DNA from: Peptococcaceae bacterium CEB3
GTDB lineage: Bacteria > Bacillota > Desulfitobacteriia > Desulfitobacteriales > Desulfitobacteriaceae
Assembly (NCBI GenBank): GCA_001029295.1
Contig: LDXJ01000056.1
Span: 62,001-126,000, forward strand
Direction: 5' to 3'
Length of the DNA: 64,000 nucleotides
The position numbers were made by a program, and so were the translations under genes. Of the stretch, positions 1 to 64,000 are shown one piece after another. Under the pieces are notes generated by a model. That model worked only from the letters and a program-made list of their open reading frames with translations, was not told where the DNA came from and did not search any database. Position 1 is the first letter of the stretch, and each line of letters begins with the position of its first letter.

Positions 1-54
1 CAATTTCTGGGGCTCTTGTTGTTTGCGGCGGGCGCCAAACTCCTGTTCCGCTGA
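1..54 (+). CDS. C-terminal end of a membrane protein (partial)
   Basis: An open frame enters from the left edge and ends at TGA 52-54. It gives 17 residues, QFLGLLLFAAGAKLLFR, a hydrophobic helix with a basic end, as in the last transmembrane segment of a multi-pass protein. It converges on the next gene. The family cannot be named from so little; a TauE/SafE-type exporter tail is one possibility. The start lies outside the window. Confidence 0.45.
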   Translation, partial: QFLGLLLFAAGAKLLFR

Positions 55-56
55 AC

Positions 57-617
57 TTACGGTCCATTGGTTCGGGCCTCAATGGTCCCCATGTTGAGGA
101 TGATGTTATAGAGCTCTTCGCTAACCGAATATTGGCGAATTTGACCGTTGGCCGCCAGAATGATCTGTTCTTTAGGAACTGCTTTTTGGTCACTTTCAAT
201 GAGGTGGCTGAGATAAGTATAGCTCTCGGTCGTCAGGGCAAACTGCTGAAATTTCCCGTCCGCAACGTAAATGACCCAGTAGCCGGAACTCACTTGGCTG
301 TTGGCATTATAGAGAGTGCTGTAAACACTGGGGTAGTTCGGATTGTTTAAGAAGGTCGAACCGGAGGAACCGGAGGAATCGGGCGAATTCAGGGACGGGG
401 GCACAACCGTTGAGGAATTGCCGGAAGCCGGAAGACCCGCGTCGGAGGAAACGCTGGTTTGGGATGCCATCGGTGCCGTTAGGCGAGACCAAACACCCTG
501 AAAGAAATTGGGGAAAAGAAGGTAGCCCACCACCCCAATCACTAAGACCCAAACCACCAATGTCTGCAGGTCCTGCCAACCATCGTAGCGCGGGGGGCGT
601 CCCCAGGAATTTGGCAT
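57..617 (-). CDS. Hypothetical single-pass membrane protein
   Basis: This 186-residue protein is of unknown function. The ATG at 617 is chosen because GGGAGG stands just upstream; the frame stays open about 40 nt further. After a short polar N-terminus there is one strong transmembrane helix (about residues 18-40, VVWVLVIGVVGYLLFP). A low-complexity Ser/Pro/Asn linker (about 55-110) follows, then a compact C-terminal domain (about 110-186) with a hydrophobic and aromatic pattern such as GYWVIYVADGKF. The layout suggests an anchored extracytoplasmic domain. It is divergent from uvrC, with a promoter region between. No family was recognised. Confidence 0.7.
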   Translation of the reverse strand: MPNSWGRPPRYDGWQDLQTLVVWVLVIGVVGYLLFPNFFQGVWSRLTAPMASQTSVSSDAGLPASGNSSTVVPPSLNSPDSSGSSGSTFLNNPNYPSVYSTLYNANSQVSSGYWVIYVADGKFQQFALTTESYTYLSHLIESDQKAVPKEQIILAANGQIRQYSVSEELYNIILNMGTIEARTNGP

Positions 618-700
618 AGCTTCTCCCTCCCCCATCGGCCCTCGATCTCTCCTCAAACAAAGTATACGTCCCCGCCCGAGCAGATATGATTAGGGAGCAC

Positions 701-729
701 TTGCTTCTCAACCCTAAAATCTCTAGAAT
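701..729 (+). promoter_or_regulatory. Possible sigma-A promoter for uvrC
   Basis: TTGCTT (701-706), a 17-nt spacer and TAGAAT (724-729) lie about 115 nt before the uvrC start. The match to TTGACA/TATAAT is moderate. It was read by eye and not tested. Confidence 0.35.
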
Positions 730-845
730 AAATAGGGCGGACTCTCCTTGACCGCGTTTCAGCCGGGAGCTCCGCCAAAATCATATTTCTGCGGGCCATC
801 CCGAGGGAACATGCCCACACTTTTTTGATAGGTGGTTATAAAAAC

Positions 846-2648
846 ATGGAGATGTTGCGGCAAAAACTCACTTTGCTGCCGGACAAACCCGGGGTTTACT
901 TGATGAAAGACAGTTCCGGCAAAATCATCTACGTGGGCAAAGCCAAGGTCCTAAAAAACCGGGTGCGTTCCTACTTTACCGGCTCACACGACGGCAAAAC
1001 CCAAAAAATGATCGGCAACGTTGCCGACTTTGAGTACATGGTAACGGATTCAGAAGTTGAGGCCCTGGTCCTGGAATGCAATCTGATTAAAAAACATAAC
1101 CCCAAGTTTAACGTCCTCTTACGGGACGACAAATCCTATCCCTACCTGACCATTACGGAAGAAACCCATCCCCGCATTCTGGTCACGCGCCAAATCAAAC
1201 CGGGGAGCGGCAAATACTTCGGACCTTATCCGAACGCGACGGCCGCCCGCGAGGCCGCCAGACTCTTAAACCGGCTGTTCCCTTTCCGGAAATGCCGTCA
1301 GATTCCTCACAGCCCCTGCCTGTATTTTCATCTGGGGCAGTGCCTGGGACCCTGCTGCCAGAGCATTCCACCCCAATCCTACGAGGAGATGCGCAAGGCA
1401 GTCACGAAATTTCTCAAAGGCGGTCAGGAAAAAATCATTCAACTGTTGGAAGAAAAAATGCTCTCCGCCTCGGACTCTCTGCAATTTGAACTGGCCCAGG
1501 AATACCGTGATCTCATCAACAACCTCAAGGCCCTGGCCGAAAAGCAAAACATCACCTTAACCGACTTCGCCGATCGCGACGTGCTCGGCTACGCCACGAG
1601 CGCCGATCTGATGTGCGTGCAGATTTTCTATCTCCGCCAAGGAAAACTCCTGTCGCGAGATAGTTTTGTTTTTCCCTATTACTCGGAACCGGAGGATGCC
1701 TTTATCTCGTTTGTGGCTCAATTCTATTCCGAACACCCGGTCTGGCCCCAGGAAATTCTCCTGCCACCCTGTGACACAGAGGCTCTGGGCCGTCTGTTTC
1801 CCGTCAATGTTCCCAAGCGGGGCCAAAAACGCGACTTAGTCGATCTGGCAGCGACCAACGCCCAAACCATCATTCACGATGAAGTCAGTTTGGAAGCCAA
1901 ACGCGCGGAGGAAATCAAACAGGCTTTGGCCACCTTGGCCGAACTTTTAAATCTTCCCGACATATCTCTCATTGAAGCCTTTGACATCTCCAATACCGCC
2001 GGAACAAACCCGGTCGCCGGCATGGTTCAATTCCTGCAGGGCCAACCTAACCGGACCGGTTACCGGAAATTCGCTATTCAACCCATGGAAACTGCGGACG
2101 ACACGGCCTCCCTGAGGCAGGTCATCGAACGCCGTTACGCCAGGCTCCTGGCCGAAGCCGCACCTCTTCCCGACCTCATCCTAGTGGACGGCGGCAAAGG
2201 ACAAATCCGGGCCGCCTGCCAAGCTTTAGACAAGCTGGCCTTAACCCTGCCCGTCGCGGGCTTAGTCAAAGATGACCGCCACCGCACGGCCGGGCTGCTT
2301 AATATGGAGGGAGATCTCCTGCCTCTGCCACACACCTCCCCGCTCTTTCACCTCCTGGAACGGATTCAGGACGAGGTCCATCGCTTTGCCATTACCTTTC
2401 ACCGCCAGCAGAGAGCCAAAAAGATGATTCTTTCCGCCCTGGACGGCATTCCCGGTATAGGCCCCAAGCGCCGTCAACTGCTCCTGCGTCACTTTCAGTC
2501 CGTTGAAGCCATTCGCCTGGCCGGCCTCCCCGAACTTCTGGCCGCCGGCTTGCCCCAAAATACCGCCCAGGCTGTCTATGATTTCTTCCGTCAGCAACAG
2601 ACGGAAACGGTTCAGACAGAAGTATCCGCTGAATCTCCCCATGGCTAA
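846..2648 (+). CDS. uvrC: Excinuclease ABC subunit C (UvrC)
   Basis: UvrC makes both incisions around a DNA lesion after UvrA/UvrB recognition in nucleotide excision repair; it is cytoplasmic. The 600-residue length is usual. The N-terminal GIY-YIG nuclease is clear (LPDKPGVYLMKD, then IIYVGKAKVLKNRVRSYF). A Cys cluster follows around residues 150-170, then a UVR motif near 200-230. The RNase H-like nuclease has LIEAFDISNTAGTNPVAGMV and DLILVDGGKGQI. The C-terminal helix-hairpin-helix reads LDGIPGIGPKRRQLLL. The ATG at 846 is preferred over an upstream TTG (825) because AGGTGG is well spaced before it. It stands alone, divergent from the gene to its left. Confidence 0.97.
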   Translation: MEMLRQKLTLLPDKPGVYLMKDSSGKIIYVGKAKVLKNRVRSYFTGSHDGKTQKMIGNVADFEYMVTDSEVEALVLECNLIKKHNPKFNVLLRDDKSYPYLTITEETHPRILVTRQIKPGSGKYFGPYPNATAAREAARLLNRLFPFRKCRQIPHSPCLYFHLGQCLGPCCQSIPPQSYEEMRKAVTKFLKGGQEKIIQLLEEKMLSASDSLQFELAQEYRDLINNLKALAEKQNITLTDFADRDVLGYATSADLMCVQIFYLRQGKLLSRDSFVFPYYSEPEDAFISFVAQFYSEHPVWPQEILLPPCDTEALGRLFPVNVPKRGQKRDLVDLAATNAQTIIHDEVSLEAKRAEEIKQALATLAELLNLPDISLIEAFDISNTAGTNPVAGMVQFLQGQPNRTGYRKFAIQPMETADDTASLRQVIERRYARLLAEAAPLPDLILVDGGKGQIRAACQALDKLALTLPVAGLVKDDRHRTAGLLNMEGDLLPLPHTSPLFHLLERIQDEVHRFAITFHRQQRAKKMILSALDGIPGIGPKRRQLLLRHFQSVEAIRLAGLPELLAAGLPQNTAQAVYDFFRQQQTETVQTEVSAESPHG

Positions 2649-2803
2649 AGCCGGGGGCTTTGGGCCAAGATTTTTGGTCAAAACGGCTGGGTGGCTGCGA
2701 TTTGGGTAATAATGGTCTAGGCAGAGACGGTTTAACGGTTTAATTTAGAAGACAGTTTCTGCGGGGTCCGCAAGGAGAATTCCGCAAGGAGGGTTCCGAG
2801 AGG

Positions 2804-2965
2804 ATGTTTCTCAACTATCGCATCGAACTGTGCCGCAGCTGTTATTTTAAACGGGCAGGACACTGCCGGCATTCCGACGCCTACATTCAAAACCGGCAGT
2901 TGTTCCCGCCCGCTCCGGGCGGGGAATGCCCCCACCGCGTCCCAATTCCATGGCTGCCCGAGTGA
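2804..2965 (+). CDS. Small Cys/His-rich protein, possible zinc-binding
   Basis: This 53-residue frame has a strong ribosome binding site (AAGGAGG) before ATG 2804. The protein begins MFLNYRIELCRSCYFKRAG and carries CRSC, then HCRH, then ECPH. These Cys/His pairs would suit one zinc site. It lies between uvrC and the convergent NlpC gene. It is too short for standard gene calling. The start site and the regular Cys spacing support it, but no homologue was recognised. Confidence 0.5.
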   Translation: MFLNYRIELCRSCYFKRAGHCRHSDAYIQNRQLFPPAPGGECPHRVPIPWLPE

Positions 2966-2972
2966 AACCGGT

Positions 2973-3692
2973 TTAACGCACCCGGCGCCCACCTACAAAC
3001 CGGTGGGCGTAATAACTGTCCGACATGCGCGTGATACGCACTCCGCTGTCCGAAGCCTGAACAAAGTCCCCGCCGCCAATATAAATCCCGACATGGGAGG
3101 GCCCCCGGGCATAGGTCGTGAAGAATACCAGGTCGCCCGGCCTGAGATTAGCGCGCGTCACCGAACTTCCCACGTCAAACTGGGCGTAAGAAGAACGCGG
3201 CAGAGAAATGCCGACGGTCGCGAACACATATTGTGTGAAACCGGAACAATCAAAGCCGCTGCGGCTTGTCCCGCCAAAGACATAGGGAATCCCCCGCAGG
3301 CTGAGCGCCCGGTCAACCAGTCCCGTCGCCTTCGACCCGCCACGGGAAGCCGTGGCTTGGGCCACCTGGACTGGACGCCGGACCGGGACGAGCGCCGGTC
3401 TGGCTTGCGCGGTGCTTTTCTGCCCCGACGCGGGTTGGGTCGGCGCGGCGGCCACAGAGACTTGCCCCGGCGCGGGGGCTTCTATCCCCGACAGGTCATA
3501 CTTCGGTGTCCATTTTAAATCCCGGTGTATCACTTCGGCATAGCTTCCGGTCGAGACTTGAACCACCCTCGCTCCAGCGCCTTTAGCGGAAACGACAGTG
3601 GGCTGGGGGGCCGCCGCCACCGGAATGCTTCCGGCCAAAAGCACGCCTGACAAAGCGACTCCGCCCAGCCACGCTTTAGGAGAAAAAAACAT
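2973..3692 (-). CDS. Secreted NlpC/P60 cell-wall peptidase
   Basis: NlpC/P60 enzymes cleave D-gamma-glutamyl-diamino-acid bonds in peptidoglycan stem peptides outside the cell. The 239-residue protein starts with a signal peptide (about residues 1-28, ending SIPVAAAPQP). A Pro/Ala/Gln-rich linker follows (to about 120). The C-terminal NlpC/P60 domain shows the catalytic Cys in GFDCSGFTQYVF and the His in PSHVGIYIGGG. A second His comes near the end (YYAHRFVGG). It has no LysM or SH3 repeats. The start ATG has AAAGGTGG upstream. A c-di-AMP riboswitch occupies the leader, so expression should fall when c-di-AMP is high. Confidence 0.92.
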   Translation of the reverse strand: MFFSPKAWLGGVALSGVLLAGSIPVAAAPQPTVVSAKGAGARVVQVSTGSYAEVIHRDLKWTPKYDLSGIEAPAPGQVSVAAAPTQPASGQKSTAQARPALVPVRRPVQVAQATASRGGSKATGLVDRALSLRGIPYVFGGTSRSGFDCSGFTQYVFATVGISLPRSSYAQFDVGSSVTRANLRPGDLVFFTTYARGPSHVGIYIGGGDFVQASDSGVRITRMSDSYYAHRFVGGRRVR

Positions 3693-3711
3693 ACAATGTC
3701 CACCTTTCTCA

Positions 3712-3831
3712 GCTTACGAGGTTAGTTGACGGATTCGGGCACTAAGGTGTAAGCCCTACACACTGCGTGTGATTCACCCCACTAATGGAAATCCCCCGTT
3801 CCGGGCGAAAAACCCGGATTCAGCTTCTTAT
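3712..3831 (-). promoter_or_regulatory. ydaO/yuaA (c-di-AMP) riboswitch
   Basis: Read on the minus strand, the leader of the NlpC gene holds the conserved ydaO blocks in order. These are GAAGCTGAATCCGGG, then CGGGGGATTTCC, then GGGGTGAATC, a variable stem closed by GGGCT, and finally CCCGAATCCGTCAACTAACC followed by TCGTAAGC. This class binds c-di-AMP and usually turns off cell-wall hydrolase and osmolyte genes. It ends about 20 nt before the start codon, so control may act on transcription or on translation; no clear separate terminator was seen. Confidence 0.9.
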
Positions 3832-4017
3832 TCCTTAGTTTTTCCTTAAGTTTTTCCTTAGTTTGTCTTAATTTTAGATTCGTCGGAAGAAGCCGAACTC
3901 CTCCCGGGAACCTGTGGTAATATATGCCAGACGAGAGACAAGGGTGTCCGAAAATATTTTTTTCGACAATATCATTTCTTTCTCGACAACTTGCCCCTCA
4001 GGTGTTAAAATGTCTTT

Positions 4018-4080
4018 AAACCCGACTTGTTTCTCTCACTCTTCTTCACTGGCCGACCCTTGGGGTCGGCCTCTTTTTTT
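4018..4080 (+). ncRNA. Candidate short transcript with its own promoter and terminator
   Basis: On the plus strand TCGACA (3983-3988), a 17-nt spacer and TAAAAT (4006-4011) resemble a sigma-A promoter. About 40 nt after the expected start there is a perfect hairpin, GGCCGACCC/GGGTCGGCC (4051-4072), followed by CTCTTTTTTT. No gene lies between, so the product would be a ~60-nt RNA. It could be a small regulatory RNA, or only a terminator for read-through. The rest of the gap 3832-4115 holds nothing else recognisable. Confidence 0.35.
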
Positions 4081-4115
4081 GCTCTCTCCTTCACTTTTCG
4101 CCCTTCTGCGCTCCT

Positions 4116-4892
4116 TCAGGGACCCGGCAGCGGCTGGAGGGTTTTTACTTCTGAATTCAACAGTTCCTTGACAGTGACAAAGCGGTACCCTTCTTGCTCG
4201 AGTGTTTCGATGATAGCGGGCAGGGACTGCACGGTCTGTTGGCGGGGACCCCCTCCGTCGTGCATCAGAATGATCGAACCTCGCTTAATGTTGCGCACGA
4301 CATTGTGGATAATATTCCCCACTCCGGGGTTGCACCAGTCTTTGCTGTCTTCGGGAGGAGTCCAGAGCACCACGCGCAGGTTCGCTTCTTTGGCCGCTTG
4401 CAGGATTTTCTCGTTGATCGTTCCTCCCGGCGGTCGAAAAAACTCCGGCACTCTGCCGCTAATTTCTTGAATGACGCGGTTTGTCTTGTCGATTTCCGTC
4501 GCAATCTGCTGCACCGTCTTGCCGCGAAAACGCAAGTGGGTGTAAGTATGGTTCTCTATCTCATGGCCCTCGCTGGCTATCCTCTTCAAAACATCCGGAT
4601 AGAGCCGGCAATTATCCCCTACGACGAAAAAAGTCGCCTTGACGTGATATTTCCGCAGGACATCCAGCAGGGCATCTGTTGATATATCCGGCCCGTCATC
4701 AAAAGTCAGCGCCACTGCTTTCTTCTCCGTCGGTACCTCGACCAGTACGTCCTGAATAGATCTTGACGGCGTCGCTATCTTCCGGCTGCCCGCCGCCCCC
4801 TCTCCCGCTTCGCCCAAGTGCGGCCGGCCGACCAGAAAGGAAACTCCCAGCAAACCGGCGACCAAAACGAGCAAGACGGCATATTTTTTCAT
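4116..4892 (-). CDS. Polysaccharide deacetylase (NodB family), exported
   Basis: The family removes N- or O-acetyl groups from polysaccharides such as peptidoglycan or chitin-like polymers, with a metal bound by Asp-His-His. The 258-residue protein has an N-terminal signal or anchor (MKKYAVLLVLVAGLLGVSFL). The NodB domain (about 58-245) shows motif 1 VALTFDDGPD, motif 2 HEIENHTYTH, motif 3 FRPPGGTINE and the late motif ILMHDGGG, so all catalytic residues are present. It resembles the PdaA/PdaB type of clostridia and bacilli in size. It is a single gene between the small transcript and the large RNA locus. The exact substrate is not shown by the sequence. Confidence 0.93.
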   Translation of the reverse strand: MKKYAVLLVLVAGLLGVSFLVGRPHLGEAGEGAAGSRKIATPSRSIQDVLVEVPTEKKAVALTFDDGPDISTDALLDVLRKYHVKATFFVVGDNCRLYPDVLKRIASEGHEIENHTYTHLRFRGKTVQQIATEIDKTNRVIQEISGRVPEFFRPPGGTINEKILQAAKEANLRVVLWTPPEDSKDWCNPGVGNIIHNVVRNIKRGSIILMHDGGGPRQQTVQSLPAIIETLEQEGYRFVTVKELLNSEVKTLQPLPGP

Positions 4893-5023
4893 GAAAGTTC
4901 CACCCCTGACATAATGTGCCTACTTTAGCCGGCTTCCATACGATTTCCTCGGTTGTTAAATTCAGCCATTAGTAACCTGAACACGCAACTGGAGCGAACG
5001 GCCTGCCTCGCACACATTTTCGC

Positions 5024-5055
5024 AAAAAAAAGACACCCCCGTCACAGGAGGTGCC
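5024..5055 (-). terminator. Intrinsic terminator of the large RNA
   Basis: On the minus strand GGCACCTCC pairs with GGGGGTGTC across a short loop, followed by eight T (5024-5031). Confidence 0.8.
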
Positions 5056-5655
5056 TCTTTGGGCCTTAGGATGCCGGCAGGTCAATATTGCGTCTTAGGT
5101 CAAGTAGGTTTTCCCACTGGGTTCCCGCGGTTTCCCGACAGGCGGTTTCCCTTTTCCCCCAGCCTGAGGTGTCGCCACACTCAAAACTTGATCACCACTG
5201 AGGACGCACTTTAATCCCCGCCGGTTAACGCTCTAGAAGTTTCCTTAACACGCCTTGACACACTAGCCTCTTTTGCAGAAAAGAATTTCCGGCAGGTAGA
5301 ACCGTGTCGGCCAACACAATTCACACCCCACACGCCTTCCCAACTTTTCCACCTCAAGGCAGGCTACGCTGCACTAAGTTCCTTCCTAATGCAGGTTCAT
5401 ACCCTGAGCCGTAATCTTTGCAGACCACATACTCAGGCCTCCACGGACAAGGGTAGCGCCCGCATGCCGTTGCGGATCCCCCTCGGCCTTAACTCCCAGC
5501 AGCAACCCTCGACTGGGCGTCGTAAGCCACCACCAGGAACTTCATCGGTATGCCCTCGGCGGATTCTTAGGCCCGCCTTCGAATGTCAATTTGTGCACTA
5601 GAATAGCGCTCCGTTACCCAAAGCTTTAAAAACGATATCTAGCAAAAATCACTAT
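5024..5655 (-). ncRNA. Large structured non-coding RNA, OLE-like candidate
   Basis: A ~630-nt stretch has no credible coding frame but has a complete transcription unit: a promoter at 5662-5690 and a terminator at 5024-5055. The two ends can pair: CTTTGGG near the 5' end (5617-5623) with CCCAAAG just before the terminator (5057-5063). Inside are several local helices, such as GGCGG/CCGCC, CCCAG/CTGGG, CCGCA/TGCGG, CCTGAG/CTCAGG, CTGCA/TGCAG and a GTG-GCGA-CAC tetraloop hairpin. Size, structure and a clostridial host fit OLE RNA, a membrane-associated RNA of about 600 nt. The class is inferred, since no covariance search could be run, and no OLE-associated protein gene lies nearby. Confidence 0.6.
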
Positions 5656-5661
5656 GTCCGC

Positions 5662-5690
5662 ATTGTACACGATTTTGGCCAAGATGGCAA
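5662..5690 (-). promoter_or_regulatory. Sigma-A promoter of the large RNA
   Basis: On the minus strand TTGCCA (5685-5690), 17 nt and TACAAT (5662-5667). The predicted start is near 5655. Confidence 0.65.
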
Positions 5691-5833
5691 AACAGCCAAT
5701 GACTTCTCACGGATTTTCTCAGAGATCACAAGCTGAGTTAATAGTCTTTGTTCTCTTCTCTGTCATCCGCTCTCGTTTTTAAACAGAATTGCACGCTTTC
5801 TCTATTTTTAGGAATATGAATCCGATTCTGGCT

Positions 5834-7201
5834 CTAATTGCTCAGACTGGTGATCGGAGCCGGGATTCGTCCCCCCCGCCGGACAAAGCGATCGGACGCG
5901 AAAGGATTGACGGCAATGACCGGAGCTCCCCCCAGGAGCCCGCCGAATTCGACTCTGTCCCCGGCTTTCTTGCCAATGGCCGGGATAACCCGAACCGCCG
6001 TTGTTTTTTTATTGATCATACCGATGGCCGCTTCATCGGCTATGATTGCCGCTATGGTTTCGGCGGTAACATCACCGGGAACCGCGATCATGTCTAAACC
6101 GACTGAGCAAACACAGGTCATCGCTTCTAGCTTGCTCAGGGTCAAGGCGCCGGCTTCCACGGCTTTGACCATTCCCGCGTCCTCAGATACCGGAATAAAG
6201 GCTCCGCTGAGACCCCCGACATGGGAAGAAGCCATAGCTCCCCCTTTTTTGACCGCGTCATTGAGAAGCGCCAAGGCAGCCGTCGTGCCATGGGCCCCGC
6301 AGCGTTCCAACCCCATATTCTCAAGAATCTCCGCGACACTGTCCCCGATAGAAGGAGTGGGAGCCAAAGATAAATCGACAATGCCAAACGGCGCACCCAG
6401 TTCATCGGAAGCCGCTCGGCCGATCAGCTCGCCCACCCGGGTGATCTTAAAAGCCATGCGTTTAATCAGACTGGCAAGTTCACCAAAATCGGCCGCCGGG
6501 TTCTCCTTAACCACGGAAGCCACCACACCCGGCCCGCTGACTCCGACATTAATCACACATTCCGGCTCACCCACGCCATGGAAAGCCCCTGCCATAAAAG
6601 GATTGTCTTCCGGCGCATTGCAGAAAACCACTAGTTTAGCGGCGGCCAAGCCGTCTTGGGCCGCGGTCCGTCTGGCGCTTTCCAGGACAGCCTCCCCCAT
6701 TTTCAGCACCGCGTCCATATTGATTCCGGCCTTGGTAGAACCCACGTTGACTGACGAGCAGACATAAAGGGTCTCCGCCAAGGCTTCGGGAATCGCTTCG
6801 ATTAAGGCCTCGTCCCCCTGGCTGAACCCTTTCTGGACCAGAGCGGAAAAACCACCCAGAAAATTCACTCCTACGGCTGCAGCCGCCCTGTCCAGGGCTT
6901 TCGCTAAACGGACCATGCCATCCGGGTTAAATCCCGAACCGATGAGTGCGACCGGAGTCACAGACACCCGTTTGTTGACAATGGGAATCCCGTAACGTGC
7001 CGCCAGGCGTTCACCGGTCTGCACCAGGTTCGCGGCCTTATGCGTAACTTTGTCGTAGACCTTGCGTTCCACGGTTGCGATATCATCCCCCCGGCAGTCC
7101 AAAAGACTGATCCCCAGAGTAATCGTCCGGATATCTAAGTTTTCTTGCCGGATCATGTCCAACGTCTGTAATATTTCTTGGGGCGCTAGAGTTATCTTCA
7201 T
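5834..7201 (-). CDS. PFL family protein (DUF711/UPF0210)
   Basis: The 455-residue protein matches the UPF0210/DUF711 family, which is distantly related in fold to pyruvate formate-lyase and usually sits beside an ACT-domain gene, as here. Features include the N-terminal block [20 protein letters not shown], a Gly-rich centre ([20 protein letters not shown]) and the C-terminal [14 protein letters not shown]. No radical-glycine motif is seen. A ribosome binding site (AGGAGG) lies upstream and the gap to the ACT gene is 15 nt, so the two form an operon. The biochemical role of the family is not established; a link to amino-acid sensing through the ACT partner is inference. Confidence 0.9.
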
Positions 7202-7216
7202 TTCCTCAGTTGCCTC

Positions 7217-7510
7217 CTAAATCCTGTGCATAAAGTTAAAGATATCTTCATGCTGCACATTGACCTGAAGGCCGCGTTCTTTGCCTTCCTGCTCCAGGGT
7301 CCTGGCCAGCTCGGCCACTTCAACAGATGCGGGGCTAAGATCCACGATCATAATCATAGTGAAAAATCCCTGCAAGATAGTTTGGTTGATGTCCAAAATG
7401 TTGATGGAATACTCCTGTAACCGCCCGCTCACCCAGGCGATGATGCCAATCCGGTCACGCCCGAAAACGGAAATGATGGCGCGCTGGGATTTTCCGGTCT
7501 GCCCGTCCAT
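7217..7510 (-). CDS. ACT domain protein (UPF0237)
   Basis: This 97-residue protein is a single ACT domain: RAIISVFGRDRIGIIAWVSG, then INILDINQTILQGFFTMIMIVDLS. ACT domains bind amino acids and regulate partner proteins. The gene is first in a two-gene operon with the PFL-family gene, an arrangement conserved in many Firmicutes. GGGAGG precedes ATG 7510. A possible promoter, TTGCCG-N17-TAGGCT, lies about 70 nt further upstream on the minus strand. The ligand is unknown. Confidence 0.9.
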   Translation of the reverse strand: MDGQTGKSQRAIISVFGRDRIGIIAWVSGRLQEYSINILDINQTILQGFFTMIMIVDLSPASVEVAELARTLEQEGKERGLQVNVQHEDIFNFMHRI

Positions 7511-7734
7511 TTAACGTCCTCCCTTGTAAGATTTTCTCCTTTGTATTGAGCCGCGTCAGTCCTATGTATGAATCCGCAATACTCATAGCCTAGCACATGC
7601 CGGCTGGCGCGGCAACTCAAAGCTTGGCAGAATTTTCGCGGTCGATGGCGGGTTCGGAGCAGCGGGAGCTTTAGCCAGCGTCAAATTGTGATAAAATAGG
7701 GTAAGGAAACAGTGGAACTTAACGGAAAGAGGAA

Positions 7735-8745
7735 GTGTCAACTTTGAAACTCGGTTTAATCACAACCGGAGGAACCATTGCCATGCGCAAAGATACCTCC
7801 GGTAAATCGGTCCCCGCCCTAAACGGAGAACACTTATTGGACACCCAGCCGAAGCTGGCGGCGTCAGCCCAATGGGAAATCAGGAACTTCAGCAATTTCG
7901 CCAGCTGCAACATGACACCCGCCGGCATGAAAAGTCTGGCTCTCGCCGTGAATGAACTCTTTTCTGACCCCGCAATAAGCGGCATCGTGATTACCCATGG
8001 TACAGACACCTTGGAAGAAACCGCTTATTTTCTGGATACGGTTCTCACGGATCCGCGGCCGATAGTTTTGACAGCCGCCCAGCGTGATTCCTCGGAGGCG
8101 GACTCCGATGGACCCCGCAACTTGCTTGAGGCTATGCTCGTTGCTCTGGACCCGTCCGCTCGGGAAAGGGGAACGCTGGTCGTCCTAAACTCGGAAATCC
8201 ATGCCGCCCGCGATGTCCGGAAACTGCACACAAGTCAGGTCAATGCCTTCACTTCGGGCGCAGCGGGCAGTCTGGGGACCATTGATTTAAACCGTGTCTA
8301 CTGGCACCGTCCCCCGTCCCGAACCCCCAAACTCACTCTCCCCGACCGCCTGGCGAACATCGCCTTGGTCAAGATCTTTACGGACATGCCTGTCAGTATC
8401 CTGGAAGCCTTTTTAGCGTCCGCCGAAGGGCTGGTGTTGGAGGCCTTCGGCAGAGGAAATATCCCGCCCGAGCTCGTTCCGGCCCTGGCTGAAGCTGTTC
8501 AACGCGGCTTACCCGTCGTCATTACCTCCCGCTGCCTATTTGGCCGGACCGCGCCGGCCTACGGCTATCCCGGCGGCGGAGCCGACCTGGAGCGCACCGG
8601 TGCCTGGTTCGCGGGCGATTTGTCCAGTGAAAAAGTCCGCCTTTTCTTGGCCCTTGCGCTCGGGCTCCGCCTTCCCTTGCCCGAAATTAAGCGCCTGCTC
8701 GAGACCGCCGGACGGGAACCTTATCCCGCACATAATGCTGTATGA
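7735..8745 (+). CDS. L-asparaginase (type I/II family)
   Basis: This enzyme hydrolyses L-asparagine to aspartate and ammonia. The 336-residue length is typical. The first catalytic Thr lies in KLGLITTGGTIAMRKD, and the second motif is GIVITHGTDTLEETAYFLD. Ser and Asp of the active site are in AAQRDSSEADSDGPRN. No signal peptide is present, which suggests a cytoplasmic enzyme. It starts at GTG 7735 after AAAGAGGA. An extended -10 (TGATAAAAT, ending at 7697) stands about 40 nt upstream. The gene is monocistronic and divergent from the ACT operon. Confidence 0.93.
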   Translation: MSTLKLGLITTGGTIAMRKDTSGKSVPALNGEHLLDTQPKLAASAQWEIRNFSNFASCNMTPAGMKSLALAVNELFSDPAISGIVITHGTDTLEETAYFLDTVLTDPRPIVLTAAQRDSSEADSDGPRNLLEAMLVALDPSARERGTLVVLNSEIHAARDVRKLHTSQVNAFTSGAAGSLGTIDLNRVYWHRPPSRTPKLTLPDRLANIALVKIFTDMPVSILEAFLASAEGLVLEAFGRGNIPPELVPALAEAVQRGLPVVITSRCLFGRTAPAYGYPGGGADLERTGAWFAGDLSSEKVRLFLALALGLRLPLPEIKRLLETAGREPYPAHNAV

Positions 8746-8810
8746 GGAAGTTCGGATCAGACCCTCGCGCCGATCGGCGCGGCACCGGCGGGGCATAAAA
8801 GCGGTCAGTC

Positions 8811-8834
8811 AAAAAAAAGCCCGCAATGCGGGCT
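8811..8834 (-). terminator. Terminator after the HesB-like selenoprotein gene
   Basis: On the minus strand AGCCCGC and GCGGGCT form a tight hairpin directly after the stop codon, followed by eight T. The plus strand lacks a T run, so the terminator serves the minus-strand gene. Confidence 0.9.
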
Positions 8835-9137
8835 TCAGCAACTACAACTTTCTGAGTGCGGCGTGCGAATTTCAAAACCCCCGCCGTAACGGGACTCTAC
8901 GTAATCAACCGTCGCCCCCTCCAAATAGGAAGAGAGCTTCTGGTCCGCAATGATCGAAACCCCAAACCCTTCGTCCAAAACATCGTTCTCCGTCTTTGAC
9001 TCATCCAGAGTCATGCCAAAGTTTGGCCCCCCTCAGCCAAAGCCCGCCACATAAAGGCGTAAGTACATGTTCCCCTTATTCTGGCCGGCGATAACCTCTT
9101 TCACTTTTTGAGCCGCGATTTCCGTAATCCCCACCAT
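8835..9137 (-). CDS. HesB/IscA-like selenoprotein with in-frame UGA
   Basis: Reading through one TGA (9033-9035) gives a 100-residue HesB/IscA-fold protein. Residue 35 would be selenocysteine, in VAGFG-U-GGPNFGMTLDE. The HesB family has Cys at this place (GxGCGGP...), and selenocysteine-containing HesB-like proteins are known in Firmicutes. The frame continues normally for 65 residues after the UGA and ends in ESCSC, the second conserved Cys motif. The gene has its own promoter (9191-9220), a good ribosome binding site (AAAGGAG) and a terminator. Possible roles are iron-sulfur or selenium/redox chemistry. A nonsense mutation is the alternative, but intact flanks and a hairpin after the UGA argue against it. 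Confidence 0.88.
8997..9035 (-). promoter_or_regulatory. Candidate bacterial SECIS element
   Basis: Starting at the UGA (9033-9035), the coding RNA contains a hairpin TGACTC/GAGTCA with loop TGGAT (8997-9013). Its apex lies about 25 nt after the UGA, in the range typical of bacterial SECIS elements that recruit SelB. A second possible stem, GCCAAA/TTTGGC, lies between. Confidence 0.6.
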
Positions 9138-9190
9138 TTTTGTACACTCCTTTATCCCAAACTTAGCCCTACCCTCCTGCCACCACGCTT

Positions 9191-9220
9191 ATCATACTTC
9201 GCCGGGGCAGCCCCTGTCAA
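9191..9220 (-). promoter_or_regulatory. Sigma-A promoter of the selenoprotein gene
   Basis: On the minus strand a consensus TTGACA (9215-9220), 18 nt and TATGAT (9191-9196). The predicted transcript starts about 47 nt before the ATG at 9137. Confidence 0.75.
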
Positions 9221-9280
9221 ACGGGAACCCCGCCCGCCGAAAACCGGCCGTCGGTCCGAAGTACCGCTTGCGTCAGGCTG

Positions 9281-9520
9281 TCAGACAGAAGTACCGTTTC
9301 CGTCCGGCCGGAAATTCTGTCTCAGCCGGCGGATTTCAATCTCTATACTGGCGGGAAGATCCTGCAGCCCCCGGCGCCATTGCCGCCAATCCCACTGGAT
9401 TTTCTGAACCAAATTGTTCTGTTCCGGCCAAGCAATGAAAGCCTGGGGCTGGGGTGCCACCACACTTTTAATAAAACTCACAAGCAAGAAGAGGACAAAA
9501 ATGCGCCATAACCACCGCAT
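9281..9520 (-). CDS. Hypothetical small membrane protein
   Basis: The 79-residue protein has one N-terminal transmembrane helix or uncleaved signal (LWRIFVLFLLVSFIKSVVA). A Trp- and Arg-rich polar tail follows (KIQWDWRQWRRGL). AAAGGA lies 12 nt before the ATG. It is in line with the HD and GNAT genes upstream (gap of 30 nt), so it may be co-transcribed with them. No family was recognised. Confidence 0.5.
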   Translation of the reverse strand: MRWLWRIFVLFLLVSFIKSVVAPQPQAFIAWPEQNNLVQKIQWDWRQWRRGLQDLPASIEIEIRRLRQNFRPDGNGTSV

Positions 9521-9550
9521 ACCGGTAAATCATCCTTTCTGAGCTATCTC

Positions 9551-10171
9551 TCAGAAAATATGATTACCAAAATCCTCCTCTTTCAGCCCTTGCGTGTGAA
9601 ATTTCTGCCAGAAATCTTCCATATAAGCCAAGAGCGGGGCGAAATGCCTCTTTCCGGCCTCTGTGCCCAAGTTGGCGTAATAGTCTTTAATCCGCTCCCG
9701 GTAAAAACTTTCGCAGGAATTTTCCCCCTCCAAGGGCCAACCCCGGAAACTGCCGTAAGCAAATAGACGGGCCAAACCGACCGGCCCGACAAAATCCAGC
9801 TTGTCCGCATCGTAAAGCAGTATCGCCGCCTCTGTCCGCGGTTCAAGCCCCGCTTCCCGCGAGTGGGCCGCCACCGCGGCTTTCACCTCCGCGACCACCC
9901 CGTCCGAATAACCGCATTTGCGCAGAAGGCTTTCCGCCAGAGCAGCCCCACTGCCGGCATGAGTTTTCTCGGCCGCGCCCGGACGCCCAATATCGTGCAC
10001 CAGAGCAGCCAGCTCCGCCGTTGTGGATTCCACGCCTTCTTCCCGGGCCAATTTCTTCACCCACGCCCCCACCCTGAGGGCGTGGCTCAAGTCATGGGCT
10101 ACATCTTTGCGGGCATAAAACCCTCTGACTGCTTGCAAAACCTCCGACCAAGGATCGTTACCTGCTTCCAT
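9551..10171 (-). CDS. HD-domain phosphohydrolase
   Basis: The 206-residue protein has the full HD signature: H in DLSHALRVGAWV, the HD pair in LAALVHDIGRPG, a later H in AAVAAHSREAG and D in LLYDADKLDFVG. The family hydrolyses phosphate esters, often nucleotides, with a metal pair; the substrate here is unknown. ATG 10171 is preferred because GGGGGTG stands just before it. A GTG at 10180 that overlaps the stop of the GNAT gene is an alternative. The two genes are translationally coupled. Confidence 0.88.
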   Translation of the reverse strand: MEAGNDPWSEVLQAVRGFYARKDVAHDLSHALRVGAWVKKLAREEGVESTTAELAALVHDIGRPGAAEKTHAGSGAALAESLLRKCGYSDGVVAEVKAAVAAHSREAGLEPRTEAAILLYDADKLDFVGPVGLARLFAYGSFRGWPLEGENSCESFYRERIKDYYANLGTEAGKRHFAPLLAYMEDFWQKFHTQGLKEEDFGNHIF

Positions 10172-10176
10172 ACCCT

Positions 10177-10857
10177 TCACCCCCGGTTGGAATCGGGTTT
10201 TTTGAACAATATGGCCTCAAAGGCCAGAATCGCCTCCCTCGAAACGAGCCTGCCATAACGCACCGTCAGCATATTCGCGGGATGAGAGGCGATTTCCTCT
10301 TCATCGGTATCCTTTACCACCATCCCGACATGGGCCATGAGGCGGCGCATGAGCTCCCGGTATTCCCAGATGTGCAGGCCCTTGCCCTCCAGATCCCAAT
10401 GCCAGTAATACTCAGTCGATAAGACCAGATATTTTTCCATCTCGGGGTCGGCAAAAGACACCTCCAGCAAACGGCGGGCGAGCCCATAGCCACGGACTTC
10501 GGGCGCGAGTTCGATGGCACCCAACTCAAGTATTTCTTTTGGGCCGCTCGACCAGCGCTCAAAACTGTCAGGGGGATGATAGGTGACATAACCCAGTAAC
10601 TCCCCCTTGCGCTCGGCGATAATGACCCTGCCTGATTCCAGCCCGCAAATCTCTATGAGCGCCTCCTTTTGCCGCGGTGCCGGCCGGAATGCCCTTAAGC
10701 CGGGATTCATCTTTAACCCTTTCAGAGTCTCGGCCGCAACGGGCCCTTTGACATAAATCGTCCCTTCAGAAGTCTGTACAGTTTGGCTAAAAAACCCTTC
10801 CGAACCTTCCCGCACAAACGTTCCCCCTTTTAACACCTCACTTCTCAATAGTTTCAA
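10177..10857 (-). CDS. GNAT-family N-acetyltransferase
   Basis: The 226-residue protein shows a GNAT core in the middle: RVIIAERKGELLGYVTYHPP, then LELGAIELAPEVRGYGLARRLLE, the acetyl-CoA-binding R/Q-x-x-G-x-G/A motif. An N-terminal segment of about 60 residues and a C-terminal part (HVGMVVKDTDEEEIASHPAN) are family extensions resembling AcuA-like acetyltransferases. If that link is right it could acetylate an acyl-CoA synthetase, several of which occur in this window; this is inference. The annotated start is TTG with a weak ribosome binding site, so an internal GTG start is possible. The next gene overlaps its stop. Confidence 0.8.
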   Translation of the reverse strand: MKLLRSEVLKGGTFVREGSEGFFSQTVQTSEGTIYVKGPVAAETLKGLKMNPGLRAFRPAPRQKEALIEICGLESGRVIIAERKGELLGYVTYHPPDSFERWSSGPKEILELGAIELAPEVRGYGLARRLLEVSFADPEMEKYLVLSTEYYWHWDLEGKGLHIWEYRELMRRLMAHVGMVVKDTDEEEIASHPANMLTVRYGRLVSREAILAFEAILFKKPDSNRG

Positions 10858-10993
10858 CGTCCGCTGAAAAACTCCTGCCTCTTCCCGCGCAAAAGGTCAT
10901 TGACGTATTATTCGTATCTTTCAAAAAGCCGGTTCGACGCTGTTTTTGTTCAACCATATTCTTATTGTAGCACATTGCACCCCGATTATGCGC

Positions 10994-11893
10994 CTATTTG
11001 CTCACGTTATAGCGCTTCACTTTATTGTACAGAGTCGCCAGAGAAATGTTTAGAGCTCTGGCCGCCCGTTTTTTTCCCTCCAGGGTTGTGCCATAGCGGC
11101 TGAGCGCGCTGCGCAGAAGGAGCTCCTCCATCCGATCCAAAGGCATAACATCGGGATTCTGCAAAAAGTCTCCCGCCTGGCCTGTGGACTCCGCCAGATG
11201 CCTGCGCCCGATAAAAGATTCCGCCGTCAGGAGCATAGCCCGTGTCAGAGACTGGCGCAACTCTTCCACATTGCCCGGCCACGGGTAGGAGAGGAAAACT
11301 TCCTCCGCCTGCGGAGTCAGACCCTGAACCCCCTTGCGCAAGCGTTGATTCAGCCTCTTAATAAAATATCCGGTTAAATCCATGATATCATCCCGTCTCT
11401 GGCGCAGCGGCGCAATGTAGATCTCCCGTTGGGTCGCATAGTGATAGAGTTCTGCATCGATGGCTTTTTCATACATGAGTAGGTGGACATTCTGCGAAGA
11501 GCCCAACAAAACCCGGACGTCCTCCGCTTCGGCGAGCAGGCAGAAACGCTGCAGGCGTGCCTGTTCGCTCAAAGTTAAGCCGGCAATCTCGCGGAAGTAG
11601 AGGGTACCGCCTTTGAGGAACTTGAGTTTGGACTCGAAATTTTCCGAGCTCAAAAACTCCCGAATTCCCTCTTCCGAATCACAATCTACCAGCAGAAACG
11701 GTTTCCCCAAACGGGAGCTCTCATAATGGAGATAACTCGCCAGGAGAAGTTTGCCGACCCCAATCTCTCCTTGAAATAAGACGGGGCTGTTTTCACGGGC
11801 CGCCTTGCGGCAAACCTCCACGGCCTGGCGGATGTCCTTGCTGCTGCCAACAATCGCCGGTTTGGTCAAGCGAGAAACCACAAATGTGTCCAT
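10994..11893 (-). CDS. Degenerate sigma-54-activator-like AAA+/Fis protein
   Basis: The 299-residue protein has the layout AAA+ domain (about 15-235) then a Fis-type helix-turn-helix (about 250-299, KKRAARALNISLATLYNKVKRY). Walker A is altered but usable (GEIGVGKLLLA). The Walker B region reads GGTLYFREI instead of the usual GGTLFLDEI. The GAFTGA loop that contacts sigma-54 is absent. There is no N-terminal sensor domain. R-finger-like and sensor 2 parts (PLRQRRDDI, YPWPGNVEELRQSL) are retained. It may bind DNA and modulate transcription without remodelling sigma-54 polymerase. GGGGGAGGA precedes the ATG. Confidence 0.85.
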   Translation of the reverse strand: MDTFVVSRLTKPAIVGSSKDIRQAVEVCRKAARENSPVLFQGEIGVGKLLLASYLHYESSRLGKPFLLVDCDSEEGIREFLSSENFESKLKFLKGGTLYFREIAGLTLSEQARLQRFCLLAEAEDVRVLLGSSQNVHLLMYEKAIDAELYHYATQREIYIAPLRQRRDDIMDLTGYFIKRLNQRLRKGVQGLTPQAEEVFLSYPWPGNVEELRQSLTRAMLLTAESFIGRRHLAESTGQAGDFLQNPDVMPLDRMEELLLRSALSRYGTTLEGKKRAARALNISLATLYNKVKRYNVSK

Positions 11894-12032
11894 CTCTTCC
11901 GTCCTCCCCCAAGCCAGTGCTTCTAATACCTATAATTACTTCAATTGTATACTATAACAGGCAAAACTTAAAGAAGAATTTGAGTCTTACTGTAAAAATT
12001 CTATTTTGCCAAAGTTCGGCCGACTTGGTCCG

Positions 12033-12072
12033 AAAAGAAAGGGCATCCGCCAGCGCTTCGCCGGAAGATGCC
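12033..12072 (-). terminator. Terminator downstream of ahcY
   Basis: On the minus strand GGCATC pairs with GATGCC around an inner CCGGC/GCTGG stem, followed by TTTCTTTT. It lies about 110 nt after the ahcY stop. The region 11894-12182 holds no gene; a hairpin (CGCGT/ACGCG) stands right after the ahcY stop. Confidence 0.65.
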
Positions 12073-12182
12073 TTGTGTAGAACGACTGAGTCATGGGGGA
12101 GCGCAAGGCAAAACCTCGGAACTAATCCACTCGCGGGATGAAGGAGACTTGGAAATCCTCGCGTTTCCACGCGGGGAGGAAG

Positions 12183-13445
12183 TCAATCGTGCCAAGCGGC
12201 CAAATAGGCTTTCTGCTCGGGGGTGAGCGCATCAATGCGCAAACCGAGTGAACTCAGGCGCAGGTTCGCCACCGTCTGATCGATTTCTTCGGGCACCCGG
12301 TAGACGTGCGCACCGAGTTCAGCCCTATGTTCCGTCAAATAACGGAGTGACAGGGCCTGCAGGGCAAAGGTCATATCCATGACTTCTGCCGGATGACCGT
12401 CTCCGGCCGCCAGATTGACCAGACGGCCTTCGGCCAGCAAGTACACTTTCCTGCCGTCCGGGAGGAGGAATTCTTCGATATTCGGCCTCACGACTCGTTG
12501 CGAAGATGCCAAGGAAGCGAGGTCCACCCGGCTCACCTCAACATCAAAATGCCCCGCGTTGCAGAGAATCGCGCCTGATTTCATGACCTCAAAGTGTTGG
12601 GCCCTTATGACATCCCTATTGCCTGTGACCGTGATGAACACATCCCCCACTCGGGCCGCCTCCGGCATGGGCATCACTTCAAATCCGTCCATCCAGGCCT
12701 CATTAGCCTTGATCGCGTTGACTTCGCAGACGATGACGCGAGCTCCCAAACCCTTGGCCCGCAGGGCAACCCCTTTGCCGCACCAACCATATCCGGCCAC
12801 GACCACGGTCTTTCCGGCAACAACCAAATTCGTCGTGCGCATGATTCCGTCCCAGACGGATTGCCCGGTGCCGTAGCGGTTGTCGAAGAGATATTTGCAT
12901 TCGGCGTCGTTCACGGCTATCATGGGGAAGCCTAACTCACCGTCCCTGTCCATCGCCCTCAGCCTGAGAATGCCCGTCGTCGTCTCCTCCGCTCCACCTT
13001 TCACCCGGGTCAGCAGTTCCCGGCGCTCGCGATGGATCGTTGTGACCAGATCCCCGCCGTCATCTATGATGTAATCCGGTTCAAAATCCAGGGCCAGTTG
13101 AATATGACGCCGGTACTCTTCGTCTGTGGCCCCATGCCAAGCATGCGCCTCGATGCCCCCCTTGACCAGAGCGGCCACCACATCATCCTGCGTGGAGAGT
13201 GGATTGCTGGCCACCACGGCGACCTCCGCTCCCCCGGCCATAATGGTCTGGGCCAGATAAGCCGTCTTTGCTTCCAAGTGCAAACAAACCACAGCCCTCT
13301 TTCCGGCAAAAGGCTTATCCTTTTCGAATTCCGCGCGCAAGGCATTGAGCACCGGCATATGATTCGCAACCCAATCGATCTTTTTCTCTCCCTGCGGAGC
13401 CAGGGAAATATCCCGGATCGTCGACCTGTTTTCCGTACTGTCCAT
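12183..13445 (-). CDS. ahcY: Adenosylhomocysteinase
   Basis: The enzyme splits S-adenosylhomocysteine to adenosine and homocysteine with bound NAD+, restoring the methyl cycle in the cytoplasm. The 420-residue length fits the short bacterial/archaeal form. Seen are the substrate-domain motif ALVKGGIEAHAWHGATDEEY, the catalytic Lys-Asp region FPMIAVNDAECKYLFDNRYG, and the NAD-binding VVAGYGWCGKGVALRAKGLG. The C-terminal tail ends AYLAAWHD. It follows mrp by 67 nt on the same strand and is probably read from the promoter at 14524-14553. No SAH riboswitch was found in the leader. Confidence 0.95.
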   Translation of the reverse strand: MDSTENRSTIRDISLAPQGEKKIDWVANHMPVLNALRAEFEKDKPFAGKRAVVCLHLEAKTAYLAQTIMAGGAEVAVVASNPLSTQDDVVAALVKGGIEAHAWHGATDEEYRRHIQLALDFEPDYIIDDGGDLVTTIHRERRELLTRVKGGAEETTTGILRLRAMDRDGELGFPMIAVNDAECKYLFDNRYGTGQSVWDGIMRTTNLVVAGKTVVVAGYGWCGKGVALRAKGLGARVIVCEVNAIKANEAWMDGFEVMPMPEAARVGDVFITVTGNRDVIRAQHFEVMKSGAILCNAGHFDVEVSRVDLASLASSQRVVRPNIEEFLLPDGRKVYLLAEGRLVNLAAGDGHPAEVMDMTFALQALSLRYLTEHRAELGAHVYRVPEEIDQTVANLRLSSLGLRIDALTPEQKAYLAAWHD

Positions 13446-13512
13446 CTTTTCCGGCCCAAAGGCCGGCCACCTCCCCGCTCACATTTTCCGCTAAGACCCG
13501 AAGACCTAGACT

Positions 13513-14379
13513 TTACATTTTTAGATTGAGCTTAGAAGGATTGAGCGCTACGTTTTTTTTCAGCTCTTCCGCCAGACGCTGCCCGATTTCGGCAAAGGCA
13601 GGAGATTGATACTCTTCTATTTTTCCGGCATCCGAAAGGGTAGCCAGGGCCGGGTCGACGGGAAGTTCACCCAGGTAAGGAATTTCACTGCGCGCGGCCT
13701 CCGCCTGGCCCTGCGGTTTACCGAAGATCTCCATGCGCTCTTGGCAATGCGGACACTCCACATAAGCCATATTTTCGATCAATCCGTAAAATCTCGGATC
13801 GTATTTCTTGGCCATTTTGATTGCTTTGCGTACCACCATATTGGCTAACTGCTGCGGACTGGTGACGACCACCAAACCGTCGACAGGCAGGGACTGAAAA
13901 ATCGTTATCGGCACATCTCCCGTCCCCGGCGGCAAGTCGAGCAAGAGATAGTCCAACTCGCCCCAGACGACGTCCGTCCAGAACTGGTTGAGAATTTGTG
14001 CGATGATCGGCCCGCGCCAAATGACCGGATCATCTTCATTCTCCAGCATGAGGTTGAGCGACATAATCTTAATTCCGGTGGAGCTCGTCGGCGGAATCAC
14101 ACCGGCCGGAACGACATTCGCTTTATCCTTCACGCCAAAAATTTTCGGAATGCTCGGTCCCGTAATATCGGCATCCAGGATGCCAACTTTATAACCTTGC
14201 CGTCTCAAACTGACAGCGAGCATTCCCGTCACGGAGGACTTGCCAACTCCCCCTTTACCGCTCATGATGGCTACAACTTTACCGATATGGCTGGCTTTCT
14301 GAGCTTCTGTCAACTCAGGCGGGCAACTTTCTCCGGAACAGGTCCCGGCAGCTGAACAGCTGTTACACGAATCGGACAC
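13513..14379 (-). CDS. mrp: Mrp/NBP35-type iron-sulfur carrier ATPase
   Basis: Mrp/ApbC proteins carry and transfer [4Fe-4S] clusters with ATP. The 288-residue protein has a Cys-rich N-terminus (SCNSCSAAGTC), the deviant Walker A KVVAIMSGKGGVGKSSVTG and Switch motifs (DADITGPSIP, DLPPGTGDVPI). The C-terminal CxxC is in MAYVECPHCQE. The GTG at 14379 is chosen because GGGAGGG precedes it; an ATG further upstream lacks a binding site. It is transcribed with ahcY. The many iron-sulfur enzymes in this window make a role in cluster supply reasonable. Confidence 0.93.
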   Translation of the reverse strand: MSDSCNSCSAAGTCSGESCPPELTEAQKASHIGKVVAIMSGKGGVGKSSVTGMLAVSLRRQGYKVGILDADITGPSIPKIFGVKDKANVVPAGVIPPTSSTGIKIMSLNLMLENEDDPVIWRGPIIAQILNQFWTDVVWGELDYLLLDLPPGTGDVPITIFQSLPVDGLVVVTSPQQLANMVVRKAIKMAKKYDPRFYGLIENMAYVECPHCQERMEIFGKPQGQAEAARSEIPYLGELPVDPALATLSDAGKIEEYQSPAFAEIGQRLAEELKKNVALNPSKLNLKM

Positions 14380-14523
14380 AGTGGTTCCCTCCCTTTCTTT
14401 CTGACCGACGAATTTTTTATCAATACTCCGCACAAGACCCAGACTTCTATAGTCGGGGATGAATGCGGATTGCTACCCCAAAATGGGGAGCAGTTTCGCG
14501 CTTCGAAGCAAATAACCTCATTC

Positions 14524-14553
14524 ATATTAATCCCGGCAAGAAAGTTTTGTCAA
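14524..14553 (-). promoter_or_regulatory. Sigma-A promoter for mrp-ahcY
   Basis: On the minus strand TTGACA (14548-14553), 18 nt and TAATAT (14524-14529). The leader of about 140 nt contains a small CCCC/GGGG hairpin. Confidence 0.65.
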
Positions 14554-14638
14554 GTTCCGTCCGGAACCAGGCTATCCGGGGTGATAATATGGTATTCTAA
14601 GCTCAGAGAACCACAGCCGATGCCGGCGCACTCTACCC

Positions 14639-14944
14639 TCACAATCCCTGAATAATCCATACATATTCCAAAACCACCAGAAACACATTGACGGCCGCCA
14701 GCAGGATGAGGTTCTTGAGCCACTGTTCCGGGTAACGCCAAAAATAGAAAGCGACATTGAAGACGAGAATTAAGCCGGAAGCCAAAACCCAACGGAGATA
14801 AATCTGAGAGTTCATTCCCCAGATACTTGCCAGCCAGAGAAAAGGGACGTAAAGAAAAACGGCTAGGAAACTGACGATCAGATAGCCAATGAGCCGGCGC
14901 AGATCGTCGATAGAATTGTATTTGCGAAAGCGGGGATAAGTCAT
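14639..14944 (-). CDS. Hypothetical membrane protein with three or four helices
   Basis: The 101-residue protein starts MTYPRFRKYNSIDDLRRLIG and then has about three hydrophobic segments (LIVSFLAVFLYVPFLWLAS, YLRWVLASGLILVFNVAFYF, NLILLAAVNVFLVVLEYVW). GAGG lies 8 nt before the ATG at 14944. Its start codon overlaps the start of the divergent TPR gene within one CATG. The function is unknown. Confidence 0.65.
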   Translation of the reverse strand: MTYPRFRKYNSIDDLRRLIGYLIVSFLAVFLYVPFLWLASIWGMNSQIYLRWVLASGLILVFNVAFYFWRYPEQWLKNLILLAAVNVFLVVLEYVWIIQGL

Positions 14945-15812
14945 GCTCTTTACCTCATTCAAAGGAATCGGCGGCATCGCCGCCGGCACCGGAATCATCC
15001 TGCTCCTCTCGTTCGCCGGCTATTACATCTACCTCCGTTGGCACGGCAAACAACTGCAGAAGTGGCTGCTTTTCTTTTCGGCGGTCCTTGTGGGTCTTCT
15101 GCTCGCGGGCCTTCCCATCGCTTTTTCTCTCGTTTCCGCTCTGACCCCACCGCCATCCGCGGCTGTCACAACCCACGGGCCCGGGACAAGCCCCGCCGGA
15201 GCCCCAACCGGCGGGAAGGCGACGGCTGCCGCCGCTTCCAAGCCGGTACAGAAAGGCAAACCCGCCGGCTCCGCCGCCGGCGCCCCAACCACCTCGGAAA
15301 CGGCCACGGTCCAACAACAACAGGCATCCCTCGACCTGTACAACCGTGGTCTCAAACTCTATTACGCCCGCCAGTATGACCAAGCCTTGGCTTTGTTCGA
15401 CCGTGCCCTGACTCTTAATCCCGCTTCTTACCGGGCCCTGAACGGCAAAGGCGCCACTTACGCTTTCCTGGGCCGCTATGATGAAGGGATCGCTCTGATT
15501 CGGCAGGCTCTTACCCTCAAGCCCTCCTTTGAATACGCCCAGTTCAACCTGGGCTTAGCCAATGAATTGGCCGGACGTTGGAGCAGCGCGATTTCCGCCT
15601 ACCAAGCGGCGATTCGGCTCAATCCTAAAGATACTTGGGCTTACTTCGGCATCGCCAGCATCTACGGACGCCAGGGCAATGTATCCAAAGTCATTGAGTA
15701 TCTGAAACCCGCCATCGCCTTAGATCCGGATGCCAAAGCGGTAGCCCGGGAGGAACAAGACTTCGCTCCGGTGCGGGGGGATCCCCGCTTCCAAGCCCTG
15801 GTTAAACCTTAA
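14943..15812 (+). CDS. Membrane-anchored TPR-repeat protein
   Basis: The 289-residue protein has two N-terminal transmembrane helices (about 8-30 and 38-62), an Ala/Pro/Gly-rich linker (about 63-120) and then four tetratricopeptide repeats (about 125-265). Examples of the repeats are YNRGLKLYYARQYDQALALF and LNGKGATYAFLGRYDEGIAL. The last part, DFAPVRGDPRFQALV, is a common end of TPR domains. Such proteins scaffold protein complexes; no partner is evident. The start has only a weak ribosome binding site inside the divergent gene, so translation may begin slightly downstream. Confidence 0.85.
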   Translation: MLFTSFKGIGGIAAGTGIILLLSFAGYYIYLRWHGKQLQKWLLFFSAVLVGLLLAGLPIAFSLVSALTPPPSAAVTTHGPGTSPAGAPTGGKATAAAASKPVQKGKPAGSAAGAPTTSETATVQQQQASLDLYNRGLKLYYARQYDQALALFDRALTLNPASYRALNGKGATYAFLGRYDEGIALIRQALTLKPSFEYAQFNLGLANELAGRWSSAISAYQAAIRLNPKDTWAYFGIASIYGRQGNVSKVIEYLKPAIALDPDAKAVAREEQDFAPVRGDPRFQALVKP

Positions 15813-15963
15813 AGACAGCGCCCGGCAGCACTGTCAACACGCCTCTGCCAAAACGCGCTCGTTCGCCGGTCTTCGCCGGAAATTGGCGCTCTCGGTGCTC
15901 TATCGTTCCTGCCATACTGCCGCACCTGCCTTGTTGGCGCGGCTGCCATGTTGACGCAGCCGC

Positions 15964-17775
15964 TCATCTGGCCGACTGATCTAAAAGATCGTCCAGACGG
16001 TTGACGAGCCCGGCAAAAACCCTGAGCGCTTCCCGGACCGGTGCGGGAGTTTCCATATCCACCCCGGCCTTGCGCAGGAGTTCGATGGGATAATCGGAAC
16101 TGCCGCTCGCCAGAAAAGCCAGATAGCGCTCCACCGCCGTTTGGCCCTCCGCCAGGATTCCCTTGGCCAGAGCCGTTGCCGCGGAGAAACCGGTAGCGTA
16201 CTTGTAAACGTAAAAAGCGTTATAGAAGTGGGGGATCCGAGCCCACTCCAAAGCAATCTCCGTGTCCGGGACGACATCCGGACCGTAGTAGAGGACGTTT
16301 AACCGCCGGTAAATCTCGGAGAAGCGATCTGCCGTCAAGGCTTCGCCTCTTTCCGCCAGGGCATGGGTCTCTCGCTCAAACTCGGCAAACATCGTCTGAC
16401 GGAAGATGGTGCCCCGGAACTGTTCCAGATAATGATTGACCAGGTAAGCCAAGAGCTTCTTATCTTCGGTCGTGGACAAAAGATGTTCCATAACCAGGGC
16501 TTCATTTAAGGTCGAGGCCACCTCCGCCACGAAAATTCTGTACCCGGCATAAATGTGCGGTTGGGAACGGTTGGAAAAAAACGTGTGCAGGGAATGTCCC
16601 ATCTCGTGCGCAATCGTAAACATGGAATCCAAGGTATCCTGATGATTGAGCAGTACATACGGATGCGAACGGTAGGTGCCCCAAGAGTACGCGCCACTCG
16701 TCTTTCCTTCATTTTCATAGACGTCGACCCAGCTATTTTTGAACCCCGCTGCCAGCGCCTGCAGATATTCTCCTCCCAGCGGCTTCAATCCGGCCAGCAC
16801 CATGCCGCGGGCTTCTTCATAGGGAATTTTCATTTCAAATTCCGGCACGATGGGCACGTAAATGTCATACATGTGCAACTCGTCCAGCGCCAGAGCTTTT
16901 TTGCGCAGCTTGACGTAGCGATACATGTCCGGCAAAAACTCATGCACCGTCTGAACCAAGGCTTCATAAACCGTCACCGGCACTTTGTCGTCATCCAAAG
17001 ATGCCTCCAAAGCCGAACCATAATGCCGGGCTTTGGCCGTAAAAATATCCGCCTTAATACTGGAGTTTAAAGTAGCCCCCCAAGTATTGACCTGCTTTTG
17101 GTAGGTGTGATAAAGGCCCTCGAAAGCCTCCTGCCGCACCCTTCGTTCCGGACTCTCCATAAAATGAAGATAGTTGCCTTTGGTAAGTTCCACCTCGTGG
17201 CCCTCAGCGTCCCGGATCTCCGGAAACTTGAGATCGGCATTGTTGGCCATGGTAAAAATTGTGCCCGGCGCCTCGGCCAATTCGCCGATTTCCGCCATCA
17301 GCTTCTCTTCTGCCAGGCTGAGAACATGCTCTTTCTTGCGCAGCATGTCGTCAAAAGCCTGCTTATAGATCTCGAGCGGACCGTAATGGCGGAGTTCCTC
17401 AAAACGTTTGGGCTCTAAAGCCAGGAGTTCCGGCACCACGAAGGAAGTCGCGCTGCCCACTTTCACGGCCAAAGCCCCGGCCCGGTCCGTCATCCCCTGG
17501 TAGAGCGGCTCCCGGTTGTCCTCATCCCGGCGCATCCTGGCATAAGAATACACCTCTTCCAGACGCAACCCTAAGTCGTCCGTCCACTTCAAACAAGCAT
17601 ACAGAGACTCCGGGCTGTCACCCAAGTGCCCCTTAAATTTCTCCGCTTCCGGAATGAGCCTCTCGATGGCGGCAAATTCTTCTTCCCAGGCCTGATTGCT
17701 GGGGAAAATATCTTCCAGACGCCATTTGGAATCGGCCGGGATCTCCGCCCGGGACTTCAGCTTCTGTTTTGCCAT
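15964..17775 (-). CDS. pepF: Oligoendopeptidase F (M3 family)
   Basis: This zinc metallopeptidase cleaves short peptides in the cytoplasm. The 603-residue length is typical. The M3 zinc motif is clear (FTIAHEMGHSLHTFFS), with the third ligand Glu downstream in VAEVASTLNEALVM. The N-terminal part matches the family (SRAEIPADSKWRLEDIFPS). ATG 17775 follows GGAGGG. A promoter lies at 17807-17836 and the gene is monocistronic. It could feed amino acids to the oxidoreductases encoded further right. The 151-nt gap between it and the TPR gene shows nothing. Confidence 0.96.
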   Translation of the reverse strand: MAKQKLKSRAEIPADSKWRLEDIFPSNQAWEEEFAAIERLIPEAEKFKGHLGDSPESLYACLKWTDDLGLRLEEVYSYARMRRDEDNREPLYQGMTDRAGALAVKVGSATSFVVPELLALEPKRFEELRHYGPLEIYKQAFDDMLRKKEHVLSLAEEKLMAEIGELAEAPGTIFTMANNADLKFPEIRDAEGHEVELTKGNYLHFMESPERRVRQEAFEGLYHTYQKQVNTWGATLNSSIKADIFTAKARHYGSALEASLDDDKVPVTVYEALVQTVHEFLPDMYRYVKLRKKALALDELHMYDIYVPIVPEFEMKIPYEEARGMVLAGLKPLGGEYLQALAAGFKNSWVDVYENEGKTSGAYSWGTYRSHPYVLLNHQDTLDSMFTIAHEMGHSLHTFFSNRSQPHIYAGYRIFVAEVASTLNEALVMEHLLSTTEDKKLLAYLVNHYLEQFRGTIFRQTMFAEFERETHALAERGEALTADRFSEIYRRLNVLYYGPDVVPDTEIALEWARIPHFYNAFYVYKYATGFSAATALAKGILAEGQTAVERYLAFLASGSSDYPIELLRKAGVDMETPAPVREALRVFAGLVNRLDDLLDQSAR

Positions 17776-17806
17776 GAACTTCCCTCCCACACTGTCTTAC
17801 CCCGTT

Positions 17807-17836
17807 ATTATACACACTCGGCGCAGAATTTACCAA
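17807..17836 (-). promoter_or_regulatory. Probable promoter of pepF
   Basis: On the minus strand TTGGTA (17831-17836), 18 nt and a perfect TATAAT (17807-17812), about 30 nt before the ATG. Confidence 0.6.
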
Positions 17837-17863
17837 TTCACAAGCCGCTCGCCCCAACCGGCC

Positions 17864-17932
17864 GTGTCCTCCTTCTTACCTTCGCTGTGTCCTCCTTCTT
17901 ACCTTCGCTGTGTCCTCCTTCTCACCTTCGCT
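17864..17932. repeat. Three tandem copies of a 23-bp unit
   Basis: The unit GTGTCCTCCTTCTTACCTTC plus GCT begins at 17864, 17887 and 17910. The first two copies are identical; the third differs by one base in TTCTCAC and at its last base. The array ends exactly at the stop codon of the regulator gene at 17933. Confidence 0.95.
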
Positions 17933-20023
17933 TTAGGCGTTGTCGGCATTCCGCCTCAATTTGGCCAAACGGCGCACCACCGTGGACTGATTCACGCCCA
18001 AGGCTTCGGCGGCTTTATAGGTACTTCCGTATTTTGCCATCGCCCTCTCAATCAATTGCCTCTCCACTTCCAGCACGGCCTCTCTCAGTGGCATGAGCGT
18101 GTGAACGGACACTCCTCCTCCCTCCTCAGAGGGTCCCCGGAAGACAGGGGGAAGCTGACCCAAGGTGATCAGGTCGCCGGCAGCCATGACAATTAAACGC
18201 TCCACCATGTTTTCCAATTCCCGCACGTTGCCCGGCCAGTCATACTGATAAAAAGCTTCCACCGCGTCCGGCGCAAATTCCCGCTGCAGTCCGTATTTTT
18301 TGCAGAACCTCTCCCGGAAATGGTGCAGGAGGGGAACGATATCGGCCCGCCGCTCCCGCAGGGGCGGAATCCAAATGGGAACCACGTTGAGGCGAAAAAA
18401 GAGGTCCTCCCGCAGTTTCCCCAGACGCACCATTTCTTCCAGATCCTTGTGGGTCGCGGCCAGGATCCGCACATTGACCCGTCTGGGCCTAGTCCCCCCC
18501 ACGGGTACAACCTCTCTCTCCTGCAAAACCCGCAACAGTTTGGCTTGCAAATTAAAAGGCAGATCCCCGATCTCATCTAAAAGGAGAGTACCGTTATGGG
18601 CCAATTCGAATAGGCCGATTTTCCCTTCTCGGCGAGCCCCCGTGAAAGCTCCGCTCTCATAGCCAAACAGCTCTGATTCGAGCAGTTGCTCGGGAATGGC
18701 CCCACAGTTCACTTTAATGAAGGGTCCCTCCGCGCGCGGGCTGCGGTTGTGCAAAAGGTTGGCCATCCCTTCCTTGCCCACGCCGGATTCTCCAAGCAGC
18801 AGCACCGTCGAATCCACTTTGGCCACACGCCGGATCAGTTCCAATACCTCCTCCAGCTCGGGGCTGGAAGCGACCATCCCCCCCGTATCTCCGCGTTGGC
18901 GCAGTTCCGCCAATTCCAGGTGGTATTTTTCGCTCAGCCGCTGGGATTCCTGCAATTCCTGACGCAGTTGGTTGAGCATGGTCATATCTCTCAAGTTGAT
19001 GACCACCCGCACCAATCGTCCTTCTTCATCAAAAACCGGACTTCCGGTCACCAGGAAGCTGTGATCTTGCTTCTTCTCGGTGACAGTGACCGGATGCCTC
19101 CTTTCCAGAACCACGTCCAGCAGGGAATGGGCGTAAATTTCCCCTTCACCCAATTCCTGAATGCGGCGCCCCAACAGTTCCTGGGCGGTGCTCTGGCTCA
19201 TGTTCTCAAAAGCCGCGTTGGTCCGGATAATACTTCCCGCCGCGTCAGTGACGACAAAACCGTCTGATGATGACTGGATAACGGAATCCAATTCTCGGTT
19301 CAACGCTTTGACCGAAGCCAATTCCTGGGATACCGACTCGATTTCCGAGATATCCTGGAAAACCCCCACCGCCCCGGTGATTTTTCCCTCCTGTTTCACC
19401 GGGTCCCGATTCATGATGTAAGTGTGACGGCCCACCCGGAACTTTTGCGAATACTCCGACAGCCCAGTCTGCAAGGTCTCCAGCAAACCCAAAGGAATAA
19501 GCACATCCAAGACGTGACGACCCAGGGCCTTCTCCTTGGGCACGTGAGTGAAGCGCTCGGCCGCCCGGTTAAAGGAAGTAATCATCCCTTCACGGTTAAT
19601 GACGACGATGCCGTTATGAGCAGAATTTAAGACAGCCTCCAGTTCCTCCACTTGGAACTCCGCCCGGCGGTACAAGGCCACGGCCAACGCCGAACGGCTC
19701 AAAATGCCGATGATTTGACCATCCTCCCGGCAGACCGCCGCAACCTGGAAGGACCGGCTCCAGGCCGTCTCCAAGGGTAAAGTCGCTTTCAATACGATCG
19801 GCCCGAATTCCACCCCTCCGAGACAAGGAGTTTCCGGACCTTCTTCTTTAAGCAGCCTACCCAGGGCCCGAGGAGTGGCAAGGCCGACAAACTCCCCTGC
19901 GCTGTCGACCACGGGCCAGCCGGCCGCGTCTTCATCCATCACGCGCTGCAGTGCCTCCCGGCAGGTATCCGTGTCTGTCAGAAAACCCGAAATCGGGGTC
20001 ATGACATCCTTCACCCAAATCAT
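17933..20023 (-). CDS. Sigma-54-dependent regulator with CBS and PAS domains
   Basis: The 696-residue protein has, in order, a CBS pair (about 1-120, WVKDVMTPISGFL), two or three PAS domains (about 125-370, including NGIVVINREGMITSFNRAAE and DGFVVTDAAGSIIRTN) and a sigma-54 AAA+ domain. The latter has Walker A GESGVGKEG, the loop ESGAFTGARREGK and Walker B GTLLLDEIGDLPF. A Fis-type helix-turn-helix closes it (YKAAEALGVNQSTVVRRLAK). It should activate sigma-54 promoters in response to a ligand or energy signal sensed by CBS/PAS. ATG 20023 has GGGGAG upstream. No clear -24/-12 promoter was found in the window, so its targets remain unknown. Confidence 0.93.
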   Translation of the reverse strand: MIWVKDVMTPISGFLTDTDTCREALQRVMDEDAAGWPVVDSAGEFVGLATPRALGRLLKEEGPETPCLGGVEFGPIVLKATLPLETAWSRSFQVAAVCREDGQIIGILSRSALAVALYRRAEFQVEELEAVLNSAHNGIVVINREGMITSFNRAAERFTHVPKEKALGRHVLDVLIPLGLLETLQTGLSEYSQKFRVGRHTYIMNRDPVKQEGKITGAVGVFQDISEIESVSQELASVKALNRELDSVIQSSSDGFVVTDAAGSIIRTNAAFENMSQSTAQELLGRRIQELGEGEIYAHSLLDVVLERRHPVTVTEKKQDHSFLVTGSPVFDEEGRLVRVVINLRDMTMLNQLRQELQESQRLSEKYHLELAELRQRGDTGGMVASSPELEEVLELIRRVAKVDSTVLLLGESGVGKEGMANLLHNRSPRAEGPFIKVNCGAIPEQLLESELFGYESGAFTGARREGKIGLFELAHNGTLLLDEIGDLPFNLQAKLLRVLQEREVVPVGGTRPRRVNVRILAATHKDLEEMVRLGKLREDLFFRLNVVPIWIPPLRERRADIVPLLHHFRERFCKKYGLQREFAPDAVEAFYQYDWPGNVRELENMVERLIVMAAGDLITLGQLPPVFRGPSEEGGGVSVHTLMPLREAVLEVERQLIERAMAKYGSTYKAAEALGVNQSTVVRRLAKLRRNADNA

Positions 20024-20122
20024 CGCCTGCTCTCCCCTTTCCGCACCCGTGAATCGAAGTTGTGCTCGGAACTTGCGAATTGTCCTCGGCACTTAGGTTA
20101 TCCTCAAGGTATCATACATGAC

Positions 20123-20141
20123 AGAGAATTTCAAATTCTCT
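20123..20141. promoter_or_regulatory. Perfect 19-bp palindrome, operator candidate
   Basis: AGAGAATTTCAAATTCTCT is a perfect inverted repeat around one central base. It lies between the sigma-54 regulator and a short plus-strand frame. On the minus strand it is just upstream of a TATGAT (20111-20116) that could be the -10 of the regulator gene. It looks like a dimer binding site; the protein is unknown. Confidence 0.5.
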
Positions 20142-20158
20142 ACTTCCATAAGGAGGCA

Positions 20159-20251
20159 ATGAAAATTCCTCAGCGCCATTCCTCGGCTATAGTACGCGTA
20201 TTGAGAGCGGACTTCATACGAAACATAAACGAATCGGCCATGCGGGACTAA
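20159..20251 (+). CDS. Possible 30-residue small protein
   Basis: A strong ribosome binding site (AAGGAGG) stands 3 nt before ATG 20159. The frame gives 30 residues beginning MKIPQRHSSAIVRVLRADF. It has a basic, partly amphipathic character and no known motif. It sits next to the palindrome at 20123-20141. It could be a small peptide, a leader, or chance. The remainder of the gap to plsC (20252-20472) is AT-rich and holds the plsC promoter. Confidence 0.3.
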   Translation: MKIPQRHSSAIVRVLRADFIRNINESAMRD

Positions 20252-20472
20252 GCTTTCTCAGGGTGATCTGGAGTTGTCAAATTTCATAGCCATTGCGAGC
20301 TTGATAGAAAGGTTTTTGAAAGAACGAAATTCGGAGAGTGTATACAAAACGGTAGAAAATGTGACTTTTCGTTGTTTATCCCGCTTCCAATGTTATCTAA
20401 TATTCGCTATAATATAGCATAGTGAGTAAAATCAAAAACTATGAATTCAGTTTTATGCGAGGTGTTAATGCA

Positions 20473-21183
20473 ATGATAGCTATAATTATGCGCGTACTAG
20501 CACCTATTATAAACATACTCCCAGAACGTATTATTCGGTATATCGGCAGTAAAACATCTGAATTTTTTCTTAATAAACATGTGAAGCTAGAGGTAACGGG
20601 AAATGAAATCCTGTCTGAGCGGATAGGCAAGCCAACAATATTTATTGCAAATCATTTAAGTAATATGGATGGCATTGTTCTCAATAAGGTACTTAAGAAA
20701 AATAATGTCACCTTCATGGCAGGCACAAAGCTGAACACAACTCCCATTACATCAATATTCCTGAAAACAGTTAAGCACATCCTCATAAACCCAAATTCAG
20801 TTAATAGAGATGCAATCAAAAATGCTCTAGCTGTATTGAGCATGAGGGAGTCAATTTTGATATTCCCTGAGGGGACTAGAAGCAGGTCTGGTTCCATGAT
20901 AAAGGGTAAAAAGGGGGTTCTACTATTAGCAAGACTCTCTAAGGCTGATATTGTTCCAATAGCACTTGAGGGAACAGAGCATTTGCTGCCGATCAACCAG
21001 AACGACATGGGCAAGGAAACTCCACAGCATGCAACAGTGAGAGTAAATATAGGTAAGCCCTTTCAGCTAGAGAAAAAAGATCATAACTGTGGTAATTGGG
21101 ATGAAGAATGTGTATATACCGTAATGAGGAAAATAGCACAAATGCTAAAATCCGAATATCAGGGTGTATATAAAATAGACTAA
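20473..21183 (+). CDS. plsC: 1-acyl-sn-glycerol-3-phosphate acyltransferase
   Basis: PlsC-type enzymes acylate lysophosphatidic acid at the membrane to give phosphatidic acid. The 236-residue protein has the block I motif in FIANHLSNMDG (NHxxxxD), block III IFPEGTRSRSG and block IV VPIALEGTEHLL. An N-terminal hydrophobic helix is present. ATG 20473 is chosen because GAGGTG precedes it and a TATAAT at 20410-20415 predicts a start near 20421; a GTG at 20422 has no ribosome binding site. The gene is clearly richer in A+T and uses different codons from all neighbours, which points to recent transfer. Confidence 0.92.
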   Translation: MIAIIMRVLAPIINILPERIIRYIGSKTSEFFLNKHVKLEVTGNEILSERIGKPTIFIANHLSNMDGIVLNKVLKKNNVTFMAGTKLNTTPITSIFLKTVKHILINPNSVNRDAIKNALAVLSMRESILIFPEGTRSRSGSMIKGKKGVLLLARLSKADIVPIALEGTEHLLPINQNDMGKETPQHATVRVNIGKPFQLEKKDHNCGNWDEECVYTVMRKIAQMLKSEYQGVYKID

Positions 21184-21377
21184 CTAAAAATGGATTGATA
21201 AAGTAGTTTCAACACAAAATAATAAGAGCCGGGTGTTACCTCAGCTGTGTTTGTTGGTTTCCGAGAGATTTGCGCGCATCCCCACACGCTGTCCGCGCGC
21301 CAAAGTAGCGGAACGGTTCGCCATGCCGCGAATCATTTGCTATTCGGCATTATCGCAGGATACTTCCCCTAAATCCG

Positions 21378-21415
21378 AAAATGATGAAAGAGCCTTTCGC
21401 AGAAACGAAAGGCTC
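21378..21415 (-). terminator. Terminator of the molybdenum hydroxylase operon
   Basis: GAGCCTTTCG (21390-21399) pairs with CGAAAGGCTC (21406-21415). On the minus strand it is followed by a T-rich stretch (TTTCATCATTTT). It lies about 110 nt after the large-subunit stop. Otherwise the gap 21184-21521 shows only one short frame that overlaps this hairpin. Confidence 0.7.
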
Positions 21416-21521
21416 TCTAAGGTCGTTTGCATCTTTCTGCCTGAGACACACCCACACCCATAGGCCCGGTCAACCTCAAGATTCCAAAGCCGGCCGTAGG
21501 TCATTGTTCTCCTCAATCGCA

Positions 21522-23816
21522 TCATGTTGTCAACTCACCGTTTTTGTCTTTCAGGGCCTTAAGGATCTTTTCCGGCGTAATGGGCAGTTCCAGGAAACGG
21601 ACCCCGATCGCGTCGCAAATGGCGTTGGCGATAGCCGGGATCACCGGTTGAATAGGTCCTTCACCGGATTCCTTAGCCCCGAAGGGCGCTGTCGGATCAT
21701 AACTTGCCACGATGGTGGAATCAATCTCCGGAATGTCGACCGCCGTGGGAATCTTGTAATCATGCAGGGAAGGATTGAGCAGGCGCCCGTCGGAACCCAC
21801 TTTGATTTCCTCGAACAAGGCCTGTCCCATACCCATGACGATCGAGCCTTCCACTTGACCCTCGACGCTCATTGGGTTGATCGGCTGGCCGCAATCCCCG
21901 GCTTCAGTCACTTTCAGCACTTTCACTTGACCTGTTTCCAGATCCACCTCCACCTCGGTCACCTGGGCCGAGAATCCGAAAGTGGGGGATTGTCCGATGT
22001 TCGCTCCCTGCACACCTTTCATCCCCTTGCGGGGAGGGCTGTAGTGTCCCGTGGCACTGAGCGGTCCGCGAGCGTCAATATATTTGGCCACAGCGCTCAT
22101 GAAATCCATCGTTCGCCCCGGTTCGTAGCGAGAATAAATCTTTCCGCCCCCGCTCATCAACTGATCGGCCCTGACTCCCAACTCGACCGCTGCCACTTCG
22201 TAGAGCTGCCTATTAATTAATTGGGCAGCCATACGGACGGCCTGCCCGGCTCCGTATGTTACTCTGCTGGCAAAAGAACCCAAGTCAAAAGGAGTCAGCT
22301 GGGTATCCCCTGACACGATATGGACCTCCTCGGCCAGCACGCCCAATTCCTCCGCAGCCATCATAGCCAAAACCGTATTTGAACCCTGGCCGATGTCGGT
22401 CGCCCCCGTTAAGAGGACGATCCCCGCTTCCGTGTCAACCCGGATCAAGGCGGAGGAATGCGGCTTATAAGACATATACAGAGTGTAGGCGGTGCCGGAG
22501 ATATAATACCCCCCGGCCAAACCAACCCCCCTCCCTAAGGGTAGTTTCCCTTGTTTTTCCAGGTAGCCTGAGCGCTCTGCCACGGTCTGGAGGCACTTCT
22601 TGAATTCGGCCTGTGGCACATGTACATTGCTCAAAGTCGTGTACCCCGATTCCACGGCATTCTTTAGCCTGAGAACATAGGGACTCATCCCCAATTCTTT
22701 GGCGATGTCCTCCAAGAGGCTTTCCATGGCAAAACGCGGTTGTACCCCACCCAATCCCCGCATCGCTCCGGTAGTCGGTTTATTAGTGTAAACACGTCGC
22801 CCGTGAAAGCGGGCATTCGGCACTTTATAGGGTAAGTGAATCATGGCAGCCGTATAGAAGAGCACTATGATGCCCCAACCGCCGTAGGCCCCTCCATCCA
22901 GAACATTGTCAAAGTCAACAGCTTGTATAATTCCCTCCTTGCTCACCCCGATCTTCATCTTCATCACACAGGGATGGCGCCCCTTATGCTGGGCAAAGAC
23001 CTCGCTCCGTTCATAGGTGACTTTGAGCGGCCGGCCGGTCTTGCGCGCCAGGAGAGCCGCACAGAGTTCGGAAGAGGCCACTTCCCCTTTTCCACCGAAA
23101 CCGCCCCCCACCGCCGGCACGATAACCCGGATCATGTTCATCGGCAAGTCCAGAACTAAGGCCAGCGTCCGCTGGAGATAATGGGGAATTTGGGTGGAGG
23201 AATGCACAGTCAAAAAGCCGTTAGCGTCAAAATGGGCCAGCGCGGAGTGCGGCTCGAGAAAGGCATGGTTGACATATGACGTCTTGAAGCTGCGCTCCAG
23301 CACCAGATCTGACTCCGCCATCGCTTTGTCTACATCGCCAAACTCTTGTTTGCCTTCGTACATCACATTGTTTTTGGCTTTGGTATGAATCACCACATCC
23401 GGACGCTCCAGCGCTTCTACCGGATCGAAGACCGCCGGCAGAACCTCGTATTCCACTTCGATCTTCTCCAAGGCCTCTTCAGCCGTTTCCTCGTCCACCG
23501 CGGCCACCGCTGCCACACCCTCGCCCACATAACGCACTTTGCCCACGGCCAGAGCGTACTCCGTCGGAGCCTGAGGGACAATGCCATAGGCCTTGGGAGC
23601 GTCCTCGCCGGTAATCACGGCCAATACACCCGGGAGAGCCAAAGCCTCTTCATAGTGAATTCCCTTAATGAGGGCGTGAGCGTAGGGGCTGCGCTTTATT
23701 TTGCCATAAGCCATATGGGCCATGACCAAATCGTCGGTATAAAGGGCCTCTCCCTTCACTTTGGCCGCGGCGTCCACCCTGGGCAGATTCTTGCCGACCA
23801 CCTCAAGATCCTTCAC
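21522..23816 (-). CDS. Molybdenum hydroxylase, large (molybdopterin) subunit
   Basis: This 764-residue subunit belongs to the xanthine dehydrogenase/aldehyde oxidoreductase family. The N-terminal a/b hammerhead (VVGKNLPRVDAAAKVKGEAL) is followed by the cofactor domain with GGGFGGKGEVASS, AMRGLGGVQPRFAMES and the active-site Glu in FGAKESGEGPIQP. It resembles the 4-hydroxybenzoyl-CoA reductase alpha branch in several blocks (DGGAYGGWG, VYTNKP). The FAD subunit, however, lacks the [4Fe-4S] loop of that enzyme. The GTG start at 23816 overlaps the stop of the small subunit (GTGA) with GGGAGGAGGGGAGG upstream. The substrate is unknown; an aromatic or N-heterocyclic compound is plausible. Confidence 0.9.
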   Translation of the reverse strand: MKDLEVVGKNLPRVDAAAKVKGEALYTDDLVMAHMAYGKIKRSPYAHALIKGIHYEEALALPGVLAVITGEDAPKAYGIVPQAPTEYALAVGKVRYVGEGVAAVAAVDEETAEEALEKIEVEYEVLPAVFDPVEALERPDVVIHTKAKNNVMYEGKQEFGDVDKAMAESDLVLERSFKTSYVNHAFLEPHSALAHFDANGFLTVHSSTQIPHYLQRTLALVLDLPMNMIRVIVPAVGGGFGGKGEVASSELCAALLARKTGRPLKVTYERSEVFAQHKGRHPCVMKMKIGVSKEGIIQAVDFDNVLDGGAYGGWGIIVLFYTAAMIHLPYKVPNARFHGRRVYTNKPTTGAMRGLGGVQPRFAMESLLEDIAKELGMSPYVLRLKNAVESGYTTLSNVHVPQAEFKKCLQTVAERSGYLEKQGKLPLGRGVGLAGGYYISGTAYTLYMSYKPHSSALIRVDTEAGIVLLTGATDIGQGSNTVLAMMAAEELGVLAEEVHIVSGDTQLTPFDLGSFASRVTYGAGQAVRMAAQLINRQLYEVAAVELGVRADQLMSGGGKIYSRYEPGRTMDFMSAVAKYIDARGPLSATGHYSPPRKGMKGVQGANIGQSPTFGFSAQVTEVEVDLETGQVKVLKVTEAGDCGQPINPMSVEGQVEGSIVMGMGQALFEEIKVGSDGRLLNPSLHDYKIPTAVDIPEIDSTIVASYDPTAPFGAKESGEGPIQPVIPAIANAICDAIGVRFLELPITPEKILKALKDKNGELTT

Positions 23817-24304
23817 GACATCCTCCCCTCCTCCCGCGCGGCCAGTTTCTCCGCCGCCGCCTCTATCGATTCCACGATTTTCTTGTAGCCCGTGCATCGG
23901 CAGAGGTTTCCGGCAATTCCCCGCTTGATTTCCTCCTCACTGGGGTCGGGAGAGCGGTCCAGCAAGGCCTTGGCCGATAAGATCATCCCAGGTGTGCAAA
24001 AACCACATTGCACCGCCCCATGCTCAACAAAGCTTGCCTGGATCGGGTGCAGTTTTTCTCCCTCGCTAAAACCCTCAATCGTCTGAATCTTCTTCCCCTG
24101 GGCGGCCACTGCCAAAGTCAGGCAAGAAAGAACGGGACGGCCGTCCACGAGCACAGTACAGGCTCCGCAATCACCCTGGCCACACCCTTTCTTGGTCCCC
24201 GTCAGTCCGACTTTCCTGCGGATGACATCGACCAAAAGGTCGCGCGGGCTCACCGCCAAGTCAAAATCCTGACCGTTAATGTTGAGCGTGATCAACCTTT
24301 TCAT
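23813..24304 (-). CDS. Molybdenum hydroxylase, small [2Fe-2S] subunit
   Basis: The 163-residue subunit carries two [2Fe-2S] clusters that pass electrons between the molybdenum site and FAD. The plant-type ferredoxin motif is CGQGDCGACTVLVDG with its fourth Cys in VLSCLTL. The C-terminal helical-bundle motifs are CGFCTPGMILSAKALL and NLCRCTGYKKI. All eight ligand Cys are present. It overlaps both neighbours by 4 nt, which shows tight co-translation in the order FAD, [2Fe-2S], molybdopterin subunit. Confidence 0.95.
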   Translation of the reverse strand: MKRLITLNINGQDFDLAVSPRDLLVDVIRRKVGLTGTKKGCGQGDCGACTVLVDGRPVLSCLTLAVAAQGKKIQTIEGFSEGEKLHPIQASFVEHGAVQCGFCTPGMILSAKALLDRSPDPSEEEIKRGIAGNLCRCTGYKKIVESIEAAAEKLAAREEGRMS

Positions 24305-25201
24305 CCCGCCTTGACCTCCTCTCCCGACCGGGCCACTTCATATGCCTGCTTCAGAGCCCGCCGCAGCAGAACCTGGACGGCCTCCCGCCTGTACTCAGCC
24401 GAAGCGCGAATATCGCTGATCGGGCTCGACTGGGCCGCCGCTAAACGACCCGCCTCTTTTATGACCGGGTCTCGCAGTTCGCTTCCAATTAAATGCGCCT
24501 CTGCTTTTTTGACCCTCAAGGGTGCCGGTGCAACCGCCCCTAAGGCAATGCGCACCTGCTCGCATGTCAAAAGATCCGGAGCCAAAACTAAATAGACGGC
24601 GACGTTCAGCATATCGATCTCCATCGCTCCCCTCAAACCCTGCCAGAGATAGGCGCTGGCCGAGCGGGGAGCCGGCTCGGGTACGACAAAGCGGGTGAGG
24701 ATTTCTCCCGGCCGCAAAGCGGTCTTGCGGTTGCCCAGGATAAACTCTTCCAGACAGATCTCCCGGGTGCCGACGGAACCGGCCAAACTCACTCTCGCCC
24801 CTAAGGCCACGAGCGCCGGCGGGGTCTCCGCCGCCGGTGAGGCATGACAGCTATTCCCCCCCCAAAGTCGCCATACTCCGCACCTGCACGGAACCCAATT
24901 CTCCGGCTGCCTGGGCCAAAGCCCGCCAGTGCCTCCGAACTGTGGTCGACTGCTGGATGCTGTCTATTTTGGTCGCCGCCCCGATGATCAGGCCTTGGCC
25001 GGGAACGTGTTGAATCCCCTGAAGTGCTTTAAGCTCGGAAATATCTACTAGGACCTCGGGCCCGAGCAATTTGTCTTTCATGATGAGCAGGAGATCCGTT
25101 CCCCCCGCCAAGATCTTTGCTTTTTCCCCATAGGTTTCCAACAGACTCAGAGCCTCGGCCACTGTTGTCGGGGCAAAATACTCAAATTCCGGCAAGAACA
25201 A
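24301..25201 (-). pseudogene. Molybdenum hydroxylase FAD subunit, frameshifted
   Basis: Two adjacent frames together make one FAD-binding subunit. The first (to about 24851) has FEYFAPTTVAEALSLLETYG, the FAD motif AKILAGGTDLLL and VQVRSMATLGG, and then runs into TAG. The second continues with SPAAETPPALVALGARV and the C-terminal CO-dehydrogenase-flavoprotein domain. Removing one base from a run of eight G (24856-24863) restores ATLGGNSCHASPAAETPP and a full 299-residue protein. TTG 25201 is the likely start (GGGGGGAG upstream). The shift is a sequencing or assembly slip, a true mutation, or a slippery site. All other parts of the operon are intact. Confidence 0.85.
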
Positions 25202-25500
25202 TGTGCTCCCCCCTTTCTTGCGCTCTGTCAGGCGCATGTGGTCACCGAAGAGGCTACTGTGCTCCTCATCACGTCGCCAACGCCGTCCGGCGGTTCCAAA
25301 AAGCGTCAAACCCAGAACATTAAGTAGTGGGATCCAAATCCTGTTGCTACGGGCGTTATTAAGGGTGGCGCCGGGGCTGCCTGAGCCGCAGCTACTCTGT
25401 ATTGATCGCGGCTAATATGGTATAATTTGAACGCACTTGACAAAAGCCAAGCCGTAACCCGTAAAGACAGGACAATATTCGCCTCGTGAGGTGCAGCAAA

Positions 25501-26058
25501 GTGAATCCTATCACACTCTTTCTCGAGTCAAAAATTGCCGCCCTTGAGCAAGGAAGAAATAATGCCAGACAGACAGTTGAATTTCTTACCACCCTGCTCA
25601 ACCAACACCAGGATAAGGAGACCTTCTTTTTCTTCGTGGATGAAGTCTATGCCTCTCCCCCGGCGGACACCCGTGTCGTCAACGTATTTACCGACTGCTA
25701 TCAACTCTTTGTTCTTGAGAAGGATGGGGATCCCCGGCTCATCCGAATTCTGGTGTTCTTTAACGACAAAGTCTATGACAATTTTCTCATCCGTCTCGAT
25801 GATGAACGGAGATTATGCGAGTTGGAAGACATCGACATGGGGGAAATCAAAAACCATGGTATCGCTTCCGTCTGCCTTAAAAACCTGGAGACCGTCCTGC
25901 GCCAAACGCACAGTGCCGACCGGATCATCGCCGGCCTAGCCCCCCGTGATTATGAACGCCGACAACACTTATACTACTTTTATCACAGCAAGAACGGCTA
26001 CGAAATCAGGCGCCCCGTCAGCCAGACTTCCTGGGGACTGGTCGAAAAAAAACTCTAA
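25501..26058 (+). CDS. Hypothetical protein, unrecognised
   Basis: This 185-residue soluble protein is rich in Asp, Glu and aromatic residues (ETFFFFVDEVYASPPADTRV, LIRILVFFNDKVYDNFLIRL). It has no signal peptide or membrane helix. The C-terminal part (IIAGLAPRDYERRQHLYYFY) recalls the end of GNAT-like folds, but this is weak. GTG 25501 is taken as start because GAGGTG lies upstream; GTG 25486 is the alternative. An extended -10 (TATGGTATAAT, ending 25426) probably drives it. It is divergent from the hydroxylase operon and its stop overlaps that of the convergent acyl-CoA synthetase. Confidence 0.7.
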   Translation: MNPITLFLESKIAALEQGRNNARQTVEFLTTLLNQHQDKETFFFFVDEVYASPPADTRVVNVFTDCYQLFVLEKDGDPRLIRILVFFNDKVYDNFLIRLDDERRLCELEDIDMGEIKNHGIASVCLKNLETVLRQTHSADRIIAGLAPRDYERRQHLYYFYHSKNGYEIRRPVSQTSWGLVEKKL

Positions 26059-27698
26059 TCAACCTGTTCACCGGGTTGAGAAGCTGCCTTGAGTGAGCGT
26101 TTGAGGATTTTGCCGCTCATATTTTTAGGCAGTTCAGGCAGAATCTCAACTAGGCGCGGGACTTTGTAGGCCGCCATTCTTAGTTTGCAATAAGCGATGA
26201 CTTCTTCCCCGCTTGTTTGCTGTCCCGGCCGCAGAGAAATAAAAGCCTTCGGGATCTCTCCTTTGACAGGATCCGGCAACCCAACAACCGCCGCCTCTAA
26301 GACGGCAGGGTGACCGTAGAGGACTTCTTCCACCTCGCGCGGGTAGACGTTGTAGCCGCCGCAGATGAGCATGTCCTTCTTCCGATCCACAATGTAGTAG
26401 TAGCCATCCTCATCCCTACGTCCGAGATCCCCGGTGTGAAACCACCCGTCCGTAAAAGCTTCCTCTGTGGCCGCCGGCATTTTCCAATACCCCTTGAAAA
26501 CCCCAGGGCCCTTGACCAATATCTCTCCTACTTCCCCGACCGGCACTTCCCAGTTGCCTCCGTCCGCCACCTTCACTTCCCAATTTTCCGCCGCCGGCCC
26601 GATGGACCCGGCCTTGCCATGACCCAGCCGGCCATAGGTGCAAGTGGAACTAGTCTCGGTGGAACCGTAGCACTCACAGAATCCCACCTGAAACTCACGC
26701 TCAATCCGCTCGATGTACTCGGCCGGCATGGCTGCGCCTGCCGCCTGCGCAAAGCGCCAAGATCGCAGGTCATAGGCCTCCGGATTTTCCAAGTACGCTT
26801 GCAGCATGTAAATATACATGGTAGGGACACCGGCAAAATGCGTAACGCGAAAGCGGGAAATCAGTTCCAAAGTTTTATCCGGAAAAAACCTGGGCATCGT
26901 AATCACGGCCGCTCCTTTGTACATCGGACCCAATACCGTAAGGACGAAGAAGATATGGCAGAAAGGCGTGCCCGTCAAGAACCTGTCCTGATCATTGAGA
27001 TGAAGTGTATAACAAGCGTTGAGCTCCGCGTTCTCAGAAAAGTTGCGATGGGTTAGCATGGCGCCTTTTGGTTGCCCGGTCGTTCCGGAAGTATAGAGAA
27101 TGGTCACGACGTCATCAGGCGAACAATCGACCGCTGCTAAATCTGCTCCACCCCTATCAAGCAGGTCGGCAAAAGAAAGAACAGGGGAAGTCTTGGGGAA
27201 AGCCTGATCCGGCACATCCCGGAAAGTCTGGGAGTGAACATTTGGAAAAGACCGATGGGAAGCTCGGGAAGAAACCTCCACGGACGCATCGTGAGACACG
27301 TCTTGCACAGCCACTAAAATCAAGTGTTTTACGCTGGACAGCTCCTCCCACACACCCAAAACATTGGCCAAAGCTTCCCCGTCCAGGCAAACCAACGCCA
27401 TGGCTTCAGAATTGTTGATAATATAACTGATCTCCGCCCCTTTGTACATAATGTTGAAAGCCACCGCAATCGCGCCTATCTTAGCTATCGCGAAATAAAC
27501 CACCAGGTATTCCGGAGAATTGGGCAAGTAGATTCCCACCCGGTCCCCCTGCTTAACCCCAAGGCTCAGCAAGGCGTTGCCCATGCGGTTGACGAGGGTA
27601 TTGAACTCTTCCCAACTCCAGTGAACGTCTTCCGAGATGACTGCGCTGCTTTGAGGAATCCTGCGGGTATTCCTTTCCAGTATCCCTGCCAGATTCAA
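26055..27698 (-). CDS. AMP-forming acyl-CoA synthetase
   Basis: The enzyme activates a carboxylic acid to its CoA ester through an acyl-adenylate. About 547 residues from TTG 27698 (GGGGGGAAG upstream). The adenylation motif is VTILYTSGTTGQPKGAMLTH, A5 is CECYGSTETS, A8 is FHTGDLGRRDEDGYYYIVDR and the C-terminal Lys region is LPKNMSGKILKRSL. Between the N-lobe and the adenylation motif there is an unusual Ser/His/Phe-rich insert (about 27175-27300), built of imperfect repeats of the type SFPNVHSQTF and QAFPKTSP. The substrate cannot be fixed; fatty or aryl acids are possible. It follows the hydroxyacyl-CoA dehydrogenase gene. Confidence 0.9.
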   Translation of the reverse strand: MNLAGILERNTRRIPQSSAVISEDVHWSWEEFNTLVNRMGNALLSLGVKQGDRVGIYLPNSPEYLVVYFAIAKIGAIAVAFNIMYKGAEISYIINNSEAMALVCLDGEALANVLGVWEELSSVKHLILVAVQDVSHDASVEVSSRASHRSFPNVHSQTFRDVPDQAFPKTSPVLSFADLLDRGGADLAAVDCSPDDVVTILYTSGTTGQPKGAMLTHRNFSENAELNACYTLHLNDQDRFLTGTPFCHIFFVLTVLGPMYKGAAVITMPRFFPDKTLELISRFRVTHFAGVPTMYIYMLQAYLENPEAYDLRSWRFAQAAGAAMPAEYIERIEREFQVGFCECYGSTETSSTCTYGRLGHGKAGSIGPAAENWEVKVADGGNWEVPVGEVGEILVKGPGVFKGYWKMPAATEEAFTDGWFHTGDLGRRDEDGYYYIVDRKKDMLICGGYNVYPREVEEVLYGHPAVLEAAVVGLPDPVKGEIPKAFISLRPGQQTSGEEVIAYCKLRMAAYKVPRLVEILPELPKNMSGKILKRSLKAASQPGEQVD

Positions 27699-27895
27699 GT
27701 CACTTCCCCCCTTCAATGCCGGCATTATCCACATGTGCCCCCCAAGCCTGGGGGCAGTCGTTCTGCCCCCGACATTTGGGGAGAATATCAGAAAGCGTGG
27801 GCACCGCAAGCGGTTGTTCCGATTTTTGTTCTCCCCTAAATACCTAGGGTCCCACGGGCGCCAACTTGCAGCTTCTGACTGACTTTTTGCCCTAG

Positions 27896-28747
27896 CTAGC
27901 CCTGATAAAACCCGCCGCCGGTTTTTTTGCCCAGTTTGTTGGCCCTGACCATCTGTTTAATGATCTGGGGAGCGGCATACTGGTTATTGCGAAACTCATC
28001 GGCAAAATACTCCATGACGTGATAACTGATGTCTACGCCGGTAAAATCCATCAATTCAAAAGGACCCATGGGATAATTCAGGCCAAGCTTCACCGCCGTA
28101 TCGATGTCCTCCACCGAAGCCACCCCTTCCTGCAAGAGGCGAGCCGCTTCAATAAATTGAGGAATCATGATGCGGTTGACGACAAAACCCGGTGAATCTT
28201 TTTTGACTTCGATGGCCGTCTTGCCAAGGGCCTGGGCCAAATCCCGCGCCATAGCGATCGTCTCATCCGAGGTCTGCATGCCCCGGATCACCTCAACCAG
28301 ACGCATGATTTGAGCCGGGTTAAAAAAGTGCAAGCCGCAGACTTTATCCGGACGCTGCGTCACGGCTGCGATAGCCGTAATGGACATGGAAGAGGTATTC
28401 GTCGCCAAAATCACCTCCGGACGGCAAAGTCGATCCAGGGCCTGAAAAACCTCTTTTTTCAGGTCCATATTCTCCAGGACTGCTTCAATGACAAAGTCGG
28501 CCGCCGCAAGATCCTCAAGTTCGGTTGTTCCCCGCACCCGCGCCAGAGCGGTCTCATGCTCGGCGGCGCTCATTTTGCCCTTTTCCACCGACCGGGCCAT
28601 AAATTTGTCCATTGTCTTTAGCGACCTGTCCACATAGGTCCTCTCAATATCCCGGATGACCACATCATAGCCGGCCATAGCGGCCACATTGGCGATGCCG
28701 GTTCCCATGGCTCCCGCCCCGACAATTCCCACTGTACGAATACCCAT
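27896..28747 (-). CDS. hbd: 3-hydroxybutyryl-CoA dehydrogenase
   Basis: This enzyme oxidises (S)-3-hydroxyacyl-CoA to 3-oxoacyl-CoA with NAD, or the reverse. The 283-residue length equals the clostridial Hbd. The Rossmann motif is TVGIVGAGAMGTGIANVAAM. The catalytic His lies in VCGLHFFNPAQIM and Glu in the family position after MRLVEVI. The C-terminal domain has NYPMGPFELMDFTGVDISY. ATG 28747 has AGAGGAGG upstream. It could work with the acyl-CoA synthetase downstream or with the benzoyl-CoA pathway at the right end. Confidence 0.95.
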   Translation of the reverse strand: MGIRTVGIVGAGAMGTGIANVAAMAGYDVVIRDIERTYVDRSLKTMDKFMARSVEKGKMSAAEHETALARVRGTTELEDLAAADFVIEAVLENMDLKKEVFQALDRLCRPEVILATNTSSMSITAIAAVTQRPDKVCGLHFFNPAQIMRLVEVIRGMQTSDETIAMARDLAQALGKTAIEVKKDSPGFVVNRIMIPQFIEAARLLQEGVASVEDIDTAVKLGLNYPMGPFELMDFTGVDISYHVMEYFADEFRNNQYAAPQIIKQMVRANKLGKKTGGGFYQG

Positions 28748-28786
28748 AGCAAAGATCCTCCTCTTAATTTCTGATCCCGTGCATAT

Positions 28787-28824
28787 CGGCACTTTCCCGG
28801 CGCTCTCTAGCCGGGAAAGTGCCG
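28787..28824. repeat. Perfect inverted repeat before hbd
   Basis: CGGCACTTTCCCGG and CCGGGAAAGTGCCG are 14-bp arms around a 10-base loop. There is no T run on either strand, so it is not an intrinsic terminator. Just beyond (28825-28945) come further short direct repeats (CCTTTTGGCA twice, GGCTCCTT twice). Confidence 0.85.
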
Positions 28825-28944
28825 GGAAAACGCCTGCCGCCGGGAAAACCCTCGCCCCTTTTGGCACCGGTCACCTTTTGGCATCGGTCATCAGGACAAA
28901 CACTGTCCCTAACAGGGAGACGCTCCCTTGGCTGGGCTCCTTGG

Positions 28945-30366
28945 CTAGGCTCCTTTGCTCTGCCCCGCTTTCCCCAGCCGGACCGCTGTCTCCAACAGGT
29001 CCTGATCCGTCAGCCCGATGGAATTCAACGTCTTATGGTAAATATGAATGAGTTTCTGCAACAAATTGGTAGTGGCCTTCTCCTCACGCAGGCGCTTCAT
29101 CTCCTGGGTCACCCTCTCCACCAGTCCCGGCTCCAGAACGACTCCGGCCTCGTTCAACTCTTTTTCCATCCGGTGTAAAGCAAACTCAATAATCTGGCTC
29201 CCCGAGTGCTTGCCGTAAACGAAGCGTTGGGTCTGCCCCACCAGTTCGGAGGGAATAGCTTCGTAAATTCGCCGATCCACCAAGACTCCCGCGGTGTGAA
29301 TCCCGCTCTCGTGGGTGAAAACCTGAGGGCCGATAATCGGCGCATGGGCCTGAATAGGAATGCCGGAATAGCTTTCGACCAAACGGTAGAGGTCGTTAAG
29401 GAGGTGGTACTTAAAGCCGGGGATATCGATACCGTAGAGAATCTTGAGCGTCACCACCACTTCATGCAAGGGGGCATTCCCTGCCCGTTCGCCATAACCC
29501 GCTACTGTCGTGCAGAAAGCTTTGGCTCCGTTTTTGATCGCCGTAATAGTGTTATAACTACCTAAACCAAAATCGTTGTGAAAATGCACCAAAAGAGGCA
29601 CTTCCGGCACCGCTTGCACCAAGCGCGAGATATAATACTCCGTCGCCTCCGGCGAAAGGGTTCCCACCGTGTCGGGAAAAGACGGGCGTGTCCCGCCTGC
29701 CGTCATACCGCGGCGGTGGAGTTCCGCCACGTAGTCCACATCCGCCCGGGAGCCGTCTTCACCGCCGAACTCAATGGATTTGACACCCTTGGAGCGGGCG
29801 TAGCCGATCGCCTCTTCCATCATCCGGATATTGGCTTCCCTGTACCAGGCGACCGGCGTTGCCAACCAGTTTTCGTCAGAAATTCCCTCCCTATGCAGCA
29901 GGGTTTTGCCGATCTTATATTTGGTGTGCAAATCCGAAGCCGAAGTAAAGATAAAGAAAGTAACCTCGTCAGGCGAGATATTGATCCCCCGCAGAACGTC
30001 CAGGGTGGCGTCGATATCTTTGTGATTGCAGCGACACATCACCACTATTTCCAGATCCGGCCGCAACTCGCCCCTGCGTTTGGCCTCCATGATCAAACGC
30101 AGTGCTTTCTGTTCAGAGGCTGATACCCCGGGAAAACCCACATCGACAATGTGCACACCGATTTCACTGAGCATTTTGATGATTTCTACCTTTTGTTCCG
30201 GGGTATAAGCGACCCCCGGCATCTGTTCGCCGTCGCGCAGGGTGGAATCATAGATACGCAATTCCTTGGGATCAGGAAATTTAATTCCCCCCGTAAAATC
30301 CAGGGGACCGTGAAGCAGTTGTTCAATGGGTTCGTGCAGCAGTTGTTCATTGGGTTCGTGCAGCAT
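28945..30366 (-). CDS. 2-isopropylmalate/homocitrate synthase family protein
   Basis: The family condenses acetyl-CoA with a 2-oxoacid. The 473-residue protein has the HMGL-like barrel with the metal/substrate motif LRIYDSTLRDGEQMPGVAYT and the HxH motif in LLVHFHNDFGLGSYN. The Gly-rich GERAGNAPLHEV and the late HESGIHTAGV are also present. It lacks the long LeuA regulatory domain, so it may not be feedback-controlled by leucine. The extreme N-terminus is an 8-residue unit repeated nearly three times (LHEPNEQL, LHEPIEQL, LHGPLDF), encoded by 24-bp DNA repeats. GAGGAGGAAG precedes the ATG. The 2-oxoacid substrate is open. Confidence 0.88.
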   Translation of the reverse strand: MLHEPNEQLLHEPIEQLLHGPLDFTGGIKFPDPKELRIYDSTLRDGEQMPGVAYTPEQKVEIIKMLSEIGVHIVDVGFPGVSASEQKALRLIMEAKRRGELRPDLEIVVMCRCNHKDIDATLDVLRGINISPDEVTFFIFTSASDLHTKYKIGKTLLHREGISDENWLATPVAWYREANIRMMEEAIGYARSKGVKSIEFGGEDGSRADVDYVAELHRRGMTAGGTRPSFPDTVGTLSPEATEYYISRLVQAVPEVPLLVHFHNDFGLGSYNTITAIKNGAKAFCTTVAGYGERAGNAPLHEVVVTLKILYGIDIPGFKYHLLNDLYRLVESYSGIPIQAHAPIIGPQVFTHESGIHTAGVLVDRRIYEAIPSELVGQTQRFVYGKHSGSQIIEFALHRMEKELNEAGVVLEPGLVERVTQEMKRLREEKATTNLLQKLIHIYHKTLNSIGLTDQDLLETAVRLGKAGQSKGA

Positions 30367-30615
30367 AATCTCTTCCTCCTCATATTGAGCTAAGCAGTAA
30401 ACTCCTCATATTGAGCCAGCTCCTTGTATCGGGTCAATCGCTTAGCTCCTCACATCGGGCTGATCACTTAACTCCTCTTCCCCTTGCTGCCACCTTTGAG
30501 AACACCAACTACCGTCCTGCATCCCTTGGTATCTCTCACCACTTCATCCCTGGTATCTCTCTCTCCCTGCCTAACCATGATTCTCGCCCATTGGCGCGAT
30601 TGAGTGGGCGTTCAA

Positions 30616-31686
30616 TTAACCTAAAGCTACCCGCACCAACTCTCCCACCTGACTGGTGGAAAGCCCCGAATCCGCCCCCAAGGATGGAACTTTGCCGGAG
30701 GTAAGGGTGAATTGCAAAGCTCTTTCGATCCGAGCAGCCGAATCGCGTTCACCGACATAATCCAGGAGCATCCCGATGGCCGCAATAGCTGCCATGGGAT
30801 TCACCACACCTTGGCCCGCATATTTGGGTGCCGAACCGTGGATGGGCTCGAACATGGAGATTTGTCCGGGGTGAATGTTTCCCGAAGCCGCCACGCCCAA
30901 CCCTCCTTGAATCATGGCCCCAATATCCGTGATGATGTCCCCGAAGAGGTTGCTGGTGACGACGACATCGAACCATTCCGGATTCTTCACCATCCACATG
31001 CAGGCCGCGTCAATATAGGCGTGTTCCTTCTCAATATCCGGGTACTCCTCCCCGACTTCGGCAAAGGTGCGCGTCCAGAGATCCATGGGCCGGATGGCAT
31101 TGGCCTTATCGACCATGGTTACTTTTTTCTTCCGGTTGCGCTGCCTCGCTAAATCAAATGCGTAACGAATGGCTCTTTCCGCTCCTTTGCGGGTAAAGAC
31201 CATCTCCGCGATGGCCACCTCGTCCACTGTCCCTTTTTTGAAAATCCCGCCGATGCCGGTATAGGCATCCTCCGTGTTTTCGCGCACCACCACCAGGTCC
31301 ACATCAGCCGGCGTTTTTCCTTTGAGCGGGCAGAACTGCTCCGCATAGAGCTTGATGGGGCGCAGGTTGATATACAAATCAAGCCCGAAACGCAAACCCA
31401 TGATTACCGGTTTCTCGATAAAACCCGGCTCCAGGCGCGGATCCCCCAAAGCACCCAGATAGATGGCATCCAAAGTCCTGTATTCCTCCAGAACGGATTC
31501 CGGCATGGTTTCCCCCGTATCCAGATAATGCTGGGCCGAGTAGGGATAGTGGGTCAATTCATAAGTGAATCCATCCTTACGGGAGACATCTTCCAAGACT
31601 TTCAGGCCCTCTGCGACAACCTCGGGGCCCACTCCGTCCCCGGGGATGACCCCTATTTTATAGTTCTTCGCCTGCCTACCGATCAT
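30616..31686 (-). CDS. Isopropylmalate/isocitrate dehydrogenase family protein
   Basis: The family oxidatively decarboxylates a 3-substituted malate with NAD. The 356-residue protein has the N-terminal IGVIPGDGVGPEVVAEG, the substrate loop LRFGLDLYINLRPIKLY, the catalytic Tyr region VVRENTEDAYTGIGG, Lys in MVDKANAIR and the metal-binding NLFGDIITDIGAMIQGG. The loop LYINLRPIKL is of the archaeal LeuB/tartrate-dehydrogenase type, so the substrate may differ from 3-isopropylmalate. Its start overlaps the end of the leuD-like gene by 11 nt. A 249-nt gap full of degenerate short repeats (30367-30615) separates it from the synthase gene. Confidence 0.9.
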   Translation of the reverse strand: MIGRQAKNYKIGVIPGDGVGPEVVAEGLKVLEDVSRKDGFTYELTHYPYSAQHYLDTGETMPESVLEEYRTLDAIYLGALGDPRLEPGFIEKPVIMGLRFGLDLYINLRPIKLYAEQFCPLKGKTPADVDLVVVRENTEDAYTGIGGIFKKGTVDEVAIAEMVFTRKGAERAIRYAFDLARQRNRKKKVTMVDKANAIRPMDLWTRTFAEVGEEYPDIEKEHAYIDAACMWMVKNPEWFDVVVTSNLFGDIITDIGAMIQGGLGVAASGNIHPGQISMFEPIHGSAPKYAGQGVVNPMAAIAAIGMLLDYVGERDSAARIERALQFTLTSGKVPSLGADSGLSTSQVGELVRVALG

Positions 31687-32182
31687 TTTCCAGCCCCCTC
31701 AAACGTTCCCCGGCATATTGGAGCAAGCCGCCGGCCCCGATGATCTTTTGCATAAATTGCGGAAAAGCCACCGCTTGTAAGGATGTTCCGTCACTCAGAT
31801 TTACAACCGTTCCCTTGTCCGGATCGATCCTGATACCCTGCCCCTGCTCAAAATAGCGGGCCGCGTCCGGAAGCTCGAAAATAGGCAACCCGATATTGAT
31901 AGCATTACGGTAAAAAATGCGGGCAAAGAATGGGGCCACAACTGCCGCCACTCCGGCGGCTTTCAAGCAAAGCGGAGCCACCTCGCGCGAAGAACCACAA
32001 CCAAAATTGGCATCCGCTACGACTACGTCCCCCGGAACGAAGCGGCCGGCAAAGGTTGGATCAAAGTCTTCAAAGACATGTTTGGCCAGTTCATCGGGGT
32101 CTGAAATGTTGCAGTAGCGTCCGGCTATGATCAGATCGGTGTCAATGTCACGGCCGAACTTCCACACGTTTCCTTCAATCAT
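31676..32182 (-). CDS. leuD: 3-isopropylmalate dehydratase small subunit family
   Basis: The small (swivel) subunit works with the LeuC-like large subunit to isomerise 2- and 3-substituted malates. The 168-residue length matches the short LeuD2/archaeal type. Motifs are WKFGRDIDTDLIIAGRYCN and the substrate loop FGCGSSREVAPLCLKAAGVA, and it closes with FMQKIIGAGGLLQY. ATG 32182 is chosen because GAAGGGGGAAAG lies before it. Confidence 0.92.
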   Translation of the reverse strand: MIEGNVWKFGRDIDTDLIIAGRYCNISDPDELAKHVFEDFDPTFAGRFVPGDVVVADANFGCGSSREVAPLCLKAAGVAAVVAPFFARIFYRNAINIGLPIFELPDAARYFEQGQGIRIDPDKGTVVNLSDGTSLQAVAFPQFMQKIIGAGGLLQYAGERLRGLENDR

Positions 32183-32247
32183 GCTCTTTCCCCCTTCAAG
32201 GCGCGTTCCTACGTTCCTGTCAAGATTCCCTGGGGTCCGCCTTCCTG

Positions 32248-33507
32248 TCAAAGTTCCTCCGGTCCGCTGATTTGGCCTGAGAGTGCCGACGCAGCGGCCA
32301 CCGCAGGGCCTGCCAAGTAAACCTCGCTTTGCACGTGCCCCATGCGGCCCACAAAGTTGCGGTTAGTCGTGGAGACACACCGCTCACCTTCGGCCAAGAT
32401 CCCCATGTGCCCGCCCAGGCAGGGGCCGCAAGTAGGGGTTGAAACCACGCAATCCGCTTGAATAAAGGTTTCCAGCAACCCTTCTTGCAAAGCTCGCAGA
32501 TAGACCTTCTGTGTCCCGGGAATCACAATACAACGGACACGAGGGTGAACCTTTTTGCCCTTCAGGAGCGCCGCCGCCACCCGCAAATCCTCAATCCGGC
32601 CATTCGTACAGGAACCGATGACCACCTGGTCAATCGAAAGATCACCAGCCTCGGCAACCGGTTTACTATTGGAAGGCAGGTGTGGAAAAGCCACCTGGGG
32701 TTCGATATCCGCCATGTCGAAGACAACCGTTTGGGCATACTCTGCCTCCGGGTCGCTTTCATAAACGGTGTAGGACAGGTCAGTCGCGTCGCGCACATAA
32801 CTTTCCGTCTTGGCGTCGACAGCAAAAATTCCGTTCTTCGCCCCCGCTTCTATGGCCATGTTAGCCATCGTCAGCCTTTCTGCCACACTGAGGTCCGCAA
32901 TGCCTTCACCCGTAAACTCCAGCGCACTGTAAGTAGCCCCGTCCACCCCCAGACGCGCCACCGCGTAAAGAATCAGGTCTTTGCCCGACACCCAGGGCCG
33001 CTTTTTCCCCCGAAATTCCAAACGGATCGTGGGAGGCACTTTGAGCCACACTTCGCCCAAAGCCCAAGCTACGGCCACATCCGTGGACCCGACCCCGGTC
33101 GCAAAAGCTCCTACCCCGCCGTAGGTACAGGTGTGGGAATCTCCTCCGATGACCAGCATGCCCGGCCGGACTAACCCCTGCTCCGGCAGCAGCACGTGCT
33201 CTATACCCGTCCGGCCTACTTCGAAATACAAGGTCTGCTGCGCGAGGGCGAATTCACGCACCTTCTTGGCCACTTGAGCCGACTGAATATCTTTGTTCGG
33301 CGTAAAATGATCGGGCACAATGACTACTTTCCGGGGATCGAATACTTTCTCGGCGCCTCGGATTTTGCCAAATTCCTCAATTGCCACGACCGCCGAGAGT
33401 TCGTTGGCTAAAACCAAATCCACTTTGGCATTGATAATTTGACCCGGATGCACCCCAGACAACCCGGCATGGGCTGCCAAGATCTTCTCTGTCATCGTCA
33501 TAGCCAT
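32248..33507 (-). CDS. leuC: 3-isopropylmalate dehydratase large subunit family
   Basis: This aconitase-type subunit holds a [4Fe-4S] cluster. The 419-residue length fits the LeuC2/HacA type of anaerobes and archaea. Cluster Cys are seen in VIGSCTNGRIEDLRVAA and in STPTCGPCLGGHMG. Other conserved parts are MLVIGGDSHTCTYGGVGAFA and TNRNFVGRMGH. A strong AACGGGAGGTG precedes the ATG. It comes directly after paaK (19 nt) and is followed by the leuD, leuB and leuA-like genes, so the four can run a complete 2-oxoacid elongation. Confidence 0.93.
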   Translation of the reverse strand: MAMTMTEKILAAHAGLSGVHPGQIINAKVDLVLANELSAVVAIEEFGKIRGAEKVFDPRKVVIVPDHFTPNKDIQSAQVAKKVREFALAQQTLYFEVGRTGIEHVLLPEQGLVRPGMLVIGGDSHTCTYGGVGAFATGVGSTDVAVAWALGEVWLKVPPTIRLEFRGKKRPWVSGKDLILYAVARLGVDGATYSALEFTGEGIADLSVAERLTMANMAIEAGAKNGIFAVDAKTESYVRDATDLSYTVYESDPEAEYAQTVVFDMADIEPQVAFPHLPSNSKPVAEAGDLSIDQVVIGSCTNGRIEDLRVAAALLKGKKVHPRVRCIVIPGTQKVYLRALQEGLLETFIQADCVVSTPTCGPCLGGHMGILAEGERCVSTTNRNFVGRMGHVQSEVYLAGPAVAAASALSGQISGPEEL

Positions 33508-33526
33508 TGTTATTTCACCTCCCGTT

Positions 33527-34876
33527 TCAATGATTTAAGTCCCGCATGTCAACCACACGCTTGGCTTTGCCTTCACTGCGCTGCAGAGTTTTCGGCTTCA
33601 CGACCTTGCTGCGGGCGTTGATGCCCAAAGCTTGATAGAGTTCGCGCCCCAACCGTTCCTGAACCTCCGACAAGGCGGCTTCTTCCTGCTTCAACAATTC
33701 CTCTGTACACTCTACCAGCACCTCAAAGTCATCCATGTGCGAGCTTCCCCGATCCACCACAATGACATATTGCGGTTCCAAACCGGGAATGGAAAGAATA
33801 ACGCTTTCGATTTGGGAAGGAAAAACGTTGACACCCCGGATGATCAGCATGTCGTCCGTCCGCCCTGTGACCCTTTGCATGCGCGCCGTGGTGCGGCCGC
33901 AAGCGCAGGGTTGCTGTAAGATAATTGTGCGATCGCGGGTGCGAAAGCGCAGAATCGGAAAAGCTTCTTTGGTCAAAGAGGTCAGAACCATTTCTCCCGG
34001 CTGACCGGGTGGGAGAACCTCTCCCGTATCCGGGTCAATCGTTTCTACCAAGAAGTGATCTTCGTTGATGTGCAAGCCATTGTGATAGGGACATTCGGAA
34101 GAGACGCCCGGACCGATGAGTTCGGTCAAACCATAGGTATCAAAGGCCTCGATATTTAATTTTTCCTCAATCTCCTCTTTCATCTCCAAAGTCCAAGGCT
34201 CAGCGCCAAAGAAACCGACGCGCAAGTTGAGATCCCGGGCCGGATCCAGGCCCATTTGCACGGCCTGTTCCGCTAAAACCAGGCAATAGGAAGGTGTGGA
34301 CGTAAGAACCGTCGCTCCGAAATCCCGCCAGAGCATGACCTGCCTCTTGGTCATTCCGCTCGAAACCGGGACGATCGTGGCCCCAACCCGCTCCGTACCG
34401 TCGTGGAAACCCATTCCCCCTGTGAAAAGTCCGTAACCGTAAGCATTATGCACAATATCCTCGTCCGTCACCCCGCCTGAAGTCAAAACTCTGGCTATCA
34501 GTTCTGCCCAGGTATCCAGATCGTTGGCCGTATATCCGGCTACCACCGGTTTTCCCGTAGTTCCACTCGACGCATGGAGACGAACGATCTTTTTCATGGG
34601 TTCCGCAAACATTCGGTAGGGGTAATTTTCACGCAAATCATGCTTTGTGGTAAATGGGAGTTTGCTTACATCTTGAAGAGTCCTGATGTCTTGCGGGCGC
34701 ACCCCCAAGGCGTCCATTTTTTCCTTGTAAAAAGGCACCCGTTCATAGCAACGTTCGACCGTCTCCTGCAGTCGTTTCAACTGCAGTCTTGCCAACTCCG
34801 GCCGGGGCATCGTTTCGTGCTCCCGGTCCCAAATCAGACATTTTTTCTCTTGCGCCGCGCTTTTAGTGGCTTCCAT
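33527..34876 (-). CDS. paaK: Phenylacetate-CoA ligase
   Basis: The enzyme converts phenylacetate (or a related aryl acetate) plus CoA and ATP to the thioester. The 449-residue protein has the short PaaK layout: N-terminal RLQETVERCYERVPFYKEK, the adenylation motif VRLHASSGTTGKPVVAGYTA, YGLTELIGPGVSSEC and the C-terminal GRTDDMLIIRGVNVFPSQIE. A zinc-site-like CACGRTTARM is present. GAGGGGG precedes the ATG. Lying just downstream of iorAB, it suits activation of arylacetates made from aromatic amino acids. A 166-nt gap upstream shows nothing. Confidence 0.95.
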   Translation of the reverse strand: MEATKSAAQEKKCLIWDREHETMPRPELARLQLKRLQETVERCYERVPFYKEKMDALGVRPQDIRTLQDVSKLPFTTKHDLRENYPYRMFAEPMKKIVRLHASSGTTGKPVVAGYTANDLDTWAELIARVLTSGGVTDEDIVHNAYGYGLFTGGMGFHDGTERVGATIVPVSSGMTKRQVMLWRDFGATVLTSTPSYCLVLAEQAVQMGLDPARDLNLRVGFFGAEPWTLEMKEEIEEKLNIEAFDTYGLTELIGPGVSSECPYHNGLHINEDHFLVETIDPDTGEVLPPGQPGEMVLTSLTKEAFPILRFRTRDRTIILQQPCACGRTTARMQRVTGRTDDMLIIRGVNVFPSQIESVILSIPGLEPQYVIVVDRGSSHMDDFEVLVECTEELLKQEEAALSEVQERLGRELYQALGINARSKVVKPKTLQRSEGKAKRVVDMRDLNH

Positions 34877-35042
34877 CTCTAAACCCCCTCCTCAATCATA
34901 CCAACGGGAACACGGGGCCCTATCCCGTCCCCTGACTCCGAACCGGAAACAATACGACTTGCCCCCTGCAAACTGAGCCAACTCACCCAATCTATGCCTC
35001 AAACTTTCTTCAAACTTGCTCCCCCCTTCCCTGTGCCTTACT

Positions 35043-35648
35043 TTAACCTTCGGCAACCGCTGCCTCGGCCCGACTCCGGCCCAGTTCCACCCCTGTCTGA
35101 AAGGCCTTGAGGTTCACCTCCAACAGCCGCTCCGGAATCCGCCTCCTGATCACGGCATCCCAGGCTTTGGGGGAGAGATCCAGATACACAGAGAGCACTC
35201 CGAGAAGAATCAAGCTGCTGACGCGGATATTGCCCAGGGCTTTGGCTTCGGCAGCGGCGGGGATGAGCTGAAGCCTAAGACCCTTCCCACTCAGGAACTC
35301 CATGATACCTGTGGGATAGGGCTTGTACTCCCCGATTTGTCCCGGCATGATTTCCACATCGTTGATCAGGATTAACCCTCCCCGCTTGACGTAATGCCCA
35401 TAACGAACCGCTTCCAAACGTTCAAAAGCGAGGAGTATATCCGCCTCTCCCGTACGCACGATGGGGGAATAAACCCCCTCCCCGAAGCGCAGGTGGCTGA
35501 CCACACTCCCACCCCGCTGAGCCACGCCGTGGACTTCCGTTTGCTTCACTTCCGCCTTTTCCTCCGCGGCCACCAGCGCCAATACTTCGCCGGCCAAGAG
35601 CACTCCTTGCCCCCCGACTCCACAGAGAAGGACATTTGTGACAGGCAT
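35043..35648 (-). CDS. iorB: Indolepyruvate:ferredoxin oxidoreductase beta subunit (copy 1)
   Basis: With IorA this gamma-domain subunit oxidatively decarboxylates aryl pyruvates to aryl-acetyl-CoA, reducing ferredoxin. The 201-residue length is standard. The pyruvate:ferredoxin gamma fold is shown by NVLLCGVGGQGVLLAGEVLA and VHGVAQRGGSVVSHLRFG. ATG 35648 shares one base with the IorA stop (TAATG), so the two are coupled. Confidence 0.95.
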   Translation of the reverse strand: MPVTNVLLCGVGGQGVLLAGEVLALVAAEEKAEVKQTEVHGVAQRGGSVVSHLRFGEGVYSPIVRTGEADILLAFERLEAVRYGHYVKRGGLILINDVEIMPGQIGEYKPYPTGIMEFLSGKGLRLQLIPAAAEAKALGNIRVSSLILLGVLSVYLDLSPKAWDAVIRRRIPERLLEVNLKAFQTGVELGRSRAEAAVAEG

Positions 35649-37402
35649 TACACAACCCCCTTTAAAACAATGGCATCGAACTTACAGGCCTGGGCACATA
35701 AAGAACAGCCGGTGCAAACGACCTCATCGATCCTGGGCTCTTTACCCGGCAAAACGCCGGGACAGCCCAAGCGCTGACAAGCCCCGCATTGTGTGCATTT
35801 GTCTTCTCGGATCACGTAAGGTGTCTTGGGCCTGTCTTTTTCACCCCGGGCAAAAATACAGGGCCGATTGGTCAAAATCACCGAGGGTCCCTCATGCTGA
35901 AGGGCCTCTTGCACCGCTTGAAACATCTCCTTCTGCCGAAACGGATCCGCGACCTGAACGTGCTTCACTCCGATCGCCCGGATCAAAGCCACCAGATCCA
36001 GACGGGGCGCCTCCTCACCCTGTAAGGTCATGCCAGTGGCAGGGTGCTCCTGATGTCCGGTCATCCCTGTCGTCCGATTGTCCAAAATGACGGTTGTCGT
36101 ATTCCCCCCGTTGTAGACGACATCGATGAGAGAAGGGATCCCGCCGTGAATGAAAGTGGAATCGCCCATGACTGCCACGACTTTGTCCATTCCCCCCAAT
36201 TCAAAGCCGAAGGCATGGCCGATCGAGGAGCCCATGCAAAAAGAAGTGTGCATCGCGCCCAGAGGGGGGAGGGCTCCCAAGGTGTAACAGCCGATATCCC
36301 CTGTCACCAGAACGCCGGCTTTTTTCAAGGCCAGATAGGCCCCCCTGTGAGGACAACCGGGACAAAGCTGGGGCGGCCGGGCGATAAGGTCAAATTCACT
36401 CGTAAAGTCATCAACCGCTTGTTCCCCAAGCAAGGCTTGGGCCAATATGTCGGGATTATACTCACCGCTGCGGGGAAGGCGTTCCTTGCCTACGATGTTA
36501 GTGATACCCCAAGCCCGGATCTGTTCTTCCAGGAAAGGCTCCAATTCCTCAATCACATAGACCACCTCATGCCGGGCGCAGAAGTCGCTGATTTTTTGCC
36601 TGGGCAAAGGATTCGTCAAGGCCAGTTTGAGAAACGAAGCCTCCGGAAAGAGCTCTTTGGCATAAGTGTAAGAAGCTCCGCTGGTGATGATCCCGATCTC
36701 GCTCCTGCCCTCTTCAAGCCGGTTGAAAGGATAACTCTCGGCAAACGCAGTCAGCCGCTCCATTTTGGCATCCAATTTAGCCCGCAGAGCCTTGGCAAAA
36801 ATCGGCACGACCCAATTGGGCACATCCTTGACAAAACGGCGTTCGTTGGTGTTTTCCCCGCGTTCACCCAGGCTCACGATTCCCTTGCTGTGGGATACCC
36901 GCATCGAAGTGCGATAAAGAACCGGTGTCGAAAACATCTCACTCAGTTCGAAAGCCAGTTTAACGTAATCCTTGGCTTCTTGGGGATCACTGGGCTCGAT
37001 CATGGGAACCTGAGCCATTCGGGCCAAATAGCGGTTATCCTGCTCATTCTGGGAACTGTACATGCCTGGGTCGTCGGCGGAAATAACCACAAAACCTCCA
37101 AGCGTCCCGGCGAAGGGAAAAACCATAAAGGAATCGGAGGCCACGTTGAGTCCCACATATTTCATGGAACACAGGGCCCTTTTCCCTGAGAGAGCGACAC
37201 CCATCGCCTCATCAAAAGCGACTTTTTCATTGGCCGCCCACTGGGAACGAATCTCCGGATAGTGAGCGATATTCTCCAAAATTTCCGTACTGGGCGTTCC
37301 GGGGTAGCCTGAGGCAAAATAGACGCCGGCCTCATAAGCCCCCCGGGCGATTGCGGTGTTTCCGGCCATGAGCATCCGCCGGTCAGGGCTTGTCAATGTC
37401 AT
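35648..37402 (-). CDS. iorA: Indolepyruvate:ferredoxin oxidoreductase alpha subunit (copy 1)
   Basis: The 584-residue subunit contains the pyrimidine domain (about 1-190), a middle domain and the thiamine diphosphate domain (GDIGCYTLGALPPLGAM, then MGDSTFIHGGIPSLIDV). The C-terminal ferredoxin module has two 4Fe-4S motifs (CTQCGACQRLGCPG and CTGCSLCAQACKFD). In fermenting anaerobes the enzyme handles phenylpyruvate, 4-hydroxyphenylpyruvate and indolepyruvate from Phe, Tyr and Trp. It begins an operon with iorB and probably paaK; AGGAGG lies before ATG 37402. Confidence 0.96.
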   Translation of the reverse strand: MTLTSPDRRMLMAGNTAIARGAYEAGVYFASGYPGTPSTEILENIAHYPEIRSQWAANEKVAFDEAMGVALSGKRALCSMKYVGLNVASDSFMVFPFAGTLGGFVVISADDPGMYSSQNEQDNRYLARMAQVPMIEPSDPQEAKDYVKLAFELSEMFSTPVLYRTSMRVSHSKGIVSLGERGENTNERRFVKDVPNWVVPIFAKALRAKLDAKMERLTAFAESYPFNRLEEGRSEIGIITSGASYTYAKELFPEASFLKLALTNPLPRQKISDFCARHEVVYVIEELEPFLEEQIRAWGITNIVGKERLPRSGEYNPDILAQALLGEQAVDDFTSEFDLIARPPQLCPGCPHRGAYLALKKAGVLVTGDIGCYTLGALPPLGAMHTSFCMGSSIGHAFGFELGGMDKVVAVMGDSTFIHGGIPSLIDVVYNGGNTTTVILDNRTTGMTGHQEHPATGMTLQGEEAPRLDLVALIRAIGVKHVQVADPFRQKEMFQAVQEALQHEGPSVILTNRPCIFARGEKDRPKTPYVIREDKCTQCGACQRLGCPGVLPGKEPRIDEVVCTGCSLCAQACKFDAIVLKGVV

Positions 37403-37919
37403 TCTCTTGCCCTCCTAAGTTTATTTTTTTTAAAGATTTTTAAAGCAACTGTGCCTTGGTTTATCATGTATTCGTATACTATCAGAAACTTTAGGCATTA
37501 AGATCCGTATTGCCATGAACGGCTAACTGAAGCCGCCCGATAGCCAAAATAGCATCCTGAACGGTTCGACATCGGTATAACTTTCTTGTTTTCTTATATA
37601 TACCTTGACAAAACTAGACACCTAAAGTATGCCAGATTTACTGCCTTTTTTTGAAATCTGGTTCACTCGTCGCTATACCCACCCCGGCAAGCACCTTGCT
37701 CGCAGAGGAGTCAGCCTACCAAGGCACCGGGCACCGGGCACCCGGGCCCCCGGGCCCCATAATAATGTTTTATGGACTTCCTGCCAAAGGTTCTTTTGAC
37801 CCGGTCAAAGGTCAGAAATCCGGGTTAAGCTGCCCTGTTCAAACAGGGCAACTGTCAAAAGCGGTCTCTGAACAGTACACCGTCACATCCTTTCCCCCTG
37901 TACTAGATAAGCCGGGATC

Positions 37920-37947
37920 TTTACACCGGGGCAAGTTCTGATAGAAT
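37920..37947 (+). promoter_or_regulatory. Probable promoter of the symporter operon
   Basis: TTTACA (37920-37925), 16 nt and TAGAAT (37942-37947). The remaining divergent gap (37403-37919) holds a GC-rich CCGGGCAC-type repeat (37726-37757), a perfect GCCCTGTT/AACAGGGC hairpin (37842-37859) and no gene. Confidence 0.5.
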
Positions 37948-38002
37948 GAGGCTCGAAACCCGTATTCACAATTATCAGATATGCCAGAAAGGAGGTTGGG
38001 TT

Positions 38003-38107
38003 ATGCTGGGGTTAACAGATAGCGGAGTCATTGCGGCATATCTATTGACGATTGCCAGTGCAGTCCTTTGCGTCGTCTACGGTTTAGTCAATTGGAGAAA
38101 ACAATAG
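38003..38107 (+). CDS. Symporter small accessory protein
   Basis: A 34-residue protein starts at ATG 38003 after AAAGGAGG. It begins MLGLTDSGVIAAYLLTIAS, forms one membrane helix (about 9-29, ending VLCVVYGLVNW) and closes with a basic RKQ tail. Short proteins of this kind, with MLGL at the start and VYGLxNW at the end, are encoded directly before sodium:solute symporters in many bacteria. The symporter follows after 14 nt. The role is presumably assembly or stability of the transporter (inference from context). Confidence 0.85.
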   Translation: MLGLTDSGVIAAYLLTIASAVLCVVYGLVNWRKQ

Positions 38108-38121
38108 GGAGGGAAATCCAA

Positions 38122-39699
38122 ATGAACATTACCGTCTTCATCGTCATTCTGGTCATTTATTTGGGCATCATCGCCTTCTTAACCTATCTGGGCTACAGAA
38201 GAACACATTCTTCCAAAGACTACATGGTGGCGGGTGGTGAAATTCACCCTTATTTGATGGGCTTGGCTTACGGCGCCTCTTTCATCTCCACTTCCGCCAT
38301 TGTCGGCTTTGGCGGGGCCGCCGGAGTCTATGGCATGAGCTTATTGTGGCTGACCTTTGCCAACATCTTTGTGGGCGTTTTCATCGCCTTTGTCGTCTTC
38401 GGCAAACCGACCCGGGCCCTGGGTCAGCAGCTGGAAGCCTTCACTTTCCCCGAGCTCTTGGGGAAACGCTATGATTCCGTCTTTCTCCGCCGCTATGCCG
38501 CCGCCCTTTTCTCCATCATCATGCCTTTGTACGCCGCCGCGGTCCTAATCGGAGGAGCCCGTTTCCTCCAGGAATCCATGCACCTGAGTTTCACCGGCGC
38601 CGTCTGGATCTTTGCGGTCCTCGTCATGGCCTTCGTCTATTTCGGCGGTCTGAGAGGAGTGGTCTATACCGACGCCTTCCGGGGCACCCTGGATTTTCTC
38701 GTCATGGCTACGCTCATTGTTTTGACGTACATCAAGCTGGGAGGAATTTCCCACGCTCACGCCCAACTGGAAGGGATGAAAAATATGGTCCCCGCGGCCT
38801 TGGCCGCCCAGGGGCATACCGGCTGGGCCTCCATGCCGGTCTTCGGCTCCCAGATCTGGTGGTTTGTAGTGTCAACTCTCATTCTCGGCGTGGGCATCGG
38901 TGTGCTGGCCCAGCCGCAACTCATTGTCCGCTATCTCATGGTTAAATCCTCCAAGGACATTAACCGGGCCCTGATCTTTGGCGGTGTCTTTATCCTGTTC
39001 ATGACCGGTGTGGCCTTCACGGTCGGAGCTTTGTCCAATGTCTATTTTAAGGACACCACAGGCAAAATCGCCATAGCCGCCGCCGGGGGCAATTCCGACC
39101 TGATCATCCCCTCCTTTGTCTCACAGGCGATGCCCTCTTGGTTGAGTTACCTCTTCCTGCTGGGCTTATTGGCCGCCGCCATGTCGGCCCTCAGCGGACA
39201 ATTCCACATGATTTCCACCTCCGTCAGCTATGACCTCAATCCCAAAGCCGACAAGAACGCGAACAAAACCGTTATGCTGGGTCGTCTCGGCATTGTGGCC
39301 GGCTTTATTCTGACCATGTTCGTGGTCTTTCAGTTGCCGGGGAGCATTATCCCTATCGCAACTTCTATCTTCTTTGGCTTGTGTGCCTCCGCTTTCCTTC
39401 CCATGTACGTGGGCGCTCTTTACTGGTCGCGTTCAACCCGGACCGGAGCGATCTGGAGCATGCTCGCCGGAACCTTGGTTTATTTCTACATGGTCCTCTT
39501 CGTCCACAGCAAAGAAGCCTCCATTTTCGGTGTATCCAAAGCCCTTTTCGGCAAGACCCCCCTCTTCACCAGTCCCCTGAACTATATTGACCCTCTCATC
39601 GTCGCCCTGCCTGTCAGCATCGTGATCTTTGTGGCGGTCTCCCTCCTGACGAAAGCGGGGGACATCCCTCTTCCCCATAAGAAGACGCTCATGGTCTGA
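38122..39699 (+). CDS. Sodium:solute symporter (SSS family)
   Basis: The 525-residue protein has about 13 membrane helices and the SSS signature regions: DYMVAGGEIHPYLMGLAYGA near the N-terminus, YFGGLRGVVYTDAFRGTLDF, and SALSGQFHMISTSVSYDL late. GGGAGG precedes ATG 38122; an upstream in-frame ATG at 38068 lies inside the small accessory gene and is rejected. Members import carboxylates, amino acids or other solutes with sodium. Flanked on both sides by iorAB operons, it may take up an aromatic or amino-acid substrate, but the sequence does not show which. Confidence 0.95.
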   Translation: MNITVFIVILVIYLGIIAFLTYLGYRRTHSSKDYMVAGGEIHPYLMGLAYGASFISTSAIVGFGGAAGVYGMSLLWLTFANIFVGVFIAFVVFGKPTRALGQQLEAFTFPELLGKRYDSVFLRRYAAALFSIIMPLYAAAVLIGGARFLQESMHLSFTGAVWIFAVLVMAFVYFGGLRGVVYTDAFRGTLDFLVMATLIVLTYIKLGGISHAHAQLEGMKNMVPAALAAQGHTGWASMPVFGSQIWWFVVSTLILGVGIGVLAQPQLIVRYLMVKSSKDINRALIFGGVFILFMTGVAFTVGALSNVYFKDTTGKIAIAAAGGNSDLIIPSFVSQAMPSWLSYLFLLGLLAAAMSALSGQFHMISTSVSYDLNPKADKNANKTVMLGRLGIVAGFILTMFVVFQLPGSIIPIATSIFFGLCASAFLPMYVGALYWSRSTRTGAIWSMLAGTLVYFYMVLFVHSKEASIFGVSKALFGKTPLFTSPLNYIDPLIVALPVSIVIFVAVSLLTKAGDIPLPHKKTLMV

Positions 39700-39789
39700 A
39701 CATTCCGGGTCCCTTGGTACGAAGGGGTAGTGAGGCAGGATGGATGAGCACATCGGTGTTCTGATCTGACAGAACTCAGGTTTCCGGGC

Positions 39790-39821
39790 AAGAGGGTCGC
39801 GTTCAGGGAGCGCACCCTCTT
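39790..39821. terminator. Hairpin between convergent symporter and iorB2 genes
   Basis: AAGAGGGT (39790-39797) pairs with ACCCTCTT (39814-39821), with an inner GCG/CGC. T-runs are weak on both strands. Its place between convergent genes suggests a bidirectional terminator. Confidence 0.5.
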
Positions 39822-39858
39822 ACTTTGACGCACTGCCTTGCTCGCAAGAGGCCGCTGC

Positions 39859-40449
39859 TCAGACGGCAGCCGCATAGTCATACCCCAGGACAAACGCTTT
39901 CCGGTTAATCTGCAAAAGCTTTTCCGGAATACGGGCCTTGAGAGCGTCCTGCCAAATTTCCGCCGGGAAATCCATAAAGCGGGCGCATATACCCATGAGC
40001 ACGACATTGGTTGCCCTGACATGGCCGGCCTCGGCAGCCAAGCGCAGTCCGTCCGCTTCGACCACCCGGCCGATTCTCTCTCTCAGCCGCGGGATAATGT
40101 TGTCCGGATAGACAGCCGCGCCAATCAAGACGGGCAGGGGAATAATTTTCTGGCTATTGACGATGAGAACCCCATCTTTCCTCAAGTGGTGGGCCCAGCG
40201 ATAGGCCTCAAGCTGTTCGAAAGCCACAATCATATTGGCCTCCCCCTGGTCAATGACGGGCGAGTTGATCCGTGTTCCCAAACGCACCTGAGTGACGACT
40301 GAGCCACCCCGTTGGGCCATCCCGTGGATTTCGGACATTTTGACATCATAACCCTGAGACAGGGCTGCCGTAGAAAGAAGTTTGGATGCCAGAATGGTTC
40401 CCTGCCCGCCGACACCGACGAGCAGGATATTCTTGTCCTTCCCCATCAA
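39859..40449 (-). CDS. iorB: Indolepyruvate:ferredoxin oxidoreductase beta subunit (copy 2)
   Basis: This 196-residue subunit has the same fold as copy 1 (NILLVGVGGQGTILASKLLS, IHGMAQRGGSVVTQVRLG). It has diverged clearly from copy 1 along the whole length, so it is not a recent duplicate. It overlaps the preceding iorA2 by 4 nt and is the last gene of the long minus-strand run from the right edge. Confidence 0.95.
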   Translation of the reverse strand: MMGKDKNILLVGVGGQGTILASKLLSTAALSQGYDVKMSEIHGMAQRGGSVVTQVRLGTRINSPVIDQGEANMIVAFEQLEAYRWAHHLRKDGVLIVNSQKIIPLPVLIGAAVYPDNIIPRLRERIGRVVEADGLRLAAEAGHVRATNVVLMGICARFMDFPAEIWQDALKARIPEKLLQINRKAFVLGYDYAAAV

Positions 40450-42173
40450 TGCGCACCCCCTTTTCTCAGAGCGTCAAATTTGCAAACATTAACGCAAAGC
40501 CCGCAGCCCGTACAGAGCGCGGTATCCACTTGAACTGATTTCTTCTCCTCATCCCAAGCCAGGGCCGGACAACCCAGCTTCAGACACATCTTGCAACCCG
40601 TGCAGTCATGAACTTCCACCGGAGGATCGATGGTCTTGACAATGAGAGCGCAGGGCCTGCGGGAGATGATGACGGAAGGCTCTTTGGCCGCCACCTCCGC
40701 CTTAATGACCTCTTTGGCCCGGTCCAAATCAAAAGGATCCAGCACAGAGATACGCCGAATACCCAAAGCCCGGGCCAAGGCGACAAAATCAATCTTGGAA
40801 GCGGGCTGACCCATGAGGGTTTTGCCGGTGGCGGGATTGTCCTGGTGTCCGGTCATGGCCGTGATCGAGTTGTCCAGGATAAGAACGGTGGAATTTCCGC
40901 CATTGTAAACCACATCCATCAGACCGGTGATCCCGGAATGGAGGAAGGTTGAATCCCCAATCACCGAAACGACTTTCCCGGCTAGGTCCGGCTGAGCTTT
41001 TTCCATCCCCAGAGCCCCGGAGACGGAGGCTCCCATGCAGATACAGGTGTCCATCGCTTCCAACGGCGCCATGGTGCCCAGCGTATAACAGCCAATATCA
41101 CCGGAAACGACAAGTTTTAATTGTTTTAAAGTGTAAAAGATTCCCCGGTGGGGACAGCCGGGGCACATTACCGGCGGGCGGACCGGAGCTTCAAAAGGCG
41201 CCGCCTGGACAGAACTTTCGCCCCTGATCTTCTCCTTTACCAGTTGGGCTGAGAATTCCCCATAAGGTGGGAACAGCTCTTTGCCATTAACCTCAATTCC
41301 CCAGGCCCGGACTTCTTTTTCCAAGTAAGGGTCCAGTTCTTCCACAACGTAAAGTTTCTCGACTTGGGAGGCAAAGTTTTTGATCAACTGGGGTGGCAAC
41401 GGATGGGTGAACCCCAGTTTGAGAACGGAAACGTCAGGCAGGGCTTCCCTGATATACAGGTAGGAGACCCCGGATGTAATAACCCCAATTTTCCGGTCCC
41501 TCAGTTCCAGCCGGTTAACGGGAACGGTTTCCGCATACTCAACCAGCCTCTGCAGGCGCTCTTCCACCACCAAGCGGCGGGCCTTGCCATGAGCCGGCAG
41601 CATCACATATTTGCGGGCATCTTTGGCATAAGGCCTGAGTGGACGCTCTTGCGGGTCGTTGAGCTCAACCAGGCTCTGAGAGTGGGCGATGCGGGTAGTG
41701 ATCCGCAACAGGACCGGAGTGTCAAATCGTTCCGAGATCGTTAGAGCCAAACCGACCATGTCCTTGGCTTCCTGGGAATCGGACGGTTCCAGCATCGGGA
41801 TCTTGGCAAAAGAAGCGTAATGACGATTATCCTGTTCATTCTGCGAAGAATGCATGCCAGGGTCATCGGCGGAGACGACCACCAGCCCGGAACGGACCCC
41901 GGTATAGGCGGCCGTAAAGAAAGGATCGGCCGCAACGTTGAGTCCAACCATTTTCATACTGACCAAAGCGCGGGCTCCGGCAATGGCGGCGCCCAGTCCA
42001 ACCTCGAGCGCTACTTTCTCATTGGGCGACCACTGACTGTAAACATCCGGATACTTGGCGAGGTTTTCCAGAATTTCTGTGCTCGGAGTACCCGGGTAAG
42101 CAGCGGCCAGGCGCACCCCGTACTCATAAGCACCTCTGGCAATAGCCTCATTGCCTGTCATTAAAGTTTGCAT
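40446..42173 (-). CDS. iorA: Indolepyruvate:ferredoxin oxidoreductase alpha subunit (copy 2)
   Basis: The 575-residue subunit has the thiamine diphosphate motif GDIGCYTLGTMAPLEAM, then IGDSTFLHSGITGLMDV, and two C-terminal 4Fe-4S motifs (CTGCKMCLKLGCPA and CTGCGLCVNVCKFD). ATG 42173 is chosen (GGGGAGGG upstream) over one 24 nt earlier. It follows the thiolase of the benzoyl-CoA region. A different aryl pyruvate preference from copy 1 is plausible but not shown by the sequence. Confidence 0.95.
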   Translation of the reverse strand: MQTLMTGNEAIARGAYEYGVRLAAAYPGTPSTEILENLAKYPDVYSQWSPNEKVALEVGLGAAIAGARALVSMKMVGLNVAADPFFTAAYTGVRSGLVVVSADDPGMHSSQNEQDNRHYASFAKIPMLEPSDSQEAKDMVGLALTISERFDTPVLLRITTRIAHSQSLVELNDPQERPLRPYAKDARKYVMLPAHGKARRLVVEERLQRLVEYAETVPVNRLELRDRKIGVITSGVSYLYIREALPDVSVLKLGFTHPLPPQLIKNFASQVEKLYVVEELDPYLEKEVRAWGIEVNGKELFPPYGEFSAQLVKEKIRGESSVQAAPFEAPVRPPVMCPGCPHRGIFYTLKQLKLVVSGDIGCYTLGTMAPLEAMDTCICMGASVSGALGMEKAQPDLAGKVVSVIGDSTFLHSGITGLMDVVYNGGNSTVLILDNSITAMTGHQDNPATGKTLMGQPASKIDFVALARALGIRRISVLDPFDLDRAKEVIKAEVAAKEPSVIISRRPCALIVKTIDPPVEVHDCTGCKMCLKLGCPALAWDEEKKSVQVDTALCTGCGLCVNVCKFDALRKGGAH

Positions 42174-42322
42174 GGGCTGATTCCCTCCCCGATTCATCTG
42201 TTCGATTTGATTGTACGCTCATAGCCTGACGCATCCCCAATGGCCTTCTTCGCCAGTGACCGACTCATCTGGGAGGCTCCGGCGGGAATGTCCGCCTGCC
42301 TTTACCTTCACTAGGCGTCTTC

Positions 42323-43516
42323 TCACGAGACCTTGATTACCAGGGCCGCGCCCGTGTCGCCGGCTGCACACCCTGTGAACAGGCCATAACCGCCACCAAG
42401 AGTTACCAACTCCTCGGCCATTTCAATAATTGCCCGGCCGGTGGTCGGACCCTGAGGATGTCCATAAACCAAGGAACAGCCGTAATTGTTCATTTGCATG
42501 ACGTCAACACCCATTTCGTGTGCGAGGTAGAGATCGTTCGCGGTAAAAGGGTTGTGCGTTTTAATGGCTTTAACGTCCTGAATGCCAATCCCGGCTTTTT
42601 CCAAAGCCATCCGGGCGGCCGGAACCATGGCCTCCGCCATATGCGCTTTGGCCGCCCGGGCATACCCATAAGAGAGGATTTGGATTTCAATGTCTTTGTC
42701 TGCGCTCAGTTCCCGGGCTTTATCTTTCGTGGTAACGATGATCCCACAGTTGCCGTCCGCCGGGTGGGTTTGAGCGCCAAAAGAATGAACCCCGCCGGGA
42801 ACAACCGGTTTGAGTTGAGTTAAACCTTCCGAGGTTGTGGGCGTAACCCCCTCGTCAGTCTCTAGTCTGGCCGTTTTCTTCCTACTGATTTTGTACTCGG
42901 CCGGAAACATATAACGCTTTTGGAACGCCCTCTCATTGGCTAAAGCATCCTGATACTGCTCGTAGCGCCTGACGGTCACCCTGTCAATATCTTCTTTGCT
43001 GATCCAACCGGCCTTTTTCACCACATTTTCCGCCGTCTGAATCATGGCGACCTCGCCCCAGGGATCTGAAGCAAAATTGTCCATCAGCCAGCTTTCGGAA
43101 ATCAGTTCACCTCCGGGGCCCATGGGATTGGGCCAGACTGTAAAGGGGCCGTTAGAACAACGATCAGTCATCAAGCAGAATGAGGTTTCGTAAAGACCTG
43201 TCTCGATACCGGCAGCCGCCTGGTTCACAACCGTAGTCGAGGTGGAGCAGGCCTGGGAGATATGGCAGCCCGGAATATTGGGGGCCCCCATTAAAGCCGC
43301 CGCCCAAGGAGCAGCGTAAAAAGTGTGCAGTTGCCCAATCGTTTTGCCGAAAACGAGGTATTCGAATATTTCGGGGTCAATCCTTTTCTCAGCCAGCCAT
43401 TTTTTGGCGGTTGAAGCCGCCAATTCAACCGCATGTTCGTTTTGCAGACTTCCCTGCCAGCGGGCAAAGGGTGTGCTGTAATAACCGCCGTAGGGGATAT
43501 AGGCTTTGGCATACAT
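42323..43516 (-). CDS. Thiolase-family protein
   Basis: Thiolases cleave 3-oxoacyl-CoA with CoA. The 397-residue protein has the nucleophile Cys90 (HISQACSTSTTVVNQA), a His in CSLVYGHPQGPTTGR and the second Cys in FTGCAAGDTGAALV. The N-terminus (YIPYGGYYSTPFARWQGSLQ) departs from classic acetyl-CoA acetyltransferases, so it belongs to a divergent subgroup and may act on cyclic or aryl-derived 3-oxoacyl-CoA. AGGGAGG precedes the ATG. The acyl-CoA dehydrogenase gene lies 53 nt upstream. Confidence 0.85.
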   Translation of the reverse strand: MYAKAYIPYGGYYSTPFARWQGSLQNEHAVELAASTAKKWLAEKRIDPEIFEYLVFGKTIGQLHTFYAAPWAAALMGAPNIPGCHISQACSTSTTVVNQAAAGIETGLYETSFCLMTDRCSNGPFTVWPNPMGPGGELISESWLMDNFASDPWGEVAMIQTAENVVKKAGWISKEDIDRVTVRRYEQYQDALANERAFQKRYMFPAEYKISRKKTARLETDEGVTPTTSEGLTQLKPVVPGGVHSFGAQTHPADGNCGIIVTTKDKARELSADKDIEIQILSYGYARAAKAHMAEAMVPAARMALEKAGIGIQDVKAIKTHNPFTANDLYLAHEMGVDVMQMNNYGCSLVYGHPQGPTTGRAIIEMAEELVTLGGGYGLFTGCAAGDTGAALVIKVS

Positions 43517-43569
43517 GTGAAAACCTCCCTAATTTAGAAGTCAGAAGCAGGAAGTCGGAAGTCGGAAAC

Positions 43570-45339
43570 CTAGGACACCACGTAGTGGCCCGCCTCAGAA
43601 ATAGCCCTTGCGATAGTCTGGCGCAAAGACACCGTGTTGATCGGCTCATAGCGGCAGAGTGTGTTGAGCTGTGCCAGCCGTTGCTCCAAATCCTGACCTT
43701 CTGTCAGCGCCGTCAAGACCTCCGCCGCAGTTAATTTCAAGCTGCCTATACGTCCGTAGATATAGCCTTCGGCCAACATTTGTTTGAGCCGCGCCCCCTC
43801 TTGCCCATCTCGCGCCAGGGCTTTTTCAGCCCGTAACCAGGCGCTTTCCATCGCCAAGGCCCCAGTCGCCAGATCGGCCAGCCGGCCCAGAATCTCTTGC
43901 TGTTTTAGGAGACCGTCTCCAAGAATCTTGATGCCACTGCCCAGCGTGAAGAGAAAGAGGTCTTTGACCGTTTGCACCAAAGCGGCCGGTCCATTTCTCG
44001 GCGGGAGAGCGCCGGCCAATTCCAATTGCCGTTCAACCCTCTCCAGTCCCTCCTGTAAGGCCAGATCCCCTTTCTTGGCCCGGCGGATCAAAGTCGTGGG
44101 AATAAGGATCCGGTTTATTTCATTGGTCCCTTCAAATATTCGGTAGATACGGGCATCTCGATAGAGCCTCTCAACCGGATATTCTGAGATAAAGCCATAG
44201 CCGCCGTGAATCTGAACCGCCTCGTCTACCACATAGCCCAGCATTTCCGTGGCCATCACCTTGTTGATCGAACATTCTACGGCATATTCCTCACTGGCTT
44301 TGGCAACGATCGGTCCGCTCTCGCCCTGAACCCCGCTCGCATTTAAATTCCGCAGCATCTCGTCAAACAGGCCACCTGTGCGGTAAACCATACTTTCCGC
44401 CGCGAAAATGCCGATTGCCATCTCCGCCAGTTTCTCTTGGATCAGGCCGAAACCCGCGAGCGGAGTTCCAAACTGCTGACGGATATTTGCGTACCCGGCC
44501 GCCAGTTCCAGAGCAAATTTGGCACCACCCAAAGAGTTAGCCGCTAGCTTATAACGCCCCAGATTCAAAATGTTGAAAGCAACCACATGACCCCGGCCCG
44601 CTTGGAACAAGAGATTTTCCAACGGAACTTCAACATCTTCCAGAATGAGTGTGCGGGTGGAGGAGCCTTTGATCCCCATTTTTTTCTCCTCGGCTCCGGT
44701 GGAGAGCCCCGCCGCGTCACGCTCGACGATGAAGGCGCTGAATTGCTCCCCGTTTATTTTGGCATAGACGATGAAAACATCAGCTTGGCCGGCATTGGTG
44801 ATAAACTGTTTGGTGCCGTTTAAAATGTAGTTCTTCCCGTCCGGACTGAGAATGGCCTTGGTTTTCGCCGCCAGGGCATCTGAGCCTGAGCCGGGCTCCG
44901 TCAGGGCGTAAGCCCCAATCTTCAGGCCCTTGACCATCTCCGGCAGATATTTACGTTTTTGCTCGGGGGTTCCGAACAAGACGATGGGCAGACTCCCGAT
45001 TCCCGTTTGTCCGCCATGGGTCATGGCAAACGAGCCGGCCCGACCCATACCCTCGGCGATGAGGGTTGAACTGATTTTGTCTAGTTCAAAACCGCCATAC
45101 TCTTCCGGAATATCCGCCCCCAGGAGTCCAAATTCACCTGCGGCCAACAGGAGTTGACGAAGCAACCCTTCCTTCTGGGCTTCCAGATCTTCCATCTTGC
45201 TCAGCACATTGTCAGTCACAAAACCAGTCACCATTTTCGAAATCATGTGGTGCTCTTCCGTGAAATCTTCCAGTGTGAAAACATGTTCCGGATTCGTTTC
45301 ACTGAGAAGAAAACTCCCACCTCTCGGTAATGCACCCAT
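43570..45339 (-). CDS. Acyl-CoA dehydrogenase (long form)
   Basis: FAD-dependent oxidation of acyl-CoA to enoyl-CoA. The 589-residue protein is of the long FadE/VLCAD-like type, with an extra C-terminal domain of about 190 residues. Seen are TEPGSGSDALAAKTKA, the FAD-binding KQFITNAGQADVFIV, QIHGGYGFISEYPVERLYRD and the catalytic Glu in IYRIFEGTNEINR. ATG 45339 has GAGGAGGTGAGG upstream. Its position suggests oxidation of ring-cleavage products or fatty acids. Confidence 0.94.
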   Translation of the reverse strand: MGALPRGGSFLLSETNPEHVFTLEDFTEEHHMISKMVTGFVTDNVLSKMEDLEAQKEGLLRQLLLAAGEFGLLGADIPEEYGGFELDKISSTLIAEGMGRAGSFAMTHGGQTGIGSLPIVLFGTPEQKRKYLPEMVKGLKIGAYALTEPGSGSDALAAKTKAILSPDGKNYILNGTKQFITNAGQADVFIVYAKINGEQFSAFIVERDAAGLSTGAEEKKMGIKGSSTRTLILEDVEVPLENLLFQAGRGHVVAFNILNLGRYKLAANSLGGAKFALELAAGYANIRQQFGTPLAGFGLIQEKLAEMAIGIFAAESMVYRTGGLFDEMLRNLNASGVQGESGPIVAKASEEYAVECSINKVMATEMLGYVVDEAVQIHGGYGFISEYPVERLYRDARIYRIFEGTNEINRILIPTTLIRRAKKGDLALQEGLERVERQLELAGALPPRNGPAALVQTVKDLFLFTLGSGIKILGDGLLKQQEILGRLADLATGALAMESAWLRAEKALARDGQEGARLKQMLAEGYIYGRIGSLKLTAAEVLTALTEGQDLEQRLAQLNTLCRYEPINTVSLRQTIARAISEAGHYVVS

Positions 45340-45372
45340 CCCCTCACCTCCTCGTAATTCGGTACTAAGGTA

Positions 45373-45424
45373 CGGGGTCAGACCTTACCCTGCTGCTGGA
45401 TTACGGGAGCAAGGTCTGACCCCG
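45373..45424. repeat. REP-like inverted repeat
   Basis: CGGGGTCAGACCTT and AAGGTCTGACCCCG form perfect 14-bp arms around a 24-base loop. GGGGTCAGACCTT-type palindromes are scattered in many genomes as REP elements. The rest of the gap (45340-45667) contains copies of a CTGACCTCCGGCCT-like short unit (about 45463-45485 and 45612-45664) and no gene. Confidence 0.8.
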
Positions 45425-45667
45425 ATTTGATGTACCATTTGGCGTCAGTCCCCACCGTGGTTTCTGACCTCCGGCCTCTGGCATGCCCTAACGTTGCAAC
45501 CAATACTTGCTGGCTCACTTTGACCCGCGCCTCTGATCCACTCATCCACTCGGCCATGAGCTGAATCTCCGATAATGACCTGGTGACGCGAGCGTCCGCC
45601 GCCCACTCACGTGTCCGACCTCTGGCTTCTGACCTCTGGTATGCTTCTGACCTCCGGCCTCCGGTCC

Positions 45668-46447
45668 CTACGCACCCGTGAAGTTCGCCTTACGTTTTTC
45701 CAGGAAAGCGGCCAAGCCTTCCCTGCGATCATCACTGGTAAAAGTTGTGACAAAGTTTTGGATTTCCAAAGTCAGGGCTGAATGAAGATCCAGATTGATG
45801 CCGGTATTGATAGCCTCTTTGGCCATTCTCAAGGCCACCGCCGGCTTAGCCGCGAGCCTGCGGGCCAACTGTTGCGCTTCGCTCATAAGTTCGGCCGCCG
45901 GGACCACCTTGTGAACCAACCCGATTTTTTCCGCCACTCCTGCCTCGATGATCTCGCCGAGAAAGACAAGTTCCTTGGCCTTGGCCAACCCGATCAGGCG
46001 GGTCAGGCGTTGCGTCCCTCCCGCCCCCGGAATAATGCCCAAATTGATCTCCGGTTGACCGAATTTCGCTGTCTCCGCGGCCAGGCGGAAATCACAGGCT
46101 AAAGCGAGCTCTGTCCCACCGCCCAGTGCTAAGCCATTGACAGCCGCAATCACCGGTTTACCCAGCTTCTCAATCTGCTCATAGGCCTCACGGGTGATGT
46201 GACAAAAGGCGTACGCCTCCATAGGCGTCAGCTGCACCATTTCCGCAATGTCCGCCCCGGCCGCAAAGGCCTTGTCTCCGGCCCCGGTAATGATTACCAC
46301 TTTAGTCCCAGGATCTCCGTCCACTTCCCGCAGAATCGCGCCCAGTTCCCGCAGAATCCCGCTGTGGAGAGGATTCATAGGCGGGCGATTCAACGTCAGC
46401 GTGGCAACCCCCTCATCTTGGCTTACCTGAATGAATTCATAAGACAC
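45668..46447 (-). CDS. Enoyl-CoA hydratase (crotonase)
   Basis: Hydrates enoyl-CoA; possibly also cyclic dienoyl-CoA here. The 259-residue protein keeps both catalytic Glu: NGLALGGGTELALACDF and KFGQPEINLGIIPGAGGTQR. The start is GTG 46447 (GGGGGAAAAG upstream). In the benzoyl-CoA region it is the best candidate in this window for the dienoyl-CoA hydratase (Dch/BzdW) step, or it may serve ordinary beta-oxidation. The sequence does not decide between them. Confidence 0.92.
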   Translation of the reverse strand: MSYEFIQVSQDEGVATLTLNRPPMNPLHSGILRELGAILREVDGDPGTKVVIITGAGDKAFAAGADIAEMVQLTPMEAYAFCHITREAYEQIEKLGKPVIAAVNGLALGGGTELALACDFRLAAETAKFGQPEINLGIIPGAGGTQRLTRLIGLAKAKELVFLGEIIEAGVAEKIGLVHKVVPAAELMSEAQQLARRLAAKPAVALRMAKEAINTGINLDLHSALTLEIQNFVTTFTSDDRREGLAAFLEKRKANFTGA

Positions 46448-46591
46448 AGTCTTTTCCCCCTTTCATGTACTGACTCGCACGGTAGAAAAGATCATGACCC
46501 TTAATCTGGCCATGGCTTATTTTCCCTCTGCACAGGCTTACTCGTACGCTCAAATCCTTGATTCACTTTACTCATACGCGTGCTTGATAAC

Positions 46592-47455
46592 TCAATCCCA
46601 CGGGTCCAGCCCCAGAATCTTGGCCGCATTCCCACCCAGTATTTTTCCTGCCCCGCCCGGCGGCAGATTGAAGTTCGCAATGGCCTCCATGTTGCGCCCA
46701 ATCCAGGGAGCCCCCGGCCAATCGCTGCCAAAAATGATTTTGTCTGTGTTGCGATCAAATTCCGGGAAATAGTCAAAGAGTTTTCCCGGCGGCAAACCGG
46801 AAATCTCCATATAGACATGAGGATGAAGTCTGGAAAGGAAGAAAGCCCGATCATACCAAAATCCCCGACCGGAATGCGCCATGACCAAATTAAGATTGGG
46901 AAAGTCAACCGCCACATCATCCAAATGGAGCGGATCTCCGTATTTAAGTCTGGAACCGCGAAAAACGGAAGAGCCAGTGTGAATCAGGACCGGAACTCTC
47001 AGATCCTCCGCCACCCGGTAAAGCGGGTAAATACGGGGATCGTTGAGATAATAGTGTTGGTAGGTCGGATAGAGTTTGAGGCCGCGAAACCCCTCGTTCT
47101 CGACCAGACGCCGCAATTCTTCGCCCGGCCTGGTAAAGATGTGGGGATTGACATCGCAAAAGGGAATGAGTCGGGGACGACCCCGGCAGAAGTCCCGCAC
47201 CTGTTCATTGGTGCAAACCCCGGTTGTAATATGACTCAACTCGGCTAAAACACAGGCATAGTCGACCCCTTCGCTGCTCAGGAACTCCTCAAAAGCCCCC
47301 GGATCCCGGTAACGCTGGATGTATTCTTCGTACCCCTCCGGGTGCGCTTCTTTCATCCATTCCGTAACCCACGGGTGGTGGTACGTATATACACCGAGAT
47401 GGACGTGGAAATCAATGCGCGGAGACCGTGGCGGTCTTTCCTTGACTCCAGGCAT
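46592..47455 (-). CDS. Amidohydrolase_2 family protein (ACMSD-like)
   Basis: The metal-dependent TIM barrel has the HxH motif in RIDFHVHLGVYTYHHP, the later VPVLIHTGSSV and LNLVMAHSGRG, and the Asp in IIFGSDWPGAP. The family includes decarboxylases of aromatic acids and lactone or ring hydrolases; all four metal-site regions are present. ATG 47455 (288 residues) is preferred for its GGGAG spacing. Its location between the Had-like dehydrogenase and the crotonase hints at a ring-derived substrate, which is inference. Confidence 0.85.
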   Translation of the reverse strand: MPGVKERPPRSPRIDFHVHLGVYTYHHPWVTEWMKEAHPEGYEEYIQRYRDPGAFEEFLSSEGVDYACVLAELSHITTGVCTNEQVRDFCRGRPRLIPFCDVNPHIFTRPGEELRRLVENEGFRGLKLYPTYQHYYLNDPRIYPLYRVAEDLRVPVLIHTGSSVFRGSRLKYGDPLHLDDVAVDFPNLNLVMAHSGRGFWYDRAFFLSRLHPHVYMEISGLPPGKLFDYFPEFDRNTDKIIFGSDWPGAPWIGRNMEAIANFNLPPGGAGKILGGNAAKILGLDPWD

Positions 47456-47570
47456 CTTCCTCATCTCCCTTTTTTCCGTGAACTCCCACCCGGTACCTGC
47501 CGGACGGTTCTCAGAAACCATGGCACTGAAACCAGCCTCACCCGCTTATCAGATCCCGCAGTTCCAAGTT

Positions 47571-48593
47571 CTAAGGAACTATGACTGAACGGAAACCCTG
47601 GCCGGAACGCACAAAATCCAGCCCCTCATTGACCTGATCGAGGGAGAACCGTCTGGAAACCATCGTCTCAACTTGAAGTTTCCCCGTACGCACCAGCTCG
47701 ATGACCTTGGGGTACTCTGTCAACGGACAACCTAAGGAGCCGATGACCTCCATCTCCCGGTACATCACCCGGCTGGCATTCAAAGTCATCGTGTGCTCCG
47801 TATAACCGACGATCACGAGGCGTCCCCCGTTGCGGACAGAGCTGAAGGCGCTCTCCATCGTCTTGGGATTACCGATACACTCAAAAGCAATCTCTGCCCC
47901 TCCGCCCGTGAGTTTACGGATCGCTTTGGCCACGTCCGGAACCTCGCTGGCATTCACCGTAGCCACGGCTCCCAATTCCTTAGCCTTGTTCAATTTGATC
48001 TCCATCGTGTCCACCGCGATGACCGAAGCCCCGGCGGCATTGGCCACCTGCACCAGATTCAGACCCACGCCGCCGCATCCGTAGACAATGACCGTGTCGC
48101 CCGGTTTGACTTTACCCCGGTTCTTGACTGCGTGGAAGGGAGTCGTGATGGCGTCTGCGATGATGGCTCCTTCGATCAGGGGAATCTCTTCCGGAAGGTG
48201 AAAAACATTACTGGCCTCAGCTTTAATGTACTCCGCGTACCCTCCGTCCACATCATTGCCAAGCATCACCATATGGCTGCAAATGTTGCCCCGGCCGGCC
48301 CGGCAGTTGTCACAAACACCGCAAGCCATGACCGCGGGCAGGAGCACCCTGTCGCCCACCTGAAATTGGCTCACACCGGAAGCCACCTCAGTCACAGTAC
48401 CGGAAACCTCGTGACCCAAAATGAGGGGCGGCTTTTTGAAAGTGGGAACGCCGTGATCAAGATAGTGCAGGTCCGTGTGACAAAGACCGCAGGCCGCGAC
48501 TTTAACAAGGATTTCCCCGGCTCCAATTTGTGGCTTTGGAACTTCTTCGACTTTGAGCGGTTGCTTAGCTCCGTAAAATACCGCTGCTCTCAT
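47571..48593 (-). CDS. had: 6-hydroxycyclohex-1-ene-1-carbonyl-CoA dehydrogenase-like enzyme
   Basis: The 340-residue zinc-dependent medium-chain dehydrogenase shares blocks that mark Had of the benzoyl-CoA pathway: ACGLCHTDLHYLDHGVPT, LLPAVMACGVCDNCRAGRGN, MLGNDVDGGYAEY and ADAITTPFHAV. Catalytic zinc ligands (Cys38, His in LGHE) and the four-Cys structural zinc site are intact. The NAD motif is GCGGVGLNLVQVA. Had oxidises the ring hydroxyl before hydrolytic ring opening. It overlaps the adenine-deaminase-like gene by 4 nt. A generic alcohol dehydrogenase is the less likely alternative. Confidence 0.85.
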   Translation of the reverse strand: MRAAVFYGAKQPLKVEEVPKPQIGAGEILVKVAACGLCHTDLHYLDHGVPTFKKPPLILGHEVSGTVTEVASGVSQFQVGDRVLLPAVMACGVCDNCRAGRGNICSHMVMLGNDVDGGYAEYIKAEASNVFHLPEEIPLIEGAIIADAITTPFHAVKNRGKVKPGDTVIVYGCGGVGLNLVQVANAAGASVIAVDTMEIKLNKAKELGAVATVNASEVPDVAKAIRKLTGGGAEIAFECIGNPKTMESAFSSVRNGGRLVIVGYTEHTMTLNASRVMYREMEVIGSLGCPLTEYPKVIELVRTGKLQVETMVSRRFSLDQVNEGLDFVRSGQGFRSVIVP

Positions 48594-50365
48594 GCTAAAG
48601 CACCTCTTCTTCCATTAAAAAATATCACTTTTTGTTTGCGGATATCGACAATCCCGCGGGGCGTAATGCGCACATAGGGCAAACCTGTGAAGGCCAGAAA
48701 ACCGAGGCCGAAGAGGGGATCATCCCAGGGACAGCCCTTAGCTTGGAGATAAGTGTTCAAACTCATCCAGGCCGCGGCAGTCTCAGATAGGCCGGCGCCG
48801 GAGAGAAGGCCCCCGATCCCTAAGGGCACTTCGCCGATGACCCGACCGCCATCGACCAGGACAGCGCCGCCGCCTATTTCCAACATGCGATTGGCCGCCT
48901 GCGCCATCTCTTCATCACTCGACCCCACCACCATCGGCAGGTGGGTTTCGTGGGCAATGGCACTGGCGTAACCGCCGAACTCCGCCCCAAAGCCGCTGAG
49001 GAAGCCGGTCGTCCACTCTTGCCTCTCTGCAGCCCAAAGGCTGATTTTCATCACCCCCGGCAGGCCGGAAATCTCCAGGCGGCCATCCACGACTGGTACG
49101 TCCCAGACACGTTCTTTCGTGATCGTTTTGTTCACCATGTGCAAAGAGGGCACTTGGACTGAGCCGTTCGCTTCGCTCCTGAGAACAAAATCCCCGGCCT
49201 TGACCGGTCTTCTGGGCACTCGGCCCTCACGCCAGTCCGCCAGCGTGGTCCGGGGAAAGGACGGAATGCTCACCAGCAACTTCCCGTCCGCGGCTGCGGT
49301 TTGCCCGCCGACCCAGACTCGTTTCGGCTCGGGCCGACGAATATCCGGCACCAAGAGCATGTCAGCCAGCCGCCCCGGCGCCACTCCGCCAATCTCCTGA
49401 TCCAGCCCCAGGTAAGTGGCCGGGTTGATAGTCACCATTTGGATTGCCCGGACCGGAGGAACCCCTAATTCCACCGCGCAGGAAACCAGATAATTCATAT
49501 AACCGTGCTGAAGGAGATCCTGAGGGGCAAACCAATCCGGTGTGAGCATCACCCTGGCGGTATCAAGACCCGGATTCTCTGTGATCAGGCGGGACAACTC
49601 CGCCAGGTCCGCCCGGATCGAGCCGTGCCGCAAAGCGACATATAGACCTAGACGCAAACGGTGCAAAGCTTCCTCCGCCGTAATGCTTTCATGGCAGGAG
49701 GAAAACCCGGCGGCTGTCAAAGCGTTCAGTTTATCATAAGAGCAGCCGGCCATATGCCCCTCAATTCTCTTGCCTTCCGCTTTTGCCGCCACGAGTTTGG
49801 CTAGAAGCTCTTGGTCCGGCTCCGCCGCAGTCAACCTGCCCCAGGAAGTGACCTCGCTCACCGCCAGGACCCGCGGCCGGGCTAGGAACCGCGCCACATC
49901 AGCGGCCGAGAAAATCTCTCTTCCCTCAAATTCAGACAGCGGAGGACAGGTGGCCGGAGCGGCAAAATAGTAGCGGAACGGAATTGAGCGAGTCGCCTCC
50001 AGCATGCGTTCAAACCCTTCTGTCCCCAGGGCTCCCGTGATGTCATGGGTATCGGTCAGCATCGCCGTCGTGCCGGTGGGCAGAATGTTCTCCGCCAGGA
50101 CGAGCGGATTGACAATGATGTCAGCATGTCCGTGCATATCGATCAAACCGGGCAGCAAGTACATACCTTTCCCATCCACGATTTCCGTGTTCTCTCCAGC
50201 CCGCGCCTCAGGCCCGACATAGGCTATCCTTCCCCGCCAGACAGCCACCGCCTGCCCTTCCAATATTTCACCGGAATAGACGTTCACTAAGCGGATATTG
50301 TGCAGCAGAAGTTCCGGCTGTCTTCTCCCCAGCGCCACCTGGATAAGACCCTCCCTGGTTTCCAT
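48590..50365 (-). CDS. Adenine deaminase-like amidohydrolase
   Basis: The 591-residue protein has the adenine deaminase (Ade) layout: LVNVYSGEILEGQAVAVWRG, the barrel motif LLPGLIDMHGHADI, then EVTSWGRL, EGHMAGCSYDKLNALTAAG and SCHESI, and the C-terminal VIGEVPLGIGGLLS region. The metal site HGHAD differs from the usual Ade H-x-H context, so the substrate may not be adenine. ATG 50365 follows GAGGGGGGAA. It sits within the benzoyl-CoA genes and is coupled to had, which is unexpected for a purine enzyme. Confidence 0.8.
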   Translation of the reverse strand: METREGLIQVALGRRQPELLLHNIRLVNVYSGEILEGQAVAVWRGRIAYVGPEARAGENTEIVDGKGMYLLPGLIDMHGHADIIVNPLVLAENILPTGTTAMLTDTHDITGALGTEGFERMLEATRSIPFRYYFAAPATCPPLSEFEGREIFSAADVARFLARPRVLAVSEVTSWGRLTAAEPDQELLAKLVAAKAEGKRIEGHMAGCSYDKLNALTAAGFSSCHESITAEEALHRLRLGLYVALRHGSIRADLAELSRLITENPGLDTARVMLTPDWFAPQDLLQHGYMNYLVSCAVELGVPPVRAIQMVTINPATYLGLDQEIGGVAPGRLADMLLVPDIRRPEPKRVWVGGQTAAADGKLLVSIPSFPRTTLADWREGRVPRRPVKAGDFVLRSEANGSVQVPSLHMVNKTITKERVWDVPVVDGRLEISGLPGVMKISLWAAERQEWTTGFLSGFGAEFGGYASAIAHETHLPMVVGSSDEEMAQAANRMLEIGGGAVLVDGGRVIGEVPLGIGGLLSGAGLSETAAAWMSLNTYLQAKGCPWDDPLFGLGFLAFTGLPYVRITPRGIVDIRKQKVIFFNGRRGALA

Positions 50366-50476
50366 CAAAGGAATTCCCCCCTCAAATGATCAATTCAATT
50401 CTTACTTCACCAGTTTCCCATGAAGGAATTCACCTTTCTGGTTTCCATAAAAAGGAATCTACCTTCCCTCTCCGCC

Positions 50477-50761
50477 CTACCAAGAATGCTTGATCGCGTC
50501 CGACACGCAGGCGATCTGGCAGGGCAAACGCAGCGGTCGCCCCGACACCGGTTTGCAGGCGGCACAGATTTGTTTGAGCTTGTTGCGCGCACCCGCGCGC
50601 ACGGTGGCCACTTCTTCATCCCAATCATCAAACTCGATTTCGAAAACTTGACCGGGGCAGCCGTCTAGACAGCCATGTTCTTCGCACAGGGAGCATTTAT
50701 CCGTATCAAGGCTGATATAGTACTCGCCCGATCCATCCTTGTAACCATGGTTGGCAATCAT
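50477..50761 (-). CDS. Ferredoxin-like [4Fe-4S] protein (BzdM-like position)
   Basis: A 94-residue protein from ATG 50761, with Cys in DKCSLCEEHGCLDGCPGQVF and a second set in ICAACKP and LPCQIACVSD. It suits a two-cluster ferredoxin. It follows the ATPase subunit of the benzoyl-CoA reductase, as ferredoxin genes do in bzd and bcr operons, where ferredoxin donates the low-potential electrons. The ribosome binding site is weak and the frame stays open upstream (TTG 50803), so the start is uncertain. Confidence 0.75.
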   Translation of the reverse strand: MIANHGYKDGSGEYYISLDTDKCSLCEEHGCLDGCPGQVFEIEFDDWDEEVATVRAGARNKLKQICAACKPVSGRPLRLPCQIACVSDAIKHSW

Positions 50762-50874
50762 CTTCACACCCGCTTTCTTCGTCCTGGCACAGCTCGGGGT
50801 CAAGAAACGATCAGAGAAGGTCGGCTCCCAGAGTGCCGGAACAGACTTGCCGGCTTTGGCAGGAAAGGGTTTGC

Positions 50875-51789
50875 CTACCGGCCCGCCATTTTTCCCTGCA
50901 GCGCGGGTTTGTCTTTACCGGCCTTGGCGAACAAAGCCTTGGCGAAAAGGGCCCCGCCCAAAGCGCCGGCAATCTGGGTGTCATAGATGGGTTTTAAAGC
51001 CTCTACCCCCAGAATCCGTTCAATTCGTTGGACCACACCGGGATTTTTGGCGATACCACCGGTGATAGCAAAGTCTTTTTCCATGCCATTTCGCTCCAGC
51101 AGACTCACAACCCGGCTTGCCATCGCCGAGCAGTACGCCGCCAAAACCTTCTCTTTGGACCAACCGGCCCGCAGCAAACCGGTAGCTTCCGTTTTGGCAA
51201 AGACCACACAGGTGCTGGATACCGGAGCCGGTTCTTCCTCGACACTTAAAGACATGGCCCCCACTTCCTCGATCGGTACCGCCAACAGGTTGGCAAACAC
51301 CTCCATGCCCCGCCCGGTTCCGGCGGCACACTTGTCGTTCATGAGGAAAGAAGTCACCTTGCCTCTCTCGTCACAGTGAATTGCCTTACAATCCTGTCCA
51401 CCCATGTCCAGGAGGGTACGCACAGTCGGTCCGTACATAAAGTTCGCTCCCCGGGCGTGACAGGCAATTTCCGTGACCGCTTTGTTGGCAAAAGGCACGT
51501 TCACCCGGCCATAACCGGTTCCAACCGTGAAGCGGATATCATCTAGCGTCAGCCCTGTTCCTTCCATGGCCCAATTGATAGCATCAATGGCCGAGCTCGG
51601 GCTGTCGGAGCCTGTGCGCATGTTGGAAAAGGCGTAGAGCTCCCCGTCAACCATAATCACTGCTTGCGAACTGGTCGAGCCCACATCGACGCCGGCCGTA
51701 ACCAAACTTCCGCGCCAGTCCGGGATATCCGGGTTCTTCCAGTTGTACTCTTTCCATCTCCAATATTCCTTCGTCTCATTCTCATTCAT
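50875..51789 (-). CDS. bzdQ: ATP-dependent benzoyl-CoA reductase, ATPase subunit (BzdQ/BcrA type)
   Basis: One of two different ASKHA ATPase subunits of class I benzoyl-CoA reductase. The 304-residue protein has the phosphate motif VTAGVDVGSTSSQAVIMVDG and the stretch YAFSNMRTGSDSPSSAIDA, which is typical of BzdQ-like subunits. The cluster Cys regions are LMNDKCAAGTGRGME and STCVVFAKTEATG. The C-terminal adenosine motif is FAITGGIAKNPGV. ATP hydrolysis drives electrons onto the ring-reducing subunits. ATG 51789 has AAGGAGG upstream. The tail (ALFAKALFAKAGKDKP) shows a small internal duplication. Confidence 0.88.
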   Translation of the reverse strand: MNENETKEYWRWKEYNWKNPDIPDWRGSLVTAGVDVGSTSSQAVIMVDGELYAFSNMRTGSDSPSSAIDAINWAMEGTGLTLDDIRFTVGTGYGRVNVPFANKAVTEIACHARGANFMYGPTVRTLLDMGGQDCKAIHCDERGKVTSFLMNDKCAAGTGRGMEVFANLLAVPIEEVGAMSLSVEEEPAPVSSTCVVFAKTEATGLLRAGWSKEKVLAAYCSAMASRVVSLLERNGMEKDFAITGGIAKNPGVVQRIERILGVEALKPIYDTQIAGALGGALFAKALFAKAGKDKPALQGKMAGR

Positions 51790-51989
51790 AGGGTTCAACC
51801 TCCTTCTCCATTATGCTCCTCAGCTTTCCGTCCACAGCTTCTCCTTCCCATGTTCTCCTGCCCAGGTTCTCCTTCTCAGACTTCTCCTTCACAGCTTCGC
51901 TCCCTGCCGTCGACTTCCCGATTCGTCCAATCCATCCCCGCACCCGGTCGGACTTTCGCACTTCTCACCTTCGTCCTCCGAATCCGTGC

Positions 51990-52092
51990 TTCCGGCCTCT
52001 GATCTCCGTCTCTGATCTTCGTCTCTAACCTCCGGCCTCTGACCTCCGCCTCTAACCTCCGGCCTCTGAGCTCCGACCTCTGAGCTCCGGTG
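51990..52092. repeat. Degenerate ~13-bp tandem repeats between bzdP and bzdQ
   Basis: About eight imperfect copies of CTCCGGCCTCTGA occupy the second half of the 305-nt gap between the two ATPase genes. The first half (51810-51930) has looser CTTCTCCTTC-type repeats. No gene or terminator is visible. Confidence 0.85.
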
Positions 52093-52094
52093 CC

Positions 52095-52865
52095 CTACGC
52101 GATCTCTGCCGCATAAACGGCCGCTCCCAAGGCACTGACGTAGTCGGGGTCTTCCGGAACCCTGATATCCTTCTGCAAGTCATCTTTAAGGGATTGAACC
52201 AGACCTTGGTTACGCCCCGGGCCCCCGATGAGCGCCAGGTCATCCAAAAGGCCCACCCTGCGGACCATTGAGCTCACCCGGTTGGACACCCCATCGTGCA
52301 CGGCGCGGGCAATATCCTCCTTCGGGGTCTTTTGGTGAATGAGGGATACCACCTCGGATTCCGCAAAGACGACACACTGGGCATTCATCGGAACTTCTTT
52401 GCTGTAGCGCATGGACAGAGGACCCATTTCTTCCGGAGTGGTCTGCAAGGCCCTGGCCATGGACTCGACAAAAGAACCCGCTCCGGCGGCACATTTTTCG
52501 TTACTGGCAAAATCAGCGATTTTTCCGTCAGATGTCAGCTTAATCGCCCGTCCTTCCTCGGCCCCCAGATCTATCACTGTGTTCACTGTGGGCACAAAAT
52601 AACGTGCTCCCTTGGCCGCTGAACCGATCTCCGTGATATTTTCCTGAGCGAATTTCACTTCGTTGCGCCCCACACCCGTCGATACGACCGCCGTAACCTC
52701 AGCCGAGTCGATCCTAGCAGCCCGCAGGGCCAATTCATAAGCTTGCCCCGCCGATTCATTGGCGTCAAACCCCGTCAAAATCAGCGCCTTGCCGATAACT
52801 TGCCCGTCTTTCAAGACCACGGCTTTGGTATTGCGGTTACCGCTGTCGATTCCTACTGTAATCAT
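52095..52865 (-). CDS. bzdP: ATP-dependent benzoyl-CoA reductase, ATPase subunit (BzdP/BcrD type)
   Basis: The second ASKHA ATPase subunit, 256 residues. Motifs are ITVGIDSGNRNTKAVVLKDG, TVIDLGAEEGRAIKL, the cluster Cys in SNEKCAAGAGSFVESMA and NAQCVVFAESEVVS, and LALIGGPGRNQGLVQSL. The presence of two non-identical activator-type ATPases next to two HgdB-fold subunits separates this set from 2-hydroxyacyl-CoA dehydratases, which use one homodimeric activator. AAGGAGG precedes the ATG. Confidence 0.88.
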   Translation of the reverse strand: MITVGIDSGNRNTKAVVLKDGQVIGKALILTGFDANESAGQAYELALRAARIDSAEVTAVVSTGVGRNEVKFAQENITEIGSAAKGARYFVPTVNTVIDLGAEEGRAIKLTSDGKIADFASNEKCAAGAGSFVESMARALQTTPEEMGPLSMRYSKEVPMNAQCVVFAESEVVSLIHQKTPKEDIARAVHDGVSNRVSSMVRRVGLLDDLALIGGPGRNQGLVQSLKDDLQKDIRVPEDPDYVSALGAAVYAAEIA

Positions 52866-52900
52866 TTTGCAACCTCCTTCGTCAGAGTAAAGCCCTCAGT

Positions 52901-53010
52901 CGTTGCGACAAACTCACATGCGTTTAGCCTGGTCCGCACTCACTGCGACAAACTACCATGCGCTTAGCCTGACCCGCACTCACTGCGACAAACTCACGTG
53001 CTCTTTCCCG
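52901..53010. repeat. Tandem 40-bp repeat, about 2.5 copies
   Basis: A unit starting GCGACAAACTCACATGCG recurs at 52905, 52945 and 52985 with a period of exactly 40 bp; the third copy is partial. It fills most of the gap between the bzdO and bzdP genes. Confidence 0.95.
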
Positions 53011-53088
53011 AACCCGCCGCCTTCGCTTTCCCGAGCCTGCAGCCACTGTGGGCGGCCCGGTTTGCGGCGACTACCGGGTCGCTCAAGA

Positions 53089-54396
53089 TCAGCGTATTTT
53101 TTTGACGCCCAGGCTTTCCATAAAAGCGTCCACCCGGGCCATGGTCATATTTTCATCAAACTCGCGCTCATCACCCATATTTCCTTCAAAGGTCATGACC
53201 GGAAAACCCGCTTTCAGAAGTCCGAGGCGATTTTCGGCAATCCCCAGGCTTAGACCTTCGCAGCCGCGGTTGTAGTGAAGCATGATACCATTGAGTTTCC
53301 ATTCCTTGGCGATGCGCAGCATCATATCGGTCTTCAACTGAGGATGATAAAAATGCTGCCATTCCGGTTTGGAGAGGTTCCAGTCCACCATGAGTTCCAG
53401 CGCTTGCTGACGGGTTTTAATCTCCAGGCCTTTCTCCATAGGTGTGGTGCGCGGGCCCCAACTGCCGTCTTCCTTGACTTCCCAGATACCTTCTAAGCCA
53501 AACGTGTAGAGGGAACCCACGGAGACCGCCCCATATCGCTCCAGATACCGGAAGATTTTAAGAAAAGCCCAAGGCGGCTGGGTATCGGACATAAGACGGA
53601 CCTGTTCGTTACCGACAGCGGCAATTCCCCTGGCCACCCGATCTTTGACCTCTGCCAGAAGCTCGGCATAGAAGTCCGCCACTTCCCGCGATGCCTTGCT
53701 CAAAGTCGCCAAGACATAGAGAGAATACATGGTCTTTTCCTCAAGAGGAGCGGGTACCGCTTTGTTCTCGGCACACACCGCAGCCCAGAGGGAGGTGCTG
53801 CGCATTTCGTTCTTGACCGCCTCGATGAAAAGTTCATCGTCGAATTTCCGGCCCGTCGTTTTTTCCAGCCACTCCACCCCATCCTGGAGTTGATCCACGA
53901 TGTATTTGACCTTGGCCGGGGTGACATCTTTATAGGGACCTGCCGCCACATCGACATCCCACATGGGAATTCCGCCTTCTAAATCAGACACCACTTGGTA
54001 CCACTTGGCGTGGCTGCAACAGATATGGTCTTGCCAAATGAAGTCTGGTTTAGGATACCCGCCGCCATAAGGGTACTTGTCGATCAAAATGGATCCCCAG
54101 TACAACCGCATATAGGAGCAGAGGTCGCGGGCATAACCCGCATTTTCCGAAGCTTCCAAACATTCCAGGGAAAGCTCTTTATTATGGGCCAAGGTCGCCC
54201 CATAGGGTTCACTGGTCAGAGAGTAGACGTCCCTTCCCAGCCCGGCCGGAACGGCATCAAAGGACCAGGCCCCTCCGGCCCAGCGCAGTCCCCCGTTCTT
54301 GTGGGCATCCCTGTAGTTAAGATAGTATTTCTCCCGCAATTCCTTGGCCTTGCCCCAAAGCTGCAAGGGTTCAGTCGGATAGATCTGTGTGCTCAT
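53089..54396 (-). CDS. bzdO: Benzoyl-CoA reductase ring-reducing subunit (BzdO/BcrB type)
   Basis: The 435-residue subunit of the HgdB/BcrB/C fold matches the ~440-residue BzdO class. Conserved parts include [19 protein letters not shown] with the Cys pair, [16 protein letters not shown] and the C-terminal [20 protein letters not shown]. It should share the [4Fe-4S] cluster and substrate site with BzdN. GGGAGGGG precedes the ATG; bzdN ends 17 nt upstream. Confidence 0.88.
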
Positions 54397-54413
54397 TCTA
54401 TTCCCCTCCCTAT

Positions 54414-55541
54414 TTAGAACAAGTCCTCTTGCCGCATCATTTCCAGGAAAGCCTCGACCCGGATCCTGAACGGCCCGAGTGGAGCAGTGACATCAAACTC
54501 CAGAAACAGGGTGGGAATCCCTTTCCCTTTCAAGACCTTTTGAATCGCCGGGATATCCAGTTCGTGCGGATCACAGAATTTTTGCTGGATCACAATAACT
54601 CCTTGAACGCCATAATCCTCGATCAGTTGCTCGATGTGTTCGAGTCGCTTGCGCTGCGGCCAATCCTTGGTCGGGCAGGGCACCCGATCGACATACCGGT
54701 TGGCAATCTCCAAGAGGCGGTCCTCATTTGGCACGCTTTCATTCCAGAAGTAGCGCGTTCCCGTACAATGATCATCGATGACAAAGGTGGCTCCGCAGAC
54801 TTGTTCAACCATCTCAGTAAAGGGAATATCGTCATTCTCGCTGCCCAGGATCATGAGCCTTTCTCCGGTCGACCGCTTGAGCTCCCGCTGGGGCAGTTGC
54901 TCCAACAGTTCCCGCAAGGCTTGGTTGTGCTCCCGTTTGTCCGTCATTTGGCTGGAAAGCACCAGGTACATCGCCTCTTGTCCGGTAAGCGGCGGGTTTT
55001 CCTGTCTCCTCAGTTCGAAGATCTGTTTGAGCAGACGCCGGTTGGTGTTGACAATATCAATGCCTCGATCCAAATCGGCGTCCGTGATCGCTTGACCCGT
55101 CCATTCTTCCACCGCACCTTTGAATTGTTCCAACTCCGCGCGCAAAAAGGTACGGGAATGATCGCTTTGGACATTGTGAGGCATAGGCAAATAGTAACTG
55201 AACTCCGTCGGCCGGTGCAAATCCCAACTTGTATAAGCCTGCCGTATGTGCAAACAGGACTGGGCAATGGTAATACCGTCCAGATAGGAAAACCTGTCTT
55301 TAAGCCCTTGGGCCAGCACATCACGAGAGAAGGGACAGTACATGCCGAAAATATGCGGTTCAGTCACATCTTGAGGCTCGTGTCCACCCAGAATTCGGAC
55401 AGGCAGGACATTGGCGGCATAAAGGATTTCTTCCGGCACATAGGTGCAAAAATAGCCAATAACCTTGCCCCCGCTTCTTTCTTTCCAGTCCCTGGCGTAA
55501 TCATGTCGTTTTGCATACCATTGCTCAAATTGCGTGAACAT
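54414..55541 (-). CDS. bzdN: Benzoyl-CoA reductase ring-reducing subunit (BzdN/BcrC type)
   Basis: The 375-residue subunit is of the length expected for BzdN/BcrC. The N-terminal [40 protein letters not shown], and the C-terminal [19 protein letters not shown] hold the likely cluster Cys. The heterodimer with BzdO carries out the Birch-like two-electron reduction of the aromatic ring. AGAGGAG precedes the ATG. It is the first of the four reductase genes, in the order N, O, P, Q as in the bzd operon of denitrifying Azoarcus. Confidence 0.88.
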
Positions 55542-55574
55542 GCCTCTATCTCCTCTCTCCTCTTTTGCCGCTCC

Positions 55575-56540
55575 TCAGCCTCGCTTCAATTCGCTTCCGC
55601 AGACGCCGCAGAACTTGAATTCTTCCGGAATTCCTTTCGCACCACAGCTCGGACAAGTGTGGGTGTAGGGACCGTAAAGAAACTCACTGGAACCCCCTTC
55701 CGCCGCTTTCGTCCGCAAACCGATGTAGTCTTTGGGCCGCTTCTCGACAAAAGCGTTCATCCCTTCATAAGGCTCGACCGAGGCAAAGTGCAAAGCCAAC
55801 CATTCCTTGGCGTGCCCCACGGTGGAACTCCAAGCGAGATCTTTCCAGAAATTTGTCTGCTGCTTTGTATAGCGCAGACACTCGGGGAATTTGTGCACGA
55901 GCTTATCGGCCATGGTGGCCACCGCCTGATCGAGCTGGTCGCGTGGCACAACCTGGTTCACCAAACCCCATTCCAGGCATTTTTGAGCCGGAACCGGTTC
56001 GCTGAGGAAGAGCATTTCCCGCGCCCGCCGATCTCCGACGATGATAGGAAGCCACTGGGTGGCCCCACCGGCCGCCACACTGCCCACCATGGTTCCTACC
56101 TGTTGAATGGAAGCATCTTCTACCATGATTCCCAAATCGCAGGCCATATTGAATTCATTACCACCGCCGGCGACCATCCCGTTAATGCGGGCAATCGTAG
56201 GTTTGCCAATATTGCGTAAAACATCGTGACACTCCGTAAAGACTCCCATCCACTTCCAGTAATCCCGGGGCTTCTTCGTATAATCCTCAGCGTATTCTTT
56301 GACATCCCCACCCGAACAAAAAGCTTTTTCTCCCGCACCGGTAAGCACAACCACCGCCACGGAGTCGTCCCAGGAAGCATCCCGGAAAGCTGTGGTCAAT
56401 TCCTGCAAGGTCAACGTACTGTAAGAGTTATAGACATGGGGCCGGTTGATCGTGACGGTGGCGACCCAGTCCTTTTTCTCGTAAATGACCTCCCGAAAAT
56501 CAAATTCGCTCGTCGCTTTTCCTGTGAAACGTGGACTCAT
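55575..56540 (-). CDS. Oah-like ring hydrolase (crotonase fold) with C-terminal zinc ribbon
   Basis: The 321-residue crotonase-fold protein keeps the first catalytic Glu (GMVAGGGNEFNMACD), but the second Glu position is replaced in QQVGTMVGSVAAGGATQW. That pattern, with PHVYNSYSTLT and GGDVKEYAEDYTKKPRDYW, resembles 6-oxocyclohex-1-ene-1-carbonyl-CoA hydrolase (Oah/BzdY). The last ~35 residues are a separate four-Cys zinc ribbon (CPSCGAKG, then FCGVCGSELK), not usual for Oah. It directly precedes bzdN (33 nt), which supports a pathway role. A dienoyl-CoA hydratase is the alternative. Confidence 0.78.
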   Translation of the reverse strand: MSPRFTGKATSEFDFREVIYEKKDWVATVTINRPHVYNSYSTLTLQELTTAFRDASWDDSVAVVVLTGAGEKAFCSGGDVKEYAEDYTKKPRDYWKWMGVFTECHDVLRNIGKPTIARINGMVAGGGNEFNMACDLGIMVEDASIQQVGTMVGSVAAGGATQWLPIIVGDRRAREMLFLSEPVPAQKCLEWGLVNQVVPRDQLDQAVATMADKLVHKFPECLRYTKQQTNFWKDLAWSSTVGHAKEWLALHFASVEPYEGMNAFVEKRPKDYIGLRTKAAEGGSSEFLYGPYTHTCPSCGAKGIPEEFKFCGVCGSELKRG

Positions 56541-56638
56541 GATTCTTCATCCTTTCTTTTACACTCGTCGGATTTCTTCAGTTGTAAATTAAACCCATCG
56601 GTCCCTTAGACTCACCGACTCCTTTTAAGCTCCCAAAT

Positions 56639-57829
56639 TTAATGGATGCCCTCAACGATCATAGCCATCCCCTGCCCCCCGCCGATACACAGGGTCACCA
56701 GGCCGTAACGGGTTTGTCTGCGGCGCATCTCATAAAGCAAAGTCGTCATCAGCCGCGCCCCGGTGGCCCCGATGGGATGACCCAGAGCAATAGCGCCCCC
56801 GTTGACGTTCACTTTTCCCACATCCAACCCCAATTCCCGGATCACAGCCAAGGACTGGGAGGCAAAGGCTTCATTGAGCTCAATCAATCCAATGTCCCCT
56901 ATGCTTAAGCCCGCCTGTTTCAAGGCTTTACGCACTGCCGGCACCGGCCCAATCCCCATGATTTGCGGAGGCACCCCCACGACGGCATCCGTCACTAACC
57001 TGGCCAGGGGCTTCAGACCCAGTTCTTTGGCCTTCTCCACCGACAGCAAAACCACGGCGGCAGCGGCATCGTTACGGCCACATGAATTTCCGGCCGTCAC
57101 GGATCCCCCGGGGCGAAAGGCTGGCTTTAAGGCGGCCAGCTTCTCCAGACTCGTATCTCGTGGATGTTCATCTGTCGCAAAGACGAGGGTACCTTTGCGG
57201 ACGGGTACGTTAACCGGAACAATTTCTTCTTGAAACAGTCCCGCCGCCAAAGCTTTATGACAGCGCTGCTGGCTTTGCAGGGCGAAGGCGTCCTGATCCG
57301 CCCGGGAAACATGAAACTGTTCGGCCACATTTTCCGCCGTATCCCCCATGGAAACAGGGCCATACAGAGAAATGGGCTGTCCCCCCGGACCGGCTTCCGT
57401 CAGAGAGTCCACCAAGACACCGTCTCCGGAACCGTACCCGTAACGGGCATTCTTTAGATAGAACGGTGCCCTGCTCAGGTTTTCCGTCCCTCCCGCTACG
57501 ACCACCTCCGCCCGCCCCGTTTGGATCTCCTGAGCCCCGCTGCTAATGGCCTGAAGACCCGAGGCACACTGGCGGTGAACGGTGAACGCCGCCGCCTCTT
57601 CCGGAATCCCGGCCAAGAGAGAGATGACTCGAGCTATGTTGGCGGCCTCCGTGGTCTGGCGGGACCACCCCATAATCACCTCCTCAACTACCTGGGGACT
57701 CACTCCCGCCCGTGCCAGCGCTTCCTTAACAACTAGGGCCCCCAGATCCTGTGGCGGGATGTCTTTAAGTGAGCCACCGATCGTGCCGATGGCCGTCCGC
57801 ACCGCACTGACAATCACAACCTCTTTCAT
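56639..57829 (-). CDS. Acetyl-CoA acetyltransferase (thiolase)
   Basis: A classic thiolase of 396 residues. Seen are [20 protein letters not shown], the nucleophilic Cys in [32 protein letters not shown] with the catalytic His, and the second Cys in [16 protein letters not shown] 57829 has GGGAGGGG upstream. It would release acetyl-CoA at the end of the benzoyl-CoA route or in beta-oxidation. Confidence 0.95.
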
Positions 57830-57953
57830 CAAACCCCTCCCAGTCTCTTCATCCTTTCAACCCTGAGCCGGCACCATTTCTCCGCGTCCATTCTCATATC
57901 TACTGTTCGTTCTCATATCTACAGTCGACTTTCATAACTCCGGAACCGCTGCC

Positions 57954-58700
57954 TCAGCGCATGATCATCCCCCCGTCAATGCAAAGGACCTGGCCCGTAA
58001 TATAGCCCGCCTCCGGAGAAGCTAGGAAAACAAAGCCCGGGGCCATCTCCTCCGGTTGGCCGAAACGACCCAAAGGCACCCTTTCCAAGTATTTGTCACG
58101 CAACTTGGGGTCTGAAGCGATTTTTTCGGTCATTTTCGTCTCGGCAAAGGGAGAAATGGCGTTGACCGTAACTCCGTATCTAGCCAATTCCCGGGCCGCC
58201 GATTTAGTAAAGGCACTGATGCCACCCTTGGCCGCCGTATAGTTCACCTGGCCGATAGTTCCCTGCAGGCCTGCCGATGAAGTGACGTTGAGAATGCGGC
58301 CGGTTCTCCTTGCCGCCATATCTTGGGCCACGGCCTGCGTGCAGAGAAAAGTCCCTTTGAGGTGAACATTTATGACTTCGTCCCATTGCTCCTCCGTCAT
58401 TTTGAGCAGCATAGCCGGACGCGTCAAACCGGCGTTGTTGACAAGAATGTCGATCGGGCCCAGCCCAGCTTTCACCTGCGCGACCATCGCCTGGACGGAA
58501 TCACGCTTGGCCACGTCCGCTTGGATCACACACACCCTCCGCCCTCTTTCCTCCACCTCCCGCACCACTTCGTCCGCGGGGGTGATGGACCGGCTCACCA
58601 AGGCCACGTCCGCACCCTCAGCCGCAAAAGCGATGGCCACTGCCCTGCCAATACCGTCTTTAGCCCCGGTGACCAGAGCAACCTTTCCTTCCAGTTTCAT
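57954..58700 (-). CDS. Short-chain dehydrogenase/reductase (FabG-like)
   Basis: The 248-residue SDR has the cofactor motif ALVTGAKDGIGRAVAI, NNAG in IDILVNNAGLTRPAM, the catalytic Ser in ILNVTSSAGLQG and the YxxxK motif in VNYTAAKGGISAF. It ends YITGQVLCIDGGM. Such enzymes interconvert 3-oxoacyl and 3-hydroxyacyl thioesters. Between the aryl-CoA ligase and the thiolase it may serve the hydroxyacyl-CoA step of the ring-cleavage product. Confidence 0.93.
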   Translation of the reverse strand: MKLEGKVALVTGAKDGIGRAVAIAFAAEGADVALVSRSITPADEVVREVEERGRRVCVIQADVAKRDSVQAMVAQVKAGLGPIDILVNNAGLTRPAMLLKMTEEQWDEVINVHLKGTFLCTQAVAQDMAARRTGRILNVTSSAGLQGTIGQVNYTAAKGGISAFTKSAARELARYGVTVNAISPFAETKMTEKIASDPKLRDKYLERVPLGRFGQPEEMAPGFVFLASPEAGYITGQVLCIDGGMIMR

Positions 58701-58796
58701 TTTCTTGTTCCTTTCCTCTCTTATCTGCTCTCAGTTACAATCAGGACGCTTGTGAACTTGAAGCCGGCCTTTATGCTTTCCTCTTTTCTTCGTTCT

Positions 58797-60551
58797 TCAG
58801 TCCGCTCTAGGGTCTGTTCTTCTGTCTGTCCTCTCATCCTTTCTCTCGTCCGTTTTCTCGCCAGAACTCTCGTCCGCTTTTTCGACAGAACTCTCCTCCG
58901 CTCTTTCGTATGCTTTGTCATCCGTTCTCCCGTCCGCTCTCTCGTACGCGTTGTCTTCCGCTCTTTCCCGGCCCGCACCCGGTTCCGGTGCCTGATTTAA
59001 TTGTCTCAACCGATACCTCAGAATCTTGCCGGAAGCCGTCTTGGGCAATTCCTCAATAAATTCAATCCAACGCGGAAACTTATAGGGAGCGATGCGGCCT
59101 TTGACAAACTGCTGAATCTCCTGCGCCAGTTCGGCTGACGCGCTAAACCCGTCTCTGAGCACCACGTAGGCTTTCGGCTTCTCCAAATTGTCACTGTCCC
59201 GCACCCCGATGACCGCACATTCCAAAACCGACGGATGTTCCACCAGCGTATTTTCCACCTCAATCGGAGAAACCCAAATCCCCCCGGGCTTAATCATGTC
59301 GTCCGTCCTGCCCACATACCAAAAGAAGCCTTCCTCATCGATCAGGTATTTGTCACCGGTGTTGATCCAGTGCCCGCAAAAGCTCTGTTTGTTCTTTTCA
59401 TGCTTGTTCCAGTAATACGCGCAGATACTGTCCCCCTTGACCATTAAAGTGCCAATTTCCCCTCTGGGCACCGGGTTCCCTTCCGCGTCCACCAGTTTGG
59501 CTTCATACCCGGGCACCGGCTTGCCCGTGCTCCCCGGTTTCATTTCCCCCAAGCGGTTAGTAATGAAGATGTGGGTAATTTCCGTCGAGCCGATTCCGTC
59601 TAAAATCACCAGATTGAACTTTTTTCGCCATGCCTCGTAGACCGACTTGGGCAGGGACTCCCCGGCCGAAGTGCAGAGGCGGATCGAATGCATGTCAACA
59701 TCCGGAGTATTGGCTGCAGCCTGGAGCAGAGCGGCGTAAGAAGTGGGAACCCCATAGAAAAGCGTTGGCTTATAGCGGCGCACCGCGGCAAAAACAGTTT
59801 CCGGTTTCGGCTGTTCCGGTACCAATACCGTGGCAGCACCCACCCGGAAAGGAAAGTAGAGGGCATTGCCCAGCCCATAGGCAAAGAAAAGTTTGGCAAC
59901 GGAATAACAGATGTCGTCTTCATTGATGTTCAGGATCGGCTTGGCATAAAGATCGGCGCTGACGATCATGTCATGCTGAAGGTGTACCGCCCCCTTGGGA
60001 AAGCCCGTACTGCCCGAACTATAGAGCCAGAACGCCGGTTCATCCTTATGCGTCTCCGCCGGCTCCAATTCGGCGGAAGCAGCCTCGACCAGTTCGGCAT
60101 AGGCGATCTGCCCCCGTCCGGCCTGACCGACCACAACCAAGTGTTTCAGATAGCGCAATTCCTCCCGGATCGACTCGATCAAGGGAACCAACGGTTCGCT
60201 GACCACGGCCACTTTAGCCCGGCTGTCATTAAGCAGGTAGAGGTAATCCTGGGCTTTGAGAATGGTATTGGTCGGAATCGGCACAGCACCCATCTTGATG
60301 GCCCCGAAGAAAACAGCGACGAACTCGGGCGAATCGAGCAGGAGAAGAAGCACTCTGTTCTCCCGTTCCACCCCCAGGCTCTTTAAAGCATTCCCCGCTT
60401 TATTGACCAGGCGGAAGACCTGTTTGTAGGTGAAGGTCTGATCTTGGTAATAGATCGCAACCTTGTCTCCCCGGCCCAATTCCAAGTTCTTGTCCACCAG
60501 TTCGACAGCCGCATTAAATTGTTCGGGAATCTGCAGGCTAACCTGGCTCAT
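58797..60551 (-). CDS. Benzoate-CoA ligase-like enzyme with repeat-derived tail
   Basis: AMP-forming aryl-CoA ligase of 584 residues. The adenylation motif AFWLYSSGSTGFPKGAVHLQ and ILDGIGSTEITHIFITN are typical of benzoate-CoA ligases. Later come the GDKYLIDEEGFFWYVGRTDD region and the catalytic Lys in LPKTASGKILRYRL. The enzyme proper ends near 59000. About 60 further residues form a charged tail of imperfect repeats (such as ERADGRTDDKAYERAEESS) that other ligases lack. ATG 60551 follows AAAAGGAG. It would activate benzoate or a related acid for the reductase. Confidence 0.9.
   Translation of the reverse strand: MSQVSLQIPEQFNAAVELVDKNLELGRGDKVAIYYQDQTFTYKQVFRLVNKAGNALKSLGVERENRVLLLLLDSPEFVAVFFGAIKMGAVPIPTNTILKAQDYLYLLNDSRAKVAVVSEPLVPLIESIREELRYLKHLVVVGQAGRGQIAYAELVEAASAELEPAETHKDEPAFWLYSSGSTGFPKGAVHLQHDMIVSADLYAKPILNINEDDICYSVAKLFFAYGLGNALYFPFRVGAATVLVPEQPKPETVFAAVRRYKPTLFYGVPTSYAALLQAAANTPDVDMHSIRLCTSAGESLPKSVYEAWRKKFNLVILDGIGSTEITHIFITNRLGEMKPGSTGKPVPGYEAKLVDAEGNPVPRGEIGTLMVKGDSICAYYWNKHEKNKQSFCGHWINTGDKYLIDEEGFFWYVGRTDDMIKPGGIWVSPIEVENTLVEHPSVLECAVIGVRDSDNLEKPKAYVVLRDGFSASAELAQEIQQFVKGRIAPYKFPRWIEFIEELPKTASGKILRYRLRQLNQAPEPGAGRERAEDNAYERADGRTDDKAYERAEESSVEKADESSGEKTDERKDERTDRRTDPRAD
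58800..58995. repeat. Degenerate repeats encoding the ligase tail
   Basis: Imperfect units like CTCTCGTCCGCTCT recur about every 12-30 bp. The stretch stays open in more than one frame, as expected of a repeat expansion. Confidence 0.8.
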
Positions 60552-60700
60552 ACGGAGCACTCCTTTTCCGGCAAATTCTTGTTCGGTATCCGCTAAATCT
60601 TCCCATAGCCTCGAGCCAAGTCAGCCCCCCTGCTTAAGCCTCCTGCCGCGCAAGCCGCACCATCAGAGGACAGAAGCCTTTCAGAACCTGCCGGAACTTG

Positions 60701-61570
60701 TTAAACCAAATTCCTTAACACCCCGACCGGATCCAGTCGGCGCAGGATCGCTAACTCAGAGAGAGTGGGTTCAGGAGTCGTAGGCACCTCCGCCGGAAGT
60801 ACAGGCTTGAAGCCGGTGTTTCCCATAACCTCTTCCCGACTCACGCCCGGATGAAGGGATTTAAGACGCATCACCTTGCTCTGCTCTTCAAAATCGAACA
60901 CACAGAGCGGAGTGACAACCAACGCGGGGCCCTCACCAGGCAAGCCTTGGCGCGACCACGTCTCCGGTCCGTCCAAGAAACCGGGGCCGCTGTTAAAGTC
61001 GACTTTCTCCACGAAAGTCCGGGCATTGTGCGAAGTCGTGTAGAGCACTGCCCGGCCGGCCCTGGGGAGAAAGGGCAGCCCCACCGTCCCCGGCCCTTTA
61101 AGCACCGGGTTGTACCAATCCCCAACGCAGACCAGGTTGCAGTTGCCATACTTGTCAATCTGCAATCCACCGCCGAAAAAGACACTGAAGCGTTGGCCGT
61201 GCCCTTCCAAGAGAATCACATCCGCTAAGGGCAGCACCGCGTCAGCCCGCAGATTCTCCTCCGCACAGGAAGAGAAGACCAGAGGTTCCAGATGGGGGTT
61301 CACCGCCCCGCTCCCGCCGGCAATGTACGAGAGATTGGGGGCATGAGTTTCCTGAGCGAGACGGCAAGCGGCCATGGGAATCATGCTCACCGCCCCCATG
61401 ACGGCTACTTCCCCGTCTTTCAGGTGGCGGGCCATGACAGCGGCCATTAGCTCCGCCACAGAATAACCTCTTTCCCCTGCATCACCCTTCCCTTCAGGGC
61501 GTCCAGCCCCCTTAGGGTTTCCTGTCTCCTTGGCAAGGCCCTTTTCCCCGGAATAACCCTTTCCGCTCAC
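60701..61570 (-). CDS. CoA-transferase/IpdB-like beta subunit
   Basis: A 289-residue class I CoA-transferase fold of the glutaconate-transferase/IpdB group: VAVMGAVSMIPMAACRLAQE, then THAPNLSYIAGGSGAVNP, FFGGGLQIDKYGNCNLVCVG and the C-terminal LKSLHPGVSREEVMGNTGF. Where true transferases carry the covalent Glu (ESG/EAG after HAPN), this protein has IAGGSG. That favours an IpdAB-like ring hydrolase over a transferase. The first ~37 residues are a Gly/Lys/Glu-rich low-complexity extension. The GTG start overlaps the alpha-subunit stop (GTGA). Confidence 0.8.
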   Translation of the reverse strand: MSGKGYSGEKGLAKETGNPKGAGRPEGKGDAGERGYSVAELMAAVMARHLKDGEVAVMGAVSMIPMAACRLAQETHAPNLSYIAGGSGAVNPHLEPLVFSSCAEENLRADAVLPLADVILLEGHGQRFSVFFGGGLQIDKYGNCNLVCVGDWYNPVLKGPGTVGLPFLPRAGRAVLYTTSHNARTFVEKVDFNSGPGFLDGPETWSRQGLPGEGPALVVTPLCVFDFEEQSKVMRLKSLHPGVSREEVMGNTGFKPVLPAEVPTTPEPTLSELAILRRLDPVGVLRNLV

Positions 61571-62466
61571 TCGAACACCCCCTCACTTCTCAGGCTGTCC
61601 AACCGTCCCCGACCAATGGTCGCGGCGTATTCTTCTTCGCTGATGTCCAAGACATGCCTGTGCAGATATTCCGCCCAAGACTCCGAACTCTTGCAGGCTT
61701 TCAGGTAGGCTTTCAAATGTTCCTCATCATCGCGGTAATACGTGTGCGAAGAGGTGGGATGACAACCATATGGCGCCTCAACCAGCGCCGAGACCAAAAA
61801 GCCGGGCACATTGATCCGCGTCGCACCGTATTTTGCCACCAGATCGGGCACGATTTTCTCCACTTGCAACACGACGGTCTCCGCCGCCAAGATCATTTGC
61901 CGATCGGTGAATTCGCCTCCTTTAAAGATGGCGTTTCCATAGGGATCCGCCTCCTGGCAGTGAATTAAAGCTACAGAGGGTCTGAGCGGCGCGGCTGTCA
62001 TCACCTGCTCTCCCGTATAGGGATCCGTGGTGAAGCGGTAGAGGTCCGGATTGATTTTGTGCAGGTCATTTAATTCCAGACCTTTAGGATAGGGGATGAA
62101 AGGCAAACCGCCGGCGCCAGCCTGGAAACCGTAAACTAGGAAAGGCTCATCACATTCTAAGAGTTTCACCGTTTTCTTTTCCACTGCCCGGCGGAAATTA
62201 GGGGCAAGCCCCAAATGTTCAAACCCGACATAAGCCGTCAGGATTTCCTCCACAAGTCCGCTGCCCAAAAGGAGGTCCGCGTTGATATCAGCCGAAGGAC
62301 TGGTGAGGAGCCGCTTGATTTTTTTGTTCTGCCGGATGACCTCCCGGATGAGAGCCATGGGATTGTTGTGCATATGCATACCACCTACGGCCAGGGATTG
62401 GCAACGGTCCGGAACAAATTGTTGAATGGCCTCGCGGATCGGCATGACTTTACGGGTACGCTCCAT
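61567..62466 (-). CDS. CoA-transferase/IpdA-like alpha subunit
   Basis: A 299-residue partner of the beta subunit. Conserved parts are SLAVGGMHMHNNPMALIREV, GLAPNFRRAVEKKTVKLLEC, GAGGLPFIPYPKGLELNDL and VALIHCQEADPYGNAIFKGG. In IpdAB of steroid-degrading actinobacteria the catalytic Glu sits in the alpha subunit; Glu104 here (KLLECDE) is at a similar place. AAAGGAG precedes the ATG. In this operon it may hydrolyse a cyclic keto-acyl-CoA, or move CoA to an aromatic acid. Confidence 0.8.
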   Translation of the reverse strand: MERTRKVMPIREAIQQFVPDRCQSLAVGGMHMHNNPMALIREVIRQNKKIKRLLTSPSADINADLLLGSGLVEEILTAYVGFEHLGLAPNFRRAVEKKTVKLLECDEPFLVYGFQAGAGGLPFIPYPKGLELNDLHKINPDLYRFTTDPYTGEQVMTAAPLRPSVALIHCQEADPYGNAIFKGGEFTDRQMILAAETVVLQVEKIVPDLVAKYGATRINVPGFLVSALVEAPYGCHPTSSHTYYRDDEEHLKAYLKACKSSESWAEYLHRHVLDISEEEYAATIGRGRLDSLRSEGVFE

Positions 62467-62488
62467 TCCTGTGCTCCTTTCTATTCTT

Positions 62489-64000
62489 TTAGAAGAGATC
62501 GTCCAGATCGTCGGCTCCCGGCGGCAGTCTCCCGTGTTCTTGCAAGAACTGCTGTATCAGCTGGCTCTCCCGCTGTGTGTACATCCGGTCTTCTTCATAG
62601 CCAAAGTAGCGGGCATTTTCCCGGCCCAGCTGCTCGTTTAAGGTCTGCCGCAGGTTGGCTGTGCCGACGATGCTCAGGATTTCTTTGTCGGCGGTGAGAA
62701 GCTGATAGACCCCCTCCGTCTCAGGAACCTGTTCCACAGTCTCGGCGTCAAAAACGAGCCACTTCTCCGGCGGCCTTGACACTTCCCGCAACCGGAGCCT
62801 GAGGTGGCAATTGAGACACCGGGCGGCTTCTTCCTCCGCCATCTCCTCCAACAGCCCGATGTCGACCTCAGTGAACGCGGTATAGAACAGTTCACTGGCG
62901 GGGCAAGCGGAAGATTCGGCGCCGCAGGCGACCTGCTGCCTGCTTTTTTGCCAAGGTCGCTTCGCCTCCCCCACTCTGCCGGCTAAAGCAAAATCTTCCT
63001 CAGGGCCAAGCCAGGGGTTCCTCTCTTCATAATCCAAGAGGATTTCCGAGATATCCCCGTCACCACCCAGAAACTTATCCATGGTCTCCGCGGCCCGGCG
63101 TCCCTGAGCAACGGCCTCAATCACAGAAGCCGGACCCAGGACGGCGTCACCACCGGCAAAGACACCCGTCCGGCCGGTCGCCAGAGTTTCGGAATGGACC
63201 TCCAGTTTCCCCCCGTCCCGAACCAAGCCGAAATCTTCCGGTAAGTCCATTTCCTGCCCGATGGCGATAATAACCCGGTCAAATTCCCCGGTAAATTCGC
63301 TGCTTGGCACCGCTGCCGGTCTCCTGCGGCCACTCCCGTCCATAGCGCCCAAGGCCATGCGTTGACAGACCAACTTAAGCACAGGGTCGTTTGCAGACCC
63401 ACCCCCTTCGATCCTGACGGGAGCCGACAAAAACTCAAACTGAACTCCTTCGTGGGCCGCTTCGCGCACCTCGTCCGCATGAGCCGGCATTTCCTCCGGG
63501 CCGCGCCGGTAGAGGACCGTCACATTTTGCGCGCCAAGCCGCAGGGCTGTCCGAGCCGCGTCCATGGCCACGTTTCCCCCGCCGATCACGGCTATCCGCG
63601 ATCCGACCGCCGCATTTTCCCGCCGGGCCACCCGGCGCAAAAAATCGATCCCTTGCACGACCCCGGCCCTGTCTTCACCGGGAATCGCCAGAGCCACCCC
63701 TTTCTGGGCGCCCACTGCGACAAACACCGCGGCGTACCCTTCTGCCAAAAGGGCATCAACCCTCTCGATCCGGCTCTGAGTTACAATGTCGACCCCGAGG
63801 GCCTCAATCTCCGCAATTTCCTCCTTGAGAATATTCTCCGGCAGACGATAGGCCGGAATCCCGAATCTCAGCATTCCACCCGCTTGGGAGAGGGCTTCAA
63901 AAACGGTAACGGAATGTCCTTTCAGAGCCAGATATTGGGCTACCGTCAACCCGGCCGGACCGGAACCGACCACCGCCACTTTCTTACCCGTAGCCTTTGC
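62489..64000 (-). CDS. GltD-like FAD/NAD(P) oxidoreductase with C-terminal GIY-YIG-like domain (partial)
   Basis: The frame runs off the right edge, so the N-terminus is missing. Visible are the FAD motif VAVVGSGPAGLTVAQYLAL, SQAGGMLRFGIPAYRLPENI, the NAD(P) motif IAVIGGGNVAMDAARTALRL and the second FAD contact GVFAGGDAVLGPASV, as in glutamate-synthase small-chain-type enzymes. A CLNCHLRLRLRE segment follows. The last ~90 residues resemble a degenerate GIY-YIG module (VPETEGVYQLLTADKEILSI, later RESQLIQQFLQEHG). A BzdV-like role, passing electrons to ferredoxin for the reductase, is inference from context. Confidence 0.85.
   Translation of the reverse strand, partial: AKATGKKVAVVGSGPAGLTVAQYLALKGHSVTVFEALSQAGGMLRFGIPAYRLPENILKEEIAEIEALGVDIVTQSRIERVDALLAEGYAAVFVAVGAQKGVALAIPGEDRAGVVQGIDFLRRVARRENAAVGSRIAVIGGGNVAMDAARTALRLGAQNVTVLYRRGPEEMPAHADEVREAAHEGVQFEFLSAPVRIEGGGSANDPVLKLVCQRMALGAMDGSGRRRPAAVPSSEFTGEFDRVIIAIGQEMDLPEDFGLVRDGGKLEVHSETLATGRTGVFAGGDAVLGPASVIEAVAQGRRAAETMDKFLGGDGDISEILLDYEERNPWLGPEEDFALAGRVGEAKRPWQKSRQQVACGAESSACPASELFYTAFTEVDIGLLEEMAEEEAARCLNCHLRLRLREVSRPPEKWLVFDAETVEQVPETEGVYQLLTADKEILSIVGTANLRQTLNEQLGRENARYFGYEEDRMYTQRESQLIQQFLQEHGRLPPGADDLDDLF

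Follow-up and report, generated by a model that had tools for sequence, protein, structure and literature searches.

On the minus strand of the window, the whole stretch of 64,000 nucleotides of Peptococcaceae bacterium CEB3 that was analysed, lies a hesB/iscA-like gene with an in-frame TGA at codon 35 (Table 1). The gene starts with an ATG at position 9137 and comprises 100 codons, followed by a terminal TGA at 8837-8835 as codon 101. The mechanical list of open reading frames contains no ORF of at least 60 amino acids in the hesB frame. Standard annotation splits the gene in half, and the gene is easily missed. Translation with codon 35 as selenocysteine (Sec) results in a product of 100 residues, MVGITEIAAQKVKEVIAGQNKGNMYLRLYVAGFGUGGPNFGMTLDESKTENDVLDEGFGVSIIADQKLSSYLEGATVDYVESRYGGGFEIRTPHSESCSC, which contains the sequence GFGUGGPNFG and ends with SESCSC.

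Table 1. Features of the hesB/iscA-like locus. Positions are those of the window.
Feature	Position	Strand	Evidence or remark
Sigma-70-type promoter-like site TTGACA-18-TATGAT	9191..9220	-	11/12 consensus matches
Shine-Dalgarno sequence AAAGGAG	9147..9153	-	9 nt 5' of ATG; read from sequence
hesB/iscA-like selenoprotein gene	8835..9137	-	100 codons + stop; read-through translation, TIGR00049, PF01521, IscA fold
In-frame TGA, codon 35	9033..9035	-	Sec at the family's first conserved Cys
Second small hairpin GCCAA-ACU-UUGGC	9015..9027	-	between UGA and SECIS stem; folds, codon choice
SECIS apical stem-loop UGACUC-UGGAU-GAGUCA	8997..9013	-	kept in Sec copies, decayed in Cys copies, covarying across the phylum
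Codons of Cys98-Ser99-Cys100	8838..8846	-	other two expected cluster ligands; translation, alignment with IscA-type chains ending C-x-C
Intrinsic terminator stem	8816..8836	-	begins within the stop codon, then T-run; 9 pairs, 6 G-C

The read-through product exceeded the cut-offs of TIGR00049 (iron-sulfur cluster assembly accessory protein; 74.1 bits, cut-off 58.8, E 9e-21) and of Pfam family PF01521, and it matched solved IscA-like chains in sequence (2apn with an E value of 2.4e-17). A structure search with an AlphaFold2 model of the protein (mean pLDDT 86, with a poor tail) revealed HI1723, IscA and SufA as top matches. Three conserved cysteines serve as cluster ligands in the IscA family. 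Sec35 aligned with the first of these three cluster-binding cysteines of A-type proteins, and Cys98 and Cys100 form the C-x-C end. Because the confidence of the model is low in the C-terminal tail with Cys98 and Cys100, the geometry of the Sec-Cys-Cys site is only predicted. The earlier note had described a complete 100-residue HesB-fold protein in a stretch left empty by ordinary gene finding, and the ORF list, the two family models and the solved structures bear this out. Its coordinates of the gene and of the UGA are exact, with the minus strand, which it did not name, to be added, and its placement of Sec at the first conserved Cys (GFG-U-GGPNFG) together with a CSC end agrees with the translation and with the alignment to Cys paralogues.

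The consensus promoter and the terminator that had also been claimed are both present. One promoter-like site of such quality was found with 0.4 expected by chance, which is somewhat beyond chance. For the terminator the count alone is weak (1.4 expected by chance), and it is the position directly at the stop codon that is telling. The order HD-domain gene, small ORF, hesB, ACT-domain gene and DUF711 gene is found in many Desulfosporosinus and relatives within the Desulfitobacteriaceae; in the window and in the nearest relatives an asparaginase gene is located between hesB and the ACT gene. The small ORF (window 9281-9520, minus strand) has no Pfam or NCBIfam match, and its homologues adjoin hesB in 14 loci of relatives. 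The window also contains, on its minus strand, a full-length OLE RNA (RF01071, 5052-5630, 397 bits) and a c-di-AMP riboswitch (RF00379, 3696-3835, 84 bits).

Conservation of the UGA codon and of the SECIS element

A homologue is present in 42 of the 46 genomes of the family Desulfitobacteriaceae. At the position of codon 35 the 71 distinct family copies contain TGA (44 copies), Cys (26) or Ser (1), and the same TGA is also kept across the phylum Bacillota. Within the conserved core neither a frameshift nor a second premature stop was detected in any homologue found (71 distinct copies); broken frames downstream of the UGA in relatives, which the earlier note had considered as an argument against its own proposal, do not occur among them. 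Codons 49-89, 3' of the UGA, are under purifying selection in comparison with L022 (dN 0.117, dS 1.43). These findings bear on the possibility that the TGA truly terminates translation and that the gene is a recent pseudogene or the source of a truncated peptide of 34 residues. The gene does use a TGA as ordinary stop at its own last codon, and a gene finder sees mere fragments here, but the retention of the internal TGA in the family and the phylum, a dN far below dS behind it and the undamaged core in the relatives make this explanation extremely improbable.

A tree of the Sec and Cys copies, calculated from too few columns to fix the direction or number of switches between the two residues, was compatible with a single change, but only in 45% of the bootstrap trees. 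One paralogue, L119 (G022:C240), has Ser at the Sec/Cys position (ESSDGPNFG) and has therefore lost the usual first ligand.

Downstream of the UGA the transcript can form the apical stem-loop of a SECIS element. Its loop is located 26-30 nt beyond the last base of the UGA, close to the hairpin apex that had been predicted about 25 nt after this codon. Codon choice in the stem differs between Sec and Cys copies: Leu44 is encoded by CTG in 30 of 30 distinct Sec copies versus 10 of 24 Cys copies, and Glu46 by GAG in 30 of 30 versus 12 of 17. At the remaining Leu positions of these Sec genes CTG is used in just 25 of 208 codons. The SECIS region has only about one third as many synonymous differences per codon pair (0.12, compared with 0.33-0.35). 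Within the family the stem is paired to 97% in Sec copies and to 74% in Cys copies, and after addition of Sec genes from across the Bacillota the value was 97.8%. Among these Bacillota Sec genes five of the six pairs were changed on both sides, with 17 double-change cells, and none of 500 shuffles reached the observed values. Of all single findings this covariation, at a constant distance from the UGA, carries the most weight, and it argues strongly for a SECIS element.

The Cys paralogues L027, L029 and L034 have an intact SECIS-like stem. These stems are probably relics of a Sec ancestry, and they match the relic SECIS published for a Cys HesB-like gene of Desulfitobacterium hafniense (PMC1794560).

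A second small hairpin lies in the interval that separates the UGA from the SECIS stem. In its family form, GCCGA-AUU-UCGGC, it occurs in most Sec copies of the family, with strongly preferred codons at this site, but it is missing from distant members and is not a general feature. Its assignment to the SECIS element is unproven, as its cells are paired to 80% in Sec copies versus 85.5% in Cys copies.

Selenocysteine machinery and a second A-type gene

The genome of the host (5.3 Mb, 98% complete) encodes the complete machinery for Sec. SelB was found on contig C63 (342 bits, cut-off 242), and SelA and SelD on contig C60 with 547 and 404 bits, both above their cut-offs. A tRNA-Sec (selC) with anticodon TCA is also located on contig C63; a second RF01852 match above the cut-off turned out to be a tRNA-Ser and was rejected as another tRNA-Sec. 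The absence of selB or selC, which had been named as fatal to a selenoprotein, is not what we found. SelD is itself a selenoprotein with the Sec site SGUGCK (L018 1501-2427). The closest named relative, the sister species Acididesulfobacillus acetoxydans, contains a hesB ortholog with 97% identity, and its proteome includes a formate dehydrogenase described as selenocysteine-containing (PMC8982180). This enzyme and the Sec-containing SelD fit the earlier expectation of selenoprotein synthesis in the organism.

Read-through of the UGA could also insert an amino acid other than Sec, namely Trp by near-cognate suppression, or Cys. The paralogues, however, show Cys and in one case Ser at this codon, never Trp, and both the selection on the SECIS stem at the RNA level and the full Sec machinery fit Sec, so that we judge such a read-through to be highly improbable. 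On the grounds of conservation and covariation we rejected both the pseudogene and the insertion of a different amino acid.

The genome contains a second Sec-encoding HesB-like gene (L130 4382-4708; C37:16381-16707), which is 58% identical and has the same SECIS. It is located about 290 bp downstream of a gene of the cysteine desulfurase family (it exceeds the cut-off of TIGR01977, and the Sec lyase SclA is its next best match), and this neighbour gives a hint of an iron or Fe-S carrier role. Searches with three different queries revealed just two A-type genes in the host genome, both with a UGA. A Cys copy may have been missed because the assembly is a draft. If the count of two is complete, the A-type pool of the host might be wholly selenium-based, with Sec as cluster ligand and no Cys version. 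We regard this as unlikely; if true, selenium supply would limit the maturation of iron-sulfur proteins. The possible absence of Cys A-type genes concerns the host genome and not the whole family, because a PF01521 search of the relatives misses copies that are found by a protein query.

Proposed mechanism and function

Taken together, the reading frame, the fold, the conserved UGA, the covarying SECIS and the complete Sec machinery identify the product as a selenoprotein, which we hold to be nearly certain. Our explanation as a whole is that the gene is monocistronic and encodes a HesB-like selenoprotein, which is an A-type iron-sulfur protein of the IscA/SufA/ErpA fold with a Sec35 inserted by SelB and a likely function as carrier, and we assign it a probability of about 0.88. 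That the protein is actually expressed, that Sec is a cluster ligand and that the protein acts as a carrier are, taken jointly, rather likely.

According to this explanation SelB with the Sec-tRNA would bind the stem-loop (nt 23-39, counted from the first base of the UGA) and cause the ribosome to insert Sec at codon 35; we infer that this insertion depends on SelB in vivo. The UGA at codon 101, just 5' of the terminator, would act as an ordinary stop. Of the three cluster-binding positions of A-type proteins, Sec35 would occupy the first, normally a Cys, and Cys98 and Cys100 the remaining ones; as a ligand Sec would be more nucleophilic and have a lower pKa than Cys. Judged from the fold and the ligand positions, the most likely role would be to bind and hand on iron or an Fe-S cluster.

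The selenoprotein could also have a different function: Sec35 might serve in redox chemistry or in the handling of metals or metalloids instead of binding a cluster, and the protein would then be no Fe-S carrier. A redox function is assumed for most bacterial selenoproteins that are still uncharacterised, and the extended Cys-rich tails of family relatives, for example GGGCGDSCGGSC, could bind metals. By contrast, the fold and the arrangement of the three ligands match IscA/SufA, the second copy is located downstream of a cysteine-desulfurase-family gene, and a UxxC or CxxU redox motif was not found in the translated protein. A redox or metal-handling role is possible in our opinion, if doubtful.

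For the reading as an A-type iron-sulfur protein, the coexistence of Sec copies and Cys copies, some of the latter with a relic SECIS, represents a natural test of the contribution of selenium to such a protein. The analysis also yielded a clear consensus for the SECIS of this family.

Relation to known selenoproteins and A-type proteins

Catalogues of selenoproteins have listed HesB-like members since 2006 (Zhang et al. 2006, PMC1794560), and the gene is therefore a further member of an established family. Like the other members, it has an A-type fold, a Sec in place of the first conserved Cys and, directly downstream, a bacterial SECIS, and Cys copies with a relic SECIS in the Desulfitobacteriaceae are also a common feature. 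The U-G-G-P of GFGUGGPNFG fits UxGP, the motif of HesB-like selenoproteins (review PMC13188914). The clade described here differs in its CSC or Cys-rich tail and in scoring below both seleno-HesB models of NCBI. The product reached 39.2 bits with TIGR01911 (HesB_rel_seleno, cut-off 66.35), which is passed by none of 299 genomes of the phylum, and 55.4 bits with NF038090 (IscA_HesB_Se, cut-off 85), which is passed by none of the 46 genomes of the family. The curated models are too strict to name this clade.

A HesB-like selenoprotein of Methanococcus maripaludis is cited in PMC11097638 as identified through mutagenesis and selenium-75 labelling. By its description there it is likewise HesB-like and distantly related to IscA; the decoding system is archaeal, and the likeness is one of description alone. 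Since a disruption mutant of the Methanococcus protein showed no defect in nitrogen fixation (PMC11097638), any role may be subtle.

With IscA, SufA and related A-type structures (1s98, 2d2a, 2apn) the protein has the fold and the position of the three ligand residues in common. The differences to these solved proteins are Sec as the first ligand, GGPNFG after the Sec where theirs have SGF or SGM, and the Cys-rich tail in most relatives of the present gene.
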